Positions 1-64,000 of a stretch of DNA of 64,000 nt are shown in pieces; within the stretch, counting starts at the first letter, position 1; each line of letters begins with the position of its first letter. Source of the stretch: Frankineae bacterium MT45 (GTDB taxonomy: Bacteria; Actinomycetota; Actinomycetes; Mycobacteriales; Jatrophihabitantaceae); NCBI GenBank assembly GCA_900100325.1, contig LT629697.1, forward strand, positions 682,001 to 746,000, written 5' to 3'. The position numbers and the translations under genes were made by a program. Under the pieces are notes generated by a model. The model was not told the origin of the DNA, did no database searches, and saw only the letters and a list, made by a program, of their open reading frames with translations.

Positions 1-1219
1 CTAATCGCTTTAGCTCGCTTACCAAGGCGGCCTGCGTGTACTGCGCGATCATGAGTCCGGAGTCGACGCCGGGGTTGCCGGCCAGGAAGGCCGGGAGGCC
101 GTGCGAGCGGGCCGGGTCGAGCATCCGGTCGGTGCGCCGCTCAGAGATGGAGGCCAGATCGGCCACGGCAATGGCGAGGAAGTCCAGTACGTAGCCGACG
201 GGGGCGCCGTGGAAGTTTCCGTTGCTCTCGATGCGCTGATCGCTGAGTACCGCCGGGTTATCGATGGAACTGGCCAGCTCCCGCTCGGCCACCTGCCGCG
301 CGTAGCCCGCGGTGTCCCGGAAGGCACCGGCCACCTGCGGCGCACAGCGCAGGGAATAGGCGTCCTGGACGACGCTGCAGTCGGCGCCGCGGTGGCTCTG
401 CATGATCTGCGAACCGGCGAGGAGGGCCCGCAGATTGGCGGCCGAATCGGCCTGCCCGGGGTGCGGACGGAGGGCCTGGATATCGGCCGCGAAGACGCGG
501 TCGGTGCCGAGTTGAGCCTCGACGCTCATCGCGGCCGCAATGTCAGCCACCTTGGCCAGTCGGGCCAGGTCCACCAGCGCCAGGCAGAGCATCCCCAGCA
601 TCCCGTCGGTGCCGTTGATGAGGGCCAGCCCCTCCTTCGCCACCAGCGTGACCGGGATGATCCCGGCCGCGGCCAGCGCCTCGGCCGCCGGCATGAGTGT
701 GCCGGCCCCGTCGCGCACCTCACCCTCGCCGGTGGCGGCCAGGGCGCAGGTGGCTAGCGGGGCCAGATCCCCGGAGCAGCCGAGTGAGCCGTACTCCCGC
801 ACCATCGGCGTGATGCCGGCGTTCAGCAGTGCGGCGTACGCGTCGACGGTCGTCTCGGTGACGCCCGTGTGCCCGGTGACGAAGGTGTGCAGCCGCAGCA
901 GCATCAGCGCCCGGACGACCTCCCGCTCCACTTCGGGACCGGAGCCGGCGGCATGCGAGCGGACCAGCGCCCGCTGCAGATCCTCGCGCTGGTCGGCCGA
1001 TATTCGGGTCGAGGCCAGCGCGCCGAAGCCGGTGGAGACGCCGTAGATCGGGGTCTCGCCCGCACCCAGCGTCTCGACGGCGTGCCGGGCGGCCCGGATG
1101 CCGACCCGGGCACCGTCGTCCACCTGCAGCGTCGCACCGTGGCGGGCGACCGCGACCACCTCGTCGAGGGTGAGGGCCTGCTGGCTGAGGACGACGCGGG
1201 CTGGGGCACCGGAAGTCAT
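1..1219 (-). CDS. hutH: Histidine ammonia-lyase HutH, 3' end cut by window edge
   Basis: Converts L-histidine to urocanate plus ammonia, the first step of histidine catabolism in the cytosol. About 406 residues are visible from the ATG at 1219 (AGGAG 8 nt upstream); the family is about 510 residues, so roughly 100 C-terminal residues lie left of the window. Visible family motifs are GVSTGFGALAST near the N-terminus and GSLGCSGDLAPLA around residues 144-156. The triad that cyclises to the MIO cofactor reads Cys148-Ser149-Gly150 rather than the usual Ala-Ser-Gly; the essential Ser and Gly are present. The last visible segment, DSGLMIAQYTQAALVSE, is also typical. It is the last visible gene of a minus-strand hut operon, starting 10 bp after hutF ends. 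HutI is not seen and may lie beyond the edge. Confidence 0.95.
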   Translation of the reverse strand, partial: MTSGAPARVVLSQQALTLDEVVAVARHGATLQVDDGARVGIRAARHAVETLGAGETPIYGVSTGFGALASTRISADQREDLQRALVRSHAAGSGPEVEREVVRALMLLRLHTFVTGHTGVTETTVDAYAALLNAGITPMVREYGSLGCSGDLAPLATCALAATGEGEVRDGAGTLMPAAEALAAAGIIPVTLVAKEGLALINGTDGMLGMLCLALVDLARLAKVADIAAAMSVEAQLGTDRVFAADIQALRPHPGQADSAANLRALLAGSQIMQSHRGADCSVVQDAYSLRCAPQVAGAFRDTAGYARQVAERELASSIDNPAVLSDQRIESNGNFHGAPVGYVLDFLAIAVADLASISERRTDRMLDPARSHGLPAFLAGNPGVDSGLMIAQYTQAALVSELKRL

Positions 1220-1229
1220 GGATGGGCTC

Positions 1230-2540
1230 CTATTCGTAGAGGGGATCGATGGCGCGCCGCAGCAACTGCCCGACGTCGCCCAGGATGTGCTGACCGCCGG
1301 CCACGATGCGGCGCCCATCCACACAGACGTCGCGGACGTCGGCCGCGGTGGCGGCGAAGATGAGCTGCGTCGGGTCGGCCCCGGCGGTGCGTAGCGAGTT
1401 GATGTCGATGGTGACGAGGTCGGCCCGCTGACCGACGGCGAGTTCGCCGGCGTCGCTGAAGCCGAGACTGGCGTGCGCGGTGAGCGCTTGCTGGAGTTGG
1501 GCGAGGGTGAAGCGGCCGCGCTGCTGGGTGGCCAGTCGCTCATGAAGTTCCAGGGCGCGGGCCTCTTCGAGGAGGTCGATCACCGCGTGCTGATCGCTCC
1601 CGAGGCTGAGCGGCGACCCGGCTTCGGCCAGCGCGCGGGCCGGCCCTATGCCGTCGCCGAGGTCCCGTTCGGTGGTCGGGCAGAGGCAGGCCGTGGTGGA
1701 AGTCCGTCCGAGGGTCCGTATGTCTGACTCGGTGAGGTGGGTGGCGTGCACCGCGGTGCTATGCGGTCCCAACGCCCCGGCTCCATCGAGGAGTTCGGTC
1801 GGCGTCCGGCCGTAGTGGGCCAGCGCCGCCGCGTTCTCGGCTGGCTGCTCGGAGAGGTGGAAGTGCAGCGGGCGCCCGGCCGAGGCCGCCACGACCGCTG
1901 CCAGATCCGGCTGCGGTACCGAGCGGACGGAGTGGATCGCCGCCCCGATCTGCAGTTGCGCCCCGGCCGGCAGCTGCGCGGTTCGCGACGCCCACCTCTC
2001 CACCGTGCCGTCGGAGAAGCGCTGCTGGACCTCGTTGAGTTCGGTGTGCCCGTTGCCGTCGAAGCCGCCGGCGAGATAGCAGGTGTCCAATAAAGTAAGG
2101 CGAATTCCAACCTGCCGGGCTGCTTCGATGAGCGCGTGCCCCATGGCGTTCGGGTCGTCGTACGGTGTGCCGCCGGCCTGATGGTGCAGGTAGTGGAACT
2201 CCCCGACCGCGGTGACCCCGGCCAGCGCCATCTCGGCGTAGGTGGCCCGTGCCAGCGCCAGGTAGGAGTCCGGATCGAGGCGTCCGGCCACGTGGTACAT
2301 CCGTTCGCGCCAGGTCCAGAACGTCCCGCCGGCGTCGTGCGTCCGTCCACGGAGGGACCGGTGGAAGGCGTGGCTGTGCGCATTGGCGAAGCCCGGCAGG
2401 GCGACCCCGGCGAAGATCGACGTCCCGTCCGGCGGGGCGTCGGCGGTGATGGCGGTGTAGCGGCCGTCGCGGACGTCGAGGCGGACGTCACGGGCGAGTC
2501 CCGATGGCAGCAGCGCGTATTCGCACCACCAACTGGTCAT
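1230..2540 (-). CDS. hutF: Formimidoylglutamate deiminase HutF
   Basis: Amidohydrolase-superfamily enzyme that hydrolyses N-formimino-L-glutamate to N-formyl-L-glutamate and ammonia, the branch of histidine breakdown that avoids formamide release. The 436-residue length fits the family. Metal-site motifs are visible: NAHSHAFHRSLRGR near residue 54, LHFHLSEQ in the middle, and LGSDQHAVIDLLEEAR carrying the late Asp. The ATG overlaps the TGA of the upstream M20 gene by 4 bp (ATGA), which suggests translational coupling in the hut operon. HutF product requires a deformylase, and the neighbouring M20 hydrolase is the only candidate in view. Confidence 0.92.
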   Translation of the reverse strand: MTSWWCEYALLPSGLARDVRLDVRDGRYTAITADAPPDGTSIFAGVALPGFANAHSHAFHRSLRGRTHDAGGTFWTWRERMYHVAGRLDPDSYLALARATYAEMALAGVTAVGEFHYLHHQAGGTPYDDPNAMGHALIEAARQVGIRLTLLDTCYLAGGFDGNGHTELNEVQQRFSDGTVERWASRTAQLPAGAQLQIGAAIHSVRSVPQPDLAAVVAASAGRPLHFHLSEQPAENAAALAHYGRTPTELLDGAGALGPHSTAVHATHLTESDIRTLGRTSTTACLCPTTERDLGDGIGPARALAEAGSPLSLGSDQHAVIDLLEEARALELHERLATQQRGRFTLAQLQQALTAHASLGFSDAGELAVGQRADLVTIDINSLRTAGADPTQLIFAATAADVRDVCVDGRRIVAGGQHILGDVGQLLRRAIDPLYE

Positions 2541-3733
2541 GAGGCGAGCTCCCGGACCGCGCTGGTCAGGGCCTCGACCCCGGCGTGGCAGTCGGACGTC
2601 TCCGCGTGCTCGGCCGGCGAGTGCGACACCCCGGTCGGGTTGCGGACGAAGATCATCGCGGTCGGAATCCCGGCCCCGGCCAGGATCCCGGCGTCATGGC
2701 CAGCGCCGGTGGCCAGCACCGGCACTTGGCCGCCCAGGGCGGTGGCGAGCCGATCCCGCAGTGGTGCATCGAAGGGCGTATCAGCCGTAAAAGACTCCTC
2801 AATCGCCGCGACCCCGCCGGCCTCGGCGACGAACTGGGCGATCCGTCGGACGTCCGGCTCGTTCGGCCCACGGGCATCAAGCCAGGCCGTCACGGCCGAC
2901 GCGATCGCGTTCACACCGTTCGGCTCCACCCGCACCTTGCCGACCGTCGCCACCGCGCCGTACGTCTGGGCTGCGCGGCGAGCCTCCTGGATGACGGCGG
3001 CCAGGGCCAGCATCGGGTCGCGACGATCGACCAGCCGGGTGGTTCCGGCGTGATTCGCCTCGCCGAGCAGGTCCAGGCGCCACCGCCCGTGCGGCCAGAT
3101 CGAGGAGGCGAGGCCGACCGGTGCGTCGAGGTCGACCAGTGCCCGTCCCTGCTCCACGTGCAACTCGACGAAGGTGCCGATACGGGCCAGCGTCTCAGGA
3201 TCGGCGGCGGCGGAATCATCTGAAAAACCCGAGCGTTGCATCGCCTCGGCCATCGTGAAGCCGTCGCCGTCGCGGAGCCCACGGGCCCGGTCGGCGTCCA
3301 GTGCTCCGGTGATGATGCGCGACCCGGCGCAGGCCACCCCGAAGCGGGCACCCTCCTCGTCACCGAAGTTCACCACCCCGATCGGGCGCCTTGGCGTGAA
3401 GCCCGCCACGCGCAGGGCGTCCACCGCGGCGAAGGCCGAGACGACCCCGAGCGGGCCGTCGAAGGCGCCCCCGTCCGGCACCGAGTCGAGGTGCGAGCCG
3501 ATCACCACCCCCGGATCACCGGCCGTCACCGCAGCATCCGGGTCGCCCCACCAGGCCCACTGATTGCCGGCCCGATCCAGCGTCAGGTCGAGGCCGCGGG
3601 CTTCGGCGGCGGACGCGAACCATTCGCGAAGTACGGCATCTTCGCCCGTCCAGGCGAAGCGGCGATAGCCACCGGTTGCCGCATGCCGGCCGATCGGTTC
3701 GAGTTCGCTCCAGAGAGTGTCGAAGGCGGGCAA
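2537..3733 (-). CDS. M20-family amidohydrolase in hut operon (allantoate amidohydrolase/N-carbamoyl-amino-acid hydrolase type)
   Basis: Zinc-dependent M20 peptidase-like amidase, 398 residues. Motifs: GSHLDSVPDGGAFDGPLGV (metal His and Asp), GDEEGARFGVACAGSR (catalytic Glu), ELHVEQGRAL, and a late GAGHDAGILA. Such proteins are usually annotated allantoate amidohydrolase. Here it sits between hutU and hutF with no allantoin genes nearby, so hydrolysis of N-formylglutamate (the HutG role) is the likelier job; this is inference from context. The start is TTG at 3733, preceded by AGGAGAG with 9 nt spacing; no in-frame ATG or GTG lies near. It begins 5 bp after hutU and overlaps hutF by 4 bp. Confidence 0.85.
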   Translation of the reverse strand: MPAFDTLWSELEPIGRHAATGGYRRFAWTGEDAVLREWFASAAEARGLDLTLDRAGNQWAWWGDPDAAVTAGDPGVVIGSHLDSVPDGGAFDGPLGVVSAFAAVDALRVAGFTPRRPIGVVNFGDEEGARFGVACAGSRIITGALDADRARGLRDGDGFTMAEAMQRSGFSDDSAAADPETLARIGTFVELHVEQGRALVDLDAPVGLASSIWPHGRWRLDLLGEANHAGTTRLVDRRDPMLALAAVIQEARRAAQTYGAVATVGKVRVEPNGVNAIASAVTAWLDARGPNEPDVRRIAQFVAEAGGVAAIEESFTADTPFDAPLRDRLATALGGQVPVLATGAGHDAGILAGAGIPTAMIFVRNPTGVSHSPAEHAETSDCHAGVEALTSAVRELAS

Positions 3734-3738
3734 GCCGG

Positions 3739-5394
3739 TCAGCTCTCCTGCATCGGAATGCGGACGCCCCGCTCGGCGGCGACCTCAGCGGCGATCTCGT
3801 ACCCGGCGTCCACATGCCGGATGACGCCCATCCCCGGGTCGTTGGTGAGCACCCGACGCAGCTTCTCCTCGGCCAGCGGGGTGCCATCGGCGACGGTGAC
3901 CTGACCCGCGTGCAGAGAGCGGCCGATCCCGACTCCGCCGCCGTGGTGGATCGAGACCCAGGTCGCGCCACTTGCCGTGTTTACCAGGGCATTCAGCAGC
4001 GGCCAGTCGGCGATCGCGTCTGAACCGTCGGCCATCGCCTCCGTCTCGCGGTACGGGGAGGCGACGGAGCCGGCGTCCAGATGGTCCCGTCCGATCACCA
4101 CCGGCGCGCTCAGCTCACCACTGGCCACGAGCTGGTTGAAGCGCTCGCCGGCCTTGTCCCGCTCGCCGTAGCCGAGCCAGCAGATCCGCGCCGGGAGCCC
4201 CTGGAACGCGACCCGCTCCTGGGCGCCCCGAATCCAGCGATGCAGATGGTCGTTCTCCGGGAAGAGGTCGAGGACTGCCTGGTCGGTGACCTGAATGTCC
4301 TTCGGGTCGCCCGAGAGCGCCGCCCAGCGGAACGGCCCCTTTCCCTCGCAGAACAGAGGGCGAATGTAGGCCGGGACAAAACCGGGGAAGTCGAAGGCTC
4401 GCTGGTAGCCGCCTTTGCGGGCCTCGTCGCGGATCGAGTTTCCGTAGTCGAAGACCTCGGCCCCCGCGTCCTGAAAGCCGACCATCGCCTCGACGTGCTT
4501 GGCCATCGAGGCCTGGGCGCGGTCGGTGAACTCCTCAGGCTTCTTGTCGGCGTAGTCATGCCAGTCGGCGACGTCGATTCCTTCGGGAAGATAAGCCAAT
4601 GGGTCATGGGCTGAGGTCTGGTCAGTGACGATGTCGACGGCCACTCCCCGCGCCAGCAGTTCCGGGAGGACGACCGCGCAGTTGCCGACCAGCCCGACCG
4701 AGAGGGCGCGGCGATCGGCCTTGGCGGCGAGGCAGCGGGTGATCGCGTCGTCGAGGCCGTCGGCCAGCTCGTCCAGGTACCGGTGCTCGACGCGACGCCG
4801 CAGCCGGCTCTCGTCGACGTCGATGACCAGGCAGACGCCGTCGTTCATGGTGACGGCCAGCGGCTGCGCACCCCCCATTCCGCCACAGCCTCCGGTGACG
4901 GTGAGCGTCCCGGCGAGGGTGCCGTTGAAGCGCTTGGCCGCGACCGCGGCGAAGGTCTCGTAGGTCCCCTGGAGGATCCCCTGGGTGCCGATGTAGATCC
5001 AGGAGCCGGCCGTCATCTGCCCGTACATGGTGAGTCCGAGCCGCTCCAGGCGACGGAATTCGGGCCAGGTGGCCCAGTCGCCGACGAGGTTCGAATTGGC
5101 GATGAGGACGCGGGGCGCCCACTCGTGGGTCTGCATCACGCCCACTGGTTTGCCGGACTGCACGAGCATCGTCTCGTCGTCCTTCAGTGTGGTCAGGGTG
5201 CGCACCATCGCGTCGAAGGCCGGCCAGCTGCGGGCGGCCCGACCGGTGCCGCCGTAGACGACCAGGTCGTCGGGGCGCTCGGCGTTCTCGGGGTCGAGGT
5301 TGTTCATCAGCATCCGGAGCGGGGCCTCGGTCTGCCAGGAGCGGGCCGTGAGGTTCGTGCCGTGGGCTGCGCGTACGGGTCGAGCGCCATCCAT
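3739..5394 (-). CDS. hutU: Urocanate hydratase HutU
   Basis: Converts urocanate to 4-imidazolone-5-propionate using tightly bound NAD+ as an electrophile. The 551-residue length is normal. Visible signatures are [11 protein letters not shown] near the N-terminus, the NAD-binding segment [13 protein letters not shown] near residues 168-180, and [15 protein letters not shown] near residue 405, which holds the conserved active-site Cys. The ATG at 5394 has an AAGGAGA Shine-Dalgarno about 7 nt upstream. It is the first gene of the minus-strand operon hutU-M20-hutF-hutH. The promoter should lie in the 79 bp between it and the upstream ADP-ribosylglycohydrolase gene, which is also on the minus strand; no regulator gene is adjacent. 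Confidence 0.96.
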
Positions 5395-5473
5395 GCTGCT
5401 TTCTCCTTCGGTCGTGTCTCCATCACACTCGCTCCCGACCGGAAACGCCAGGGTGGTGATGGGCCCGACCGGG

Positions 5474-7012
5474 CTAGAGCAGCGAGATCGACCCAGTCGA
5501 GCTGCGGCTGACCGCCGCCACGACGGCCGTCAGTGCTTCGGCCAGCGGGACGTCGCGCAGGGTCGCCCCGTAGCGGGCGGCGACCTCGGTGGCCACCCCG
5601 CCGGCGCCGATCCCGTGCAGGTAGACGCGCTTGCCCTCGCTGCGCAGCTGGGCGATGACCCGGGCGGCGTCGTCGAGGACGAAGTCCAGGTTCGGATTCT
5701 CGACACGGGCGTCGCTCTCGACGACCCACATCTCGATGTGGTCCTCCGGCGCGATGAGTTCAGGGATGTCCGCCCGCCCGACCCGGCAGAGCGACACGAT
5801 CGCGTCGACGCCGAAGGGGAGCCGGTGGAGGACGTCGAAGCCGCCGAGAAGCAGGTCGCTGTCGTACGGATGGGCGGTGATCGGATCGGCCGCGGCGGGC
5901 TGCGCGTACTCCAGGTGCGGCCGGTTCGGCCAGTTCGTCGGGGAGTCGTCACCGTCGCGCGTGATGAGGACGGCCAGCCGGGTCAGGTCCCGCTCGCGCA
6001 GCCCAGGCCACCCATGCAGCAGCCGCCGCCACTCGGCTGGTACCGCCGAGCCGCCATAGGCCGCGCCGACCAGGCCGCCGGTGATGGCCGCGATCGTGTC
6101 GGTGTCGTTGCCGCTGCGGGCCGCGAGCTCGATCGCGCGGGCCAGGTGCTGAGCCCGGAAGGTGCCGGCCGGGGCGTCGTTGGCTGTGGCGTCACTGGCT
6201 GTGGCGTGAGTAGTCGGCGCGTCCGTTGCCGGGGCGGCACCGCCAGACTGAAGCGTGCTGTGCGCGATGGCCGACCATGCCGCTTGGAACGCCTCGACGA
6301 CCCAGCCGTTCTCCTCGAAATCGGCCGGCATCGTGCGCTCGGCCGCCTCGATGCGGGCCAGCCACACCTCGCGGCGCGTCGTCGAGAGACGGGAGAGACC
6401 GCGGCGGATGTTCAGCGAGCCGCAGAGCACCGCGTGCCGGACGGCCAGGCACCAGAGGGCGCATGCCTCGGCCGCTTCGGTGTCGTAGTGAGTGAGGTGG
6501 CTAAGGGATTGAGCCACCTCGAAGAGCGTGTCCTCATCGTGCAGGTAAGCCAGTGCGACGGCGGCGGTGCGCATCAGCGACCCGTTGCCGCCGGAGCGTC
6601 CGGAGCGCCGGTGGTGCTCCTCGGCCGCTGCCCGCAGATGGGATGCGCGTAGCGGGAGGAGCTCCTCGCGGGCTGCGTGGTGGGCGCTCGTCAGCACGCT
6701 GCGGGTCTGGGCTCCGACGTCGGGTGCCTTCTGGGCCCAGCGGTACCACGCGTTGGCGATCTGGTCCTGAGCCTCGTCGCTGGCGAGATCCGCCCCGGAG
6801 GCGGCGACCTGGGCCAGTACCAGGCCCATCGATGTGTCGTCGGTCCACTCGCCGCGCTCCCACCCGAAGGTGCCGCCGCCGATCATGGCGATCGTCTCGG
6901 CTGCGCTGCGGGGAGGGTGAAACTCGTAGGGTGCACCGAGTGCGTCGCCGGCAGCGCTACCGAGGAGCACGCCGACGGCGCGATCCAGCTGTGCACTGCT
7001 CAAGCGAGTCAC
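5474..7012 (-). CDS. ADP-ribosylglycohydrolase (DraG-like) with degenerate C-terminal dual-specificity-phosphatase-like domain
   Basis: 512 residues, GTG start. The N-terminal three quarters show the binuclear-metal DraG/ARH signatures: [41 protein letters not shown] and [20 protein letters not shown]. It should remove ADP-ribose from proteins or small molecules. A low-complexity Ala/Thr/Asp stretch, encoded partly by a repeated GGCTGTGGCGT, interrupts the domain before [12 protein letters not shown]. The last ~140 residues resemble the phosphatase domain fused to similar actinobacterial proteins, but the expected HC-x5-R loop reads [10 protein letters not shown] at residues 466-475. Neither the catalytic Cys nor the Arg is present, so this part is probably inactive. 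There is no obvious functional tie to the hut operon downstream. Confidence 0.88.
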
Positions 7013-7173
7013 GCCTCGACCTCCAACGTCGGTGTCAATTTCTAACAGAAAACCGACCTGAAGTCTCGATGAATCCGGCGCCTACCCCCGTCTACGCGGT
7101 GCTCGAGCGGTGGTCGATGGCTGCGCGATAGCGGCAGACACCTGCGTGCAACAAATCCCGACATACTGAAGAG
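7013..7173. promoter_or_regulatory. Divergent promoter region between ADP-ribosylglycohydrolase and the amidoligase operon
   Basis: 161 bp separate the two divergent genes. On the plus strand a -10-like CATACT at 7162-7167 ends 6 nt before the GTG at 7174, and no clear Shine-Dalgarno precedes that GTG. This fits a leaderless transcript, common in actinobacteria. No convincing -35 is spaced correctly, so the call is tentative. Confidence 0.3.
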
Positions 7174-9723
7174 GTGACTTCATCTCTGACGCTCGGTGTC
7201 GAGGAAGAGCTTCATGTCGTCGATCTGGAGAGTTCGCTCCTCGTCCCCCGCGCGCCGCAACTGCTTGCCCGGCTCCCTGCGCAGAGCTTCTCGGCCGAAC
7301 TGCAGCGCAGCACTATCGAGACGAACACCGAGGTGTGCAGCACCCTCGATGAGCTGCACGCCGAGATCGTCCGGCTCCGCTCCGAGCTGATCAGCGTCGT
7401 CGCCTCCGAGGGTCTGGGCGTGGCCGCCGTTGGGACGGCGCCGATGTCGTCGGCCGAGGACTTCGAGCTCACCGCGACCGGGCGCTTCGGGCGGATGCAG
7501 GAGGAGTACCGGCTGCTGGTCGACGAGCAGCTGATCTGTGGCACGCAGGTGCACGTCGGCTTGGCCGACCGTGACCTGGCCGTGAGCGTCGCCCAGCGGG
7601 TGAGCCGTGACCTCCCCACGCTCCTCTCCCTCTCGGCCAGCTCCCCGTTCTGGCACGGCACCGACACCGGCTACGCGAGCATCCGCACCATCATCTGGCA
7701 GCGCTGGCCCACCGCCGGGACCTTCGGGGAACTGACGTCGGCCAGCCAGTACGACGACCTCGTCTCCGACCTGATCAGCTCCGGGGTGATCGCCGACGCC
7801 AAGATGGCCTACTTCGACGTCCGCCCCTCCTCGCACGTCCCGACCATCGAGCTGCGGGTCTGCGACGGCTGCCCGATCGTTGATGACGCGGTGCTCATCG
7901 CCGGGCTCTTCCGAGGCCTGGTCGCCGAGGCCCAGGCCGCGGCGCTGGCCGGCGAGCCGATCGTCCCGCTCCCGGCGCCGCTGCACCGGGCCGCGATGTG
8001 GCGGGCGGCCCGCAGCGGTCTGGCCGGCGACCTGCTCGACAACAGCCCCCGGCCGCAGCCCGTCCCGGCGGCCCAGGTGGTGCGGGCCCTGGTCAACCGG
8101 CTCCGCCCGCACCTGGAGGAGCTGGGTGATTGGAGCACCGTCCACGAGCTCTCCGAGGCGACGCTGATCCGCGGCAACTCCGCCGACCGCCAGCGGGCGG
8201 CCTTCGCCGAGAACGGTCGGATGACCGACGTCGTCGAGCAGGTGGTCGGCGAGACGCACGGCACGATCGAGGATTCGGCCCGGGCTCGCAAAGGGATTCG
8301 CCGCTACCCGGCCCGAGCCGGCGACGAGGTCTTCATGGCCTCCGGTGAACCGCGGCCGCCGTACCGCGAGGTGCTGAAGGAGCTGGAGCAGACGACCCTC
8401 TCTGAGGCGGCCGAGCAGGCGGCCCAGCGGGACGAGTGGTCGGTCGCGCAGGGGATGACCTTCGGCGTCGACGGCGGCCACCGTCCCTTCCCGGTCGACC
8501 TGCTCCCCCGGGTGATTCCGGCTCACGAATGGGCCGGGCTGCGAGCCGGGTTGGCCCAGCGGGCCCGGGCCATCGAGGCCTTCCTGCAGGACATTTACGG
8601 CGAAGAGAAGGTGCTGGCCGAGGCGGTGCTGCCCGGCGACGTGGTGCGGGCGGCCATCGGCTGGCGGGAAGAGGCCCGGCGGCTGCCAGCCGGGACGCTT
8701 CGCGCGCCGGTGCAGGGTTTCGACCTGGTCCGCAACGAGCTCGGGGCGTGGCGGGTGCTGGAGGACAACGTCCGGGTGCCCTCCGGTGCCGGCTTCGCGG
8801 TGGCGATCCGGGAACTGATGGACGTCGTCGTGCCCGGGCTGCCCCGTCCGGAGCACCTGCTCGGGCCGGCCGGTCTGCCCGGGCTGCTGCGTCGCGCGCT
8901 GGAGGCGTGTGCGGCCCCGGGGGCGACCGGGACGCTGGCCCTTCTCTCCGACGGCGCCGGGAACTCGGCCTTCTTCGAACACCGGCTCCTCGCCGAGCGG
9001 GCCGACCTCCTGCTGGCCACCCCGGAGCAGCTGGAGGTGACCGACGGCCGCGTCGTCTACCGCCCGACCGGCGCCTCGATCTCCGTCCTGTACCTGCGCC
9101 TGGACGTGGAACTCCTCGACCTGGTCGACAAGGACGGGCGGGCGATCGGCAGCGAACTGCTGGAGGCGGCGGTGGCCGACTCGGTACGGCTGGCCAACGC
9201 GCCGGGGAACGGCGTCGCCGACGACAAGGCGATGTACTGCTACATCAGCGACCTCATCGCCTACTACCTGGGAGAGAAGCCGCTACTGGACTCGGTGCCG
9301 ACCTACCGCTGCAGTGATCCGGAGGAGTGCCGCTCGGTGCTGGAGCGGGTCGGTGAGCTCGTCACCAAGCCGGTGGACGGCTACGGCGGGGGTGGCGTGA
9401 TGGTCGGGCCACTGGCCTCGGCCGCCGCGGTCTCGGCCCGTCGCGCCGAGGTGGCGGCTGATCCGGCGCGCTGGGTGGCCCAGGAGGTGGTCGCCCTCTC
9501 CTCGCATCCGACGTTCAACGGCGCCAACCTGGAGCCCCGTCACGTCGATCTGCGGGCCTTCGTCTACCTGACCGGCACCGGACCGGATGAGGCGCATGTG
9601 GCGGATCTCGCGTTAACCCGGGTGGCCCCCGCGGGGAGCATGGTCGTGAACTCGTCCCGCGGTGGCGGGGCCAAAGACACCTGGATCATTGGAGATGACG
9701 ATCAACGGCGAACCGAGAGCTGA
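7174..9723 (+). CDS. Fused carboxylate-amine ligase (GCS2 family) and circularly permuted ATP-grasp protein
   Basis: 849 residues with two amide-bond-forming modules. Residues about 6-370 are a glutamate-cysteine-ligase type 2 (YbdK/EgtA-like) domain: TLGVEEELHVVD, TIETNTEVC and LICGTQVHVGLAD are visible. Residues about 430-840 are a type 2 circularly permuted ATP-grasp: LPRVIPAHEW, FLQDIYGEEKVL, LEDNVRVPSGAGFAVAIREL, YRPTGASISVLYLRLD and VDGYGGGGVMVGPLAS. From family knowledge, both act by acyl-phosphate chemistry on carboxylates. The substrates are not deducible here, but a short peptide such as a gamma-glutamyl or glutaminyl amide is plausible. The next gene, an asparagine-synthase-like amidotransferase, starts 27 bp downstream, suggesting one operon. 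GTG start; possibly leaderless. Confidence 0.85.
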   Translation: MTSSLTLGVEEELHVVDLESSLLVPRAPQLLARLPAQSFSAELQRSTIETNTEVCSTLDELHAEIVRLRSELISVVASEGLGVAAVGTAPMSSAEDFELTATGRFGRMQEEYRLLVDEQLICGTQVHVGLADRDLAVSVAQRVSRDLPTLLSLSASSPFWHGTDTGYASIRTIIWQRWPTAGTFGELTSASQYDDLVSDLISSGVIADAKMAYFDVRPSSHVPTIELRVCDGCPIVDDAVLIAGLFRGLVAEAQAAALAGEPIVPLPAPLHRAAMWRAARSGLAGDLLDNSPRPQPVPAAQVVRALVNRLRPHLEELGDWSTVHELSEATLIRGNSADRQRAAFAENGRMTDVVEQVVGETHGTIEDSARARKGIRRYPARAGDEVFMASGEPRPPYREVLKELEQTTLSEAAEQAAQRDEWSVAQGMTFGVDGGHRPFPVDLLPRVIPAHEWAGLRAGLAQRARAIEAFLQDIYGEEKVLAEAVLPGDVVRAAIGWREEARRLPAGTLRAPVQGFDLVRNELGAWRVLEDNVRVPSGAGFAVAIRELMDVVVPGLPRPEHLLGPAGLPGLLRRALEACAAPGATGTLALLSDGAGNSAFFEHRLLAERADLLLATPEQLEVTDGRVVYRPTGASISVLYLRLDVELLDLVDKDGRAIGSELLEAAVADSVRLANAPGNGVADDKAMYCYISDLIAYYLGEKPLLDSVPTYRCSDPEECRSVLERVGELVTKPVDGYGGGGVMVGPLASAAAVSARRAEVAADPARWVAQEVVALSSHPTFNGANLEPRHVDLRAFVYLTGTGPDEAHVADLALTRVAPAGSMVVNSSRGGGAKDTWIIGDDDQRRTES

Positions 9724-9750
9724 CCGGGTAACCGACGAAGCGGAGCAGAC

Positions 9751-11553
9751 ATGTGTGGTCTAGCGGGTGAGATCCGCTTCGACGGACAGAGCGCCGACGC
9801 CGCGGCCGTCGAGCGGATCTGCGTCAAGATGGCGCCGCGCGGACCGGACGGCAACGGGATCTGGGCGAATGGACGGGTCGCCTTCGGCCACCGCCGCCTG
9901 TCGATCATCGACCTCTCTGACGCCGGGGCCCAGCCGCTGGTCGACTCCGACCTGGGCCTGACCGTCGTCTTCAACGGCTGCATCTACAACTACCGGCAAC
10001 TCCGCGGTGAGTTGGAGGCGGCCGGCTACCGCTTCTTCTCCACCTCCGACACCGAGGTGATCACCAAGGCCTACCACCACTGGGGCGCCTCCTGCGTGGA
10101 ACGCTTCCTGGGGATGTTCGCCTTCGTCATCCTGGAGCGGCGCAGCGGCGTGGTGGTGATGGCCCGTGACCGTCTGGGCATCAAGCCGCTGTACCTGGAC
10201 CAGACGCCCGCGCGCCTGCGGTTCGCCTCGACGCTCCCGGCGTTGCTGGCCGCCGGGGGCACCGACACGTCGATCCACCGCACCGCACTGGCCTACTACA
10301 TGTCGTTCCACTCGGTCGTGCCGGCGCCGCACACCATTCTCACCGGGGTGCGGAAACTGCCGCCGGCGACGGTGCGGACGATTCAGCCGGACGGTTCCTT
10401 CAGCGACTGGGTCTACTGGGACGCGGTCTTTGCCCGGGATGACTCGATGGCCGGCGCTGGCTCGATGGTTGGAGCGTCTGCCCAGGATTGGCAGGAGGCG
10501 CTGCTGGCGAGCCTGCGCACCGCGGTCGAGCGGCGCATGGTCGCCGATGTACCCGTCGGGGTGCTGCTGTCGGGCGGGATCGACTCGAGTCTCGTCGTCG
10601 CCCTGCTGGCCGAGGCCGGACAGAGCGACCTGATGACCTTCAGCATCGGCTTCGACGCGGCCGGCGGCGAGAGTGGTGACGAGTTCGAGTACTCCGACCT
10701 GGTGGCCCGCCACTTCGGGACGAAGCATCACCGCATCCCGATCGACTCATCGCGGCTGCTCCCCGGAATCGACGCCGCGATCGACGCGATGAGCGAGCCG
10801 ATGGTGAGCCACGACTGCGTCGCCTTCTACCTGCTGAGCCAGGACGTCTCCCAGGAGGTGAAGGTGGTTCAGTCCGGGCAGGGCGCCGACGAGGTGCTCG
10901 GCGGCTACGACTGGTACCCACCACTGCTCGGGGTTCCTCGCTCGGAGGCGGTGGAGGCGTACGCGAACGTCTTCTTCGACCGGCGTTTTGTCGCGCTCGG
11001 CTCGCTGCTCTCGCCGGAGTGGATGATCGCCGACGACGCGCCGACGGCCTTCGTCGCCGCCCAGTTCGCCCGTCCCGGCGCTGAGACGACGGTCGACGCG
11101 GCGCTGCGCAACGACACCACGATCATGCTGGTCGACGACCCGGTGAAGCGCGTGGACAACATGACGATGGCCTGGGGCCTGGAGGCTCGGGTGCCGTTCC
11201 TGGACCACGAGTTCGTCGAGCTGGCCGGGAGAATCCCCCCGGAATTAAAGCTGGAACTCGGTGGCAAGGGCGTGCTGAAGCGGGCCAGTCGCGGGGTGGT
11301 GCCGGATGAGGTCATCGATCGGACGAAGGGGAGCTTCCCGGTGCCGGCGATTCGCCAGCTGGAGGGGCCGTACCTGGAGCGGGTGCGCGAGGCGCTCTCC
11401 GACCCGGCGGCGCGGGCCCGTGGCCTCTTCCAGAGCGAGCCGGTTGAGCGGATGCTGGCTGAGCCGAACAAGACGCGGACGACCCTCGGTTCGAATGCGC
11501 TCTGGCAGCTCGCGCTGCTGGAGATGTGGCTGCAGAAGATGGATATTCGCTAG
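9751..11553 (+). CDS. Asparagine-synthase-family glutamine amidotransferase
   Basis: 600 residues. After Met removal the N-terminal MCGLAGEIRFDG supplies the Ntn glutaminase nucleophile Cys2; residues about 1-200 form the glutaminase domain (GHRRLSIIDLS, VVFNGCIYNYRQLR). The synthetase half carries the pyrophosphate loop LLSGGIDSS at residues 271-279 and GQGADEVLGGYDWYP. It should move ammonia from glutamine onto a carboxylate activated with ATP as an acyl-adenylate. The size and partnership with an ATP-grasp ligase and a peptidase resemble the amidotransferase of the N-acetylglutaminylglutamine-amide trio, so an amidated peptide is a better guess than free asparagine. A GGAG-type ribosome-binding site (GCGGAGCAGAC) precedes the ATG. 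Confidence 0.88.
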   Translation: MCGLAGEIRFDGQSADAAAVERICVKMAPRGPDGNGIWANGRVAFGHRRLSIIDLSDAGAQPLVDSDLGLTVVFNGCIYNYRQLRGELEAAGYRFFSTSDTEVITKAYHHWGASCVERFLGMFAFVILERRSGVVVMARDRLGIKPLYLDQTPARLRFASTLPALLAAGGTDTSIHRTALAYYMSFHSVVPAPHTILTGVRKLPPATVRTIQPDGSFSDWVYWDAVFARDDSMAGAGSMVGASAQDWQEALLASLRTAVERRMVADVPVGVLLSGGIDSSLVVALLAEAGQSDLMTFSIGFDAAGGESGDEFEYSDLVARHFGTKHHRIPIDSSRLLPGIDAAIDAMSEPMVSHDCVAFYLLSQDVSQEVKVVQSGQGADEVLGGYDWYPPLLGVPRSEAVEAYANVFFDRRFVALGSLLSPEWMIADDAPTAFVAAQFARPGAETTVDAALRNDTTIMLVDDPVKRVDNMTMAWGLEARVPFLDHEFVELAGRIPPELKLELGGKGVLKRASRGVVPDEVIDRTKGSFPVPAIRQLEGPYLERVREALSDPAARARGLFQSEPVERMLAEPNKTRTTLGSNALWQLALLEMWLQKMDIR

Positions 11554-11555
11554 GG

Positions 11556-13424
11556 ATGGTGCTCCACCCTGCGCTGAACGAGCAGTCAGACCTCGCCGGG
11601 CTGATGCGTCAACTGGTCGACGCCTGGGGGAGTTGGGCACCGAGCGTCTCGCCGGACTCTGACCACGTCGCCTTCGTCAGTGACCGGAGCGGGCGCCCCG
11701 AGGTGTGGGTGCAGGCGATGGCTTCGGGGCCGGCGCCGGACCTGGCCGACGCGGTGCGGGTGCCGGTCTCGCCCGACCCGGTCGTGTCGGTGCATTGGTC
11801 CTCCGACGGCGAGTGGCTGGCCTGCGCGGTGGCTGCGCACGGTGGCGTGCGCACCGAGGTGTGGGTGGTCCGGCCGGATGGGTCCCAGCTGCAGCGGATC
11901 GCCGGCTCGGCTGAACACCACGCGACGCTCGGCCCCTGGACGCGTCATGGTCGCCAAGTCGTCATCACGAACATCCCGGGAAAGGCGGGTGATTCCAGCG
12001 CTGAGCTGGTCGACCCGGCCACCGGTGAGCATGAGCCGCTGGCCGTCGGTGCGCTGGTTGACGTTCTGGACCTCTCGGCCGGTGAGCGGTTCGCCCTGCT
12101 GCGGGACGGGAAGCGGGGGGCTCAGTTCTGCGTGGTCCTCGATCGTGAACTCGACTCCGACCACCCGCTCCTCCCATATCCGCAGACCGGTTCGACGAGC
12201 GCGGGAATGCTCCGCCCGGCACCCTACGGCGACGAGACGGCGATGGTCGCGTACCTGGTGTCGGATGCCGGTCAGCCGCGGAAGGCCTTACTGGCTATAC
12301 CCATTCACGCCGACGGTGAGCGGGGTGAGGTCGGGCTGCTGGCTGCGCGTGAGGACGGTGAACTCGACTTCGTCGATGCCGACGATGCCGGCCGGGAGAT
12401 GGTGCTGGTCTGGAATGTGCAGGGTCGCAGCGAGGTGGAGCTCCTCGACGTCGAGTCGGGGCGGCGCACCCCTTTGCCGGACCTGCCGGGCGCGGTGGTG
12501 GATGGGTGTGTGCTGTCACGAGACGGTTCCTGCGTCGTCCTCTGCGTGCAGTCACCGACCCGCCCCCAGGAGATCTGGCGTCTCGATCTCGGCTCGCTGA
12601 CCTGGCATCAGGTCTCCGACCGGCCGCCGCTGCCGGACGCTTCGTTGGTGACGCCGACGCTGCAGCATTTCCTGGCTCATGACGGCCTCCCGCTGAGTGG
12701 CTGGCTGTACCGGGCCGTCGGGCCGCAGCAGGCGGGACCGGCGATGCTGAGCCTGCACGGCGGTCCGGAGTCGCAGGAGCGGCCGACCTTCAGTGCCCAG
12801 CACCAGGCGCTTGCCGCGGCTGGGATCAGCGTCTTCGCCCCCAACATTCGCGGATCCTCCGGATACGGAAGGGCATTCGTGCACGCCGACGACCGGCATG
12901 GGCGGCATGATGCGATCACCGATGTGGAGACCTCAGCGCTGTACCTGGTCGGGATTGGGGTGGCCAATGGTCGGCGCATCGCGGTGACCGGCCGCTCCTA
13001 CGGCGGGTACCTGACGCTGGCCGCGCTGGCCCGCTTCTCGGGGCTCTTCGCGGCCGGGGTGGACATCTGCGGCATGTCGGATCTAATGACGTTCTACCGC
13101 GACACCGAGCCGTGGATCGCGGCGGCCGCGGTGACGAAGTACGGCGATCCGAAGACCGACGGTGCGCTGCTGCGGCAGATCTCCCCGATCAACCACGTGC
13201 GCCGGATCATCGCTCCGGTGCTGGTCGTGCACGGCGAGTTGGACACCAATGTCCCGCTCAACGAGGCGACCCAGATCGTCGCGGCGCTGCGGGCGCTGGG
13301 GCGCGACGTCGAGTACCTGGAGCTGGCCGGCGAGGGGCATGAGTACCGGCTCCCCTCGTCGCGGCTGCAGCTCATCGAGACGATGGCGCGGTTTCTGACG
13401 CTGCGGTTGGCGGTCGATCGGTAG
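11556..13424 (+). CDS. S9-family (prolyl-oligopeptidase-like) serine peptidase
   Basis: 622 residues from the ATG at 11556, 2 bp after the amidotransferase stop; a GTG at 11526 (in-frame, overlapping) is an alternative start. The N-terminal ~380 residues look like a beta-propeller (repeated SPDSDHVAFVSD-type strands). The C-terminal alpha/beta hydrolase has the triad: Ser near residue 479 in TGRSYGGYLTL, Asp near 561 in HGELDTNVPL, His near 593 in GEGHEYRLPS. There is no signal peptide, so it is probably cytosolic, cleaving short peptides. Its place behind two peptide-forming enzymes parallels the M42 peptidase of the NAGGN trio; processing or recycling of the peptide product is inferred. Confidence 0.88.
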   Translation: MVLHPALNEQSDLAGLMRQLVDAWGSWAPSVSPDSDHVAFVSDRSGRPEVWVQAMASGPAPDLADAVRVPVSPDPVVSVHWSSDGEWLACAVAAHGGVRTEVWVVRPDGSQLQRIAGSAEHHATLGPWTRHGRQVVITNIPGKAGDSSAELVDPATGEHEPLAVGALVDVLDLSAGERFALLRDGKRGAQFCVVLDRELDSDHPLLPYPQTGSTSAGMLRPAPYGDETAMVAYLVSDAGQPRKALLAIPIHADGERGEVGLLAAREDGELDFVDADDAGREMVLVWNVQGRSEVELLDVESGRRTPLPDLPGAVVDGCVLSRDGSCVVLCVQSPTRPQEIWRLDLGSLTWHQVSDRPPLPDASLVTPTLQHFLAHDGLPLSGWLYRAVGPQQAGPAMLSLHGGPESQERPTFSAQHQALAAAGISVFAPNIRGSSGYGRAFVHADDRHGRHDAITDVETSALYLVGIGVANGRRIAVTGRSYGGYLTLAALARFSGLFAAGVDICGMSDLMTFYRDTEPWIAAAAVTKYGDPKTDGALLRQISPINHVRRIIAPVLVVHGELDTNVPLNEATQIVAALRALGRDVEYLELAGEGHEYRLPSSRLQLIETMARFLTLRLAVDR

Positions 13425-14213
13425 TCAGTCGGTAGCGTTCTCCCAGTCGTACTCGAACTCCGGGAAGGGGCCGGTGGCCGTCTCGGGAACGCCCCCGGTG
13501 CCGGGCTGGTGCGGGGAGAAGATCGGGCCCGTCCACATGTCCTCGCCGATGTCGCAGCAGAAGGAGCGCAGGTCGGGGAGCCAGCCTGACTGTTGCCGGG
13601 CGAGATGGTGAGCCCAGTCCTCGGCGTCCGGGGGAAGCGGGGCGAGGAGAGTGGGCCAGCGTGCGGCGATCCCATTGGCCAGCCCGAGGAGCAGGTTCGC
13701 GTTCGGCTCGGTCATCGTGGATCCGGCGACCAGTTCGATCTGCACGCATCCATCACCGGTTCGCAGCCGCTCCAACGGAGCCTGCACCAACGCCTCTCGT
13801 AGCGCCGGCTCGAGCACTGCCAGGATTCGGGGGGCATCGCTGCCATCTCCCGAGGTGGTGACGCGCAGGGCGTCGTCGAAGCGGTGATCGCCTGTCTCGA
13901 GCTGGATGCTTGTCTCAATACTGCGGGCCTTTACCCGACGGTCCACCAGGCTGCGTCTACGAACCTCGAACTCCGGCAGGGGCGCCGGTATCGGGAAGAA
14001 GGCCATCAGCTCTGCCTCGTCGGCCAGTGCGAGCGGCCGACTCCGCCCATCGTGCTGGTGCGCTTCGATCCGCAGGGGCACCCCGGCCGTCGCGATGTCC
14101 AGGCTCCAGACGCCGCTGTTCGGCTTCAACGGGTTCTCGACCGGCGGTCCGGCCGTGATCGGCACACCGAGCATCGAGGTGGGAAATCGGTCACGGTCAA
14201 TCAGCTTCAGCAT
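13425..14213 (-). CDS. Hypothetical protein, 262 aa
   Basis: Not recognised. It is a soluble-looking, acidic protein rich in Pro, Leu and Glu, without a signal peptide or membrane segment. It begins MLKLIDRDRFPTSMLG and ends in a Pro/Gly-rich tail with FEYDWEN. A Cys pair (SFCCDIGEDMW) and a basic stretch RRRSLVDRRVKAR are the only notable local features. Codon use is normal for the region. Its stop abuts the stop of the convergent S9 peptidase with no intervening base. It lies 63 bp downstream of the MerR gene on the same strand and could be co-transcribed with it. Confidence 0.7.
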   Translation of the reverse strand: MLKLIDRDRFPTSMLGVPITAGPPVENPLKPNSGVWSLDIATAGVPLRIEAHQHDGRSRPLALADEAELMAFFPIPAPLPEFEVRRRSLVDRRVKARSIETSIQLETGDHRFDDALRVTTSGDGSDAPRILAVLEPALREALVQAPLERLRTGDGCVQIELVAGSTMTEPNANLLLGLANGIAARWPTLLAPLPPDAEDWAHHLARQQSGWLPDLRSFCCDIGEDMWTGPIFSPHQPGTGGVPETATGPFPEFEYDWENATD

Positions 14214-14276
14214 GGCGATTCCCTCCGAATCTCAAGCGGTCGATCCGGACGCTATCAGCCGCTGGCCGGGCTTGAT

Positions 14277-14699
14277 TCAGCTCAGTTCGAGGAGGCGCTG
14301 GCGGCAGTCGGCCGCGACGTCGTCGACCTCGCGCAGGGTTCGCCGCAGGTCGCGCTGCCGGGCCCGCAGATCCTCGCCCAGCTCGTCCAGACGGGCCAGC
14401 AGCTTGGTGAGCTGACGCCGCTCGCTGGCCTGCGCGCCGTCGTACATATTGACGATGTCGGCGATCTCGCCCAGTGACATCCCAAACCGCTTGCCCCGCA
14501 GGATCAGCTTCAACCGGGCATGCTCGCGGGCCCGGTAGATCCGCGCAGTGCCCTGCCGCTCGGGCGCGATCAGCCCTTCGGCCTCGTAGAAGCGCAGCGT
14601 CCGCGTGCTCACGCCCAGCTCGTCGGCCAACTCGCGCACGCTCCAGGTGCGCTCGACCGGCGGATCGGCCAGTAGTGGCGCTTTCGTCTTCGGCGGCAT
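14277..14699 (-). CDS. MerR-family regulator, LiuR-like
   Basis: 140 residues. The N-terminal winged helix carries WSVRELADELGVSTRTLRFYEAEGLI and a following IYRAREHARLKLILRGKRFGMSLGEI, then a coiled-coil dimerisation helix of about 45 residues. There is no Cys metal site, which fits the acyl-CoA-responsive LiuR subgroup. It is divergent from a leucine/isovalerate catabolic operon, with a near-perfect dyad in the 60-bp gap, so it most likely controls that operon and itself. The inducer (a branched-chain acyl-CoA) is inferred from the family. Confidence 0.85.
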   Translation of the reverse strand: MPPKTKAPLLADPPVERTWSVRELADELGVSTRTLRFYEAEGLIAPERQGTARIYRAREHARLKLILRGKRFGMSLGEIADIVNMYDGAQASERRQLTKLLARLDELGEDLRARQRDLRRTLREVDDVAADCRQRLLELS

Positions 14700-14719
14700 G
14701 GCGCTATCATCGCTTTACG

Positions 14720-14735
14720 TTGACGTAAACGTCAA
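14720..14735. promoter_or_regulatory. Probable MerR/LiuR operator
   Basis: TTGACGT-AA-ACGTCAA is a 7+7 bp inverted repeat with a 2-bp centre, placed between the divergent MerR gene and the acyl-CoA dehydrogenase. An overlapping dyad TTTACG-TTGA-CGTAAA starts at 14714. Position and style match the LiuR operators I know for branched-chain amino-acid regulons. Confidence 0.75.
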
Positions 14736-14759
14736 GCAGGACCGAATTGGAGTCGACCG

Positions 14760-15920
14760 ATGCCGTTCGAACTATCCGACGAACACGAGGCGTTCCGCCG
14801 TGTGGTGCGCGACTTCGCCGAGCGCGAGGTGGCGCCGCACGTGGCCGGTTGGGATCGCGACCACTACTTTCCGACGCATCTGGTGGCGGCGATGGGCGAA
14901 CTGGGGCTCTTCGGGCTGGTCGTCGATGAGGAGTACGGCGGCGCCAAGAGCGAGGGTGCCTTCACCAGTCTCTGCGTGGCCATCGAGGAACTGGGCCGGG
15001 TCGATCAGTCGATCGGCATCACCCTGTCGGCCGGCGTCGGCCTGGGCATCAACCCCATCCTCACCTTCGGCAACGACGATCAGAAGAACCAGTGGCTTCC
15101 TGACCTGGTGGCCGGGCGGAGCATCGCCGCCTTCGGCCTCACCGAACCGGGCGCAGGATCGGACGCCGGAGCCGGCAAGACCCGGGCCGAACTCGTCGAC
15201 GGTGAGTGGATCGTCAATGGAAGTAAGGCCTTCATCACCAACTCCGGAACTGACGTCACCTCCGTGGTGACGGTGACCGCCCGTACCGGCCCGAACGAGA
15301 TCTCGGCGATCATGATTCCGGCCGGCACGCCTGGGCTCACCGTCGACCCGCCCTACGAGAAGTTGGGCTGGCGGATCTCCGACACGCACGGCCTCACCTT
15401 CGATGACCTGCACGTCCCCGAGTCGAACCTCCTGGGCGTACGCGGCAGCGGCCTGCGGCAGTTCCTGGCCATCCTCGACGACGGCCGGATCGCGATCTCG
15501 GCGCTGGCCCTCGGCCTGGCTCGCGCCTGCCTGGAGCAGAGCCTGGCCTACGCCAAGCAGCGGAGCACCTTCGGCAGCCCGATCGGAGCGCGGCAGGCGG
15601 TCGCGTTCCAGCTCAGCGACCTTGCCGTCTCGATCGAAGCGGCCCGTCTGTTGACCTATCAGGCGGCGGCGCTGAAGGACGCCGGCCGCCCGGCCAAGGA
15701 GGTGAGCCAGGCCGCGGCGATGGCCAAGCTCTACAGCAGCGAGGCCGCGATCGACGCGACCCGGATCGCCACCCAGGTCTTCGGCGGGAACGGCTTCATG
15801 GAGGAGTACCCGGTGGCCCGCTTCTACCGCGACGCCAAAATCCTCGAGTTGGGCGAGGGGACGTCGGAGATCCAGCGTCTGGTCATCGCGCGCGGGCTCG
15901 GACTCCCGGTCACGACATGA
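14760..15920 (+). CDS. Acyl-CoA dehydrogenase (isovaleryl-CoA dehydrogenase-like)
   Basis: 386-residue FAD flavoenzyme, full length. Motifs: AAFGLTEPGAGSDA (FAD/substrate contact), the C-terminal QVFGGNGFMEEYPVARFYRD and LELGEGTSEIQRLVIAR, whose Glu is the catalytic-base position of short/branched-chain enzymes. Within this operon the substrate is probably isovaleryl-CoA or a related branched acyl-CoA, as for mycobacterial FadE19. GGAG at 14749-14752 sits 7 nt before the ATG. Its stop overlaps the next gene by 4 bp (ATGA), so no carboxylase alpha subunit lies between them, unlike the mycobacterial cluster. Confidence 0.9.
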   Translation: MPFELSDEHEAFRRVVRDFAEREVAPHVAGWDRDHYFPTHLVAAMGELGLFGLVVDEEYGGAKSEGAFTSLCVAIEELGRVDQSIGITLSAGVGLGINPILTFGNDDQKNQWLPDLVAGRSIAAFGLTEPGAGSDAGAGKTRAELVDGEWIVNGSKAFITNSGTDVTSVVTVTARTGPNEISAIMIPAGTPGLTVDPPYEKLGWRISDTHGLTFDDLHVPESNLLGVRGSGLRQFLAILDDGRIAISALALGLARACLEQSLAYAKQRSTFGSPIGARQAVAFQLSDLAVSIEAARLLTYQAAALKDAGRPAKEVSQAAAMAKLYSSEAAIDATRIATQVFGGNGFMEEYPVARFYRDAKILELGEGTSEIQRLVIARGLGLPVTT

Positions 15921-17434
15921 GTGACAAGTACCAGCTCGCCCGGGAGGCGACGCTGCGCCCGTCGCCGAAAGCCGCGGCCAAGCTCGAAGCGCAGCAGAAG
16001 CTCTACGTCCGCGACCGGGTCGCGCTGCTCCTGGATGAGGGGAGCTTCGTTGAGGACGGGCAGCTGGCGAACGCGCTCAGCTCGGGACTTCCGGCCGACG
16101 GGGTCGTCACCGGGCAGGGCCTCGTCGACGGCCGGCCGGTGCTGGTGGTGGCCAACGATCCCTCGGTAAAGGCGGGGTCCTGGGGTGCATTGACGGTCGA
16201 GAAGATCGTCCGGGTCACCGAGCGGGCGCTGGACGCCGAGCTGCCGATCTTCTGGCTCATCGACTCGGCCGGGGCCCGCATCACCGATCAGGTGGCCCTC
16301 TTCCCGGGGCGGCGCGGGGCCGGGCGGATCTTCCACAATCAGGTTGCCCTGTCGGGGAAAGTGCCGCAGATCTGCTGCCTCTTCGGACCATCCGCGGCCG
16401 GTGGGGCCTATATCCCCTCCTTCTGCGACATCGTGATCATGGTCGAGGGGAACGCCTCGATGTACCTGGGATCGCCGCGAATGGCGCAGATGGTGGTCGG
16501 CGAGGAGGTGTCGCTGGAGGAGATGGGCGGCGCCCGTATGCACTGCACGATCTCCGGCTGCGGTGACAATCTGGCCGTCGATGATGTCGACGCCATCGAG
16601 CAGGCCCGGCTCTACTTCTCCTACCTGCCGACGTGTTGGCGTGAGCAGCCGCCCGCCCTACAGCCGCTGGAGCCGTCCATCGACTTGGATGACGAGTCGG
16701 TTCCGGAGCAGGAGTCGGTGCCCTTCGACATCCACGAGATCATCGACGGCATCGTCGACGAGGACTCGTTCTTCGAGGTGAAGCCGCTCTTCGCGGCCGA
16801 GCTCGTGGTGGGCTTCGGACGGGTGGACGGGCACTCGGTCGGCGTCGTCGCGAACAACAGCGCGGTGCGCGGTGGTGTCCTCTTCGTCGACTCGGCCGAC
16901 AAGGCGGCCCGCTTCATCTCGCTCTGTGACGCCTTCAACGTCCCGCTGCTCTACCTGGCCGACGTCCCCGGCTTCATGATCGGCAGCGCGGTGGAACGTC
17001 AGGGAATCATTCGGCATGGAGCGAAGATGATCACCGCCGTCGCCGAGGCCACCGTGCCGCAACTCTCCGTGATCGTGCGCAAGGCCTACGGTGCCGGCCT
17101 CTACGCCATGGACGGTCCCGGGTTCATGCCGGACGCCTGCATCGCGCTGGCCACGGCGAAGATCGCCGTGATGGGTCCGCAGGCCGCCGTCAATGCGGTT
17201 TATGCCGGAAAAATAGCGGAGATCTCCGACGCGGCGGAGCGGGATGACTTCGTCTCCCGGATGCGCGCGGAGTACGAGCAGGACGTTGATCTGATGCGGC
17301 TGGCCTCGGATCTGGTCATTGACGCGGTCATCACGCCGGCCGAGTTACGTTCGCAGGTGCAGGCAAGATTTGCCGTCCTCGTCGGAAAGTCGCGTGCCGT
17401 TCCCGCCAAACGCCATGGCGTACCGCCAGTATGA
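15917..17434 (+). CDS. Acyl-CoA carboxylase beta (carboxyltransferase) subunit, methylcrotonyl-CoA type
   Basis: 505 residues, AccD/PccB family. The two crotonase-like halves are visible: IDSAGARITDQVALFPGRRGAGRIF and SAAGGAYIPSFCDIV in the first, then LADVPGFMIGSAVERQGIIRHGAKM and KAYGAGLYAMDGPGFMPD in the second. It transfers CO2 from carboxybiotin to an acyl-CoA. The neighbours (isovaleryl-CoA dehydrogenase-like, MaoC, CitE, CoA transferase) point to 3-methylcrotonyl-CoA. The biotin-carrying alpha subunit is not in the window, so it must be supplied from another locus. Overlaps the dehydrogenase by 4 bp. Confidence 0.92.
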   Translation: MSDKYQLAREATLRPSPKAAAKLEAQQKLYVRDRVALLLDEGSFVEDGQLANALSSGLPADGVVTGQGLVDGRPVLVVANDPSVKAGSWGALTVEKIVRVTERALDAELPIFWLIDSAGARITDQVALFPGRRGAGRIFHNQVALSGKVPQICCLFGPSAAGGAYIPSFCDIVIMVEGNASMYLGSPRMAQMVVGEEVSLEEMGGARMHCTISGCGDNLAVDDVDAIEQARLYFSYLPTCWREQPPALQPLEPSIDLDDESVPEQESVPFDIHEIIDGIVDEDSFFEVKPLFAAELVVGFGRVDGHSVGVVANNSAVRGGVLFVDSADKAARFISLCDAFNVPLLYLADVPGFMIGSAVERQGIIRHGAKMITAVAEATVPQLSVIVRKAYGAGLYAMDGPGFMPDACIALATAKIAVMGPQAAVNAVYAGKIAEISDAAERDDFVSRMRAEYEQDVDLMRLASDLVIDAVITPAELRSQVQARFAVLVGKSRAVPAKRHGVPPV

Positions 17435-17466
17435 CGGTGGGAGAAGGGCATGACGGGGGATAGTGA

Positions 17467-17652
17467 GTGACGGAAGTGGAAGCTAGTAGTCGTTTTGCAA
17501 CGGTGGAGGAGATGGCAGCGGTGATTGCGGCACTGGCCCAGTTGCGCAAGCGGCTGGCGGCACCGTTGAACGAATCGCGCTACGAAACCTGGCGATCGCA
17601 GCGGATCGAGGCGCTGCGGGCCAGCCACACCCTGGACGACGCGTTGTGGTGA
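17467..17652 (+). CDS. Small acyl-CoA carboxylase epsilon-like subunit
   Basis: 61 residues, GTG start. It has the layout of actinobacterial AccE/PccE proteins: a short variable head, a helical VEEMAAVIAALAQLRKRL segment and a C-terminal Trp (ETWRSQRIEALR...DDALW). Such subunits stabilise the alpha-beta carboxylase complex. It lies 32 bp after the beta subunit and overlaps the MaoC gene. The match is by size, pattern and position only; sequence conservation in this family is weak. Confidence 0.65.
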   Translation: MTEVEASSRFATVEEMAAVIAALAQLRKRLAAPLNESRYETWRSQRIEALRASHTLDDALW

Positions 17653-18152
17653 CGCGCGAGGAGAATCCGGGCGAACGGCGCATCGAGCAGCGCGGCCTCT
17701 GGCTGGAGGAGTTCGAGACGGGCGTCGTCTACCTGCACCGCCCGGGGCGCACCGTCACCGAGGCCGACAACGTCCTCTTCACGACGCTGACGATGAACAC
17801 GCAGGCCCTGCATCTGGATGAAGCCTGGAGCCGGCAGCAGCAGTTCGGCCAGCGACTGGTCAACAGCATGTTCACCCTGTCGACGATGGTCGGTCTCTCG
17901 GTCGCCCAGCTCACCCAGGGGACGATCGTGGCCAACCTGGGGTTCAGCGAGGTCTCCTTCGGGCATCCGGTCTTCGTCGGTGACACCCTCTACGCCGAGA
18001 CGCGGGTGCTCTCGACCCGCCGCTCCACGACGCGCCCCGGCGAGGGGGTCGTCACGCTGGAGCACGTCGCCCTCAACCAGGACGATGTCGTCGTCGCGAC
18101 CGCCACCCGGGCCACCCTCATTCGCTGCCGCCCCACGACGGACGCCGAGTAG
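17649..18152 (+). CDS. MaoC-like hot-dog hydratase
   Basis: 167 residues from GTG 17649, whose GTGA overlaps the epsilon-subunit stop; GTG 17646 is one codon earlier. Hydratase-family features are HRPGRTVTEADNVLFTTLTMNTQALHLDE (the Asp/His site), then GFSEVSFGHPVFVGDTLYAETRV. By analogy with Rv2499c in the mycobacterial leucine cluster it probably hydrates 3-methylglutaconyl-CoA to HMG-CoA. That role rests on context. The CitE-like lyase starts 2 bp after its stop. Confidence 0.85.
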   Translation: MTREENPGERRIEQRGLWLEEFETGVVYLHRPGRTVTEADNVLFTTLTMNTQALHLDEAWSRQQQFGQRLVNSMFTLSTMVGLSVAQLTQGTIVANLGFSEVSFGHPVFVGDTLYAETRVLSTRRSTTRPGEGVVTLEHVALNQDDVVVATATRATLIRCRPTTDAE

Positions 18153-18154
18153 CG

Positions 18155-18952
18155 ATGAGCAGCGAGCTCGTCTGGCTCTTCTGTCCGGCTGACCGGCCGG
18201 AGCGGTTCGTCAAGGCCGCGGCGGCCGCCGACGTCGTCATCCTCGATCTTGAGGACGGTGTGGCGCCGTCGGACAAGGCCGCCGCCCGGGCCGCGCTGGA
18301 GGGCTCGGTCGAGCTCGACCCGCAGCGGGTGGTGGTCCGGGTGAACCCGGCCGGGACGGCGGAGCACGCGGCCGATCTGGAGACGCTGGCCGCGACCGAC
18401 TTCCGCCGGATCATGCTGGCCAAGGCCGAGTCGCCGACCCAACTGCACTCGCTGGCCCCCTTCCGCGTCACCGCGCTCTGCGAGACGCCGGCCGGTGTGC
18501 AGCAGGCGGGGGCGCTGGCTGAGCAGCGCTGCGTCGAGGCGCTGATGTGGGGCGCCGAAGACCTGCTGGCCGGCCTCGGTGGCACCTCCAGTCGCTTCCC
18601 GGACGGCCGCTACCGCGAGGTCGCCCGCTACGCCCGTTCGCAGGTGCTGGTCGCGGCCGGGGCGGCCGGGAAGGTCGCGATCGACGCGGTCTACCTGGAC
18701 ATTCCCGACCTGGACGGGCTCAAGGCGGAAGCTGACGACGCCCGCGCGTCCGGCTTCGGGGCCAAGGCGGCGATCCACCCGTCGCAGGTTCCGGTGATCC
18801 GCCAAAGTTACGCGGCGACGGCGAAGGAGCTGAGCTGGGCGATGCGGGTCGTGCAGGCGGCCGAGAGTGAGCGCGGCGTCTTCGCCTTCGAGGGGAAGAT
18901 GGTGGACGAGCCGGTCCTTCGGCACGCCCGACGCCTGCTCAGCCAGTCGTAG
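18155..18952 (+). CDS. CitE-like acyl-CoA lyase (HpcH/HpaI family)
   Basis: 265-residue Mg-dependent TIM-barrel lyase. Motifs: ADVVILDLEDGVAPSDK (acidic metal site), VVVRVNPAGT, ALCETPAGV (metal Glu) and MWGAEDLLAGLGG. Stand-alone CitE homologues cleave malyl-, citramalyl- or HMG-CoA. The mycobacterial homologue in the same context (Rv2498c) is reported as an (R)-HMG-CoA lyase, and that activity would close the leucine pathway to acetyl-CoA and acetoacetate. The following CoA transferase would activate the acetoacetate. Confidence 0.88.
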   Translation: MSSELVWLFCPADRPERFVKAAAAADVVILDLEDGVAPSDKAAARAALEGSVELDPQRVVVRVNPAGTAEHAADLETLAATDFRRIMLAKAESPTQLHSLAPFRVTALCETPAGVQQAGALAEQRCVEALMWGAEDLLAGLGGTSSRFPDGRYREVARYARSQVLVAAGAAGKVAIDAVYLDIPDLDGLKAEADDARASGFGAKAAIHPSQVPVIRQSYAATAKELSWAMRVVQAAESERGVFAFEGKMVDEPVLRHARRLLSQS

Positions 18953-19016
18953 TACGGGCCTAGTCGCGCCCAAGTTCGCGCCGTTCTCGTGGCGCCGGTC
19001 GGAGGTAGATGCTCGG

Positions 19017-19772
19017 ATGGATAAGACCTTTAGCACGGCTCGCGAGGCGGTGGCCGACATCGGCGACGGCGCCTCCTTGGCCGTCGGCGGCTTCGGCCTC
19101 TGCGGCGTCCCGATCCGTCTCATCGACGCCATCGTCGAGGGGAGCAGCAGCCACCTGCGGACCGTCTCGAACAACTGCGGAGTCGATGGCGCCGGTCTGG
19201 GGATCCTCCTCGGATTGGGGCGGATCGCCCGCACGACGGGCTCCTACGTCGGGGAGAACCGCGAGTTCGCCCGGCAGTACCTCAGCGGCGAGATCGAGGT
19301 GGAGCTATGCCCGCAGGGGACATTGGCCGAGCGGCTGCGCGCCGGTGGCTCCGGCATCCCCGCCTTCTACACGCCGGCCGGGGTGGGCACCCTGGTCGCC
19401 GACGGCGGGATGCCCTGGCGGTATGGGGCGGACGGCTCGGTCGCGGTGGCCTCGCCGCCCAAGGAGGTCCGCACCTTTGACGGGCGGGAGTACGTGCTGG
19501 AGGAGGGGATCGTCACCGACTTCGCGCTGGTGCGGGCGGCCCGGGGCGACCGCCACGGCAACCTCGTCTACGCCGCCTCCGCGCGGAACTTCAATCCGCT
19601 CTGCGCGATGGCCGGTCGCATCACGATCGCCGAGGTGGAGGAATTGGTGGAGCCTGGCGAGCTCGACCCGAACGACGTCGACACACCTGGCGTCTTCGTG
19701 CAGCGCGTCGTAGAGGTCGGTACAGCTGGAAAAGCCATAGAAAAGCGGACGATCTCTCGGGTTGGGGCTTGA
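19017..19772 (+). CDS. 3-oxoacid CoA-transferase subunit A
   Basis: 251 residues. Start is ATG 19017 with GGAGG at 19001-19005. Subunit A motifs: [52 protein letters not shown] and the C-terminal [19 protein letters not shown]. With subunit B it moves CoA from succinyl-CoA to acetoacetate, the last step that makes leucine carbon usable. It starts 64 bp after CitE and precedes subunit B by 1 bp. Confidence 0.92.
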
Positions 19773-19773
19773 G

Positions 19774-20403
19774 ATGGCACTGACCCGTGATGAGCTGGCG
19801 GCCCGGGTGGCGGCCGAACTCGAGGACGGCAGCTACGTGAATCTCGGGATCGGGCTACCGACGCTGATCCCGAACTTCGTCCCGTCCGGGATCGAGGTGG
19901 TGCTGCACTCGGAGAACGGCGTGCTCGGGGTCGGGCCGTACCCGGATGAGGAGCACGTCGACGCGGACCTGATCAACGCCGGCAAGGAGACGGTGACGGT
20001 GCTGGCCGGGGCGGCTTACTTCGACTCCGCGCTCTCCTTCGGGATGATCCGGGGCGGGCACATCGACATCGCGGTGCTCGGTGCCATGCAGGTGTCGCAG
20101 CGCGGAGACCTGGCCAACTGGACAATCCCCGGGAAGATGATCAAGGGGATGGGCGGCGCGATGGATCTCGTCCACGGCGCCAAACGGGTCATCGCGATGA
20201 CCGAGCACGTGGCCAAGGACGGGACGTCGAAGATCGTCCCCGAATGCACCCTGCCACTCACCGGTAAGGCCTGCGTGCAGCGGATCATCACCGACCTGGC
20301 CGTCATCGACGTGACCGTCGACGGGCTGCTGCTCCGCGAGACGGCGCCGGGTGTGAGCGTCGACGAAGTGCGGGCCGCGACGGCCTGTCCACTGCTGACT
20401 TGA
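19774..20403 (+). CDS. 3-oxoacid CoA-transferase subunit B
   Basis: 209 residues, ATG one base after the subunit A stop. Motifs: [27 protein letters not shown] carrying the catalytic Glu that forms the glutamyl-CoA thioester, [14 protein letters not shown] and [21 protein letters not shown]. It is the last gene of the leucine-type operon; a stem-loop follows immediately. Confidence 0.93.
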
Positions 20404-20405
20404 CG

Positions 20406-20432
20406 GGTACCGCGTCGGCACCCCGCGGTACC
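20406..20432 (+). terminator. Stem-loop terminator after the CoA-transferase operon
   Basis: GGTACCGCG and CGCGGTACC form a perfect 9-bp stem with a 9-nt loop, 2 nt after the subunit B stop codon. No U-tract follows, which is usual for GC-rich actinobacterial terminators. Confidence 0.6.
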
Positions 20433-20469
20433 GCAGAACTGAGGTATTAGGTACTGCAGAATTGAGGTA
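20427..20469 (+). repeat. Two 20-bp direct repeats, 23-bp period
   Basis: GGTACCGCAGAACTGAGGTA at 20427-20446 recurs at 20450-20469 with two changes. They lie 134 bp upstream of the Ig-repeat secreted protein, and the first copy shares its 5' end with the terminator stem. Two helical turns apart, they could be paired protein sites for that gene. Confidence 0.6.
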
Positions 20470-20602
20470 ATCCAAATTTTCCGATTTTGACCGGGTTTCC
20501 TCTTGTGAATCGCGGTTACCCGAGCGTAGCTTTTGCCTCGGATCAAGCGGTGATCCGCGCTCGGCCTGTTGGCTGACGGCGCTGGGACGGGGAGTTCGTC
20601 AT

Positions 20603-22066
20603 ATGAGCAATCGTTATTTTCCCAAGGTGAAAGTCATCGCAGCACTGGCTGCGCTCGGCCTCTTTGCCGGCACCTGGGCCGTGCTCGCCGACGGGTCGGC
20701 CGCGTCGGCGACCGGCGCCACCCAGACCTCGGCGACCCCAACGCCGACACCGGCACCCACGCAGATTCCGGCTCACCCGCCGACTCCGGCGCCGACGCCC
20801 AAGGTGATCCGCAAGATCGCGACGTCGGTGACGCTCACCGGCCCGGCGCAGGTCGTCGCCGGTCAACCCGCGACGTACACCGCGGTGCCTAGCGTCTCGG
20901 CCCCGGGCCGGATTTCGTTCACCGTCCCCGGTGGCGATTGTCAGTCGCTGCCGATCGCAGCGAGCGTGACCTGCACGGTCACCTTCTCGGACGTGGGCGC
21001 TAGCCACACGGTTACGGCCACGACTTCGTACTACCCGCTCAGCTGCTGCGGCCCGGGACAGGACTTCGACTACGACTACGTCGGATCAACCTCGAACGTG
21101 GTCTCGACTGTGGTGGTGGCGACGGCGACTCCGACCCCGACTCCGGTCGTCATTCAGAAGATCCCGACCACACTCACGCTCTCGGGGCCGACCCAGGTCG
21201 GCGTGGGGCGTCCGGCGACCTACATCGCCGTCCCCAGTGTCGGAGCGCCTGGCACCATCTCGTTCCAGGTCGACGGGGCGGATTCGGCGGCCTGCCCGCC
21301 GGTGCAGATCTCCAGTTCGCCGGCCACCTGCACCATCACTGAGACTCGCGACGCCAAGCACACAGTCGTCGCGTCCAGCACCTTCGCCTCACTCAGCTGC
21401 TGTGGCTCCGGACAGGACTTCAACTATGACTACCTAGGGGCGACGTCGAACTCGATCACCACGCTCTGGACGGAGATCCCGACCCCGACGCCAAGTACGC
21501 CTCCGACGCCCAGTTCGCCACCGACGCCGGCGCCCACGCCCGCTCCGGCACACATCGTCTTCGCCGCGAACGGAACGATCTCAATTCCCACCATCAACGG
21601 CACCGGAAAGGTCGGTCCGGGGAGCGTCTCGTCCGACGTGAACCTGCGCAGCGGAGCGTTCACCGGCACTGCGAAGCTGCCCGCGATGACGATCAACGCC
21701 AATCTCTTCGGGTTCATCCCGACGACCGTGGTGTCGACGTTCACCGAACTGGGGCCGCTGACCGGTCAACTCGCGCCGGGTGCGGGAGACCTGACGGCTG
21801 ATCTGAAGGCCAGCATCGGCGTGACATCGGCGAAGGCGCTGGGGGTTCTCCCGCTGACATCGGGCAATTGCGTTACCGCCTCGCCCGTCTCGATTCACCT
21901 GGCCTCCGACGGGACGGGGAAGTTCAGCCCGTTCAGTGGCGGTGTGGTTGCTAGCAAGTTCGCGATCGGCCCGCTGACCCACTGCGGAGTCTTGACCTCG
22001 GTGCTGAACGCGATTCTCCCCGGCCCGAACAACACCCTGACGCTGACCCTGGTGGCGCAGAACTAG
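20603..22066 (+). CDS. Secreted protein with two Ig-like repeats and Pro/Thr linkers
   Basis: 487 residues. The N-terminus has KVK then a hydrophobic VIAALAALGLFAGTWAVLA segment ending in Ala-rich sequence: a signal peptide or anchor. Pro/Thr-rich linkers (TPTPTPAPTQ type) separate two homologous domains at about residues 70-175 and 185-290. Each begins with an IPTTLTLSGP-like strand and ends LSCCGxGQDFxYDYxGxTSN. The C-terminal ~170 residues form a third, different beta-rich domain with GTISIPTINGTGKVGPG and a Cys pair. No enzyme motif is seen, so it is probably an extracellular or wall-associated structural protein. ATG 20603 has GGGGAG about 9 nt upstream; strong hairpins flank the gene. 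Confidence 0.8.
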   Translation: MSNRYFPKVKVIAALAALGLFAGTWAVLADGSAASATGATQTSATPTPTPAPTQIPAHPPTPAPTPKVIRKIATSVTLTGPAQVVAGQPATYTAVPSVSAPGRISFTVPGGDCQSLPIAASVTCTVTFSDVGASHTVTATTSYYPLSCCGPGQDFDYDYVGSTSNVVSTVVVATATPTPTPVVIQKIPTTLTLSGPTQVGVGRPATYIAVPSVGAPGTISFQVDGADSAACPPVQISSSPATCTITETRDAKHTVVASSTFASLSCCGSGQDFNYDYLGATSNSITTLWTEIPTPTPSTPPTPSSPPTPAPTPAPAHIVFAANGTISIPTINGTGKVGPGSVSSDVNLRSGAFTGTAKLPAMTINANLFGFIPTTVVSTFTELGPLTGQLAPGAGDLTADLKASIGVTSAKALGVLPLTSGNCVTASPVSIHLASDGTGKFSPFSGGVVASKFAIGPLTHCGVLTSVLNAILPGPNNTLTLTLVAQN

Positions 22067-22095
22067 CAACAATTTCAGGAAGAATTCGCGTCTGA

Positions 22096-22145
22096 CGCCG
22101 ACTCCCCGCTCACTAGACCGCCTGGTCATGAGCGGGGAGTCGGCG
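22096..22145. terminator. Long perfect hairpin downstream of the Ig-repeat gene
   Basis: CGCCGACTCCCCGCTCA pairs perfectly with TGAGCGGGGAGTCGGCG (17-bp stem). The 16-nt loop contains a further GACC/GGTC pair. It lies 30 bp after the stop codon and is the strongest hairpin in the window. Confidence 0.8.
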
Positions 22146-22310
22146 GCTATGTGTCACGTTCCTGGGTTTGCCCCGCCAGACGCCCGTCTGTCTCGCGCGT
22201 TGGTGCTCGTCCGCTTGCCTTGTCCTCCGAAGTTCCGCTTGGCGCCCGATCCGCGGGATTTCGGCGGACAAAGCGGGGCGCGTCGGCCGGTCGAGCGTCC
22301 GGCTGATCCT

Positions 22311-22368
22311 GCTTTGTATCCCGAGCTTCCGATTTTGGTCGTCAGATCGGAAGCTCGGAATACAAGGC
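22311..22368. repeat. Second long inverted repeat in the same gap
   Basis: TTGTATCCCGAGCTTCCGAT (22314-22333) pairs with ATCGGAAGCTCGGAATACAA (22346-22365) with one mismatch and a 12-nt loop; GC pairs extend the base. It lies between the plus-strand secreted-protein gene and the minus-strand orphan gene, so it may end transcription of the latter. The 22148-22310 stretch holds another imperfect dyad built on CTTTGTCC and no gene. Confidence 0.65.
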
Positions 22369-22444
22369 GGGTCGCCGTACCCCAGCGGCCCTAGGTCGCC
22401 AGGCAGACACCGTGCGAATTCCACGACCGGGCCGCGACGGCTAT

Positions 22445-22939
22445 CTAGGAGAAGGGCCAGTACTTTTCGATGCCCGATGAACTTCTTTTCTTAAGGCGAG
22501 ATTTCGTGGCCGCGTTGATTTCATTGGCTACGACCACATAAACAAAGTTCTGATCGTCGCGGCTGTAGTAGCCCGCGTCATAGACTGGTGCGTGTCCCAA
22601 CTTATCGGTCACAATTCGATTAAGCAGCATCGACCGGGCTTCGTCAGAGGGAAACGACATTGGGGAACTGACCCACAGAACAACTTGACGATTCAATCGC
22701 GTATCAGAGGCCTTCCACGCGCGCGCCGGCACATTATCGAAGTACTTTGCGTGATTCCCGCCGCGTAACATATCAACGAGAACGTACCGATCGTCGACTC
22801 GGTGACCGCGATGGTGATCCACCGAAAATTTATAGCCACCAATCTTCGACGGCCGCGTACGTCGGTGCCGGGCCGAGTGCCGTACCCGGCCGTTGCCGGT
22901 CGTCACCGTGGGTGCGCTTAGGGTTACGGCTACGCTCAT
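22445..22939 (-). CDS. Hypothetical protein, lower-GC orphan
   Basis: 164 residues, not recognised. The N-terminal ~35 residues are Arg-rich and low-complexity; the rest looks globular (YKFSVDHHRGHRVDDRYVLVDML, RQVVLWVSSPMSFPSDEARSML, DDQNFVYVVVANEINAATKSRL). No signal peptide or membrane span. The DNA uses far more A/T at third positions than its neighbours, which suggests recent acquisition. It stands alone between long hairpins and a gene-poor stretch. Confidence 0.6.
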   Translation of the reverse strand: MSVAVTLSAPTVTTGNGRVRHSARHRRTRPSKIGGYKFSVDHHRGHRVDDRYVLVDMLRGGNHAKYFDNVPARAWKASDTRLNRQVVLWVSSPMSFPSDEARSMLLNRIVTDKLGHAPVYDAGYYSRDDQNFVYVVVANEINAATKSRLKKRSSSGIEKYWPFS

Positions 22940-23254
22940 TTTGGTCGTCCTTAGTGAAACGTGTGGACCTCACGCCTGGTCAATACGGAAATCTAGCGCG
23001 ACACGTAATTGCCGAATCCCAGAGGCAAGATCATTTCGTGTCTGTGTCTTTCCCCAGACAGCGCGAAGAAACTCAGTCCAGTGATGCAAGTCACAGGCAG
23101 CATCGACCGTCAATAACACAATTAAACGAATTCAGCACGGTAAGTAGCGTCGCCGTTACTTACGAAAGCATAAGTAGCCCAGCACCGCGCAGGTTCAATC
23201 TGTGGGCGTAGGTCATCAACGCGAGAACTCTGCAGACCGTCGCGTACGAGCTCC

Positions 23255-23310
23255 GCGGCGGGCGGCGGGCGGCGGGCGGCGGGCGGCGGGCGGCGGGCGG
23301 CGGGCGGCGG
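23255..23310. repeat. GCGGCGG tandem repeat, eight copies
   Basis: Eight exact head-to-tail copies of the 7-mer GCGGCGG (56 bp), pure G+C. The G-rich strand has many GGG runs spaced by CGGC and could form a G-quadruplex. Copy number is likely to vary by slippage. Confidence 0.9.
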
Positions 23311-23390
23311 CGTGTCGCCTCGAAGATTCCTCTGGTCAGGCGCCCATCCGCGAAACCGCGAACCCGGCCCGGTCAACCCCGGAAAGCAGA

Positions 23391-23424
23391 AACTCCGCAG
23401 CTTCGCGAACGAAACTGCGGAGTT
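23391..23424 (-). terminator. Terminator of tRNA-Leu
   Basis: AACTCCGCAG / CTGCGGAGTT form a perfect 10-bp stem with a 14-nt loop, starting 18 nt beyond the tRNA 3' end. On the minus strand it is followed by TTCTGCTTTCC, a short U-rich run. Confidence 0.7.
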
Positions 23425-23441
23425 CCACAAACAACCATCGG

Positions 23442-23524
23442 TGGGCAAGGGGGGAGTTGAACCCCCACGTCCTTTCGGACACACGGACCTGAACCGTGCG
23501 CGTCTGCCATTCCGCCACTTGCCC
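23442..23524 (-). tRNA. tRNA-Leu (anticodon CAG)
   Basis: 83 nt. Acceptor GGGCAAG pairs with CTTGCCC, discriminator A, CCA not encoded (CCG follows). The D-arm begins TGGCGGAATGGCAGACGCG, the anticodon stem is CACGG/CCGTG with loop TTCAGGT (CAG), the variable arm is GTCCGAAAGGACG-like, and the T-arm is GGGGGTTCAACTCCCCC. It reads CUG, the dominant Leu codon in this GC-rich genome. Confidence 0.96.
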
Positions 23525-23829
23525 GCGACGAGCGCACTCCAGCCAGCTGCGATGTGAACCGCCGAGGCGATCCATCGAAGCGAACCGTAGTGCAGTGAAG
23601 AAGGTTATCACTATCCGGACACAGCTTGCGCCAGGTTGGTGTCTGGCTCAACCGCTCCCCAGTAAGATCGCTAGAGCGCGTCTTGATCAACGCGTCATCT
23701 CGTATGCGTTTCGCCCGATTCTGTGGGCTGGGCATGGTCGTGACGACGCTGGTCTGACGCCAGCTTGTCGCAGTATGAACGCCCTCACAACCCGCAGTCG
23801 CAGTGTCGAGACAGACGAAGGAGTACGAG
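23525..23829. other. Upstream region of tRNA-Leu and of the fhaA operon
   Basis: 305 bp between the minus-strand tRNA and plus-strand fhaA. It must hold both promoters, but I could not place either with confidence. A CGCGT-N8-ACGCG dyad lies near 23680-23700. No gene seen. Confidence 0.4.
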
Positions 23830-24756
23830 ATGAGCCTGGCGCAACGATTCGAGCGACGCCTGGAGAGTCTCGTCGGAACCGCCTTTGCGCGTGTCTTCAA
23901 GGGCCAGGTCGAGCCGGTAGAGATCGGCACCGCGCTGCAGCGGGAAGCCTCCGACAAGCGGAACGTGATGGGCAACGGCGAGGTCCTCGCCCCCAACCGC
24001 TACCGGGTGACGCTGTCGCCGAGCGACTACGAGCGCCTCGTGCCGTGGCAGGTGCAGCTCTGCAATTCGCTGGCCGAGCTCGTCCAGGAGCACCTCGACG
24101 AGAACAACTGGCGCACCATCGGTGACATCGTGGTGTTGCTGGCCCTGGACGACTCGCTGCACACCGGCGTCTTCGGGGTCGCCTCGCGGATGGAGTCCAG
24201 CGCCCCGCCTCGTCGCCGCCCGGTCGACTCCCTCTCGCTGCCGGCCACCGCGGTCGATCCGGCCGGTGAGCCGCTCCCCGCCGCCTATGCCCAGCAGGGG
24301 GCAGCGCCGCAGGCCGCAGTCCCGCCGCTGGCCGCCGCGCCGATCCCGCCGACGCCCGTGCCACCCATGCCCGCGCCACCGGCCGCCGCTGGTTACCCGC
24401 CGCCGGCCGCGTACCCACCACCCGCGGCCGCCTATCCGCCGCCCGCCGCACCGGCCGGCCCGCCCCGCAGCCGGGCCTCGGTGGTCATCGATGGCACGGC
24501 GCGTCACTTCGACCTGCAGGGTGGCTCCAACGTGATCGGCCGGGGGAACAACACCGATCTGCAACTCCTCGACCAGGGCGTCTCACGCCGCCACATCGAG
24601 ATCGCCTTCGACGGCCACGTAGCCACGCTGTCGGACCTCGGCTCAACCAATGGCACCACGGTCAACGGCCATGCGGTGACGAGCCAGCAACTACGCCATG
24701 GCGACGTGATCCGGGTCGGCCACACACGTTTGGTCTTTCAGCAGGAGCAGGAGTGA
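23830..24756 (+). CDS. fhaA: FHA-domain protein FhaA
   Basis: 308 residues. ATG 23830 has GAAGGAG at 23817-23823, 6 nt away. Residues 1-120 match the FhaA N-terminal DUF3662 domain (MSLAQRFERRLESLVGTAFARVF...GNGEVLAPNRYRVTLS). A ~90-residue Pro/Ala linker (repeated YPPPAA) follows. Residues about 215-305 are the FHA domain with NVIGRG, SRRHIEI and DLGSTNGT, which binds phosphothreonine. In mycobacteria FhaA is a phosphorylation-dependent partner in cell-wall growth control. First gene of the locus; overlaps fhaB by 4 bp. Confidence 0.95.
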   Translation: MSLAQRFERRLESLVGTAFARVFKGQVEPVEIGTALQREASDKRNVMGNGEVLAPNRYRVTLSPSDYERLVPWQVQLCNSLAELVQEHLDENNWRTIGDIVVLLALDDSLHTGVFGVASRMESSAPPRRRPVDSLSLPATAVDPAGEPLPAAYAQQGAAPQAAVPPLAAAPIPPTPVPPMPAPPAAAGYPPPAAYPPPAAAYPPPAAPAGPPRSRASVVIDGTARHFDLQGGSNVIGRGNNTDLQLLDQGVSRRHIEIAFDGHVATLSDLGSTNGTTVNGHAVTSQQLRHGDVIRVGHTRLVFQQEQE

Positions 24757-25232
24757 ACTCTCCGCTGGCGATCCAGCTGATGCGCTTCGGTTTCCTTGCG
24801 CTTCTCTGGCTCTTCGTGCTGGCGGCAGTCCGAGTCATCCGCACCGATCTCAGCGCGAGCGGTCAGCAGCGCGTCGGAGTGCCGCCGCCGGCTCGTCGGC
24901 GCAACCGCACCAAGGAACCGGCGCCGGCCGTCCCGGCCCGTCGGGGCGCCACGCAGCTGGTGGTCACCGCCGGTGGCCTGGCCGGCACGCGCATCGGCCT
25001 CACCGGCGCGCCGGTGCTGATCGGACGGGCCAATGACTCCACGCTCGTCCTCACCGACGACTATGCGAGCACCCGGCATGCCCGCATTTCCCAGCAGGAC
25101 GGGGTCTGGTTCGTCGAGGATCTCGGCTCGACCAACGGCACTTATCTCGGTGCCCGCCGCATCGAAGCGCCGAGCCCGATAGAGGTCGGCGTACCGGTAC
25201 GCATCGGCAAGACAGTTCTCGAGCTGCGATGA
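24753..25232 (+). CDS. fhaB: Membrane-anchored FHA protein FhaB (FipA-like)
   Basis: 159 residues, GTG start overlapping fhaA (GTGA). A single N-terminal membrane helix (FGFLALLWLFVLAAVRVI) is followed by a basic linker and a C-terminal FHA domain: VLIGRANDSTLVL, ASTRHARIS, DLGSTNGTYLG. It would dock PknB-phosphorylated partners at the membrane; the mycobacterial homologue links FtsZ with division factors under stress. Confidence 0.93.
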   Translation: MNSPLAIQLMRFGFLALLWLFVLAAVRVIRTDLSASGQQRVGVPPPARRRNRTKEPAPAVPARRGATQLVVTAGGLAGTRIGLTGAPVLIGRANDSTLVLTDDYASTRHARISQQDGVWFVEDLGSTNGTYLGARRIEAPSPIEVGVPVRIGKTVLELR

Positions 25233-25257
25233 CCACCCCCGTCCAGAGTGCGGTCTC

Positions 25258-26664
25258 ATGAGTCTGGCCCTGCGCTTCGCGGTGCGCTCCGACCCGGGGC
25301 TCGTCCGCGGAAACAACGAGGATTCGGTGTACGCCGGTCCTCGGTTGTTGGCCATCGCCGACGGGATGGGGGGCCACGCCGCCGGGGAGGTGGCGAGCAA
25401 GATCGTCATCGGTGCGATGGAGCGCCTGGACGAGGACCGCCCGCTGGGTGACCTGCTGGCCGCGCTGCGCCGCACCGTGAACGACGCCAACGAGCGGATC
25501 GCCGACGCGGTAACCCACGACTCCGAGCTGGACGGCATGGGCACCACGCTGACCGCGCTTCGCTTCACCGGAGCCCAGGTCGGCCTTGTGCACGTGGGTG
25601 ATTCTCGTGCGTACCTGCTCCGCGATGGGCAGCTGTCGCAGATCACCCACGACGACACCTACGTCCAATCGCTCGTCGATTCGGGGCGCCTCACGGCCGA
25701 GGAGGCGCAGCATCATCCGAGAAAATCGGTGATTCTGCGGGCGCTGATGGGGGCCGAAGTAGACCCGGACGTCTCGATCCGGGAGGCCCGGGCCGGTGAT
25801 CGCTACCTGCTCTGCACCGACGGGCTGAGTGACGTCGTCACGTCGGCCACCATCCACGAGACCCTCGGTGAGGGTGATCCCCAGGAATGCGCGGATCATC
25901 TGGTCGATCTCGCGCTGCGCGGCGGCGGCCCGGACAACATCACCTGCATCGTCGCCGACGTCATCGACTCCGACTACTCGAGCGACGACATGCCGGTGAT
26001 TGCCGGGGCATTCATCGACTTCCCGCATAAGCGTGGGCGCGATCAGAGTGCCTCGAGCCCGGCCGAGCGGGCCGCCCAGATGACGCAGGGCGCGGCCGCG
26101 CCGGCTCCGGAGGCGAAGACCAAACCCTGGCGGTCGCGGATGCTGCGCAAGGCGGCCGTCCCGATCATCACCGTGCTCGTGCTCGTCGGTGGTCTCTTCG
26201 CCTTCTACGGCTGGACGCAGTCGCAGTACTTCGTCGGCCAGGACGGCAGCGAAGTAGCAATCTTTCGTGGGGTGAACGCCGCCTTCGGGCCGGTCCGGTT
26301 CTACAACGTCGCGCAGAACACCGACATCAAGATGGCGGATCTCAATCAGGCCAGTCGCAACCAGGTGGCATCCGGAATCACCGCCCACTCGCTGGCTGAG
26401 GCCGAGCAGATCAAGTCGAACCTCATGGACAACCTGCTGCCCCTCTGCTCGTCGCTACTCCCCAGCCCGACGCCGCTGCCCACACCGCTTCCGACGACAG
26501 CGCCTTCGGCCCGTCCGGGAACCAAAGCGCCAGTAGCGACGCCGGTCCCAACCCCCACTCCGACGCCGCTGCCCACCCCGGCCCTCAACACGGCACCGAC
26601 CGATTCAGCACCGACTGACTCCGGGGCGAGCTCCGAGCCGGGGAGGACGCCATGTCGTCCGTAG
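25258..26664 (+). CDS. pstP: PP2C-type protein phosphatase PstP
   Basis: 468 residues. The cytosolic PP2C domain (1-240) has VRSDPGLVRGNNEDS, ADGMGGHAAGEVAS, VGDSRAYLLRDG, CTDGLSDV and GGPDNITCIVAD, the Asp ligands of the Mn/Mg centre. A linker and one membrane helix (VPIITVLVLVGGLFAFYGW, about 300-318) lead to an ~150-residue extracellular part ending in a Pro/Thr-rich tail. It reverses PknB phosphorylation. It overlaps the next gene by 13 bp. Confidence 0.95.
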   Translation: MSLALRFAVRSDPGLVRGNNEDSVYAGPRLLAIADGMGGHAAGEVASKIVIGAMERLDEDRPLGDLLAALRRTVNDANERIADAVTHDSELDGMGTTLTALRFTGAQVGLVHVGDSRAYLLRDGQLSQITHDDTYVQSLVDSGRLTAEEAQHHPRKSVILRALMGAEVDPDVSIREARAGDRYLLCTDGLSDVVTSATIHETLGEGDPQECADHLVDLALRGGGPDNITCIVADVIDSDYSSDDMPVIAGAFIDFPHKRGRDQSASSPAERAAQMTQGAAAPAPEAKTKPWRSRMLRKAAVPIITVLVLVGGLFAFYGWTQSQYFVGQDGSEVAIFRGVNAAFGPVRFYNVAQNTDIKMADLNQASRNQVASGITAHSLAEAEQIKSNLMDNLLPLCSSLLPSPTPLPTPLPTTAPSARPGTKAPVATPVPTPTPTPLPTPALNTAPTDSAPTDSGASSEPGRTPCRP

Positions 26665-28100
26665 CCGCCGCGCCGGCCCGCCCGGTCGAGAAGCAGCCGA
26701 AGCCACCGAACCGGCGCAACGTCGAACTCTTCATGCTGGTCTTCGCGGTCGGTGTAGTCCTGGCCGCGGAGGCCGTCGTCGAGGCGACCAACGAGGGTCA
26801 CGTCAACTCGCATCTGCTGACCTACGGGCTGGTGCCGCTCGGGTTGGCGCTGCTGGCCCACCTGATCGTGCGCCGCTACGCGCTCTACGCCGACCCGCTC
26901 CTGCTGCCGTGCGCGGTGCTGCTCAATGGGCTCGGCCTGGTGATGATCCGCCGGCTGGATCTCGGTCTGGAGCAGCAGGCCCGGGAGCTGGGGCACAGCT
27001 TCGACGGCGATGCCGCGCCGAGCCAGGTTCTCTGGAGCGTCATCGCGCTGGGCTGCTTCCTGGCGATCCTGGTGATCGTGCGTGACCACCGCATCCTCCA
27101 GCGCTACGCCTACACCCTCGCCCTCATCGGGCTCTTCTTCCTGGCCCTGCCGGCTGTACTGCCGGCCCGCTTCAGCGAGGTGAATGGTGCCCGCATCTGG
27201 ATCCGGCTGGCCGGCTTCTCGATCCAGCCGGGCGAGTTCTCGAAGATCCTGCTGACGATCTTCGCGGCCGCCTACCTGGTCGCCAAGCGAGACGTTCTCT
27301 CCTTGGCCGGGAGGCGCTTCGCCGGGCTCGAACTGCCCCGCGGACGCGACTTCGGCCCGCTGCTGCTCGCCTGGCTCATCTGCATCGCGGTGCTGGTGCG
27401 GGGCCATGACCTCGGCACATCCCTCATGTTTTTCGGGCTGTTCGTCGTCCTGCTCTATGTTGCGACGGAGCGGGTCAGCTGGGTCATCATCGGCGCGCTG
27501 CTCTTCGCCGCCGGTGCGTACGTCTCCTACCACCTCTTCGCCAACGTCCAGCTGCGGGTGGAGGTGTGGCTGCACGTCTTCGCCGACGCCGAGGACGCCG
27601 GTTACCAGGTCTCGCAGTCGCTCTTCGGCCTGGGCACGGGTGGCCTCTTCGGGGCCGGCCTGGGTGGCGGGCATCCCGAGATCGTGCCGCTGCCGGCCAC
27701 CGACTTCATCATCTCCTCATTCGGTGAGGAACTCGGCCTCTTCGGCCTGGTCGCGCTCCTGCTCGTCTACATGCTCTTCATCGCCCGCGGCTTCGCGGCG
27801 GCCCTGGCCGTCCGTGATTCATTCGGGAAACTTCTCGCCACCGGACTCGCCTTCTCGGTTGCGCTGCAGCTCTTCGTGGTCGTCGCCGGTGTCAGCCGGC
27901 TGCTCCCAGAGACGGGTCTGACGACCCCGTTCCTCTCCTACGGTGGGTCGTCACTGGTCACGAACTGGGTGCTGCTGGCGCTGTTGCTGCGCATCTCCGA
28001 CTCCGCACGCCGGCCGGCCGGTTCCCTGCCGCTGCCGCCTCCGCCGAGCAGCCCGGGCGGGCCGCCGACGACGATGATCCCGGTGGTGGTGGACGCATGA
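26652..28100 (+). CDS. rodA: SEDS peptidoglycan glycosyltransferase RodA/FtsW
   Basis: 482 residues with about 12 membrane helices. SEDS signatures include RIWIRLAGFSIQPGEFSKILL, the large loop with YQVSQSLFGLGTGGLFGAGLGGG, DFIISSFGEELG and the C-terminal LPETGLTTPFLSYGGSSL. It polymerises lipid II; the partner transpeptidase PbpA overlaps it by 4 bp (ATGA). Position between pstP and pbpA is that of mycobacterial rodA. Confidence 0.94.
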   Translation: MSSVAAAPARPVEKQPKPPNRRNVELFMLVFAVGVVLAAEAVVEATNEGHVNSHLLTYGLVPLGLALLAHLIVRRYALYADPLLLPCAVLLNGLGLVMIRRLDLGLEQQARELGHSFDGDAAPSQVLWSVIALGCFLAILVIVRDHRILQRYAYTLALIGLFFLALPAVLPARFSEVNGARIWIRLAGFSIQPGEFSKILLTIFAAAYLVAKRDVLSLAGRRFAGLELPRGRDFGPLLLAWLICIAVLVRGHDLGTSLMFFGLFVVLLYVATERVSWVIIGALLFAAGAYVSYHLFANVQLRVEVWLHVFADAEDAGYQVSQSLFGLGTGGLFGAGLGGGHPEIVPLPATDFIISSFGEELGLFGLVALLLVYMLFIARGFAAALAVRDSFGKLLATGLAFSVALQLFVVVAGVSRLLPETGLTTPFLSYGGSSLVTNWVLLALLLRISDSARRPAGSLPLPPPPSSPGGPPTTMIPVVVDA

Positions 28101-29584
28101 ACCGCCAGATCCGCCGCGTTGCGATGGCCGTCGGAGTGATGATGGTCGCGCTGCTGCTCAACCTCAACTACGTCCAGGTCGTCAAGAGCGACGCCTACCG
28201 CAACGACACCCGCAACCGTCGGGTTCTGCTCACCGAGTACTCGACGCCGCGCGGGCAGATCGTCGTGCAGGGCACCCCGGTCGCCGAGTCGGTGCGCACC
28301 ACCGACGAACTCGAGTTCCTGCGCCGCTACCCGCTGGCCATGCAGTACGCCTCCGTCACCGGGTACTACTCGCTCTTCTATGGCAAGGGCGGCCTCGAGG
28401 AGTCCGAGGATGAAGTCCTCTCCGGCAGCGACCCCCGCCTGCTCGGCCGGCGGATCGCCGACATCATCACCGGCCGTGAACCGCAGGGCGGCAGCGTGAT
28501 CCTCACCCTGAACAAGGCGGCCCAGGCCGCGGCCTACACCGCGCTGGGCGGGCGGCGGGGGTCCGTGGTCGCGATGGATCCGGTGACCGGCGCGATCCTG
28601 GCTGACGTCAGTTCCCCCTCATACGACCCGAACCTGCTGAGCTCCCACAACTCGGCGCAGATTCAGGCCGCCTGGGATCACAACGTCAACAATCCGAGCC
28701 AGCCGATGCTCGACCGCAGCCTGGCCGTCAGCTACCCGCCGGGTTCGGTCTTCAAGGTGGTCATCTCGGCGGCCGCATTGAAGGCCGGAAAGGTGCCGAC
28801 CGATCGCATCCCGGCCCCGACCGTCCTGCACCTTCCCGGCACAGAGTCAGCGACCATGACGAACTTCGCGGGCGAGAAGTGCGGCAACGGGGTGACCGAC
28901 ACTCTCATCAATGCGTTCACGATCTCCTGTAACACCGCGTTCGGTCAGCTCGGAATGGACCTGGGCACGCCGGCGGTGCGTAGCGAGGCTGCCCTCTTCG
29001 GCATCGACGACCAGCAGCGGACGGTTCCGCTTCCGGTGGTCCGTTCGACGATCGGGCCGGTGCCCGACCAGGCGGCACTCGCGCAGACCAGCATCGGCCA
29101 GCGCGACGTCCAGTTGACCTCGCTGCAGATCGCGATGCTCTCGGCCGCGGTCGCCAACGACGGGCAGCTGATGACGCCCTACCTGGTGGCCCGCGAGCAG
29201 GCGCCCAACCTCTCCTCGCTCTCAGTCACTGAGCCGAAGCTGTTGAACACCGTGCTCGACTCGGCTCAGGACGAGATGCTGCAGCAGATGATGGTCAGCG
29301 TTGTCACGAGCGGCACCGGCCAGAAGGCCCAGATCAATCTGCCTGGAGTGGTGGTCGGCGGGAAGACCGGGACGGCGGACAACCAGGACGCTCAGGGGAA
29401 GCCGCTGGCTCCGCACGCCACCTTCACCGGCTATGCGACCCGCAACGGCACACCGAAGATCGCGATCTCGGTGGTGCTGGAGAACGCGGGCGTCAGTGGC
29501 AGCGAGAGCGCCGGTGGCCTGGCTGCGGCACCGGTCGCGAAGGCAGTCATGTCGGCGTATCTCAATGATCCGGCGAGCAGTTGA
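28097..29584 (+). CDS. pbpA: Class B penicillin-binding protein PbpA
   Basis: 495 residues. An N-terminal membrane anchor (VAMAVGVMMVALLLNLNYV) precedes a periplasmic dimerisation region and a transpeptidase domain with the three active-site motifs: SVFK (PPGSVFKVV, near residue 217), SCN (near 277) and KTG (GGKTGTADN, near 423). It cross-links peptidoglycan made by the adjacent SEDS protein. Full length for the family. Confidence 0.95.
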   Translation: MNRQIRRVAMAVGVMMVALLLNLNYVQVVKSDAYRNDTRNRRVLLTEYSTPRGQIVVQGTPVAESVRTTDELEFLRRYPLAMQYASVTGYYSLFYGKGGLEESEDEVLSGSDPRLLGRRIADIITGREPQGGSVILTLNKAAQAAAYTALGGRRGSVVAMDPVTGAILADVSSPSYDPNLLSSHNSAQIQAAWDHNVNNPSQPMLDRSLAVSYPPGSVFKVVISAAALKAGKVPTDRIPAPTVLHLPGTESATMTNFAGEKCGNGVTDTLINAFTISCNTAFGQLGMDLGTPAVRSEAALFGIDDQQRTVPLPVVRSTIGPVPDQAALAQTSIGQRDVQLTSLQIAMLSAAVANDGQLMTPYLVAREQAPNLSSLSVTEPKLLNTVLDSAQDEMLQQMMVSVVTSGTGQKAQINLPGVVVGGKTGTADNQDAQGKPLAPHATFTGYATRNGTPKIAISVVLENAGVSGSESAGGLAAAPVAKAVMSAYLNDPASS

Positions 29585-29632
29585 TATGAAGATTTCGAGT
29601 GGAACGCGTACGGCAATGAGTGAGGATGTTCG

Positions 29633-31465
<1,833 letters not shown>

Positions 31466-32193
31466 ACGTCAGCGGGCGGGGGATGGGGCGGTAGCGGAGG
31501 CCGCACGTCGGTCGACGAGGTGCCTCGCAACCGGGGTTGTATGGGTGAAGTGGTCGTCGCCTACGCCTGCGGCGTTCTGCTTAGCCGGTATCAGGTCGAA
31601 GCGGCGGCTGTCGTGCTTCTTGTCGCAGCGTTGTGTACGGGTCAGTCTCCGTCGCGGTCGGAGCCTTCTTCCAAATGCGCGGCTTGCCGCTACTTGTCCT
31701 GCTGAACTCCCCACTCGTCGCTGCGGTCGACGCCGGATCCACGTGATTGAACAAGGGCGACGCGTGCGGCACACCTGCGACCTACTTCATGGCCGCAGTG
31801 CTGATGACGATCCGCGTGCTGGTCGGCTGCGGGGCGGGGTACCAACTAGGCGCGGCAGCGTGCAGCGGAGGGACCGACGCTGGACTCCGGCCGCTCGGAT
31901 GGCCTGACTGATAGTCCCGGGACTGTCGTGCTCTCGGCTACGGGCTTGCAGGCACGCTCGGGTCGTTCGTGACCCTCGGACTGTTCTTGACCAGCTGGCC
32001 GGCTGGCGTGATTTGCTCGTTGCCGAAGTGGGCTTGCCGCTCCTCGCGCTGTGGAGGAACAACAACAAGGAGACGCGCGATTTCTCAAGCCGACAGCGCC
32101 TCCTAGACGTGGTCGTTCGAAAGCTAGGTTGCGAGGGCGGGGCTGACACGACGACCGTGCGCCAACAACGAGCCGAACAGTCGACGGCGTGCG
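31466..32193. other. Gene-poor region after pknB
   Basis: About 730 bp with no convincing gene. Short open frames on both strands have skewed composition and no recognisable motif. A perfect palindrome AGTCCCGGGACT is at 31913-31924. Stretches with broken, low-codon-bias frames could be decayed coding DNA, but nothing can be named. Confidence 0.5.
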
Positions 32194-32811
32194 TCACACG
32201 AGGTCGTCGGTCCGTTCCCAACCAGGCAACCCCGCTGGGCTGACGATAACTGCGATGTTGTCGGCCGATGCGGATAGGGATCCCAACGTATCGCAGTCGC
32301 CGAGAAGTACCTCGACGGTCGGTCCGTCGAATGACAGGGATGCACGGGTGCACCAGAACCCACCCGATTCGACGCCCCACGGGTGATACCTGAGCGTGAC
32401 CTCCGATACCGCTGACTCGCTCAAGGAGCGCCATGGTTCGGCTTGCGTCACATCCCACACTGCGCCCGCGTCGCTGACACGGCCCGGCCTTAGGGCCATG
32501 CTCTTGCCATCAGGACCGGCTGAGTCCCAGGTAATTCCCCAGACCTGTCCGAGGTCAGTCGTGAACTCAATGCCGAAGTCCAGGTGATGGAAAGCGCCCG
32601 CATCCCAGGTCGGGTTGCGCCACTCTGCAGGCCCTGTGATTTGTCGTCGGACGGATTGGTCTCTGTGCCCGAGGTCCCAGCCAAAGTAGTCGATATTGAC
32701 GTACTCAACTCGGACGAGCCGTTGTCCGACTAGTTGATCGGCCAAGGTTCTGCGTTCCGCGAGGGCAGTAGCGTCGGACGCGAATCCGAGGGGCGGCCGA
32801 TGCTGGTTCAT
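32194..32811 (-). CDS. Hypothetical protein, 205 aa
   Basis: Not recognised. A globular, soluble-looking protein: LADQLVGQRLVRVEYVNIDYFG near the N-terminus, then alternating beta-like segments (HHLDFGIEFTTDLGQVWGITWD, WGVESGGFWCTRASLSFDG) and a C-terminal DNIAVIVSPAGLPGW. It looks like a small beta-rich domain of the kind often found beside toxin-immunity or housekeeping orphans. Codon bias is weaker than in the neighbours. No partner is adjacent. Confidence 0.6.
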   Translation of the reverse strand: MNQHRPPLGFASDATALAERRTLADQLVGQRLVRVEYVNIDYFGWDLGHRDQSVRRQITGPAEWRNPTWDAGAFHHLDFGIEFTTDLGQVWGITWDSAGPDGKSMALRPGRVSDAGAVWDVTQAEPWRSLSESAVSEVTLRYHPWGVESGGFWCTRASLSFDGPTVEVLLGDCDTLGSLSASADNIAVIVSPAGLPGWERTDDLV

Positions 32812-33058
32812 CGGGAGATCGTTTCAGTTGGTCTTCTGAAGCGCACGCACATATCGCGATCGAATCAGGTTCGGGCCGCAGCGACCCCGACACCCCTGCG
32901 AACTTTGGCGGTCGCGCGCGCCTCGGGCGGCTATCACGTCTGGAAGGCGCTCTCGGCTGGCAATTCGCGACCGCGCACGTGTCGGCTTGGAAAATATGGG
33001 AAAGCAAATGCCGGGGCTCGCGTAACCTTGTCAGACTTGACCAATCGGGAGGTTGCAG
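32812..33058. other. Intergenic region between two divergent orphan genes
   Basis: 247 bp, somewhat lower in GC near its right end. GGGAGG at 33047-33052 is the ribosome-binding site of the following gene. No promoter or hairpin could be placed with confidence. Confidence 0.4.
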
Positions 33059-33433
33059 GTGAAGCCGGAGATACCACCTGGCCAGTTGTGGCTTCAGTTG
33101 CGTGAATCCGTCGATCGCCTCGCGATGCCCGCAGAGGAACAGTGCGCTTGGCTTGATTCCAACGCATTCGACGTTGGCGAGCTACTCCTAACGCTTGAAG
33201 ATCAAGCGTCGATATTCTTTCCTCAACTAGAGTCGGCGGGCCTGATTTCGCTTCGTGGCGAAGCGAGTGTCCGCTCTTTGATCGCCGTCGCTACCGATCT
33301 CGTCGACGGCACGGCGTGGAGTCGCGAGGCGCTCCACGCAGATTCGGCTTGGGAAGGTGTGCGCGCCGTCGCGCGCGAGACAGCGCGGATGCTCGCATCA
33401 GACCAGGAGCGCGCTCGGGCCGATAGAGACTAG
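33059..33433 (+). CDS. Hypothetical protein, 124 aa
   Basis: Not recognised. GTG 33059 is chosen because GGGAGG lies 6 nt before it; an in-frame TTG at 33053 would overlap that site. The protein is acidic and predicted helical: WLQLRESVDRLAMPAEEQCAWL, FDVGELLLTLEDQASIFFPQL, with an Arg/Ala-rich end. Its TAG overlaps the TAG of the convergent histidine kinase within one CTAG. Confidence 0.6.
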   Translation: MKPEIPPGQLWLQLRESVDRLAMPAEEQCAWLDSNAFDVGELLLTLEDQASIFFPQLESAGLISLRGEASVRSLIAVATDLVDGTAWSREALHADSAWEGVRAVARETARMLASDQERARADRD

Positions 33434-34914
33434 ACGTTGCGGGCCGGGAGGGTGACGGTCGCGGTGAGTCCACCGCGGCCGCCCTTCTCGGGCGATTTCC
33501 CTGCAGAACGTGGGGTGTCTGAGAGCACGATGTTGCCGCCGTGCGCCCGCACCAGGTCGCGCACGATCGGCAGCCCGAGGCCGGTGCCGCCAGTCCCACG
33601 TGATCGGGACGCCGCCACTCGGTAGAAGCGGTCGAAGACGCGCCCCCGCTCGTTCGGCTCGATTCCCGGACCGTCGTCGCTGACGGCCAGAACGACGTTG
33701 CGCCGCCCCTCACCCTCGGCCGAGATCTGCACCGTCACCGAACTACTCGCATAACGCAGGGCGTTGTCGACCAGATTCACCACGATCCGGCGCAGCCCGT
33801 CTGGGTCGCCGGAGACGGTCAGCGGACCAAAAGTATCGGCCCCGTCAGCCCCTTCGGGCGCTTCAGGCCCTTCAAATGCTTCTGGCGCGCGATCCTGCGG
33901 CGCGATCACGACCTCCACCGGCACCCGCGACTCGCTGTACTGCGGCAGCAGCGACTGCGCCAACTCGCCGACGTCCACCGGTTCGCGACGGGTCAGTGCA
34001 CCCCCGGCCTCGTCGGAGCGGGCCAGCGCGAGCAGGTCGTCGACCAGCCGCTGCAGCCGGTCGACGTCCACCATGACGTCGCCCGCGACCTCGTTCCAGT
34101 CGGTCTCCGGCCCGAGGCGCTGCGCGATCTCCAGCTGCAACCGGGCCGACGCGATCGGCGATCGCAGCTCATGCGCAGCATCCCCGACGAAGGTCCGCTG
34201 CCGAGACGTCGCCGAGTCCAGGCGGTCGAGCATCGCATTCAGGGTCACGGCCAGACGTTGGATCTCGTCCTGGGCCGCCGGCACCGGCAGTCGCTGATCG
34301 GCCAGCCCGGCCGCCGTGATCGCCTCGGCCTTGGCCCGCAGCCCGCGTACCGGACGGATCGTCACACCGACGATCCAGTACGTCACCAGCGCCATCGCCA
34401 GCACCGCGATGGGGACGCCGAGCAGCGCAGCGTTTCGAAGAAGGTGCACACTGCGGGTCACCTGGGCCATGCTCGTGGCGACGATGACCGTCTCGTCCGA
34501 GGCCGGCACTCCGACGACGCGCAGAGTGTCGTTCACCCCGCGGCTCTCGGCATTGATGGTGAGACGGCCGCCGGTGCGTACCTGCGCCAACTGCTCCGGA
34601 GAGAGGAGTGAGACGGCGGCGTCGGTGCCGAGCTGGAACGCCTCGACGCGGTTGTCGGAGTCGACGATCTGGATGTAGTCGCCGGCACCGCCCACTAGCG
34701 GGGAGGGCTGCTTGCCGCTGCGCACCAGGGCGGCGATCTCGTTGCCCGTCTTGTAGGCCGACCCGTCGATGGAGCGGGTCAGCGACCAGCGCTGCAGTGC
34801 CAAAAGCAGCACCGCACCGGTGACGACGGCGAACGCGAACAGGAGCGTCGTCGCCGCGGTGATCCGCTCCCGCAGTGACCGCTTGCGCCAGAAATTCTTG
34901 AGAGCGCCTATCAC
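33430..34914 (-). CDS. Two-component sensor histidine kinase (HAMP, OmpR-partner type)
   Basis: 494 residues, GTG start. Two membrane helices (TLLFAFAVVTGAVLLLAL near 25 and LGVPIAVLAMALVTYWIVG near 175) bracket an extracytoplasmic sensor of ~130 residues. A HAMP segment (RPVRGLRAKAEAITAAGL) leads to the H-box FVGDAAHELRSPIASAR. The ATPase domain has NLVDNALRYA (N), VSDDGPGIEP (G1) and GTGLGLPIV (G2). A Pro/Glu/Ala-rich insertion (about APEAFEGPEAPEGADGADTF) sits before the N box. The stop of the response regulator is 9 bp upstream; the stimulus is unknown. Confidence 0.93.
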   Translation of the reverse strand: MIGALKNFWRKRSLRERITAATTLLFAFAVVTGAVLLLALQRWSLTRSIDGSAYKTGNEIAALVRSGKQPSPLVGGAGDYIQIVDSDNRVEAFQLGTDAAVSLLSPEQLAQVRTGGRLTINAESRGVNDTLRVVGVPASDETVIVATSMAQVTRSVHLLRNAALLGVPIAVLAMALVTYWIVGVTIRPVRGLRAKAEAITAAGLADQRLPVPAAQDEIQRLAVTLNAMLDRLDSATSRQRTFVGDAAHELRSPIASARLQLEIAQRLGPETDWNEVAGDVMVDVDRLQRLVDDLLALARSDEAGGALTRREPVDVGELAQSLLPQYSESRVPVEVVIAPQDRAPEAFEGPEAPEGADGADTFGPLTVSGDPDGLRRIVVNLVDNALRYASSSVTVQISAEGEGRRNVVLAVSDDGPGIEPNERGRVFDRFYRVAASRSRGTGGTGLGLPIVRDLVRAHGGNIVLSDTPRSAGKSPEKGGRGGLTATVTLPARNV

Positions 34915-34923
34915 CGGGGAGGG

Positions 34924-35649
34924 CTAACTGCCGGTCCCGTCGGCGCCGCTTCCGCCCGCGCTCCCGGTAGCACCGACGCCGGTGACGGCCAGCCGGTAGC
35001 CGGCACCGCGGACCGTCTGGACGCTCTGACGGTCGAAGGGGACGTCGATCTTGCGGCGCAGGTACCCGACGTAGACCTCCACCACGTTGGCATCACCCTC
35101 GTAGTGGGCGTCCCAGACGTGATGCAGGATGTCGGACTTCGAGACGGCCTCGCCGGCCCGGCGCATCAGGTACTCCAGCAGCGAGAACTCGCGCGGGGTC
35201 AGCTCGATCTCGGTGTCACCGCGGTGCACCGAGTGCGCGGACGGGTTCAGCACCAGATCGTCGACGGTGAGCGACGCCGGCCGGGGGATGACGCCCCGGC
35301 GCAGCAGCGAGCGGACCCGGGCCACCAGCACCACGAAGGAGAAGGGCTTGGTCAGGTAGTCGTCGGCGCCGATATCCAGCGCGTCGGCCTCGTCGTACTC
35401 CCCGTCCTTGGCCGTGAGCATGAGGATCGGAACCCAGTTCTCCTCTTTGCGCAGCGCCTCGATGATCCGGTAGCCGGAGAGGCCCGGCAGCATGATGTCG
35501 AGGATGACCAGGTCGTAGGTGGTCTCCTGCGCCGCGTGCAGACCGTCGGGTCCGTTGTGCAGCACATCGACTGTGAAACCCTCGCTGATCAGCCCGCGCT
35601 GCAGGGCCGAGGCCAGGCGCACCTCGTCTTCTACGATGAGCAGTCGCAC
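34924..35649 (-). CDS. OmpR-family response regulator
   Basis: 241 residues from GTG 35649, preceded by GGGAGGA with 6 nt spacing; an upstream in-frame start would add seven residues but lacks such a site. The receiver domain begins VRLLIVEDEVRLASAL with phospho-acceptor Asp in YDLVILDIMLPGLSGY and Lys in DDYLTKPFSF. The winged helix has ELTPREFSLLEYLM and VVEVYVGYLRRKID and ends in GAGYRL. It is encoded just before its kinase and divergent from the LolA-like/ABC genes, which are likely targets. Confidence 0.94.
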   Translation of the reverse strand: MRLLIVEDEVRLASALQRGLISEGFTVDVLHNGPDGLHAAQETTYDLVILDIMLPGLSGYRIIEALRKEENWVPILMLTAKDGEYDEADALDIGADDYLTKPFSFVVLVARVRSLLRRGVIPRPASLTVDDLVLNPSAHSVHRGDTEIELTPREFSLLEYLMRRAGEAVSKSDILHHVWDAHYEGDANVVEVYVGYLRRKIDVPFDRQSVQTVRGAGYRLAVTGVGATGSAGGSGADGTGS

Positions 35650-35778
35650 GATGATTCCTCCCTCTGCCAAGCGGAGCGGGCTGGAGACTCACCCGCCCTC
35701 CCCACTCTGCCAGGAATTTCTCAGGATGGCTGCGAATCGCTCAGGCTGATCACAGTCATATCGCGTCACACTGGCGCC

Positions 35779-36864
35779 ATGCGCAGCGTCAATGGTGTCT
35801 TCACCCGACACCGGTATCTGCGGTGGTTGGCGCCGGCGGCCGTGGTCGGAGTCGTCGTAGTCGTCGCCACCGGAAGTCTCTCAGCCCAGGCCAGCACCAA
35901 CCTCCCGTACCGCAGCGCGGCCCAGTTGCTGGCGGCGCTGGAGTCCTCGCACGTCGGTGGACTCAGCGGAACCGTCGTCCAGAAGGCCGCGCTCGGCCTT
36001 CCGGAACTGCCCAGCGTCGACACTTCTGGCCAGACCGGCGGCACGCTGCTCGGCCTCCTCAGCGGCTCCCACACCGCCCGGGTCTGGTACTCCGGTGAGA
36101 CGAAGCAGCGGGTGGCCCTCCTCGACTCTGTCGGCGAGACCGACATCTTCCGCAACGGGGCCGACGTCTGGTCGTGGAGCAGCAGCACGCGGGTCGCGTC
36201 GCACACCATCCTCCCGGCGGCCAATAGCAAGACGCCGGAGACCACCACACTGACGCCCGACCAGCTCGCCACGCGGGCCCTCGCCGCGATCAGCCCGTCG
36301 ACGCTGGTCACCACCGACTCCTCCCGCGAGGTCGCCGGCCGCGCCGCCTACGAGCTCGTCCTCACCCCGCGTGACACTTCGTCGCGGATCGGTTCGGTCC
36401 GCATCGCCGTCGACGGTGCCAAGAGCGTCCCGCTCGCGGTCCAGGTCTACGCCCGCAATGACCTCTCCAAGCCGGCCATGGACGTCTCCTTCACCGAGAT
36501 CAACTTCGCCGTCCCGGACAACTCCAACTTCGACTGGAAGCCGCCGTCGGGCGCGATCGTCACCCAGAACTCGGGGACCTCAAAGCAGGCCGGCAAGGCG
36601 ATTGCCGCCGCCTCCTCGTCGGATGAACCGTCGACGATCGGCAGCGGCTGGACCAGCGTGCTGGCCACCCACGCCAAGCTCCCGGCCGACAGTGGCAACG
36701 ACTCCAAGTTGATGGCGGCGCTCACCCCGGTGAAGGGCGCCTGGGGCACCGGCCGACTCTTCGACTCGAAGCTGATGACCGTCCTGCTCACCAACGACGG
36801 GCGAGTTCTGGCCGGCGCAGTCGACCCGTCGGTGCTCTATGCGGCGGCGGCCACCTACAAGTAA
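35779..36864 (+). CDS. Secreted LolA/RseB-like protein
   Basis: 361 residues. ATG 35779 begins a signal peptide (RWLAPAAVVGVVVVVATGSLSAQAS). The mature part has the LolA-like sandwich pattern: PYRSAAQLLAALESSHVGGLSGTV, then TARVWYSGETKQRVALLDSVGETDIFRNGADVW and TLTPDQLATRALAAI, ending in a segment RGRYELVLTP-like. Such actinobacterial proteins bind lipids or hydrophobic peptides outside the membrane and often sit beside ABC exporters or sigma-factor regulators. The ABC ATPase follows by 14 bp, and the two-component system is divergent. Confidence 0.75.
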   Translation: MRSVNGVFTRHRYLRWLAPAAVVGVVVVVATGSLSAQASTNLPYRSAAQLLAALESSHVGGLSGTVVQKAALGLPELPSVDTSGQTGGTLLGLLSGSHTARVWYSGETKQRVALLDSVGETDIFRNGADVWSWSSSTRVASHTILPAANSKTPETTTLTPDQLATRALAAISPSTLVTTDSSREVAGRAAYELVLTPRDTSSRIGSVRIAVDGAKSVPLAVQVYARNDLSKPAMDVSFTEINFAVPDNSNFDWKPPSGAIVTQNSGTSKQAGKAIAAASSSDEPSTIGSGWTSVLATHAKLPADSGNDSKLMAALTPVKGAWGTGRLFDSKLMTVLLTNDGRVLAGAVDPSVLYAAAATYK

Positions 36865-36878
36865 GCGACAATCGTCAG

Positions 36879-37814
36879 GTGACCGAACTGGCCGTGACCT
36901 CCGCTGCCCTGACGAAACGCTTCCGCGGCGGGCAGGTTGCCGTCGATTCGCTCGACCTGGTGGTGCCCACCGGCTCGGTCTACGGCTTCCTCGGCCCGAA
37001 CGGATCCGGAAAGACGACGACCATCCGGATGCTCCTTGGGCTCATCATTCCCACCGCCGGTACCCACTCGCTGCTTGGTGAAGCCTTCCCGGCCGGTGCC
37101 GCGCGGGTGCTCCCTAAGGTCGGTGCGCTGGTCGAAGGGCCGGCGTTTCACCCGTATTTATCGGGACGTTCTAACCTGGCCCGGCTTGATGCCGCCGACG
37201 CCTTCGCCGACCCGCGCAACGCCAAGCTGCGGATCGGGGCCGCCCTGGAGCGCGTCGGCCTGGCCGCGGCCGCCGGGAAGCGGTACCGCAACTATTCGCT
37301 CGGCATGCGGCAGCGGCTCGGCATCGCCGCCGCGCTACTGCAGCCGCGTGACCTGCTGGTGCTCGACGAGCCGACCAACGGCCTCGACCCGCAGGGCACC
37401 CGCGAGGTGCGGCACCTGATCACCGAACTCGCCGCCGACGGGGTCACCGTCATGGTCTCCTCCCATCTGCTCAGTGAGGTGGAGCAGGTCTGCAGCCATG
37501 TCGGGGTGATGAGCGTCGGCCGGATGGTCTGGCAGGGCTCCTTCGCCGAGCTGTCGCAGCAGCAGCACGTGCTGGCCCAGGTGATCACGACGGATCGCGA
37601 TCAGGCGGCGGCGACCTTCACCGCACTCGGGCTGAGCAGCGTCGCGGTCACCGACCACGGGGCCACCGGGGTGCTGGGAACGGTGACCCCGGAGTCGGTC
37701 GTCGCGGCTCTGGTCGCCGACGGGGTCGCGGTGCGCGGCTTCACGGTCGCCCGTCCCCAACTGGAAGAGGTCTTCGTCGAGCTCACCGGATCGGGCTTCG
37801 ATGTCAGCGGCTGA
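36879..37814 (+). CDS. ABC transporter ATP-binding subunit
   Basis: 311 residues, GTG start. Walker A GPNGSGKTTTI near residue 46, a Q-loop region, signature YSLGMRQRLGIAAALL, Walker B LLVLDEPTNGLDPQG and switch His in VSSHLLSEVE. It belongs to the export-type ABC-2 family with a C-terminal extension (QLEEVFVELTG). It forms a pair with the overlapping permease gene. Likely regulated with the LolA-like protein; substrate unknown. Confidence 0.93.
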   Translation: MTELAVTSAALTKRFRGGQVAVDSLDLVVPTGSVYGFLGPNGSGKTTTIRMLLGLIIPTAGTHSLLGEAFPAGAARVLPKVGALVEGPAFHPYLSGRSNLARLDAADAFADPRNAKLRIGAALERVGLAAAAGKRYRNYSLGMRQRLGIAAALLQPRDLLVLDEPTNGLDPQGTREVRHLITELAADGVTVMVSSHLLSEVEQVCSHVGVMSVGRMVWQGSFAELSQQQHVLAQVITTDRDQAAATFTALGLSSVAVTDHGATGVLGTVTPESVVAALVADGVAVRGFTVARPQLEEVFVELTGSGFDVSG

Positions 37815-38700
37815 GGCGAGCGACACCGCGCAGCTGGCCGGCCGGGAACTCGGCCGCGCCCGCCCGCTGGCCGTCTTGCGTCTACTGCGCTCCGAGGTCG
37901 CGATGACGTTCCGGCGCCGGCGCAACCTCGCCATTCTGGCTGTCCTCGGTGCCCTGCCGATCGTCATTGCCATCGCGGTTCGCAGCACCACCCAGCACCC
38001 CTCTCGCGGCGGCGGAGGCGGTGACAACGGTGGTGCCCTCTTCAACAGCATCACCGAGAACGGCGTCTTCGTCGCCTTCGCCGCGCTGGCCGCGGTCCTC
38101 ACCTTCTTCCTGCCGCTGGCTGTCGCGGTGGTGGCCGGCGACTCGATTGCGGGGGAGGCCAACACCGGAACGCTGCGCTATCTGTTGACGGTTCCGGTTG
38201 GGCGGACCCGACTGCTGGTGGTGAAGTACGTCGGCATCCTGATCTGGTGCCTGGTGAGCGTGCTGCTGGTGGCGGTCATCGGCGTGCTGATCGGGGTGGC
38301 GCTCTTCGGCGGCGGGCGGGTCACGCTGCTGTCGGGCACCACGGTCACCTTCGCCGCCGGGCTGTACCGGCTGCTGCTGGTCGTCCTCTATCTGAGCTGG
38401 ATGATGGCCGCCGTCGGTGCCATCGGCCTCTTCGTCTCGACGCTCACCGAGGTGCCGGTCGCCTCGATGGCCGCCACGCTCGCCCTGGTGATCACGAGCG
38501 AAGTGCTTGACGCGGTGCCGCAGTTGCGCAGCATCCACGCCTGGCTGCCCAGTCACTACTGGCTCCAGTTCGCGGACCTCCTGCGTGACCCGATGGATAC
38601 CAGCCGTGTTCAGCACGGTTGCGTGGTCGGGCTCGTCTACGTCGCGCTCTTCCTGACCCTCAGTTGGGCCCGCTTCAGCAACAAGGACGTCACTAGCTGA
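37801..38700 (+). CDS. ABC-2 type permease
   Basis: 299 residues with about six membrane helices: NLAILAVLGALPIVIAIAV, FVAFAALAAVLTFFLPLAVAVV, YVGILIWCLVSVLLVAVIGVLIGVAL, LLLVVLYLSWMMAAVGAIGL, MAATLALVITSEVL and a last helix near the C-terminus. SIAGEANTGTLRYLLTVPVGR is the typical ABC-2 loop. The ATG overlaps the ATPase gene by 14 bp. Confidence 0.9.
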   Translation: MSAAEASDTAQLAGRELGRARPLAVLRLLRSEVAMTFRRRRNLAILAVLGALPIVIAIAVRSTTQHPSRGGGGGDNGGALFNSITENGVFVAFAALAAVLTFFLPLAVAVVAGDSIAGEANTGTLRYLLTVPVGRTRLLVVKYVGILIWCLVSVLLVAVIGVLIGVALFGGGRVTLLSGTTVTFAAGLYRLLLVVLYLSWMMAAVGAIGLFVSTLTEVPVASMAATLALVITSEVLDAVPQLRSIHAWLPSHYWLQFADLLRDPMDTSRVQHGCVVGLVYVALFLTLSWARFSNKDVTS

Positions 38701-38937
38701 CCTTGGCTGATTGCCGGTCCCAAATGCCGTCCAGCCGGTAGGCAAACAGCGCGAACTGCCCGCATTCACGGGGTTTGCCGATGTTCTTCGCCGGTATTGG
38801 TTGCGACACCAACACTAAGTATTGACGCTCTCCCGGCGGGACCATACGGTTACCCACAAGTAACGATTACGGGGGCTGGGCCGACTACCGCGTGGTAGCC
38901 GTGGCCGCCGTGACACAACCGTGGGGGATGTGGCGCA

Positions 38938-40182
38938 GTGGAGATTTCGTCCGACGCAAAGTCAAGTCGTAAGAGCGGTCGGTCGCGTCGGTGGCGCGTT
39001 CTCGTTCCCGCTGCGGTAGCGACCGCCCTCGCGCTGGCCGTCATTCCGCAGACCGGTGCCGGTGCGCTCGGCTGCGGATTCCTCGGCCTCTCCAACTGCG
39101 CGCCGACGCCGCCCACCGGCGCTCCGGGCACCTCAGTTGGACAGCTCACCCAGGTCAACACCACCACCAATGGCGGAACCAACCCGAAGTTCGGGAACGT
39201 CCCGTCGACCAGCAAGATCGGTGTCCCGAACGCCGGTGTCGTGCCGATCGTCGGCCTCAAGAGCGCTCGCGCCGATGACGGTGCCTTCGTCGCGTACGAG
39301 AGCCAGCTCGACAGCCGCACGGTCGACCTCATGGTCTATTCGCCGGCGCTCAACGGTGCCGCCCCGGTTCGCCTGATGCTGCCGCCGGACTGGTCCTCGC
39401 AGCCCAGCGCCACCTGGCCGTCGGTGTACCTGCTGCACGGCGGCAACGACAAGGCCGACTACCAGTCCTGGTCGCTCTTCACCCACCTTCCGCAGGAGAC
39501 GGCCGGAGTCGACGCCCTCTTCGTCATGCCGAGCATCGGCAGCTCGGCCTTCGCCACCAACTACTGGAACTACGGCATCTCCGGCCAAGGCAACCAGTAC
39601 GACACGTTCGTCGCCACCGAACTGCCGCAGCTGCTGCAGCGCGGCTACCGGGCCAACAGCAAGGCCGTCGTGGCCGGCATCTCCAGCGGCGGCTACAGCG
39701 CGCTCGCCCTGGCCGCACTGCACCCGTCGACCTTCGCCTCGGCCGCCTCCTACAGCGGCCTGGATGACCTCTCCTCGATCACCACCGGCCTGATCATCGA
39801 GGGTGGCAACCTCCTCGATCTGAAGAGCCCGGTCGCCATGTGGGGCGATTACATCCTGCAGAACGGCATCTGGCGGGCCCACGACCCGGTGGCGCTACTG
39901 AACAATCTGAAGAACACGCCGGTCTTCGTCTCGGCCGGCAACGGCAAGGTCGGCCCGGCCGACCCGGCCGGTGCCTCCAGCGACTCCATCGAGCCGGTTG
40001 TGCAGGGGACGACCCAGTCGTTCGCGCAGAAGGCACAGGCCGCCGGCGTTCCGGTCACCGCTGATCTCTACGGCAATGGCACGCACTCCTGGTACTACTG
40101 GGACCGCGAGTTCGTCCGCTCCTGGCCGATGTTCGCCTCCGCCGCCGGAATCAGCGGGTCGCTCACCGGAGTGTCGCCCTGA
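38938..40182 (+). CDS. Secreted Ag85/esterase-D-like alpha/beta hydrolase
   Basis: 414 residues, GTG start. Signal peptide after a basic head (RSRRWRVLVPAAVATALALAVIPQTGAGALG). The esterase core shows VYLLHGGNDKADYQSW, the nucleophile elbow AGISSGGYSALALAAL (Ser near 245), and HSWYYWDREFVRSWP carrying the His. This is the mycolyltransferase/esterase D fold; such secreted enzymes acyl-transfer onto sugars or hydrolyse esters in the envelope. Its stop overlaps the next gene, and a glycosyltransferase follows, suggesting a glycolipid or acylated-glycan task. Confidence 0.85.
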   Translation: MEISSDAKSSRKSGRSRRWRVLVPAAVATALALAVIPQTGAGALGCGFLGLSNCAPTPPTGAPGTSVGQLTQVNTTTNGGTNPKFGNVPSTSKIGVPNAGVVPIVGLKSARADDGAFVAYESQLDSRTVDLMVYSPALNGAAPVRLMLPPDWSSQPSATWPSVYLLHGGNDKADYQSWSLFTHLPQETAGVDALFVMPSIGSSAFATNYWNYGISGQGNQYDTFVATELPQLLQRGYRANSKAVVAGISSGGYSALALAALHPSTFASAASYSGLDDLSSITTGLIIEGGNLLDLKSPVAMWGDYILQNGIWRAHDPVALLNNLKNTPVFVSAGNGKVGPADPAGASSDSIEPVVQGTTQSFAQKAQAAGVPVTADLYGNGTHSWYYWDREFVRSWPMFASAAGISGSLTGVSP

Positions 40183-41738
40183 GTTCGGCCACCACCGAAC
40201 GAGACAGATGGACCTCTACGGCCATCATCGTCTCGATCTCCCTGGCTACGTTCATTACGGCGCTCGACAACACGGTCGTCAACGTAGCTCTCCCGGTTAT
40301 GCAGCGGCAGCTGCACCTGAGCACCAACGATCTCGAGTGGATCGCCTCTAGTTACATCCTCTCCTTCGCCAGCCTGATGCTGGCCGGGGGGAAGCTGACC
40401 GACCGCTTCGGCCGCCGGCGGATCTTCATGATCGGCCTCGTGGTCTTCGGCACCAGCTCGCTGCTCGCGGGCCTGGCGCCGAACGCCGGCGTCCTGATCG
40501 CCACCCGCGCCGTACAGGGTGTGGGTGGCGCGATGATCCTGCCGGCGACGCTGGCGATCCTGGCCTCGGACGCCACCTCGCGCGTCCGCGTGCTCGGGGC
40601 CGGTATGGCGACGGCATCGGCCGCCTGCGCACTCGCCCTCGGCCCGCTGGTCGGCGGCGCCATCGCCGAGTACCTGCACTGGAGCTGGATCTTCTTCGTC
40701 AACGTCCCGGTCGTCGCCGTCACCCTGCTGATCGCCGTCACCGGCCTACCGAAGGCGCCACCGTCCAATCCGGACGGCCCGATGGACGTCCCGGGGCTGG
40801 TGCTTTCGGGCCTGACGTTGAGCGCACTCACCTGGGCGCTGATCGAGGGGAGCGTGCTGGGCTGGGGCTCGCAGCCCATCCTCTTCGCTCTCGGCGCCGC
40901 CTGTGTCTGCGGCGCCGCTTTCGTCTACGGCGAGTTTCATACCGCCGACCCGCTCATCGACGTGAGTCTCTTTCGCAACCGCCTCTTCACCGGGGCGACG
41001 GTGGCGCAGTTCCTCTGGGGCCTCGGCATCAACGGGGTCTTCTTCTTCACCTCGCTCTTCCTGCAGAACATCATGGGGTATTCGCCGACCGAGGCCGGTG
41101 CCGCCTTCATCCCGCTGGCCGTCGTGCTGGCGCTGGTCGTGCCGTTCGTCTCACGGGTCGTCGCGTTCCTGGGTACCGACCTCACCGTCGCCGTCGGCCT
41201 GGTGATGGTGGCGATCGGGCTGCTCTGGGTCTCGACGGTGGGTTCGTCCGGGGTTTACCTGGACATGCTGCCGGCGCTGATCCTCATCGGAGTCGGGTCG
41301 GCCTTGTCGATTCCCCTCACCGCGGCCGCGCTGGGCGTTGTCCCCGAGGTGAGCGCCGGAATGGCCTCGGCGGTACTCACCGCAGCTAAGGAGATCGCCG
41401 GCGTATTCGGCATCGTCCTTACCGGGGCTGTACTGCAGATGAGGCAGACTTCCCTTTTAGAACAAGGGGCTTCGACCTCCGATGCCTTCGTTGGTGGATA
41501 CGAACGAGGGCTTCAGGTCGGAGCCCTGCTCACGCTTGTCGGGGCGGTCGTCGCACTGGTGACGATGCGTCACGTGCCAAAGCATCTACGCACAGTCAGT
41601 GATTCGTCCGGACGTCACCGGCGCCTGCTGGACGACGTCGAACTTCGCACCGGTCAGGCCATGCAGTCACACCCGCTCGTGCTGGTGTCGGCCGCCGGTT
41701 CGACGAGTGAGATCTATCAGAGCGAAGAGGGGGATTGA
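40179..41738 (+). CDS. MFS exporter (DHA2/14-TMS type), probable CTG start
   Basis: 519 residues from CTG 40179. The in-frame ATG at 40299 would remove the first membrane helix (WTSTAIIVSISLATFITALDN) and the NTVVNVALP motif D1 that define the family. Upstream there is no ATG, GTG or TTG in frame, but CTG at 40179-40181 overlaps the esterase TGA (CTGA) with GGAG at 40168-40171, 7 nt before it. The rest shows LAGGKLTDRFGRRRIFMIGL and GVGGAMILPATLAI. Drug or metabolite efflux by proton antiport. The stop overlaps the glycosyltransferase ATG by 4 bp. Confidence 0.85.
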   Translation: MSSATTERDRWTSTAIIVSISLATFITALDNTVVNVALPVMQRQLHLSTNDLEWIASSYILSFASLMLAGGKLTDRFGRRRIFMIGLVVFGTSSLLAGLAPNAGVLIATRAVQGVGGAMILPATLAILASDATSRVRVLGAGMATASAACALALGPLVGGAIAEYLHWSWIFFVNVPVVAVTLLIAVTGLPKAPPSNPDGPMDVPGLVLSGLTLSALTWALIEGSVLGWGSQPILFALGAACVCGAAFVYGEFHTADPLIDVSLFRNRLFTGATVAQFLWGLGINGVFFFTSLFLQNIMGYSPTEAGAAFIPLAVVLALVVPFVSRVVAFLGTDLTVAVGLVMVAIGLLWVSTVGSSGVYLDMLPALILIGVGSALSIPLTAAALGVVPEVSAGMASAVLTAAKEIAGVFGIVLTGAVLQMRQTSLLEQGASTSDAFVGGYERGLQVGALLTLVGAVVALVTMRHVPKHLRTVSDSSGRHRRLLDDVELRTGQAMQSHPLVLVSAAGSTSEIYQSEEGD

Positions 41739-43000
41739 TGAGAATAGTTCTTGCCGCGCTCGGTTCGCGCGGAGACACTCAGCCGTGCGTCGCACTGGCT
41801 GAAGGCCTGATGCAGCGGGGACATGACGTCACCGTCCTGGCCTCGGCTCGATATGCCCATGTAATTCAGGGGGTTGGGGTAAGGCACGCCCCCATCTCCT
41901 TCGACCCGCAGCAGATGGTGGAGTCGGAGGAGGGGCAGGCCATGCTGGCCGGAGGTCCGATGGGCTTCGTACGCGGCATCCGCAATGTGATCGAGCCGCT
42001 GGCCGAGGTGACCCTGGGTGAGATGGAGGTGGCCTGCGAGGACGCCGAACTCATCCTGGCCCCGGCCATGGGGGGCTGCGGCCGGCACCTCTCCGACCGC
42101 TATGGCATCCCGCACGGCGTCCTGCAGTTTCAGCCGAGTGAGCCGACCGGGGCGTTCGCCAATCCGGTGATCACTTCCCGCAACCTCGGCGGTGTGGCCA
42201 ACCGGGCCACGTTCGCCCTCATCGAGGGTCTCACCTGGGCCGCGCTGGCCCGGATGACGAACCGGCTGCGCCGCTCGGTGCTCGGGCTGACGCCGCTGCG
42301 CCGCAGCCCGTTTCACCACGACCGGGCGGCCGGGGTTCCGACGCTCTGCGGCGTGAGTTCAGTGGTGGTCGCTCGACCCCTCGACTGGCCGGAGAACGTC
42401 CATATGACGGGGTTCTGGCTACGTGCGGACGAGCGGCCGCTGCCGCCGGCGCTGCGGGCCTTCCTGGCGGCTGGGCCGCCACCGGTGTACATCGGCTTCG
42501 GCAGCATGACGGCCAGTGAACCCGCCCTCCTGGCTGACTACGTCCGGGCCGCACTGCACCGAACTGGTCTCCGCGGCGTCGTGCAGGGGTTGCCACAGTG
42601 GTCTTCGGACTCAGACCGCGTGTATTTCGCCGACGAACTCAATCACTCGATGCTCTTCCCGCAGATGGCGGCCGTGGTGCACCACGGTGGCGCCGGTACG
42701 ACGGCGACGGCCATGCGGGCCGGGGTGCCGAACATCGTCTGCCCGTTCTTCGGTGATCAGCCGTTCTGGGGCAACAAGGTCACCGAACTCGGGGTCGGAC
42801 CGGCTCCGGCGCCGATGAAGGAACTCGACGCCGACCGACTGGTGCGGCGGCTGCAGGTAGCCGTCTCCGACCACTCCATCCAGGAGAAGGCGCGCTTGAT
42901 GGGGAGTTGGCTACAAGCGGAGGACGGCGTCGGCAATGCCTGCCGGATCATCGACGACAGCTTCGAGTCGGTGAGCCGCTGGCCGGCCAGAGTCGGCTGA
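41735..43000 (+). CDS. GT1-family glycosyltransferase (UDP-sugar, sterol/macrolide type)
   Basis: 421 residues. The N-terminal acceptor half begins MRIVLAALGSRGDTQPCVALAEGL; the C-terminal donor half has PVYIGFGSMTAS, LNHSMLFPQMAAVVHHGGAGTTATAMRAGVP and CPFFGDQPFWGNKV, the nucleotide-sugar-binding block of the YjiC/steryl-glucosyltransferase group. With the exporter and secreted acyl-esterase it could build and export a glycosylated lipid or small molecule. The last codons and stop are repeated 29 bp downstream. Confidence 0.9.
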   Translation: MMRIVLAALGSRGDTQPCVALAEGLMQRGHDVTVLASARYAHVIQGVGVRHAPISFDPQQMVESEEGQAMLAGGPMGFVRGIRNVIEPLAEVTLGEMEVACEDAELILAPAMGGCGRHLSDRYGIPHGVLQFQPSEPTGAFANPVITSRNLGGVANRATFALIEGLTWAALARMTNRLRRSVLGLTPLRRSPFHHDRAAGVPTLCGVSSVVVARPLDWPENVHMTGFWLRADERPLPPALRAFLAAGPPPVYIGFGSMTASEPALLADYVRAALHRTGLRGVVQGLPQWSSDSDRVYFADELNHSMLFPQMAAVVHHGGAGTTATAMRAGVPNIVCPFFGDQPFWGNKVTELGVGPAPAPMKELDADRLVRRLQVAVSDHSIQEKARLMGSWLQAEDGVGNACRIIDDSFESVSRWPARVG

Positions 43001-43049
43001 GGCGCAGTCCGCCTAGTCCGAGTCGGCTGAGCCCGCGGGAGTCGGCGGC
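42991..43049 (+). repeat. Repeat of the glycosyltransferase 3' end
   Basis: AGTCGGCTGAG, spanning the last codons and TGA of the glycosyltransferase (42991-43001), recurs at 43021-43031, and a partial GAGTCGGCGG at 43040-43049. The gap also holds a GTCCGA/TCGGAC pair. The downstream gene is convergent. Confidence 0.7.
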
Positions 43050-43058
43050 GTCGGACGG

Positions 43059-43313
43059 CTAGTTCAGGTAGCTCTCGACTTCATGGACGTCGCGCTGCTG
43101 CGCGGTGCTCGGGTCCTCGTTGATCTCGACCTTGGCCCGGCGCTGACGCAGCAGGTCCCAGGCCTGGTCGAGTTGCTCCTCCAGGTGCTGCAGCCGCTGG
43201 CGGCCGTCACCACCCAGCCCGTGTCCGGCGTGCGATGAACGAAGATCCTTCTCTTCGGCTACCAGCGCGTGGATGTGGTCGAGAATCGTCTTGTCGTCCA
43301 TGTTCTTCATCAT
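43059..43313 (-). CDS. DUF2630 family small protein
   Basis: 84 residues, predicted all helical: DKTILDHIHALVAEEKDLR, then GGDGRQRLQHLEEQLDQAWDLLRQRRA and the C-terminal QQRDVHEVESYLN. This is the actinobacterial DUF2630 family, with no assigned function. Its ATG overlaps the stop of the upstream MFS gene by 4 bp, so it is co-transcribed with it. Confidence 0.85.
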   Translation of the reverse strand: MMKNMDDKTILDHIHALVAEEKDLRSSHAGHGLGGDGRQRLQHLEEQLDQAWDLLRQRRAKVEINEDPSTAQQRDVHEVESYLN

Positions 43314-44770
43314 GCTGCGGCGTCGCCGGAATCCGCAACATCGTCCGGATCGCTCGGCTCGGCGGCGCTGGCCGCTGACCGGGCAGCCAGCGGGGTGCCG
43401 CTCACGGTCAAGGCGACCACGGCGGCTGAGATGAGCAGCAGCAGAACGCAGCAGATCGTCACCACCCGGAACCCGTGCAGCATGACCTCAGGGATGCGGT
43501 AGTTCTCGCCGTGCAGGCCGCCGAGCCCGGGGAGGATGGCCACCGCCAGCAGCGACGCGGCCCGGGCCACCGCGTTGTTCACGCCAGACGCGATCCCGAC
43601 TTCGTCCGACGGGGCGGCCGCCATCACTGTCGCGGTGAGTGGCGCGACGAGCAGTGCCATTCCGATGCCGAAGACGGTCACCGCGGGGAGCACGTCCAGC
43701 AGGTAGGAGTTGTGCGTCTGATCGATGCGGAGCATCAGGGCCATCCCGACGGCAGCGACCAAGGGGCCGGCGATCAGCTGGGGCCGCGGCCCGATCCGGC
43801 TGGCCAGCGCGCCCGAGCGGCGGGAGAGGATCAGCAGCGCCAGCGTGATCGGCAGGGTCGAGACGCCGGCTGCGAAGGCCCCGTACCCGGCGACGATCTG
43901 CAGGTGCAGCACCAGCACGGTGAAGAGTGCCCCGAGTGCTCCGTAGGTGAAGAACGTCATGATGTTGGTGCCGGTGAAGGTGCGGCTCTTGAAGAGGTCC
44001 AGCGGTACCAGCGGGCCCGGGGTGCGCGCCTCGTGCCGGATGAAGACCGCGAAGATCAACACCCCGCCGAGGACGGTGACAATCGCGGTGCTGTCCCACC
44101 CGGAGCCGGCGTGGATCAGCCCGTAGGTGACGGCACCCAGCCCGAGGCAGACCAGCAGCGTCCCGACGATGTCCAGATGCTTGGCCAGGTGCTCGGCCCG
44201 GCTCTCCGGTACGTAGCGCAGCCCGAGGAAGACCACGGCGACGGCCAGCGGTGCGTTGATGGCGAAGGCCCAGCGCCACGAGACGTCCTGGACGAGCCAG
44301 CCGCCGAGGATCGGGCCGAAGGCGGAGCTGACGCCGGTGAGGCCGGACCAGACCCCGACGGCCGCGGCTCGATCGCCGGGGACGAAGGCGGCCGAGATGA
44401 TGGCGAGGCTGCCTGGAGTCAGCAATGCCCCGCCGACGCCCTGCAGGGCCCGGGCCGCGATGAGTGACTCGACGTTCCAGCTCAACGCACAGAGGATCGA
44501 GGCCGAGGCGAACCAGATCACGCCGATCAGGTAGATGCGTCGCCGGCCCAGCCGATCACCGAGGGAGCCGCCGAGCAGGATGAGGCTGGCCAGGGTGAGC
44601 ATGTAGCTGTTGAGGACCCACTGCAGTTCGGCGAAGGTGGCGTGGAAGTCGATGCCGATCTGGCGGGTCGCCACATTGACGACTGTGCTGTCCAGGAAGG
44701 ACATTCCCGCGCCGAGGATGGTGGCCGCGAGTACGCCACGTCCGGCCGCGGTCTTGAGTTCGATCGTCAA
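43310..44770 (-). CDS. MFS exporter, DHA2 family
   Basis: 486 residues with about 14 membrane helices. Motifs: GMSFLDSTVVNVATRQIG in helix 1, LGGSLGDRLGRRRIYLIG between helices 2 and 3, and GVGGALLTPGSLAII. The start is TTG 44770; going upstream in frame a stop is reached before any ATG or GTG, and the Shine-Dalgarno is weak. A TetR-style dyad lies 29 bp upstream. Likely drug or metabolite efflux. Confidence 0.9.
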   Translation of the reverse strand: MTIELKTAAGRGVLAATILGAGMSFLDSTVVNVATRQIGIDFHATFAELQWVLNSYMLTLASLILLGGSLGDRLGRRRIYLIGVIWFASASILCALSWNVESLIAARALQGVGGALLTPGSLAIISAAFVPGDRAAAVGVWSGLTGVSSAFGPILGGWLVQDVSWRWAFAINAPLAVAVVFLGLRYVPESRAEHLAKHLDIVGTLLVCLGLGAVTYGLIHAGSGWDSTAIVTVLGGVLIFAVFIRHEARTPGPLVPLDLFKSRTFTGTNIMTFFTYGALGALFTVLVLHLQIVAGYGAFAAGVSTLPITLALLILSRRSGALASRIGPRPQLIAGPLVAAVGMALMLRIDQTHNSYLLDVLPAVTVFGIGMALLVAPLTATVMAAAPSDEVGIASGVNNAVARAASLLAVAILPGLGGLHGENYRIPEVMLHGFRVVTICCVLLLLISAAVVALTVSGTPLAARSAASAAEPSDPDDVADSGDAAA

Positions 44771-44798
44771 TTCTGCCCGTCCGACCCATCAGGTATGC

Positions 44799-44822
44799 GT
44801 TGGCTACCAATGCGTAGCCAAC
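44799..44822. promoter_or_regulatory. Operator-like dyad between MFS exporter and pfkA
   Basis: GTTGGCTA-N8-TAGCCAAC, perfect 8-bp arms, lies in the divergent 92-bp gap. An ATGCGT precedes the left arm and another fills the spacer. Shape and spacing suit a TetR-family dimer that represses the exporter; no regulator gene is adjacent. Confidence 0.7.
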
Positions 44823-44862
44823 ACTGCCACATCCAGAAACATTGCTACGGGATCATGTCGCT

Positions 44863-46176
44863 ATGACTGTTCCCGACATCGACCTCACCGTCCGCACCCT
44901 CGGGCCGGCGACGATCGACTCCCCACTGTTGGCGATGCTCAGCGACCGCAAGGCCTCTTACCACTGGGTCGACGAGACCGACCGGGTGCTCGTCGACGAC
45001 ACCCTGATCGCCGCGACATCCCGTCAGGTGAGCGCGGCCGAACTCCCGACCTACGAGCCGGGTGGCCCGCGCCGGCGGATCTTCTTCGGCGCCGGCGCGC
45101 GGGCGGCGATCGTCACCTGCGGCGGTCTCTGCCCGGGGTTGAACGACGTCATCCGGGGCATCGTGCTGCAGCTCTCCCTGCACTATGGCGTCACCGACAT
45201 CATCGGTTACCGCAACGGATTCGCCGGCCTCATCGGTCGTGAGCCGATGGTGCTGACGCCGGAGGTGGTGCGGGACATCAACGAGATCGGCGGCACCATC
45301 CTCGGCTCCTCGCGCGGGGCGCAGGATCCGGCGGCGATGGTTGACCGGCTGGTGGCCGACGGCATCTCGATGCTCTTCGTCATCGGTGGCGACGGGTCGC
45401 TGCGCGGGGCGCTGGCCATCGCCGACGTCATCGCGGCCCGTGGCCTCACCATCTCGGTGGTCGGGGTGCCGAAGACGATCGACAACGACATCCCCTACAT
45501 CGACCGGAGCTTCGGCTTCCAGACGGCGTTCGGACGGGCCACCGAGTCCATCCGGGCCGCCACCGTCGAGGCCCGGGCCGCTCCGAATGGGGTGGGGTTG
45601 GTGAAGCTGATGGGGCGCCACTCCGGCTTCATCGCCTGCTATGCGGCACTGGCCAAGAACGACGCCGACTTCGTCCTCATCCCGGAGATCCCGTTCCGGC
45701 TCGAGGGAGAGGAGGGCTTTCTGGCCCAGCTGCGCCGCCGGGTCGAGTCGCGCGGGCATGCCGTGGTGATCCTGGCCGAGGGGGCTGGCCAGGAGTTGCT
45801 GGCTGCTCGGGGGTCGGCCACCGACGCCTCCGGCAACGCCCGTCTGCACGACATCGGGCTGCTGATGCAGGAGCGGATCGCGGCGCACTTCCAGGCCTCG
45901 GGGCTGGAGCTGAACCTGCGTTACGTGAACCCGTCCTACGCCATTCGCAGCATCCCGCCCAACCCGTTCGACAGCGTCTACTGCCTGCGGTTGGCCCACA
46001 ATGCAGTGCATGCCGCGATGGCTGGCTACACCGCGATGGTGGTCGGGCGGTGGCATGGGCGCTTCGTCCACCTGCCGATCGAGCTGGTGGTGAGCCAGCG
46101 CAACACCGTGGACCCGGACGGGGATCTCTGGCTCTCGGTGCTGGAGGCGACCGGGCAGCCGCGGGCGTTCAGCTAG
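44863..46176 (+). CDS. 6-phosphofructokinase, ATP-dependent (G104/K124 type)
   Basis: 437 residues, longer than E. coli PfkA (about 320), like the plant/trypanosome group. Motifs: VTCGGLCPGLNDVIRG, GGTILGSSRG, VIGGDGSLRGA, GVPKTIDNDIPYIDRSFGFQTA and KLMGRHSGFIA. The residue after GGD is Gly (ATP type; PPi enzymes have Asp), while PKTIDND has Lys where E. coli has Gly. ATP is therefore the likely phosphoryl donor, in glycolysis. ATG 44863 is chosen over upstream in-frame codons, which would run into the operator. Confidence 0.9.
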   Translation: MTVPDIDLTVRTLGPATIDSPLLAMLSDRKASYHWVDETDRVLVDDTLIAATSRQVSAAELPTYEPGGPRRRIFFGAGARAAIVTCGGLCPGLNDVIRGIVLQLSLHYGVTDIIGYRNGFAGLIGREPMVLTPEVVRDINEIGGTILGSSRGAQDPAAMVDRLVADGISMLFVIGGDGSLRGALAIADVIAARGLTISVVGVPKTIDNDIPYIDRSFGFQTAFGRATESIRAATVEARAAPNGVGLVKLMGRHSGFIACYAALAKNDADFVLIPEIPFRLEGEEGFLAQLRRRVESRGHAVVILAEGAGQELLAARGSATDASGNARLHDIGLLMQERIAAHFQASGLELNLRYVNPSYAIRSIPPNPFDSVYCLRLAHNAVHAAMAGYTAMVVGRWHGRFVHLPIELVVSQRNTVDPDGDLWLSVLEATGQPRAFS

Positions 46177-46191
46177 GCCGCTTCCGCCCGT

Positions 46192-46241
46192 CCGGTTTTG
46201 GCAATACGGCACGGTATCGCGTGCAATTCTGCCAAAACCGG
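46192..46241. terminator. Bidirectional terminator between pfkA and ECF sigma gene
   Basis: CCGGTTTTGGCA pairs perfectly with TGCCAAAACCGG (12 bp). The 26-nt loop contains a further GCACG/CGTGC pair. The stem carries a T-run on one side and A-run on the other, so it can work in both directions between the convergent genes. Confidence 0.8.
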
Positions 46242-46248
46242 GCCGGTG

Positions 46249-47532
46249 TTAGGCGGGTTCGCCGAGGGCCTCGAGCCGCTCGGTCAGGAAGGCGCGCTCG
46301 ACGTCGTTGTCGGTGAGCATGATCGCCTCCGTGTAGGCCGTCCGGGCATCGTCGTCCTGCCCAAGTTGACGGAGGAAATCGGCCCGGGCCGCAGCCAGGT
46401 AGGGGTAGCTGGCCAGCTGTGGCTCGACGCTCAGTTCATCGACGGCGGCCAGGCCAGCCACCGGGCCTCGTCCCAGTCCGATCGCCGCGGCCCGGTTGAG
46501 CGCGACCACCGGGGTCGGCCAGACCTGCAGCAGGACGTCGTAGAGGCCGATGATCTCCTCCCAGTTGGTCGCGGCCGACGAGGGAGCCTGGGCGTGGACG
46601 GCGGTGATCGCCGCCTGCAGCGCGAAGCGCCCTGGGAGGTAGCCGTCGCCGGAGCTCTTATCGCGCAGCGCCGTCGGCACCAGGCTGAGGCCTTCGGCGA
46701 TCTCGGCCCGATCCCACCGGCTACGGTCCTGATCGGCCAGCAGCACCAGGCGTCCGTCGCGGTCGGTGCGGGTGTTGCGTCGGGAGTCGGAGAGCAAGAG
46801 TAGGGCCAGCAGCCCGGTCGCCTCGCCGTTCTCCGGCTGCAGCGCGTGCAGCATGCGGGCCAGGTCGATGGCCCGTTCGGCCAGGTCGCTGCGCTGGAGA
46901 TTCTCGCCGGCGGCCGCGGTGTGACCAGCCGTGAAGACGAGGTGGATCACCTCGAGGACGGCGCTGATCCGACTCGGCAGTTCGTGGACGTCCGGTATGC
47001 GGTACGGGATGCCGGCGCCGCTGATCTTCTTCTTGGCCCGGGTGATTCGGGCGGCCATCGTCGACTCGCTGACCAGGAATGCGCGGGCCACCTCGGGGGT
47101 GCTGAGGCCACCGACCAGCCGCAGCGTCAGGGCGACCTGCGCCTCCGGCGAGAGGGCGGGGTGGCAGCAGGTGTAGATGAGACGGAGGCGGTCGTCTGGG
47201 ATCTCGTCGCGTTCCGAGCCGCCGGTTGACTCGGCCTGGGTCGCCTCCTCGACGAGCAGCGGGACCGCCCGGCGCCACAGCGAGTCCCGGCGCAGCACAT
47301 CCAGGGCCCGCCGACGGGCGACGGTGGTGAGCCAGGCCGCCGGGTTGGCCGGGACGCCGCGCTCCTGCCACGTCCCCAACGCCTTGGCGTAGGCGTCCTG
47401 GACGCACTCCTCAGCCAGGTCAAGGTCGCGGGTGACGCGCACCGTCGCGGCGAGCACGAAGGCCCACTCACGACGGTGCGCGTCAGCGACGGCGACGGCA
47501 ACGTCGGCCGCGACGGTGTTGGTACCGGTCAC
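46249..47532 (-). CDS. ECF42-type sigma factor with C-terminal extension
   Basis: 427 residues from GTG 47532, whose GTGA overlaps the stop of the DGPF gene. Sigma-2: AHRREWAFVLAATVRVTRDLDLAEECVQDAYAKAL; sigma-4: LSPEAQVALTLRLVGGLSTPEVARAFLVSESTMAARITRAKKKI. A ~230-residue C-terminal extension (TPR-like; LPSRISAVLEVIHLVFTAGH..., VALNRAAAIGLGRGP) follows. This is the ECF42 architecture, in which the extension replaces an anti-sigma factor in control. The linked DGPF protein and a matching promoter upstream support the call. Confidence 0.92.
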   Translation of the reverse strand: MTGTNTVAADVAVAVADAHRREWAFVLAATVRVTRDLDLAEECVQDAYAKALGTWQERGVPANPAAWLTTVARRRALDVLRRDSLWRRAVPLLVEEATQAESTGGSERDEIPDDRLRLIYTCCHPALSPEAQVALTLRLVGGLSTPEVARAFLVSESTMAARITRAKKKISGAGIPYRIPDVHELPSRISAVLEVIHLVFTAGHTAAAGENLQRSDLAERAIDLARMLHALQPENGEATGLLALLLLSDSRRNTRTDRDGRLVLLADQDRSRWDRAEIAEGLSLVPTALRDKSSGDGYLPGRFALQAAITAVHAQAPSSAATNWEEIIGLYDVLLQVWPTPVVALNRAAAIGLGRGPVAGLAAVDELSVEPQLASYPYLAAARADFLRQLGQDDDARTAYTEAIMLTDNDVERAFLTERLEALGEPA

Positions 47533-47882
47533 GACCAATCGATCACATGGATCGGACGAACCTCGACACCGCCCCACGGGGCCGGAACCTGCTTGGCCAC
47601 GGCGATCGCCGCGTCGAGGTCGGCCGCCTCGATCAGGTAGTAGCCGCCGAGGGCCTCCTTCACCTCGACGAACGGCCCGTCGGTGACCGAGAACTCGCCG
47701 TCGCTGCCGCGACGGATCGAGGTGGCGGTGCCGGTCGGCATCAGAGCGTTGCCACCGACCATGACGTCGCCGACGGTCTCGGCGAACTCGCCGTGGCCAT
47801 TGCGGATTTCCTTGAGGGTCGTCTCATCGGCCTTGGCGAACTCGGCTTCGTTTCCGTAGATCAGAACCAGGTACTGCGACAT
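47529..47882 (-). CDS. YCII/DGPF-domain protein partner of ECF42
   Basis: 117 residues. ATG 47882 has AAGGA about 9 nt upstream. It begins MSQYLVLIYGNEAEF and carries the namesake VTDGPFVEVKEALGGYYLIEAADLDAAI. The biochemical role of DGPF proteins is unknown; in ECF42 loci they are the conserved targets of the sigma factor. Overlaps the sigma gene by 4 bp. Confidence 0.93.
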   Translation of the reverse strand: MSQYLVLIYGNEAEFAKADETTLKEIRNGHGEFAETVGDVMVGGNALMPTGTATSIRRGSDGEFSVTDGPFVEVKEALGGYYLIEAADLDAAIAVAKQVPAPWGGVEVRPIHVIDWS

Positions 47883-47930
47883 GGGGTTGTTCCTTTCGTC
47901 GCGGCCCGTCTTTTCGGGCCTCACACAGTA

Positions 47931-47959
47931 TCGACGCGCGAGACGGCGCGAGATCGACA
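47931..47959 (-). promoter_or_regulatory. ECF42-type autoregulatory promoter
   Basis: Read on the minus strand: TGTCGA (-35, 47959-47954), 17-bp spacer, CGTCGA (-10, 47936-47931), about 45 nt before the DGPF start codon. I recall the ECF42 consensus as TGTCGA at -35 and CGA/TC at -10. A GGCCCG/CGGGCC hairpin at 47903-47920 lies in the leader. Confidence 0.7.
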
Positions 47960-48024
47960 GCGTCGGAAAAATTTCTGGCTGGAATTGGTGGCGACGGCGG
48001 TCGGCTAGGCTGGAGCGGCAACTT

Positions 48025-48112
48025 GGAGGGCTCGCATAGCGGCCGAGTGCGACGGTCTTGAAAACCGTTGTTGGGTGATCCCCAACCGTGGGTTCAAATC
48101 CCACGCCCTCCG
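48025..48112 (+). tRNA. tRNA-Ser (anticodon TGA)
   Basis: 88 nt. Acceptor GGAGGGC pairs with GCCCTCC, discriminator G, no CCA encoded. Anticodon stem ACGGT/ACCGT with loop CTTGAAA (TGA), long variable arm TTGGGTGATCCCCAA, T-arm CGTGGGTTCAAATCCCACG. It decodes UCA/UCG. The VapBC pair starts 62 nt downstream. Confidence 0.96.
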
Positions 48113-48150
48113 CAAACTACTCCGGACGTCGCGGAGCCCAGGTGCGAACG

Positions 48151-48178
48151 ACATACACATGCTACTGTATGTGTATGT
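48151..48178 (+). promoter_or_regulatory. Autoregulatory operator of first VapBC pair
   Basis: ACATACACAT-N8-ATGTGTATGT, perfect 10-bp arms; the right arm covers the antitoxin ATG (48175-48177). Binding of the antitoxin or complex here would block initiation, the usual conditional autoregulation of such modules. Confidence 0.8.
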
Positions 48179-48438
48179 CGAAGCTTGATCGTCGGGTCCA
48201 GCTGTTGCTTGAGCCTTCGCAGTATGAGCAGCTCGAGCGCGAGGCCGCACGCGCCGGCGGCAGTGTGGCGTCAGTGATCCGAGACGCCATCGATGCGCGG
48301 TTGGCTGCAGGGCAGGACGTCCGGGCGGCGGCGGCGGATCGGCTGCTTCGCTCGGCCGAGTCAGATGATGTGCCAGGCGAGGATTGGGATGCGGTCAAGG
48401 CCGGGCTAGAAGCCGCATTGGCTGGCAAGATCTCGTGA
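48175..48438 (+). CDS. Antitoxin, ribbon-helix-helix VapB-like
   Basis: 87 residues. MSKLDRRVQLLLEPSQYEQLEREAARAGGSVASVIRDAIDARL has the RHH pattern (a basic beta strand then two helices), followed by an acidic C-terminal part (DDVPGEDWDAVKAGLEAAL) that would wrap the toxin. The ATG falls within the operator dyad; translation is coupled to the toxin by a GTGA overlap. Confidence 0.85.
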   Translation: MSKLDRRVQLLLEPSQYEQLEREAARAGGSVASVIRDAIDARLAAGQDVRAAAADRLLRSAESDDVPGEDWDAVKAGLEAALAGKIS

Positions 48439-48866
48439 CGAGCCGGACCGCGCTGGTCGATACTGCTGTGCTCGCATACGCCATCGGCGGTGCTCATGAA
48501 CTCAAAGCGCCGTGTGCGGCGATCATCGCGGCCGCCGGGAATGGGGAGATCGAACTCCACGCCAGCGTCGAGATGATGCAGGAACTGCTTTTCCATCGGT
48601 TACGCCGCGGAAGCCGGACAGGTGCGGTTGCTCAGGCCCGCGACGCAGGCGGCCTGTGCCGCCTTCATGATTTCGATCAGGCGGTCCTCGCCGCGGCCCT
48701 TGGTCTCGTCGAGCGGGTCGAAGGCATCGGCGGTCGCGATGCCGTTCACGCCGCGACTGCGCTCGTCCACGGAATAAGCACAATCATTTCCCCTGATCGG
48801 GCATTCGACGTCGTACCCGGGCTTCGACGCGTCAGCCCCGAGGCGGGTGTGAAGGCCATCCCCTAA
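48435..48866 (+). CDS. Toxin, PIN-domain ribonuclease VapC-like
   Basis: 143 residues, GTG start overlapping the antitoxin stop. The PIN acidic residues are in place: Asp in TALVDTAVLAYA, Glu in MMQELLFHR, Asp in GRDAVHAATAL, Asp in ISPDRAFD. VapC toxins cleave tRNA or rRNA; the target here is unknown. A bidirectional hairpin follows. Confidence 0.85.
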   Translation: MTSRTALVDTAVLAYAIGGAHELKAPCAAIIAAAGNGEIELHASVEMMQELLFHRLRRGSRTGAVAQARDAGGLCRLHDFDQAVLAAALGLVERVEGIGGRDAVHAATALVHGISTIISPDRAFDVVPGLRRVSPEAGVKAIP

Positions 48867-48881
48867 GCCCGCTCGGTGGCT

Positions 48882-48915
48882 CGTCGACGGCGAGTCCACA
48901 CACGTGCCGTCGACG
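48882..48915. terminator. Bidirectional hairpin between VapC and TAP-like peptidase
   Basis: CGTCGACGGC and GCCGTCGACG form a perfect 10-bp stem with a 14-nt loop in the 64-bp gap between two convergent stop codons. Confidence 0.75.
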
Positions 48916-48930
48916 CGCCCAATCCGAGAA

Positions 48931-50568
48931 TCAGCCGTGGGTGGCCGACAACGCGACCGTCGCCCGCAACTGGTTGAGCACCGCCGCCCGGCCCGTTCCG
49001 GCCCGCGACGCCGACGCCGCGGTCGCCGCTGCGGTCGGGGTCGGCTGCGGCACCGGCGGGCAGATCTTGTCCGACTGGTTGCCGCTCTTGCGCGGTGGCA
49101 CCGCGCCGGTGAGCAGGTAGGTGGCGATGGTGTCGTCCGTGCAGGCCACGCCCGACAGCGAACCCGCGTGCGTCGACCCGTCCAGGCCTTCGATCAGGGA
49201 GGCGGTCGGGAAGAGCTTGCGCACGACCAGACTGCCGGCGAACGGCGTCGCGGCGTCGTAGGTCTCGCCGATCATCAGGATCGGAGTCTTGACCTTCGCG
49301 CCGGTGACGTTCACCGGCTGGTTCGCCTGGAACTTCCAGTACGCGCAGGGGCCGTTGAACCAGGCGTTGCTCCAGGTGAAGTAGTTGTAGCCCTGGCTGA
49401 CCAGTTCGTAACTGTCCTGGTCCAGCTTCTGCTGGCTCTGCGGCCACGGCGCGTCGGTGCACTGGGTGCCCAGATAAAGCGCGTAGCCATTGTCAGCACC
49501 GGTCGTGGTCGGGTTCGCATCGACGTAGCGAGCGATCAGCGCCGTGGCGTCACCCTGGTTGATGTAGTCCGAGAACGCCTGAGCGATGTCCTCCCAGTCA
49601 TAGACGTAGTAGCCGGCGTCGGTGAAGACGTCGATCAGTTCGTCGCCGCCGAGGATGCCACCGGCTGCCTTCTGGTCGAGCTGACGCAACGCCTTGAAGT
49701 AATTCGCCCGGACCGCGGCCTGAGTCGCGCCAACGTGGTAAATGCTGTTGTACTTCGCGAGCCAGGTGAAGTAGATGTCGAAGGTCTTCTGGAACGCGCG
49801 GTCCTGATCCAGGTTGCTCTTGTAGAAGACCCGCTGCGGATCGACGGTGCCATCGAAGATGAACTTGCCTACGCGCGTCGGATGCAGGGTGGCGTAGACC
49901 GAGCCCAGGTACGTCCCGTACGAGAAGCCGTAGTAGTTGATCTTCTGCTGGCCGAGCGCGATGCGTAGGCTCTCCATGTCGGCCACCGAGTCGGTGGTCT
50001 TCACGTGCTTGAATAGCGCGCTGTTCGCCGCGTCCTTGCAGTCAGCCGCGTAGGCCTTCGAGCGGCTGATCCACTGGTTGTAGATCTTGGACGTGGTCGG
50101 GTCGTACGGCGGTCGGTCACCGTGGAAGAAGTTCGGGTTGCAGGTCAGCGCGGGGACGCTGGAACCGACGCCGCGGGGGTCGAAACCGATCCAGTCGTAA
50201 GGCGCCCCGCCACCGTTCGGCACGAAGGTCTGGAAGATGGAGTAGACGAGCCCCGAGCCGCCCGGGCCACCGGGGTTGACGAGCATGACGCCCTTGTAGT
50301 CGGTCGTAGTGTGCAGCACCCGTGACACCGCGAGCTGGATCTTCGTGCCGTTCGGCTTCGCGTAGTCCGTCGGGACGGTCAGCATGCCGCATTGGGCACC
50401 GAAGGACTGCAGCGTCGGACTGTCGCACGGGCCCCAGACGATCGGAGCCGGGGTGTACTCGGCCGCGGCAGCAGCGGGCGCGGCAGATCTGACCGGGCTG
50501 GCCTGGGCGGTGGCTGCGAAACCCAGCACAACTACGGCCGCGATGAACGCAGCGACTAACTTCCTCAC
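48931..50568 (-). CDS. Secreted TAP-like tripeptidyl aminopeptidase (S33)
   Basis: 545 residues. Signal peptide MRKLVAAFIAAVVVLGFAATAQA. The alpha/beta hydrolase core has NPGGPGGSGLVYS (oxyanion region), the nucleophile elbow YYGFSYGTYLGSVYATL, Asp in LMIGETYDAATPF, and the family C-terminal TAP domain with His in GSTHAGSLSG. It removes tripeptides from the N-termini of extracellular proteins, aiding nutrient use or export processing. Monocistronic; the two toxin-antitoxin pairs flank it. Confidence 0.92.
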   Translation of the reverse strand: MRKLVAAFIAAVVVLGFAATAQASPVRSAAPAAAAAEYTPAPIVWGPCDSPTLQSFGAQCGMLTVPTDYAKPNGTKIQLAVSRVLHTTTDYKGVMLVNPGGPGGSGLVYSIFQTFVPNGGGAPYDWIGFDPRGVGSSVPALTCNPNFFHGDRPPYDPTTSKIYNQWISRSKAYAADCKDAANSALFKHVKTTDSVADMESLRIALGQQKINYYGFSYGTYLGSVYATLHPTRVGKFIFDGTVDPQRVFYKSNLDQDRAFQKTFDIYFTWLAKYNSIYHVGATQAAVRANYFKALRQLDQKAAGGILGGDELIDVFTDAGYYVYDWEDIAQAFSDYINQGDATALIARYVDANPTTTGADNGYALYLGTQCTDAPWPQSQQKLDQDSYELVSQGYNYFTWSNAWFNGPCAYWKFQANQPVNVTGAKVKTPILMIGETYDAATPFAGSLVVRKLFPTASLIEGLDGSTHAGSLSGVACTDDTIATYLLTGAVPPRKSGNQSDKICPPVPQPTPTAAATAASASRAGTGRAAVLNQLRATVALSATHG

Positions 50569-50733
50569 GTCATTCCCCCAGGGGGTCGTCGGACGGGCCG
50601 ATCAGGCTCATTGCGAATTCTTAGTCGACCTTCACCCATCGGCAGGGGGGCGGTCAAGAGGCGTCGGCGTGTACAGCGGGTTCGGTCGAAAGATATTCGC
50701 CGCGCCGTTCGCGTCTAGTCGGTGCGTAATGAG

Positions 50734-50764
50734 TGGTACCGCAGTACAGGATGTTTTGGTACCG
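50734..50764 (+). promoter_or_regulatory. Paired TGGTACCG sites upstream of second antitoxin
   Basis: TGGTACCG at about 50734-50741 and 50757-50764, 23 bp apart, end 7 bp before the antitoxin GTG. GGTACC is itself a palindrome. The arrangement suits autoregulation by an RHH antitoxin. The position may be off by one or two bases. Confidence 0.5.
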
Positions 50765-50771
50765 TCGGTTT

Positions 50772-51035
50772 GTGTCTACCAACCTGCGGTTGAGCGAAGA
50801 GACCGCGGCGGCGCTGCGGGGTCTCTCCGAACGCAGTGGCCGTTCGCAGCAGGATTTGCTGCGGGATGCGGTCAACCGGTACTTGGGACTGACGGGCTCT
50901 GAGAGCTCCCGCGATCGAGCCGTGTCGGCCGGCGTGGTTCGGCCGCCCACCCCGTTTCAGGACGTTGTTCCCTTCATTGAATTGGGCGACGGGGTTAGGA
51001 CACTTGAGCTGCTCGATCGAGACGATGAGCGTTGA
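50772..51035 (+). CDS. Antitoxin, ribbon-helix-helix type
   Basis: 87 residues from GTG 50772. VSTNLRLSEETAAALRGLSERSGRSQQDLLRDAVNRYL is a CopG/Arc-type RHH DNA-binding segment, followed by a flexible toxin-binding tail (RPPTPFQDVVPFIELGDG). An upstream in-frame start would read through the probable operator, so the later GTG is preferred. Overlaps the toxin by 4 bp (TTGA). Confidence 0.8.
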   Translation: MSTNLRLSEETAAALRGLSERSGRSQQDLLRDAVNRYLGLTGSESSRDRAVSAGVVRPPTPFQDVVPFIELGDGVRTLELLDRDDER

Positions 51036-51430
51036 GCGTTCTCTACGTCGATACCTCGGCGCTGTTGAAACGCGTTGTCAAGGAAGCCGAGTCCTCGGCA
51101 GTAGCCGCGCTGCTGTCCCAGCGGCACTCCGCCGGTGATCTGCTGACGGCCTCGTCGCTGGCCTGGGTTGAGGTGTGGCGAGCCTTGCGGCGCGGCGGAG
51201 CGCCCGATGTGGAGGCCGCGGCCGGGCTCGCACTGTCCGGCATTGCCGAGCACCCACTCGACGAGTTGCAACTTCATCGCGCTCGCCGAGTAGGACCGGA
51301 GAGTCTGCGATCCCTGGATGCGATTCATCTAGCCGCGGCCATAGCAGTCGGCGCGGACTCGGTCGTCACCTACGACCTTCGTCTCGCTGAGGCGGCCTCC
51401 TCGGCTGGGCTCGCCGTCTTGGCCCCATGA
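51032..51430 (+). CDS. Toxin, PIN-domain VapC family
   Basis: 132 residues, TTG start in the TTGA overlap. Motifs: VLYVDTSALLKRVVKE (Asp), LAWVEVWRAL (Glu), RSLDAIHLAAAIAV (Asp) and VVTYDLRLAEAA (Asp). All four acidic active-site positions are present, so it should be an active ribonuclease. It is only distantly similar to the PIN protein 2.6 kb upstream, so the two pairs are not a recent duplication. Confidence 0.88.
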   Translation: MSVLYVDTSALLKRVVKEAESSAVAALLSQRHSAGDLLTASSLAWVEVWRALRRGGAPDVEAAAGLALSGIAEHPLDELQLHRARRVGPESLRSLDAIHLAAAIAVGADSVVTYDLRLAEAASSAGLAVLAP

Positions 51431-51534
51431 TGGGCCTCGGCTCGTCGAATATTTGACGGGCCAATAGCTTGCCTAACGTGTGACCGAGGGCTGCCGATAG
51501 GGAAGGAAATGCCCCTCCCAGGCTAGGACTTGCC

Positions 51535-52881
51535 TTGACACAGCCCACCGTCGCCAGCCCTCACCGCACCGGTCTCCTCGGGCTGCTACCGATCGGTCTC
51601 CCGCTCAGCGACACCGCCTGGAAGCAGCGTCACCGCGTCGTCCAGGCCGTCCTGCTGCTGCACCTGCCGCTGCTGGTCGGCCTCGCCGTCTTCGGCTCCT
51701 TCGGCACCCGCGGAGCGCTCATCGAAGGCGCCGTGCTGATCCTGCTGCCGGGCACCCTGGCCGCCATCACCCAGAGTCGCACGGTCGCCTCGATCACCAC
51801 GTCGGTCGCCCTCCTTGGCGCCGCGAGCACGCTGGTCGAGCTGATGGGCGGCTCCGTGTCGGCTCACTTTGAATTCTTCGTGGTTCTCGGCTTCATCGCG
51901 CTGTACCAGAGCTGGTCGGTGTACCTGCTGGCCGTTGCCTTCACCGCGGTGCACCACCTGGTGATGGCGATCTGGATGCCGATGCACCTCTTCTCGATGG
52001 GGAGCACTGAGGCGCAGAAGCCCGTCCTCTGGGCGTTGATCCACGCCGCCTTCGTCCTCGGCGCCGCCGCCGCTCAGATCACCTTCTGGCGCTTTGCCGA
52101 GGCGTCCCAGATCGACGCGACGGTTGCCGAGGCGCAGACCCGGGAGGCCCTGGCCGAGCAGCTCGACGCCGAGCGGCGCAACAACGCCGAACGGCTGGAG
52201 AACGACCGTGCCCTGGCTGCGGCCGACGCTCAGGCCCGAGAGAGCCGAGAGAACGTCGACGAGCAGATCCACTCGCTCGGCGGCGCCTCCGGCAACGTCT
52301 CCGAGGGGGTCTCGGCCGCCGCTAATGCGGTCGCCTCGATCGACTCGGCGATCCGTGAGATCTCCTCGAACGTCAGCAACGTGTCGGTCGTGACGACCGG
52401 CGCCGTGGATCTCGTCAAGGGGACCAGCACCGTCATCTCCGCCCTCGGCGACGAGGTCGAGGACATCACGCGGCTGGTCGCGGTCATCACCGGCATCGCG
52501 TCCCAGACGAACCTGCTCGCCCTCAACGCGACCATCGAGGCCGCCCGGGCCGGTGAAGCGGGGAAGGGCTTCGCCGTGGTCGCGGCCGAGGTGAAGGACT
52601 TGGCCCGCGACACCGCAACGGCGACCGACACCATCAGCGCCATCGCCGCCCGCATCACCTCCGGCACCGGTAACGCGCTCGACTCGATGGCCCAGGTCTC
52701 GGCCGTCATCGACCAGATCGACGGGTACACCACTACGATCGCTGCCGCGGTCGAGGAGCAGTCGGTGATCACCGCGCAGACCCGCGACACCTTCGGCCAC
52801 GTCGCCGACGGCGCCTCGAAGATCGCCGACGTGATCCGGGAGCTCGCCAGCCTCGGTGAGCAGAGCGCCAAAGCAAGCTGA
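51535..52881 (+). CDS. Methyl-accepting chemotaxis-like protein
   Basis: 448 residues. TTG 51535 is chosen because AGGA lies 6 nt upstream. The N-terminal ~180 residues hold about five to six membrane helices with short loops ([34 protein letters not shown]) instead of a periplasmic sensor; a helical linker follows. The C-terminal ~200 residues are the signalling coiled coil with the hairpin tip [20 protein letters not shown] and [15 protein letters not shown]. No HAMP is evident. No che or flagellar genes are in the window. A five-codon micro-ORF (ATG at 51510) with its own AAGGA lies just upstream. Confidence 0.88.
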
Positions 52882-52931
52882 AAAAGTCGGCCAGAAACTG
52901 CGATCTTGGGACTATTTCGACACCATTCGTG

Positions 52932-52951
52932 AGTTACTTGAATACGTAACT
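52932..52951. promoter_or_regulatory. Dyad upstream of lipoate ligase
   Basis: AGTTAC-N8-GTAACT, 6-bp perfect arms, ends 19 bp before the GTG start of the lipoate ligase gene. It could be a regulator site overlapping the promoter. Confidence 0.45.
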
Positions 52952-52970
52952 ACCTAGATTGGAGTCGAGG

Positions 52971-54020
52971 GTGCACGGCGAGTTCAAGGTGCCGGCCGGC
53001 AAGTTGGTCGTGGTCGATCTCGACGTGGTCGACGGAAGTCTAAGAAATGTAAGGGTATCCGGTGATTTCTTCCTGGAACCCGACGATGCGCTGCTCTTGA
53101 TCAATGCCGCGCTGGAGGGGCAGCCGAGTCAGTCGAGTAGCGCGGCGCTCGCCTCGGTGGTGGAGAACGCGCTGCCGCCGGAGGCCATCATGTACGGCTT
53201 CAGCGCCGCCAGCGTGGCGACGGCCGTGCGACGGGCGCTGTCGGCCGCGACCAGCTGGACCGACCATGATTGGCGGCTGATTCACGAGCCGGCCCGGCCG
53301 CCGCTGTACCACATGAGCCTGGACCAGACCCTCCTCGAAGAGGTCGCCTCCGGGAATCGTCCACCCACGCTGCGTGTCTGGGAATGGTCCGAACCCTGCG
53401 TCGTTATCGGCTCATTCCAGTCGGTGCGCAACGAGGTCAACGCCGAAGCGGCCGCGCGTTACGGCATCCAGGTGGTCCGCCGGATCAGCGGCGGCGGCGC
53501 GATGTTCGTGGAGCCGGGGAACACCATCACCTACTCGCTCTACGTCCCTGGCTCCCTCGTTGAGGGGCTCTCCTTCCAGGATTCCTACGCCTTTCTCGAC
53601 GATTGGGTGCTCGCCGCGCTCCACGAATTGGGCATCAAGGCCTGGTACCAGCCGCTGAATGACATCGCCTCGCCCGCGGGCAAGATCGCCGGCGCTGCTC
53701 AGAAGCGACTGGGCAGCGGTGCCGTGCTCCACCACGTCACCATGTCCTACGACATCGACGCGGAGAAGATGACCGAGGTGCTTCGGATCGGCGGCGAGAA
53801 ACTCTCGATGAAGGGGACGGCCAGCGCGGCTAAGCGCGTCGATCCGCTGCGCTCCCAGACCGGGCTGCCGCGCGAGACCATCATCGACGTGATGCTGGCC
53901 AGCTTCTCCCGTCGCTACGGACTCAAGCCGGATGACGTCACCGACGCCGAACTGACGCGGGCGACTGAACTCATCGAGACCAAGTTCGGCACCGCGGAGT
54001 GGACCAATCGCGTTCCGTAA
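52971..54020 (+). CDS. Lipoate-protein ligase with accessory domain at the N-terminus
   Basis: 349 residues from GTG 52971; GGAG at 52961-52964 is 6 nt upstream (TTG 52959 is an in-frame alternative). Residues 1-~95 match the LplA accessory domain (FKVPAGKLVVVDLDVVDG, RVSGDFFLEPDDAL), normally C-terminal in E. coli LplA or separate as LplB. The catalytic domain follows: SLDQTLLEEVASG, CVVIGSFQSVRNEV, VVRRISGGGAMFVEPGNTITYS and the Lys motif PAGKIAGAAQKRL. It attaches lipoate via lipoyl-AMP to 2-oxoacid dehydrogenase and GcvH proteins. Confidence 0.88.
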   Translation: MHGEFKVPAGKLVVVDLDVVDGSLRNVRVSGDFFLEPDDALLLINAALEGQPSQSSSAALASVVENALPPEAIMYGFSAASVATAVRRALSAATSWTDHDWRLIHEPARPPLYHMSLDQTLLEEVASGNRPPTLRVWEWSEPCVVIGSFQSVRNEVNAEAAARYGIQVVRRISGGGAMFVEPGNTITYSLYVPGSLVEGLSFQDSYAFLDDWVLAALHELGIKAWYQPLNDIASPAGKIAGAAQKRLGSGAVLHHVTMSYDIDAEKMTEVLRIGGEKLSMKGTASAAKRVDPLRSQTGLPRETIIDVMLASFSRRYGLKPDDVTDAELTRATELIETKFGTAEWTNRVP

Positions 54021-54091
54021 CTGGGCGGACCTGCCGTGTGAAGCTGAGCGGCCCGCGGTTTGAATCTCGCTCGAGGTGGGTACTTCCCTGG

Positions 54092-54110
54092 CTGAGGCAA
54101 TGCGCCTCAG
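54092..54110 (+). terminator. Stem-loop after lipoate ligase
   Basis: CTGAGGC-N5-GCCTCAG, 7-bp stem, about 70 nt after the stop codon. No U-tract follows, so it is a weak terminator candidate. Confidence 0.45.
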
Positions 54111-54123
54111 AGTCACCTAGCGA

Positions 54124-54148
54124 CCCGTGCCTCGGGTCTAGACACGGG
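54124..54148 (+). promoter_or_regulatory. Possible ribosome-binding-site-masking hairpin
   Basis: CCCGTG (54124-54129) can pair with CACGGG (54143-54148), which overlaps the GGGGAG ribosome-binding site (54146-54151) of the DUF6458 gene. If it forms in the mRNA it would lower translation. Confidence 0.35.
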
Positions 54149-54156
54149 GAGTAAAA

Positions 54157-54399
54157 ATGCGAATCGGTGCAAGCTTCTTTCTCATCGCAGTCGGCGCGAT
54201 CCTCACGTTTGCCGTAACTAAACGGGTGAACGGGATCGACCTCTCGACCGTCGGCGTGGTGCTCATGATCGTCGGCGTGGCCGGGCTGATCCTGACGCTC
54301 GTCATGATGACGGCCCGTCGCCGCACGGACGTCGTCCACCGCTCGGATGGCGGCACCACCTACATCGAGCCGGCCTCAACGATTGAGCCGCGAATCTAA
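54157..54399 (+). CDS. DUF6458 small membrane protein
   Basis: 80 residues, two membrane helices: ASFFLIAVGAILTFAVTKRV and STVGVVLMIVGVAGLILTLVMM. A polar tail (RRRTDVVHRSDGGTTYIEPA) follows. This matches the widespread actinobacterial DUF6458 family of unknown function. GGGGAG precedes the ATG by 5 nt; a strong intrinsic terminator follows, so it is monocistronic and probably well expressed. Confidence 0.85.
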   Translation: MRIGASFFLIAVGAILTFAVTKRVNGIDLSTVGVVLMIVGVAGLILTLVMMTARRRTDVVHRSDGGTTYIEPASTIEPRI

Positions 54400-54422
54400 A
54401 TACTTTCACCCTCCCCCCTCCG

Positions 54423-54464
54423 ATCACGCCTGGCCGTCCGTCGACGGTCAGGCGTGATTTATTT
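54423..54464 (+). terminator. Intrinsic terminator after DUF6458 gene
   Basis: ATCACGCCTG / CAGGCGTGAT stem continued by a CCGTC/GACGG inner stem (about 16 bp in all, one G-T pair), followed by TTTATTT. The clearest rho-independent terminator in the window. Confidence 0.9.
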
Positions 54465-54475
54465 GGTGCCGCCGT

Positions 54476-54534
54476 CAGTCGCGGATGAGCACCGACGCAG
54501 TCGCGGATGAGCGTCGACGTCAGTCGCGGATGAG
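54476..54534. repeat. Three direct repeats of the HxlR gene 3' end
   Basis: CAGTCGCGGATGAG occurs at 54476-54489, 54498-54511 and 54521-54534 (periods 22 and 23 bp). The last copy is the final codons of the minus-strand HxlR gene; the others repeat them downstream of its stop. Confidence 0.9.
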
Positions 54535-54993
54535 TCGTAGTGAACGATCCTCCAGCGGGTGCGCGCAATCCTGGCAGGTGACGACGGCATGAAGCTCGGC
54601 ACCACAGGAGTGCCGGTAGCGCACCGGCGGAACCCCTTCGATGAGGAACGTGTCGCCCCATTCCTTGAGGGTCAGCAGCACCGGGGAGAGGGCACGGCCA
54701 GCCTCGGTGAGCTGGTACTCGAAGCGGGCTGGACGCTCGTTGTACTGCTCGCGCACCAGCACGCCGGCGTCGACGAGCTTGCGGAGCCGGCTGGTCAGGA
54801 TGTCGCGCGGGGCCCCGGTGTTACGGGCAATGTCGTTGAAGCGGTGGACACCGTAGAAGAGCTCCCGGATGGCCAGCAGCGACCAGCGGTCACCGATGAC
54901 GGCCAGCGCGTCGGCGATGGTGCACTCGCGGGCGTAGGCATCGGAGGCGGCGGGTACGGGCGGAAGTTCGTGCAGCTCACTCGTCGCGGACAT
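54520..54993 (-). CDS. HxlR-family transcriptional regulator
   Basis: 157 residues from ATG 54993. A single winged-helix domain: CTIADALAVIGDRWSLLAIRELFYGVHRFNDIARNTGAPRDILTSRLRKLVDAGV, and ARFEYQLTEAGRALSPVLLTLKEWGD. A C-terminal Cys cluster (CGAELHAVVTCQDC) may bind zinc or sense redox state. It is divergent from the thiolase gene and probably controls the acyl-CoA genes to its right. Upstream in-frame starts lack better Shine-Dalgarno support. Confidence 0.9.
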   Translation of the reverse strand: MSATSELHELPPVPAASDAYARECTIADALAVIGDRWSLLAIRELFYGVHRFNDIARNTGAPRDILTSRLRKLVDAGVLVREQYNERPARFEYQLTEAGRALSPVLLTLKEWGDTFLIEGVPPVRYRHSCGAELHAVVTCQDCAHPLEDRSLRLIRD

Positions 54994-55149
54994 GCCACAA
55001 TTCTCGCCCCTGGTGGGTAGTGAAATCAAACTCGCTCTGCTAGCGTTCGGCTCAGTAGGTTGGATTCTCAAACCCGCTCGCGTCATAGGGGTACGTGACC
55101 GGGTCGCCTGCCGAACTTCATCAGTCGTTATTTTCGAAGGAAGTCAGCC

Positions 55150-56345
55150 ATGACAGACGCGGTAATCATCGACGCGGTGCGCAGCCCGATCGGCAAGGGG
55201 AAGCCGAATGGTGGGCTGGCCGGGGTGCACTCAGTTGACCTTCACGCCCACTCGATCCGACAGCTCGTCGCCCGCACCGGTATTGACCCGAGCCTCATCG
55301 ATGACGTCATCGGCGGCGCGGTCGGGCAGGTCGGCGAGCAGAGCAACAACACCACGCGGTGGGCCGCGCTGGCCGCCGGGCTCCCGGAGAGCGTCCCCGC
55401 CACCACGGTGGACCGGCAGTGCGGCAGCAGCCAGCAGGCCATTCACTTCGCCGCGCAGGGCGTCATCGCCGGCGCCTACGACCTGGTTGTCGCCTCCGGG
55501 ATGAGTCGATGGGACGCGTACCGATGGGGGCGAACCTGATCGGTCAGAACCCGTTCGGCAGCGGTGTGCAGCAGCGCTACCCGGACGGCCTGATCCCACA
55601 GGGCATCAGTGCCGAGTTGATCGCCGCGAAGTGGGGCTTCTCCCGTGACCAGTTGGACGCCTTCGCCGCCGAGAGTCACCGCCGCGCCGCCGCGGCCTGG
55701 AGTGACGGACGCTTCGACGGCGAGGTGGCGTCTCTGAAGGTGGAGACCGCGACGGGCGAGGTGATCGACTTCAACCGCGACGAGAACGTCCGCCCGACGA
55801 CCACTGTCGAGGTGCTGGCCGGTCTGAAGCCCGCCTTCTACAGCGATGCGATGGCCGAGCGCTTCCCGCAGATCAACTGGAGCATCACGGCCGGAAACTC
55901 CAGCCCGATCACGGACGGGTCGGCGGCCGTGCTGATCGCCAGCAGTGAGACGGCGGCGCGTCTCGGGCTGCGGCCGCGGGCTCGGCTGCACTCCTTCGCC
56001 GTCGTCGGCGACGACCCGGTGATGATGCTGACCGGCGTGATCCCGGCGACCCAGAAGGTCCTGGCCCGAGCCGGACTCTCCATCGACGACATCGACGCGT
56101 TTGAGGTGAACGAGGCCTTCTCCAGCGTGGTGCTGGCCTGGCAGGCCGAGACCGGCGCCGACCTGGCGAAGGTGAACGTCAACGGTGGCGCGACCGCGAT
56201 CGGTCACCCGCTCGGAGCCAGCGGCGCTCGTCTGGCCACCACGCTCCTGTCGGTGCTGGAGCAGACCGGCGGCCGCTTCGGACTGCAGACGATGTGCGAG
56301 GCCGGTGGTTTGGCCAACGCCACCATCATCGAGCGTCTCGACTGA
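55150..56345 (+). pseudogene. Acetyl-CoA acetyltransferase (thiolase) with a one-base frameshift
   Basis: Reads as a full 398-residue thiolase if one base is restored. The first frame (55150-55539) runs to DLVVASGM and then goes out of register, ending at a TGA; the second frame resumes at ESMGRVPMGANLIGQNPFG. At 55501-55505 the DNA is ATGAG where ATGGAG is expected, so one G is missing. Catalytic residues straddle the break: Cys in VDRQCGSSQQA (first part), His in GHPLGASGAR and Cys in TMCEAGGLANATI (second part). It is either a genuine broken gene or a sequencing error; programmed frameshifting is unlikely. It would catalyse beta-ketoacyl-CoA thiolysis. Confidence 0.85.
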
Positions 56346-56399
56346 GGCTGCTTGTCGCTTTCGCGCTAGCAAGACTTCGGGCATCGGATGATTCGATGC

Positions 56400-56412
56400 T
56401 CGTACTGTACGA
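56400..56412. promoter_or_regulatory. Palindrome upstream of thioesterase
   Basis: TCGTACTGTACGA, a perfect 13-bp palindrome around a central T, 26 bp before the thioesterase ATG. Operator-like, overlapping the expected promoter or leader. Confidence 0.6.
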
Positions 56413-56438
56413 ACACCCAATGAAACAAGGAGAGTCCG

Positions 56439-56882
56439 ATGACGCACGCACCCTCGATCGACCGCTCAGCGACGCCGGAGGAGGCGGCTGAGCAGGCCAG
56501 CGTCGGCGCCTTCCTGGCGGCGCTCGGCCTGCACTTCGATCTGATCACGGCGACCGAGGTGCGTGCTCATCTGGAGATCACCGACGAGCACCACACACCG
56601 TGGGGCATCACTCACGGTGGCGTCTACGCGACGGTGATCGAGAGTGTCACCAGCATCGGGGCGTCGTTTGCCGTGCAAAACAAGGGAATGTTCGCCGTCG
56701 GGGTGCACAACCAGACCGACTTCCTGCGCCCGCACATCGCCGGGCGGCTGGACGTGGTGAGCACCGCGATCCAGCAAGGACGGACCCTGCAACTCTGGTC
56801 GGCTGAGCTCATCAACGCGTCTGGGAAGGCAGTGGCGAGGGGCCAGGTGCGTCTCTTCAATCAGGCGCTGCCGGCAGAGTGA
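56439..56882 (+). CDS. PaaI-type hot-dog thioesterase
   Basis: 147 residues. ATG preceded by AAGGAGA (8 nt). The hot-dog motif HHTPWGITHGGVYATVIESVTSIG carries the catalytic-site residues of the PaaI/YbgC group, and the strand RPHIAGRLDVVSTAIQQGRTLQLWSAEL follows. It should hydrolyse an acyl- or aryl-CoA in the cytosol, and fits the acyl-CoA context between thiolase and acyl-CoA ligase. Confidence 0.88.
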   Translation: MTHAPSIDRSATPEEAAEQASVGAFLAALGLHFDLITATEVRAHLEITDEHHTPWGITHGGVYATVIESVTSIGASFAVQNKGMFAVGVHNQTDFLRPHIAGRLDVVSTAIQQGRTLQLWSAELINASGKAVARGQVRLFNQALPAE

Positions 56883-57047
56883 GGTACAACCCTTGCAAAT
56901 AAGGGAATTCGGTGCCTTGCCGGGTTTGGTGGGTGGCCAGCTCCGGCCGGTTGAGGTCAACCTCTCAACTAATGCCAGCTCCTAGACCGGAGCGCCACCT
57001 CCGCCTACAGTGGGAAGCTCCACCATCGAGGTGCGGGGGCATCAGAG

Positions 57048-57608
57048 ATGACATACACATACGGCGGCGCGCAACCGCGTCGAATTGGCTGGCAGCTGGG
57101 CCACTTCGCACCACAGATCCTGATCGCGACGATCATCGCCGCCGTCGCCCTGGGCGTGCACCCGATGGCCGACGGCACCTCTCCGCTGGCGATAACACTC
57201 CCAGTTTTGCTGATGTTCGTGGTGCTGGCCACCTGGCCGCTCATGCGCCAGCACGATCGTCGCCTCTGCGAGCGCTGCATGTCCTCGATGCCGCTCAATC
57301 CGAGCGAGAGCGCCGCCCGCTCCCAGAACCGCTTCCGGGTGGCTCACGCCGGTGGCAACAAGAAGCTCGTCGTCGGCTACCTGCTGGCTCAGATTGCGGC
57401 GAACCTGCTGGTCAGCGCTGATCCGACGCCGGCCACCCGCATCCTCTGGGCCGCGATGGTGCTCAGTCTGATCTACGTCGTCGCCTCGTACTCGACCCAC
57501 CGCCGGCTGCAGCCCTGGTGCCCGCAGTGCCAGGGCGGGGACGGCCGGGATGAAGACGATCCAGTGACGCCCGACCCCGAGCCGAGCGACCATCGTCAGC
57601 TGATCTGA
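57048..57608 (+). CDS. Hypothetical membrane protein with two CxxC motifs
   Basis: 186 residues, unrecognised. Four membrane helices (ILIATIIAAVALGVHPM, ITLPVLLMFVVLATWPLM, VGYLLAQIAANLLVS, ILWAAMVLSLIYVVASYS). CERCM in the loop after helix 2 and CPQCQ after helix 4 could form a split zinc site on the cytoplasmic face. The C-terminus is acidic. Its start is a plain ATG with weak Shine-Dalgarno. Convergent with the desaturase-like gene. Confidence 0.7.
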   Translation: MTYTYGGAQPRRIGWQLGHFAPQILIATIIAAVALGVHPMADGTSPLAITLPVLLMFVVLATWPLMRQHDRRLCERCMSSMPLNPSESAARSQNRFRVAHAGGNKKLVVGYLLAQIAANLLVSADPTPATRILWAAMVLSLIYVVASYSTHRRLQPWCPQCQGGDGRDEDDPVTPDPEPSDHRQLI

Positions 57609-57639
57609 CGCCCGCTCAAGCCAGGCCGAAGTCGAAGGT

Positions 57640-57675
57640 CCTGCACTATGTGGGCCATCGCGCGCATTGTGCAGG
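57640..57675. terminator. Bidirectional hairpin
   Basis: CCTGCAC and GTGCAGG pair, extended by ATG/CAT across a T-T mismatch, in the gap between the convergent membrane-protein and desaturase-like genes. Confidence 0.6.
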
Positions 57676-57682
57676 AGGTTCT

Positions 57683-57727
57683 GGAGCTAGCGGGAGGTTT
57701 CGGGAGCTAGCAGGTTCCGGAGCTAGC
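57683..57727. repeat. Three GGAGCTAGC repeats after the desaturase-like gene
   Basis: GGAGCTAGC at 57683, 57703 and 57719 within a ~19-bp imperfect unit. On the minus strand each unit carries CTAGCTCC just after the gene's TAG; two give in-frame TAG codons. Confidence 0.8.
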
Positions 57728-57731
57728 GGGT

Positions 57732-58694
57732 CTACTCCGCCCGGGCGGCGGCGCGGGCCTGCATCCGGTCGCGCTGCTCGACGAACTTGGTGGCCTGGCC
57801 GTCGAGCGCGGCCATGAACGCGGAAAGCTCCTCGCGGGCCTGCTCACCCTCGGGGCCGAAGTCGTCCCGCTCGAAGACACGCCAGTACTTGAGAATCGGG
57901 GCGACCACCGCGTCATGGTGCAGCCGCAGGTCGTAGATGCCGGCCTTGGCGATCGTCACCGAGTTGCGCAGGTAGTCGGTCATGCCGGCGCCGGGCATCT
58001 GGAAGCCGACCACCTCGTCGCGGATCGCCGCCATCGTCGCGTCCGGTTCGATCTCAAACGCGGCGTCGATGATGTTGCGGTAGAAGATCATGTGCAGGTT
58101 CTCGTCCATCGCGATGCGGCTGAGCAGCTGCTCGGCCAGCGGGCAGCCGGTCGCCTTGCCGGTGTTGCGGTGCGAGACGCGGGTCGCCAGCTCCTGGAAC
58201 GACACGTAAGCGGTCGCCTGCAGCATCGTCTTGTCGCCGGAGTCGTAGCCGGCCGTCATGTGCTCCATGCGCAGGGCCTCGAGCTTCACCGGGTCGACGC
58301 CACGGGTGACCACCAGGTAGTCGCGCAGGGCGATGCCGTGGCGGGCCTCCTCGGCCGTCCACTGCCCGACCCACTGCCCCCAGGCGCCGTCGCGGCCGAA
58401 GCGGGTGGCGATCTCGCGGTGGTAGGACGGGAGGTTGTCCTCGGTGAGCAGGTTGACGATCATCGCCGTCTTCGCCACCGGGTCCAGCGGTGAATCCTCC
58501 GGCTGCCAGTCCTCGCCGCCCAGGAACGCGAAGTCGCGGCCCCGGCTCCACGGGATGTAGTCGTGCGGCATCCACGGTTTCGCCACGCTGAGGTGCCGCT
58601 CGACATTCGCCTCGACGACCTGCTCCAGCTCATGCAGGAGTCGGGTCTGACGGGCAGCCGGGTCGCTACCCAAGCCGGTGGCGGTGACGGTCAT
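57732..58694 (-). CDS. Acyl-ACP desaturase-like di-iron protein
   Basis: 320 residues, ferritin-like helical bundle. Di-iron ligands are recognisable: Glu in LLTEDNLPSYH, ExxH in TAEEARHGIAL, Glu in SFQELATRVSHRN and DENLHMIFYR. This is the soluble DesA/stearoyl-ACP desaturase family, which inserts a cis double bond using O2 and ferredoxin. ATG with GGAG 7 nt upstream. Divergent from the acyl-CoA ligase with several dyads between. Confidence 0.9.
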   Translation of the reverse strand: MTVTATGLGSDPAARQTRLLHELEQVVEANVERHLSVAKPWMPHDYIPWSRGRDFAFLGGEDWQPEDSPLDPVAKTAMIVNLLTEDNLPSYHREIATRFGRDGAWGQWVGQWTAEEARHGIALRDYLVVTRGVDPVKLEALRMEHMTAGYDSGDKTMLQATAYVSFQELATRVSHRNTGKATGCPLAEQLLSRIAMDENLHMIFYRNIIDAAFEIEPDATMAAIRDEVVGFQMPGAGMTDYLRNSVTIAKAGIYDLRLHHDAVVAPILKYWRVFERDDFGPEGEQAREELSAFMAALDGQATKFVEQRDRMQARAAARAE

Positions 58695-58750
58695 ATGAGA
58701 TCTCCAAGCCGAAGTGGTCGAGCCATCTCTCCCAACCTACGCTTCCGTAA

Positions 58751-58863
58751 GTAGTACGCGCAGTACGCGTTACCTAACGAATTGCTGGTGATGACCCCTT
58801 GATAAGAGGTACCGTGCTACCTCGTCTTCCGCCTCGGAGAAATACGCGGTACCGTCCGTACGG
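58751..58863. promoter_or_regulatory. Operator-rich divergent promoter (desaturase / acyl-CoA ligase)
   Basis: Direct repeat AGTACGCGCAGTACGCG near 58753-58769; dyad GAGGTA-N6-TACCTC at 58806-58823; palindromes CGGTACCG (58847-58854) and CCGTACGG (58856-58863). The cluster suggests a fatty-acid-responsive repressor acting on both genes. Confidence 0.6.
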
Positions 58864-58907
58864 AACAATTCAGGATGGTGGCCGAGCGGCCGCGCGAAAG
58901 GACCTCG

Positions 58908-60533
58908 ATGCCAAGCGTTCTGGCGAAAATGACCGACTCCGCACACAACGCCGGCGTTCTGGTTAGACGGGGAATCGTGCCGCTGCGCCTCGACCACGGC
59001 ATCCAGTCACTGATCGCCATGCGCCGGTTGGGACCGGTCGCCGGAGCCGCCGCCGCCAGCGCCATGCGTCATGGAGATCACCATGCGCTGGCCGACGAGC
59101 GGGGCGTACTCACCTACGGAGACCTCGATCGCCGCTCCAACGCGCTGGCCCGGGCCTGGATCGCCGCCGGCGTCAACGAGAAGTCGGTCGTCGCGGTGCT
59201 CTGCCGTGACCACCGTGGGCTGATCGACTCGATCATCGCGTCGGCCAAGGTCGGCGCCAAGCTGCTGCTGATGAACACCGGTTTCAGCAAGCCGCAGCTG
59301 GCCGACGTCGCCGCTCGCGAGGGCGTCAACGTCATCGTCTACGACGAGGAGTTCACAGATCTGCTCTCGGCGCTGCCGTCGAACGTCACCCGCTACCTGG
59401 GCTGGCAGGACGCTCCCGGGACGCAGGGCAACGGGCTGCGGGACATCGAGTCGCTCATCCAGCGGACGGACGACGCCCCGGTCGCCGCGCCGCCGAAGGA
59501 CTCGGGCGGGCTGGTGCTGCTGACCAGCGGCACGACGGGCACCCCGAAGGGCGCGCCCCGGCAGGTCACCTCGCCGCTGGCCGCGGCCTACTTCCTGGAG
59601 CGCATCCCGCTCGGGAAGGGCGAGCCGATCTTCATCGCCGCGCCGCTCTTCCACGCCACCGGATTCTCCCAATTCATCATGGCCTTCTCGCTCGGCGCGA
59701 AGCTGGTCGTGCGGCGTCGCTTCGACCCCGAAGCCACCATGGCCGCGATGGCCGAGCACCGCTGTACCGCGCTGGTGGCCGTCCCGACCATGCTGCAGCG
59801 GATGGCCGACCTCCCCGACGAGACGATCCGGCGCTACGACCTCTCGCCGCTGCGCATCATCTTCCTGGCCGGCTCCGCTCTCTCGCCCGAGCTCGGCCAG
59901 CGCGTCACCTCGCTCTGGGGCGACGTCATCCACAACCTCTACGGTTCGACCGAGGTCGCCGTCATCACGGTGGCCACCCCGCAGGACTGGCGGGAGGCGC
60001 CCGGCACCGTCGGGTACCCACCGCACGGCTGCACGGTTCGTCTTTACGACGAGAACAACAATGAAATCAAGGAGGTTGGTGTCGTCGGGCGCATCTTCGC
60101 CGGCAGTAGCCTCGCCTTCGGCGGCTACACCGACGGGGGGAACAAGCAGATCATTGACGGCCTGCTGTCGAGCGGCGACGTCGGGCACTTCGACGCGAAG
60201 GGGCGTCTCTTCGTCGACGGGCGCGACGACGACATGATCGTCTCCGGCGGTGAGAACGTCTTCCCGCTCGAGGTGGAGAACCTCCTCATCAGCCACCCGG
60301 ACGTCCTCGATGTCTCCGTCCTCGGTGTCGAGGACGACGCCTTCGGGCAGCGACTGGCGGCGTTCCTGGTGCTGAAGGAGGATGCCAAGCTCGATGACGA
60401 GGGCGTCCGGGCCTTCGTCAAGGAGAACCTGGCCCGCTACAAGGTTCCCCGTGATGTCCGATTCCTGGAGAAGCTGCCGCGCAACGCCACCGGCAAGGTG
60501 CTGAAGAACGACCTGCGCGCACTCGACGTCTGA
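58908..60533 (+). CDS. Long-chain fatty-acid acyl-CoA ligase (AMP-binding)
   Basis: 541 residues. ATG 58908 is chosen: AAAGGA at 58897-58902 is 5 nt upstream; ATG 58875 would add 11 residues without such a site. Motifs: LLTSGTTGTPKGAPR (P-loop), LFHATGFSQFI, NLYGSTEVAVIT, SSGDVGHFD, RDDDMIVSGGENVFPLEVE and the catalytic Lys in PRNATGKVLKNDL. It activates a carboxylic acid to acyl-AMP, then acyl-CoA; chain length is not deducible. Feeds the acyl-CoA module around it. Confidence 0.93.
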   Translation: MPSVLAKMTDSAHNAGVLVRRGIVPLRLDHGIQSLIAMRRLGPVAGAAAASAMRHGDHHALADERGVLTYGDLDRRSNALARAWIAAGVNEKSVVAVLCRDHRGLIDSIIASAKVGAKLLLMNTGFSKPQLADVAAREGVNVIVYDEEFTDLLSALPSNVTRYLGWQDAPGTQGNGLRDIESLIQRTDDAPVAAPPKDSGGLVLLTSGTTGTPKGAPRQVTSPLAAAYFLERIPLGKGEPIFIAAPLFHATGFSQFIMAFSLGAKLVVRRRFDPEATMAAMAEHRCTALVAVPTMLQRMADLPDETIRRYDLSPLRIIFLAGSALSPELGQRVTSLWGDVIHNLYGSTEVAVITVATPQDWREAPGTVGYPPHGCTVRLYDENNNEIKEVGVVGRIFAGSSLAFGGYTDGGNKQIIDGLLSSGDVGHFDAKGRLFVDGRDDDMIVSGGENVFPLEVENLLISHPDVLDVSVLGVEDDAFGQRLAAFLVLKEDAKLDDEGVRAFVKENLARYKVPRDVRFLEKLPRNATGKVLKNDLRALDV

Positions 60534-60546
60534 TCAAGCGGCGCCC

Positions 60547-60580
60547 GGCTGCGCGAGGCCAGCTGCGCAAGGCCGGCTGC
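60547..60580. repeat. 14-bp imperfect tandem repeat
   Basis: GGCTGCGCGAGGCC and AGCTGCGCAAGGCC in tandem, then a partial third GGCTGC, in the 92-bp gap between the convergent acyl-CoA ligase and LuxR-type genes. Confidence 0.6.
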
Positions 60581-60625
60581 TACGGCGCCGGGCTGCGTGA
60601 TGGCTGTGCGGGCCCGGGCGTTGGC

Positions 60626-61420
60626 TTACCGGCGGGGGCGCAGGTGCCCGCTCTGGGCGGCGATGACACCGGCCTGGAATCGGCTGGCCGCCCCGACCTG
60701 CTCGAGGTAGTCGGCGATGTGACGACGGCAGGTGCGCACCGAGATCGACAGCCGCCGGGCGATCACCTCGTCCTTCTCGCCCTCGGCCATCAGTCGCAGG
60801 ATCTTCACCCGGGTCGGGTCCAGGCGTACCCGGCCGGCCGGTGAGGAGCACTCGGCCCACCCCGGCACCTCCTCGATCGGGGTGGCCGTCATCCAGAACT
60901 GCTCGAAGCAGGCCAGCGCCCACCCGACCGTCGCGGTCTCGCGCACGATGGCCAGCGAGACCTCCTCCGGTGTCTCGTCCGAGGAGAAGGGGATGAGAGC
61001 GGTGCGGCGATCGACGACCAGTCCCTGCCCGGGAACGACACGCGTCAGGCGGACCTGTGCACCATCCTGGGTCATCTCCCGCAGGTACTCCGAGGTGGCC
61101 TCGTCGCGTAGCTCCGCGTAGTGAAAGATCGCCCGATTCACCGCGCCGTTGTGCCGGGCCGTCTCGCCCGCGCGCCGCAGCGGCCGGGCCAACCGGCCCT
61201 TGCCCCGCCCGGCCGAGAGGGAAGTGAGTTCGGTCTGGCAGCTGGCCACGGCGCGCAGCAGCGCCCGCTCGACGCTGGCCCGGCCGTGGATCACCTCGAC
61301 GGCATTCTCGCCGGGGAGCGCGGTGAACTGGAGTGGATGAATCGAGGACGTCGGCTCCACCACCAGCGACGCGTAGAGCGCATCGTCGTCATCCCGATGA
61401 GCCGTCCGTACAGCGCTCAT
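60626..61420 (-). CDS. LuxR-type transcriptional regulator with TrmB-like sensory part
   Basis: 264 residues. The C-terminal ~65 residues form a LuxR helix-turn-helix (LDPTRVKILRLMAEGEKDEVIARRLSISVRTCRRHIADYLEQV). The middle part (VERALLRAVASCQTELTSLSAG, then DGAQVRLTRVVPG and DRRTALIPF) resembles the phospholipase-D-like effector region of TrmB regulators. No receiver domain, so it is not a two-component partner. No obvious target beyond itself. Confidence 0.85.
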   Translation of the reverse strand: MSAVRTAHRDDDDALYASLVVEPTSSIHPLQFTALPGENAVEVIHGRASVERALLRAVASCQTELTSLSAGRGKGRLARPLRRAGETARHNGAVNRAIFHYAELRDEATSEYLREMTQDGAQVRLTRVVPGQGLVVDRRTALIPFSSDETPEEVSLAIVRETATVGWALACFEQFWMTATPIEEVPGWAECSSPAGRVRLDPTRVKILRLMAEGEKDEVIARRLSISVRTCRRHIADYLEQVGAASRFQAGVIAAQSGHLRPRR

Positions 61421-61672
61421 TTCTGTTCCCCCGACGTCGTGTGACCCGCAAATTCGGTAGGGCGTCCGCCAATCGCGCGCAATCCCTGCTGCAGCGACCC
61501 GGTGTCCGTTACTGACACATTGTGCAACAGATCATCGGAGTTGTGTGGTTTCGTGATCAACCAATTATCCGACTTAGGTCGCAAAAGGGATTTACTTAGC
61601 AGGTCACCCCAACAATTTGTCCGATACATGACGCCTTGCGCCTAGGCGGTTCGTCTAATTTGTCACCATCTC
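61421..61672. promoter_or_regulatory. Upstream region of the LuxR-type gene
   Basis: 252 bp, relatively AT-rich. It should contain the minus-strand promoter of the regulator and the terminator of pgm; TCTCAAC-GGGC-GTTGAGA at the pgm stop (61672-61690) forms a 7-bp hairpin. No gene seen. Confidence 0.45.
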
Positions 61673-63316
61673 TCAACGGGCGTTGAGAGCGGTGGAGACG
61701 ATGCCCCGAGCCTCCTCTTGGATCTCGGCCAGATGCGTCGCCCCACGAAAGGACTCCGCGTAGAGCTTGTAGACGTCCTCGGTGCCGGATGGACGGGCTG
61801 CGAACCACCCCGACTCCGTCGTCACCTTCAGCCCGCCGATCCCGGCACCGTTACCGGGCGCAGCCGTGAGCTTGGCCGTGATCGTCTCGCCAGCCAGTTC
61901 GGTCGCGCTCACCTGCTCCGGCGAGAGCTTGCCGAGGAGCGCCTTCTGCTCCCGGGACGCCGGCGAGTCGACGCGGGCGTAGGCCGGTGCCCCGAACTTC
62001 GCGGTGAGGTCGTCGTAGTGCTGAGACGGCGAGCGGCCGGTGACGGCGGTGATCTCCGACGCCAGCAGGCAGAGGATCATGCCGTCTTTATCGGTGGTCC
62101 AGATCGAGCCGTCCCGCTTGAGGAACGACGCGCCGGCGCTCTCCTCACCGCCGAAGGCCACCGAACCGTCGAGGAGTCCGGGGACGAACCACTTGAAGCC
62201 GACCGGCACCTCGAGCAGCGTCCGTCCGAGCGACTTGGCGACCCGGTCGATCATCGACGAGCTGACCAGCGTCTTGCCGATGGCCGCACTGGCCGGCCAG
62301 TCCGGGCGATGGGCGAAGAGGTACTGGATGGCGACGGCCAGGTAGTGGTTCGGGTTCATCAACCCGGCGTCCGGGGTGACGATGCCGTGCCGGTCGGCGT
62401 CGGTGTCGTTGCCGGTGGCCACGTCGAAGTCGTGCTGGCGTCGGATGAGGGAGGCCATCGCCGACGGCGACGAGCAGTCCATCCGGATCTTGCCGTCCCA
62501 GTCCAGCGTCATGAAGCCGAAGGTCGGATCGACGCTCGGGTTCACCACCGTGAGGTCCAGGCCGAAGCGCGAACCGATCTCACCCCAGTAGGCGACGCTG
62601 GCCCCACCCAACGGGTCGGCGCCGATCCGCACGCCGGCCCGGCGGATGCTCTCCATGTCCACGACTTGCGGGAGCGCGCTGCAGTACGCATCGAGGAAGT
62701 CGTAACGCTGGGTGGTGTCGGCGGCGAGTGCCTTGGCCAGCGTGGTGCGCCGCACCTCCTGCAGGCCGCCGGCGATGATCTCGTTGGCCCGGTCCTGGAT
62801 CCAGCCGGTGATCTCGGTGCCGGCCGGCCCGCCATCCGGCGGGTTGTACTTGAAGCCGCCGTCACGCGGCGGGTTGTGTGAGGGGGTCACCACGACCCCG
62901 TCGGCCCGGTGCGCCGGAGCGCCGGCGTTGTGGTCGAGGATGGCCCGCGAGATCGACGGCGTCGGCGTGTAGCCGTCGCGGGAGTCGATGAGGACGGTGA
63001 CGTCGTTGGCCGCGAAGACCTCGAGCGCCGACGCGGTGGCCGGGGCGCTGAGGGCGTGGGTGTCGGCGCCGAGGAAGAGCGGACCGTCGATGCCCTGGGT
63101 CTGGCGGTACTCGCAGATAGCCTGGCTGGTGGCCAGGATGTGGTCCTCGTTGAATGTCGTATTCAGGGCCGATCCGCGATGCCCGGAGGTGCCGAAGGTG
63201 ACCCGCTGCTCGACGATCCCGGGGTCGGGATGTTCGGAGTAGTAAGCCGTCACCAGACGGGGAACGTCGACAAGGTCCGATGCTTGCGCCGGCTGACCGG
63301 CCCGCGGGCTGCTCAC
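61673..63316 (-). CDS. pgm: Phosphoglucomutase (alpha-D-glucose phosphate-specific)
   Basis: 547 residues, GTG start. Motifs: [17 protein letters not shown], the catalytic phosphoserine loop [18 protein letters not shown], the metal loop [13 protein letters not shown], the sugar-specificity loop [16 protein letters not shown] and the phosphate-binding [15 protein letters not shown]. Interconverts glucose-1- and glucose-6-phosphate, linking glycolysis to glycogen, trehalose and wall sugar synthesis. Monocistronic. Confidence 0.96.
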
Positions 63317-63399
63317 CAGTTGATACTTGCATTAGCCGCCCGGATGCGGAACATGCTGGGGCTTGTGAACCCGCCGGTACGGGTCGCCTGAGTGCGTTG

Positions 63400-64000
63400 T
63401 TAGCGGTCTGAGCCGAGCGGGAGGTTCCAGTAGCCCTTGGTGAAGATCTGCTCGGTGGCGAGCTGGAGCGGGGCCAGGTGGGCCCGGAGCGCGACGACGG
63501 TGCGGCTCTCGCCGAGGAGGTAGGCGTGCCCGACCCCGGTGGCGGCCGCGCCGTCACTGACGAAGGCGTCGAGTTGGGGGGCGAGTGCGGTCGGTGTTCC
63601 GGCGGGGAGCAGGCCACGATGGATCCAGCGCAGGTTCAGCTCGACGTCATCTCGTGCGCGGATCGGGAGTTCGTCGTCGGCGTGGTTTACCTCGATGAAG
63701 GCGGTGGCCCGGCGCGGCTGACCGGAGGGCCCCGTCCCGTCGAGTGCCTCGACGAGCGCGGTGATGGCCGGCAGCGAGGACTCGTCACCGACGAAGAGGT
63801 TCCAGTCGGCGTCGGTGAGTTTAAGGCGTCCGCGGGGTCCGAAGAAGGTGATCGGGTCGCCCGGTTTCGCGTCGGCCGCCCACTGTGAGCCCGGGCCCTC
63901 CTGGTGCAGCAGGACGTCCAGGTCCCACTCGCCGACCTCGGGGCGCGCGTAGCGGATCGTGTAGCGGCGCTTCACCCGACGGCCGCTGGGCTCGGCCAGC
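63400..64000 (-). CDS. Siderophore-interacting FAD-dependent reductase, 5' end cut by window edge
   Basis: About 199 C-terminal residues are visible. FAD-binding RRYTIRYARPEVGEWDLDVLLH, GPGSQWAADAKPGDPITFFGPRG, then the NAD(P)H-binding half LFVGDESSLPAITALVEAL and GHAYLLGESRTVVALRAHL, ending KGYWNLPLG. This is the SIP/ViuB family that reduces ferric siderophores to release iron in the cytosol. The frame stays open to the right edge (LAEPSGRRVKRRY), so the N-terminal part lies outside. Confidence 0.92.
   Translation of the reverse strand, partial: LAEPSGRRVKRRYTIRYARPEVGEWDLDVLLHQEGPGSQWAADAKPGDPITFFGPRGRLKLTDADWNLFVGDESSLPAITALVEALDGTGPSGQPRRATAFIEVNHADDELPIRARDDVELNLRWIHRGLLPAGTPTALAPQLDAFVSDGAAATGVGHAYLLGESRTVVALRAHLAPLQLATEQIFTKGYWNLPLGSDR

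Follow-up and report, generated by a model that had tools for sequence, protein, structure and literature searches.

A three-gene locus of Actinomycetota that looks like an uncharacterised route to a small amidated peptide

The synthetase of the osmolyte N-acetylglutaminylglutamine amide (NAGGN), Ngg, joins an N-capping acetyltransferase to a peptide-bond-making ATP-grasp domain. In the available part of its description, the NAGGN system consists of a two-domain front-end ligase, C-terminal amidation, and a linked peptidase (PMC8070244). A cluster of Frankia designated asnO-ngg has been assigned an osmotic role in the accessible portions of two reports (PMC5563000; PMC5768760), the first of which gives less than 15 per cent identity between the Frankia 'Ngg' and known Ngg (PMC5563000). 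In the literature that we searched, to the extent that its text was accessible, we found no paper describing a trio of GCS2, ATP-grasp, and the amidotransferase AsnO. A fusion of GCS2 with ATP-grasp may reportedly already be listed by Iyer et al. 2009.

We analyzed such a trio in a window of 64,000 nucleotides from Frankineae bacterium MT45 (contig LT629697.1; positions below are those of the window). Its genes all lie on the + strand: gene 1 (7174..9723; 849 aa, GTG start) encodes a bifunctional ligase made of GCS2 and a circularly permuted type 2 ATP-grasp, gene 2 (9751..11553; 600 aa) an NAGGN-type glutamine-dependent amidotransferase (AsnO), and gene 3 (11556..13424; 622 aa) an S9 (prolyl-oligopeptidase family) hydrolase. 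The 27-bp and 2-bp gaps given in the original prediction hold at these coordinates. GGAG at 9742–9745 precedes the ATG of gene 2 at 9751, and the 2-bp gap follows from the ATG at 11556, the mechanical ORF start of gene 3 being a GTG at 11526, inside gene 2. A scan for promoters and terminators found none.

Gene 1 does join two amide-forming folds in one frame, as had been predicted. Residues 7–283 match GCS2 (Pfam PF04107; 180.5 bits), and residues 445–818 match CP_ATPgrasp_2 (PF14403; 357.8 bits, cut-off 32) over positions 1–374 of the 374 in the profile. The protein passes NF010041 (362.4 bits, cut-off 332) and the model of YbdK family carboxylate-amine ligases, TIGR02050 (265.7 bits, cut-off 176.4), falls far below the cut-offs of the cyanobacterial GshA model and the EgtA model TIGR03444 (19.2 bits, cut-off 370.8), and does not match the GshAB models TIGR01435 and NF002688 at E ≤ 0.001. 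In the GCS2 half (residues 1–365 as used here; 7174..8268, + strand), G8, E10–E12, E49, H127, R171, E226, and R228 are invariant among 37 aligned fusions; the GhExE signature at residues 8–12 reads G8-V9-E10-E11-E12, and E11 is Leu in the aligned YbdK-type structures. In the circularly permuted ATP-grasp half (residues 376–849 as used here; 8299..9720, + strand), the invariant residues are E530-D531-N532, K685, K732, D792, R794, N826, and K834.

Both halves keep conserved residues and fold as whole domains in the AlphaFold model of gene 1 (mean pLDDT 88.6). The GCS2 half matches 1tt4 (Z = 42.1), 1r8g (Z = 41.5), and the plant glutamate-cysteine ligase 2gwc (Z = 35.8), the latter two over 340–347 residues; it shares its fold with the YbdK family and the plant enzyme but, unlike them, is joined in one chain to another ligase and has AsnO as a linked gene. 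The ATP-grasp half shares its fold with 3n6x (Z = 38.5, 36 per cent identity), a protein of putative function by its entry title, with plant, human, and yeast glutathione synthetases (best Z approximately 25–26.5), and with glutathionylspermidine synthetase (GspS; Z approximately 20.6–22). As modeled, the two halves resemble in fold a glutamate-cysteine ligase and a eukaryotic-type glutathione synthetase. GshF (GshAB) is likewise a single chain in which a gamma-glutamyl ligase fold is followed by an ATP-grasp, and 3ln6 and 3ln7 are among the fold matches to the N-terminal half of gene 1; however, both halves of gene 1 come from different families. We reject an accident of one genome as the origin of the fusion: among the 80 near-full-length homologs in the best-scoring named loci, 75 have no stop anywhere in the matched stretch, and the remaining five have a single one, 3–8 residues short of its end.

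Gene 2 begins with MCG, which places the nucleophile at Cys2, and has the PP-loop motif SGGIDSS from residue 274, both as originally read. It is 61 per cent identical to a protein encoded on pSymB of Sinorhizobium meliloti 1021, and its predicted structure has a mean pLDDT of 86.9. Against TIGR03104, the equivalog model of NAGGN amidotransferases, it scores 940.8 bits (cut-off 570.1), compared with 416.1 bits for the general asparagine synthase model, and we therefore reject an ordinary asparagine synthetase. The NAGGN synthetase model TIGR03103 has no match in the MT45 genome at E ≤ 1e-40. Because gene 2 passes the equivalog model and no Ngg was found in the genome, the proposed analogy to the NAGGN system is stronger than the original prediction claimed: the trio shares with that system the amidotransferase family and the scheme of two-domain ligase, amidation, and linked peptidase, but has GCS2/CP-ATP-grasp at its front end instead of GNAT/ATP-grasp.

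In a chosen set of 86 AsnO sequences, where column counts depend on group size and carry no direct word on the acceptor, only four to six columns distinguish the fusion type (n = 37) from the Ngg type (n = 27); two Ngg-type clades are 11–23 columns apart from each other, the fusion type is 16 and 7 columns from each of them alone, and 30 columns separate the Streptomyces type (n = 5) from the Ngg type, small groups inflating such counts. On the AsnO tree, the fusion type occupies one side of a branch (support of 87) and adjoins the Streptomyces type (support of 86); the root is unsure because the outgroup branch is very long.

Gene 3, scanned from the GTG at 11526, matches Peptidase_S9 (PF00326; 147.9 bits, cut-off 22.6). 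The Ser-Asp-His triad, as read from the motifs GRSYGG, HGELD, and GEGHE at residues 479, 559, and 592, is intact and consists of Ser481, Asp563, and His595. The best solved matches are the amino acyl peptidase 5l8s and the S9 peptidase 8wt1, followed by acylamino-acid-releasing enzymes. The linked hydrolase is thus S9 in place of M42, as had been proposed, and the three other neighbors scanned at this locus are not M42 peptidases. S9 was not found in any of 11 Ngg-type loci (viewed stretches of 8–20 kb). Nor is it universal in the present kind of system, whose peptidase slot, unlike that of the NAGGN system, holds an S9, an EgtC-like, or a DUF1028 gene, the last in a single family of actinobacteria. 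The EgtC-like gene fills the slot in four of the best 80 named loci, being the next gene in four of the eight that have AsnO but lack S9; three of these genes score 204.7–215.4 bits, just under the cut-off of 218.65, and the fourth was assigned by 63 per cent identity. In the synthesis of ergothioneine, EgtC is the enzyme that cleaves off gamma-glutamyl groups.

The linkage of the three genes extends across actinobacteria. The original prediction was to fail if homologs were rarely linked or a ligase half lacked its residues, and neither outcome occurred. Among the best 80 named actinobacterial fusion loci, AsnO lies downstream of the fusion in 69, S9 in 64, and both in 61; these loci are the best-scoring part of a length-limited list retrieved with two peptide patterns of GCS2, and therefore measure linkage and not prevalence. 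AsnO is linked to the fusion in 10 named families and the full trio is present in 9, including the Frankia loci L152, L172, and L173; in the published Frankia cluster, as far as its accessible description goes, the partner of AsnO is called Ngg and may be the fusion. The NAGGN synthetase occurs in the flanks of none of the 80 loci (E ≤ 1e-10). No other neighbor family, with families counted by recurrence and not by function, was found in more than 19 of them. From these counts and those of linkage, we reject a chance neighborhood.

In a sample of 396 genomes of the phylum, 46 have AsnO (TIGR03104), and 32 of these also match TIGR03103 (30 over the cut-off and 2 in pieces). In 12 of the remaining 14, a GCS2 gene adjoins AsnO. 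Streptomyces-type genomes have a GCS2-AsnO-S9 arrangement, and none of the four has a CP_ATPgrasp_2 match (E ≤ 1e-10). The ATP-grasp step is thus not shared by all lineages. Of two further variants, one genome (G076) has ATP-grasp and AsnO with no detectable GCS2 beside them, and another (G298) has AsnO-S9 without GCS2 or ATP-grasp. Amidation need not accompany the fusion either: TIGR03104 is missing genome-wide (E ≤ 1e-100) from 8 of 10 tested named genomes whose fusion locus lacks AsnO, which implies that the fused ligase can serve without it. No replacement amidating enzyme was found among eight flank proteins scanned at such loci, two of which have no Pfam match.

Taken as a whole, the trio looks like a previously uncharacterised route to a small amidated peptide that is probably a salt-stress protectant. 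We regard it as an even call that this route is an NAGGN-like pathway with an exchanged front end, in which a gamma-Glu-capped peptide would be built in the manner of glutathione and then amidated at its C-terminus. Specifically, the GCS2 domain would add the N-cap, a gamma-glutamyl residue instead of an acetyl group, and the glutathione-synthetase-like ATP-grasp would join a second residue, so that the fused enzyme would yield gamma-Glu-X or gamma-Glu-X-Y, as glutathione is built. AsnO would then turn the C-terminal carboxylate into an amide using glutamine; because it is so similar to the NAGGN amidotransferase, Gln is the probable last residue of the acceptor, as it is for NAGGN. In lineages that lack ATP-grasp the product is likely to be gamma-Glu-Gln-NH2, and in those that have it gamma-Glu-X-Gln-NH2, of which gamma-Glu-Gln-Gln-NH2 may be an instance; calculated [M+H]+ values are 275.135 for gamma-Glu-Gln-NH2 and 403.194 for gamma-Glu-Gln-Gln-NH2, against 316.162 for NAGGN. 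Neither kind of product would bear a net charge, in keeping with a compatible solute, and the S9 hydrolase may recycle the blocked peptide. More tentatively, many Actinomycetota may make gamma-glutamyl peptide amides of these two kinds as a new class of compatible solutes, through a fused enzyme that re-invents the two-step glutathione pathway from other families and an AsnO common to the NAGGN system.

Alternatively, the trio could make NAGGN itself, if the fused ligase formed Gln-Gln, an unlinked acetyltransferase capped it, and AsnO amidated it. The slight difference between fusion-type and Ngg-type AsnO fits this reading, as does the name asnO-ngg given to the cluster (PMC5563000, in the part available) in Frankia, where we find the trio. 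NAGGN has also been identified by NMR in Micromonospora provocatoris, according to the accessible text of PMC8146288. However, the 46 AsnO places in the family of Actinoplanes comprise 18 with the fusion, 18 with Ngg, 7 with another GCS2 gene, and 3 without a partner (for one place, in G413, the reading is that of G204, regarded as the same genome since coordinates and E-value agree). As both kinds of locus occur in that family, the NAGGN of Micromonospora is no pointer to the fusion, and with neither kind assignable to the genus, we dropped it as proof of the product. Additionally, the lack of a fourth recurrent family indicates that no acetyltransferase belongs to the set, and GCS2 enzymes form gamma-glutamyl bonds (PMC2588565, in the part available). 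A Blastococcus genome with both fusion-AsnO and AsnO-Ngg, and two genomes with fusion-S9 plus AsnO-Ngg elsewhere, would be odd if the products were the same. We therefore consider NAGGN an unlikely product.

It is quite unlikely that the trio is instead a biosynthetic cassette with no part in osmotic protection, whose product would be a secondary metabolite or a peptide handed on to another molecule. Such a role would agree with the fusion genes in genomes devoid of AsnO, and also with the third type of AsnO, which in the family of Actinoplanes lies next to another GCS2 gene. Unlike a tailored cluster, however, the 80 named loci have no fourth family found in more than 19 of them, and occurrence in 10 named families suggests a general role and not a specialised one.

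A redox metabolite, namely a C-terminally amidated, glutathione-like tripeptide based on gamma-Glu-Cys that is no osmolyte, is suggested by gene 1, each half of which has the fold of one of the enzymes that make glutathione. The title of the paper on YbdK, the nearest solved relative of the GCS2 half, credits that protein with gamma-glutamyl:cysteine ligase activity, which makes Cys possible as the acceptor. Nevertheless, such a metabolite is improbable, given the low EgtA and cyanobacterial GshA scores and an AsnO that keeps its NAGGN-type sequence, the known acceptor of which ends in Gln (PMC8070244, in the part available). Finally, the ATP-grasp half could be non-catalytic or act elsewhere, with GCS2 and AsnO alone making gamma-Glu-Gln amide in all lineages, as the Streptomyces-type loci might suggest, but this is very improbable in view of the many invariant ATP-grasp residues in the 37 fusions and of another family in which separate CP-ATP-grasp genes lie between GCS2 and AsnO.

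Should a gamma-glutamyl peptide amide prove to be the product, a new compatible solute would be present across many soil and plant-associated actinobacteria, and the trio would exemplify modular exchange, in which the cap-and-couple front end is replaced and the amidating enzyme is kept. In genomes where the amidotransferase alone was recognised, an osmolyte pathway may have been taken for that of NAGGN in error, and Frankia may be a printed example. The circularly permuted ATP-grasp family would also gain a testable reaction. The ATP-grasp half of one Ngg protein (L094) itself scores 138.8 bits, below the cut-off, against the GshAB model of the bifunctional glutathione enzyme, so that both front ends echo glutathione synthesis.

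The trio is real and conserved, and it is a system of the N-acetylglutaminylglutamine amide (NAGGN, a known osmolyte) kind, with which it has the amidotransferase AsnO in common but from which it differs in its glutathione-like front end. Its three genes lie on the plus strand with gaps of 27 bp and 2 bp, as the original prediction had described, when gene 3 is counted from the ATG at 11556. Gene 1 (7174–9723), here called the fusion, does join two amide-forming folds in one chain: GCS2 (residues 7–283, 180.5 bits) and CP_ATPgrasp_2 (residues 445–818, 357.8 bits). The residues noted earlier in the other two genes are present, namely Cys2 and SGGIDSS at 274 in gene 2 (9751–11553) and, by motif, Ser481, Asp563, and His595 in gene 3, an S9 hydrolase (11556–13424). 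Gene 2 is AsnO, scoring 940.8 bits against the NCBIfam model for N-acetylglutaminylglutamine amidotransferase (TIGR03104; cut-off 570.1) and 416.1 bits against the general asparagine synthase model, and is 61 per cent identical to a pSymB protein of Sinorhizobium meliloti 1021; the AsnO and NAGGN synthetase (Ngg, TIGR03103) used as the pathway's reference come from that species (PMC8070244). The genome (4.23 Mb, single contig) carries one TIGR03104 gene over the cut-off and no TIGR03103 match at E ≤ 1e-40.

The proposed search for conserved linkage bore the trio out. In the best 80 loci among the matches listed for a fusion alignment, a set that does not measure prevalence, the near-whole fusion was matched throughout and was followed downstream by AsnO in 69, S9 in 64, and both in 61, always on the same strand; absences are upper bounds, as several loci lie on short contigs. 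The next commonest neighbour family occurred in 19 of these loci, and Ngg in the flanks of none (0/80). AsnO was linked in ten families and the full trio found in nine, among which are Micromonosporaceae (26 loci), Microbacteriaceae (17), Pseudonocardiaceae (6), Streptosporangiaceae (3), Frankiaceae (3), and Propionibacteriaceae (2).

Across a phylum sample, TIGR03104 was present in 46 of 396 genomes, 32 of which also had TIGR03103 (30 over its cut-off, 2 in pieces). A GCS2 gene adjoins AsnO in 12 of the remaining 14: as the fusion in 4 (the window's genome and three of one family), as a Streptomyces-type GCS2–AsnO–S9 arrangement with no ATP-grasp nearby in 4, as a divergent GCS2 with a separate CP-ATP-grasp in 3, all of another family, and as GCS2–AsnO in one. 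The Streptomyces-type genomes are so called because their AsnO groups in the tree with that of a Streptomyces fungicidicus plasmid, publicly annotated with the same arrangement (glutamate--cysteine ligase, N-acetylglutaminylglutamine amidotransferase, alpha/beta fold hydrolase). The two exceptions have ATP-grasp–AsnO–DUF1028, with no GCS2 found there at E ≤ 1 (G076), and AsnO–S9 only (G298). Another genome from the family of the other fusion genomes (G317) has fusion–S9 at the end of a contig; AsnO was not found in it at threshold. At one locus (L085, genome G237), AsnO is unbroken and the GCS2, ATP-grasp, and DUF1028 matches next to it are each split in two, reflecting either assembly indels or decay. 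A lone GCS2 gene on a Mycobacterium branderi plasmid (L236, 5992–7131), 48 per cent identical to the first half of the fusion, is flanked by DUF6131 and DUF5994 genes, and the 13-kb stretch has no annotated AsnO.

The family of Actinoplanes has 46 AsnO places in 38 of 130 genomes. The ATP-grasp end of the fusion lies upstream and S9 downstream at 18 places, Ngg is the partner at another 18, a different GCS2 gene adjoins AsnO at 7, and no partner was found at 3. Two genomes have fusion–S9 at one place and AsnO–Ngg at another, and both kinds occur at separate places in one Blastococcus genome; at none of the places examined did Ngg and the fusion occur together. A third AsnO type in this family (L220–L222, L224, L225, L227, and L229) scores about 882–903 bits to TIGR03104 and adjoins a GCS2 gene 35–37 per cent identical to the window's, with no ATP-grasp or S9 match within stretches of 8.5–10.5 kb; five of these seven genomes also have an Ngg-type AsnO.

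A fixed pathway is a reading that some absences count against. Of the 11 loci among the best 80 that lack AsnO, one on a short contig was left out and the genomes of the other 10 were searched: 8, some perhaps incompletely assembled, had no TIGR03104 match at E ≤ 1e-100 (L099, L110, L115, L123, L130, L131, L132, and L176), so the fused ligase can exist without AsnO. Likewise, none of the four Streptomyces-type genomes had CP_ATPgrasp_2 at E ≤ 1e-10, and a GCS2–AsnO pair can therefore exist without the ATP-grasp.

AsnO itself is hardly altered, and nothing in its sequence points to a new acceptor pocket. The columns that distinguish fusion-type (n = 37) from Ngg-type (n = 27) AsnO number 4 or 6, according to the direction of the thresholds. 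Two clades inside the Ngg type are separated by 11 or 23 columns, the fusion type from each of these clades singly by 16 and 7, and the Streptomyces type (n = 5) from Ngg AsnO by 30. Because small groups inflate these counts, they are most fairly read as placing the fusion type at roughly the distance from the Ngg clades that separates those two clades. In the AsnO tree, whose root is unsure, a branch with support 87 sets the fusion type apart, and partner and amidotransferase thus travel together.

Structure prediction of the fusion, suggested earlier as a check, gave two well-formed halves (mean pLDDT 88.6) and a weak linker (366–374). The N-terminal half matches Salmonella NP459575 (Z 42.1), YbdK (41.5), and plant glutamate-cysteine ligase (35.8). 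For the C-terminal half, the top match is 3n6x (38.5), followed by eukaryotic-type glutathione synthetases (best ~25–26.5), E. coli YgiC and YjfC (~23), and glutathionylspermidine and trypanothione synthetases (~19–22). Across 37 fusions, the invariant residues include, in the first half, G8, E10–E12, E49, H127, R171, E226, and R228, which align with YbdK-type structures except for E11 (Leu there), and, in the second, E530–N532, K685, K732, D792, R794, N826, and K834; the GhExE signature is described in PMC2588565. A fold held in common by a predicted model does not reveal the fusion's substrate.

The closest matches of the S9 protein are amino acyl peptidase 5l8s, S9 peptidase 8wt1, and acylamino-acid-releasing enzymes, the last of which take off blocked N-terminal residues. 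An EgtC-like gene instead follows AsnO in four loci (L150, L163, L164, and L171); three of these genes were scanned, with TIGR03442 as sole NCBIfam match (204.7–215.4 bits, just under the cut-off of 218.65), and the fourth is 63 per cent identical to one of them. In ergothioneine synthesis, EgtC takes off a gamma-glutamyl group. DUF1028 fills the slot in the family with divergent GCS2 and separate CP-ATP-grasp (2 of 3 loci; in the other, AsnO is cut off by the end of the contig), and S9 was not found in any of 11 Ngg-type loci viewed as stretches of 8–20 kb. Locus L129 has a DUF1028 gene and, farther along on the opposite strand, a weak EgtC-like match (29 per cent).

Ngg couples an acetyl N-cap to peptide bond formation, and AsnO then amidates (PMC8070244). 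In one Ngg protein, the ATP-grasp half is similar to the glutathione enzyme GshAB, at 138.8 bits, below the cut-off of 425. In the trio, gamma-Glu would be the N-cap where Ngg puts acetyl, the glutathione-synthetase-like ATP-grasp of the fusion would perform the coupling, and the same AsnO as in NAGGN synthesis would amidate. Predicted products are gamma-Glu-Gln-NH2 ([M+H]+ 275.135) and gamma-Glu-X-Gln-NH2 (403.194 if X = Gln); like NAGGN (316.162), they would carry zero net charge. Substrates, product, and osmotic role are putative. The literature searched yielded no description of a GCS2/ATP-grasp/AsnO trio as such. A Casuarina Frankia asnO–ngg cluster is reported to have an 'Ngg' less than 15 per cent identical to known ones and a dipeptidase gene between the two (PMC5563000). 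The Frankia loci of the present set (L152, L172, and L173) contain the fusion in the order fusion–AsnO–S9. FRAAL1888, a glutamine amidotransferase among PEG-raised proteins, is linked to NAGGN (PMC5768760), and NAGGN was seen by NMR in a Micromonospora (PMC8146288).

Both genes flanking the trio are on the opposite strand. Downstream, a 262-aa gene (13425–14213), matched by neither Pfam nor NCBIfam at E ≤ 0.001, ends directly against the S9 stop. Upstream lies an ADP-ribosylglycohydrolase gene (5474–7012; domain at residues 14–327), whose protein has about 180 further residues containing [13 protein letters not shown], which we take to resemble a dual-specificity phosphatase loop that lacks the Cys and Arg. 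Minus-strand genes at 1230–5394 (formimidoylglutamate deiminase, an allantoate-amidohydrolase-type gene, and urocanase) represent histidine degradation to glutamate near the trio. Elsewhere, the genome's contig holds two more CP_ATPgrasp_2 genes (G000:C1:1470038-1471168 and G000:C1:2919974-2921107) and a second GCS2 gene (G000:C1:3995560-3996408).
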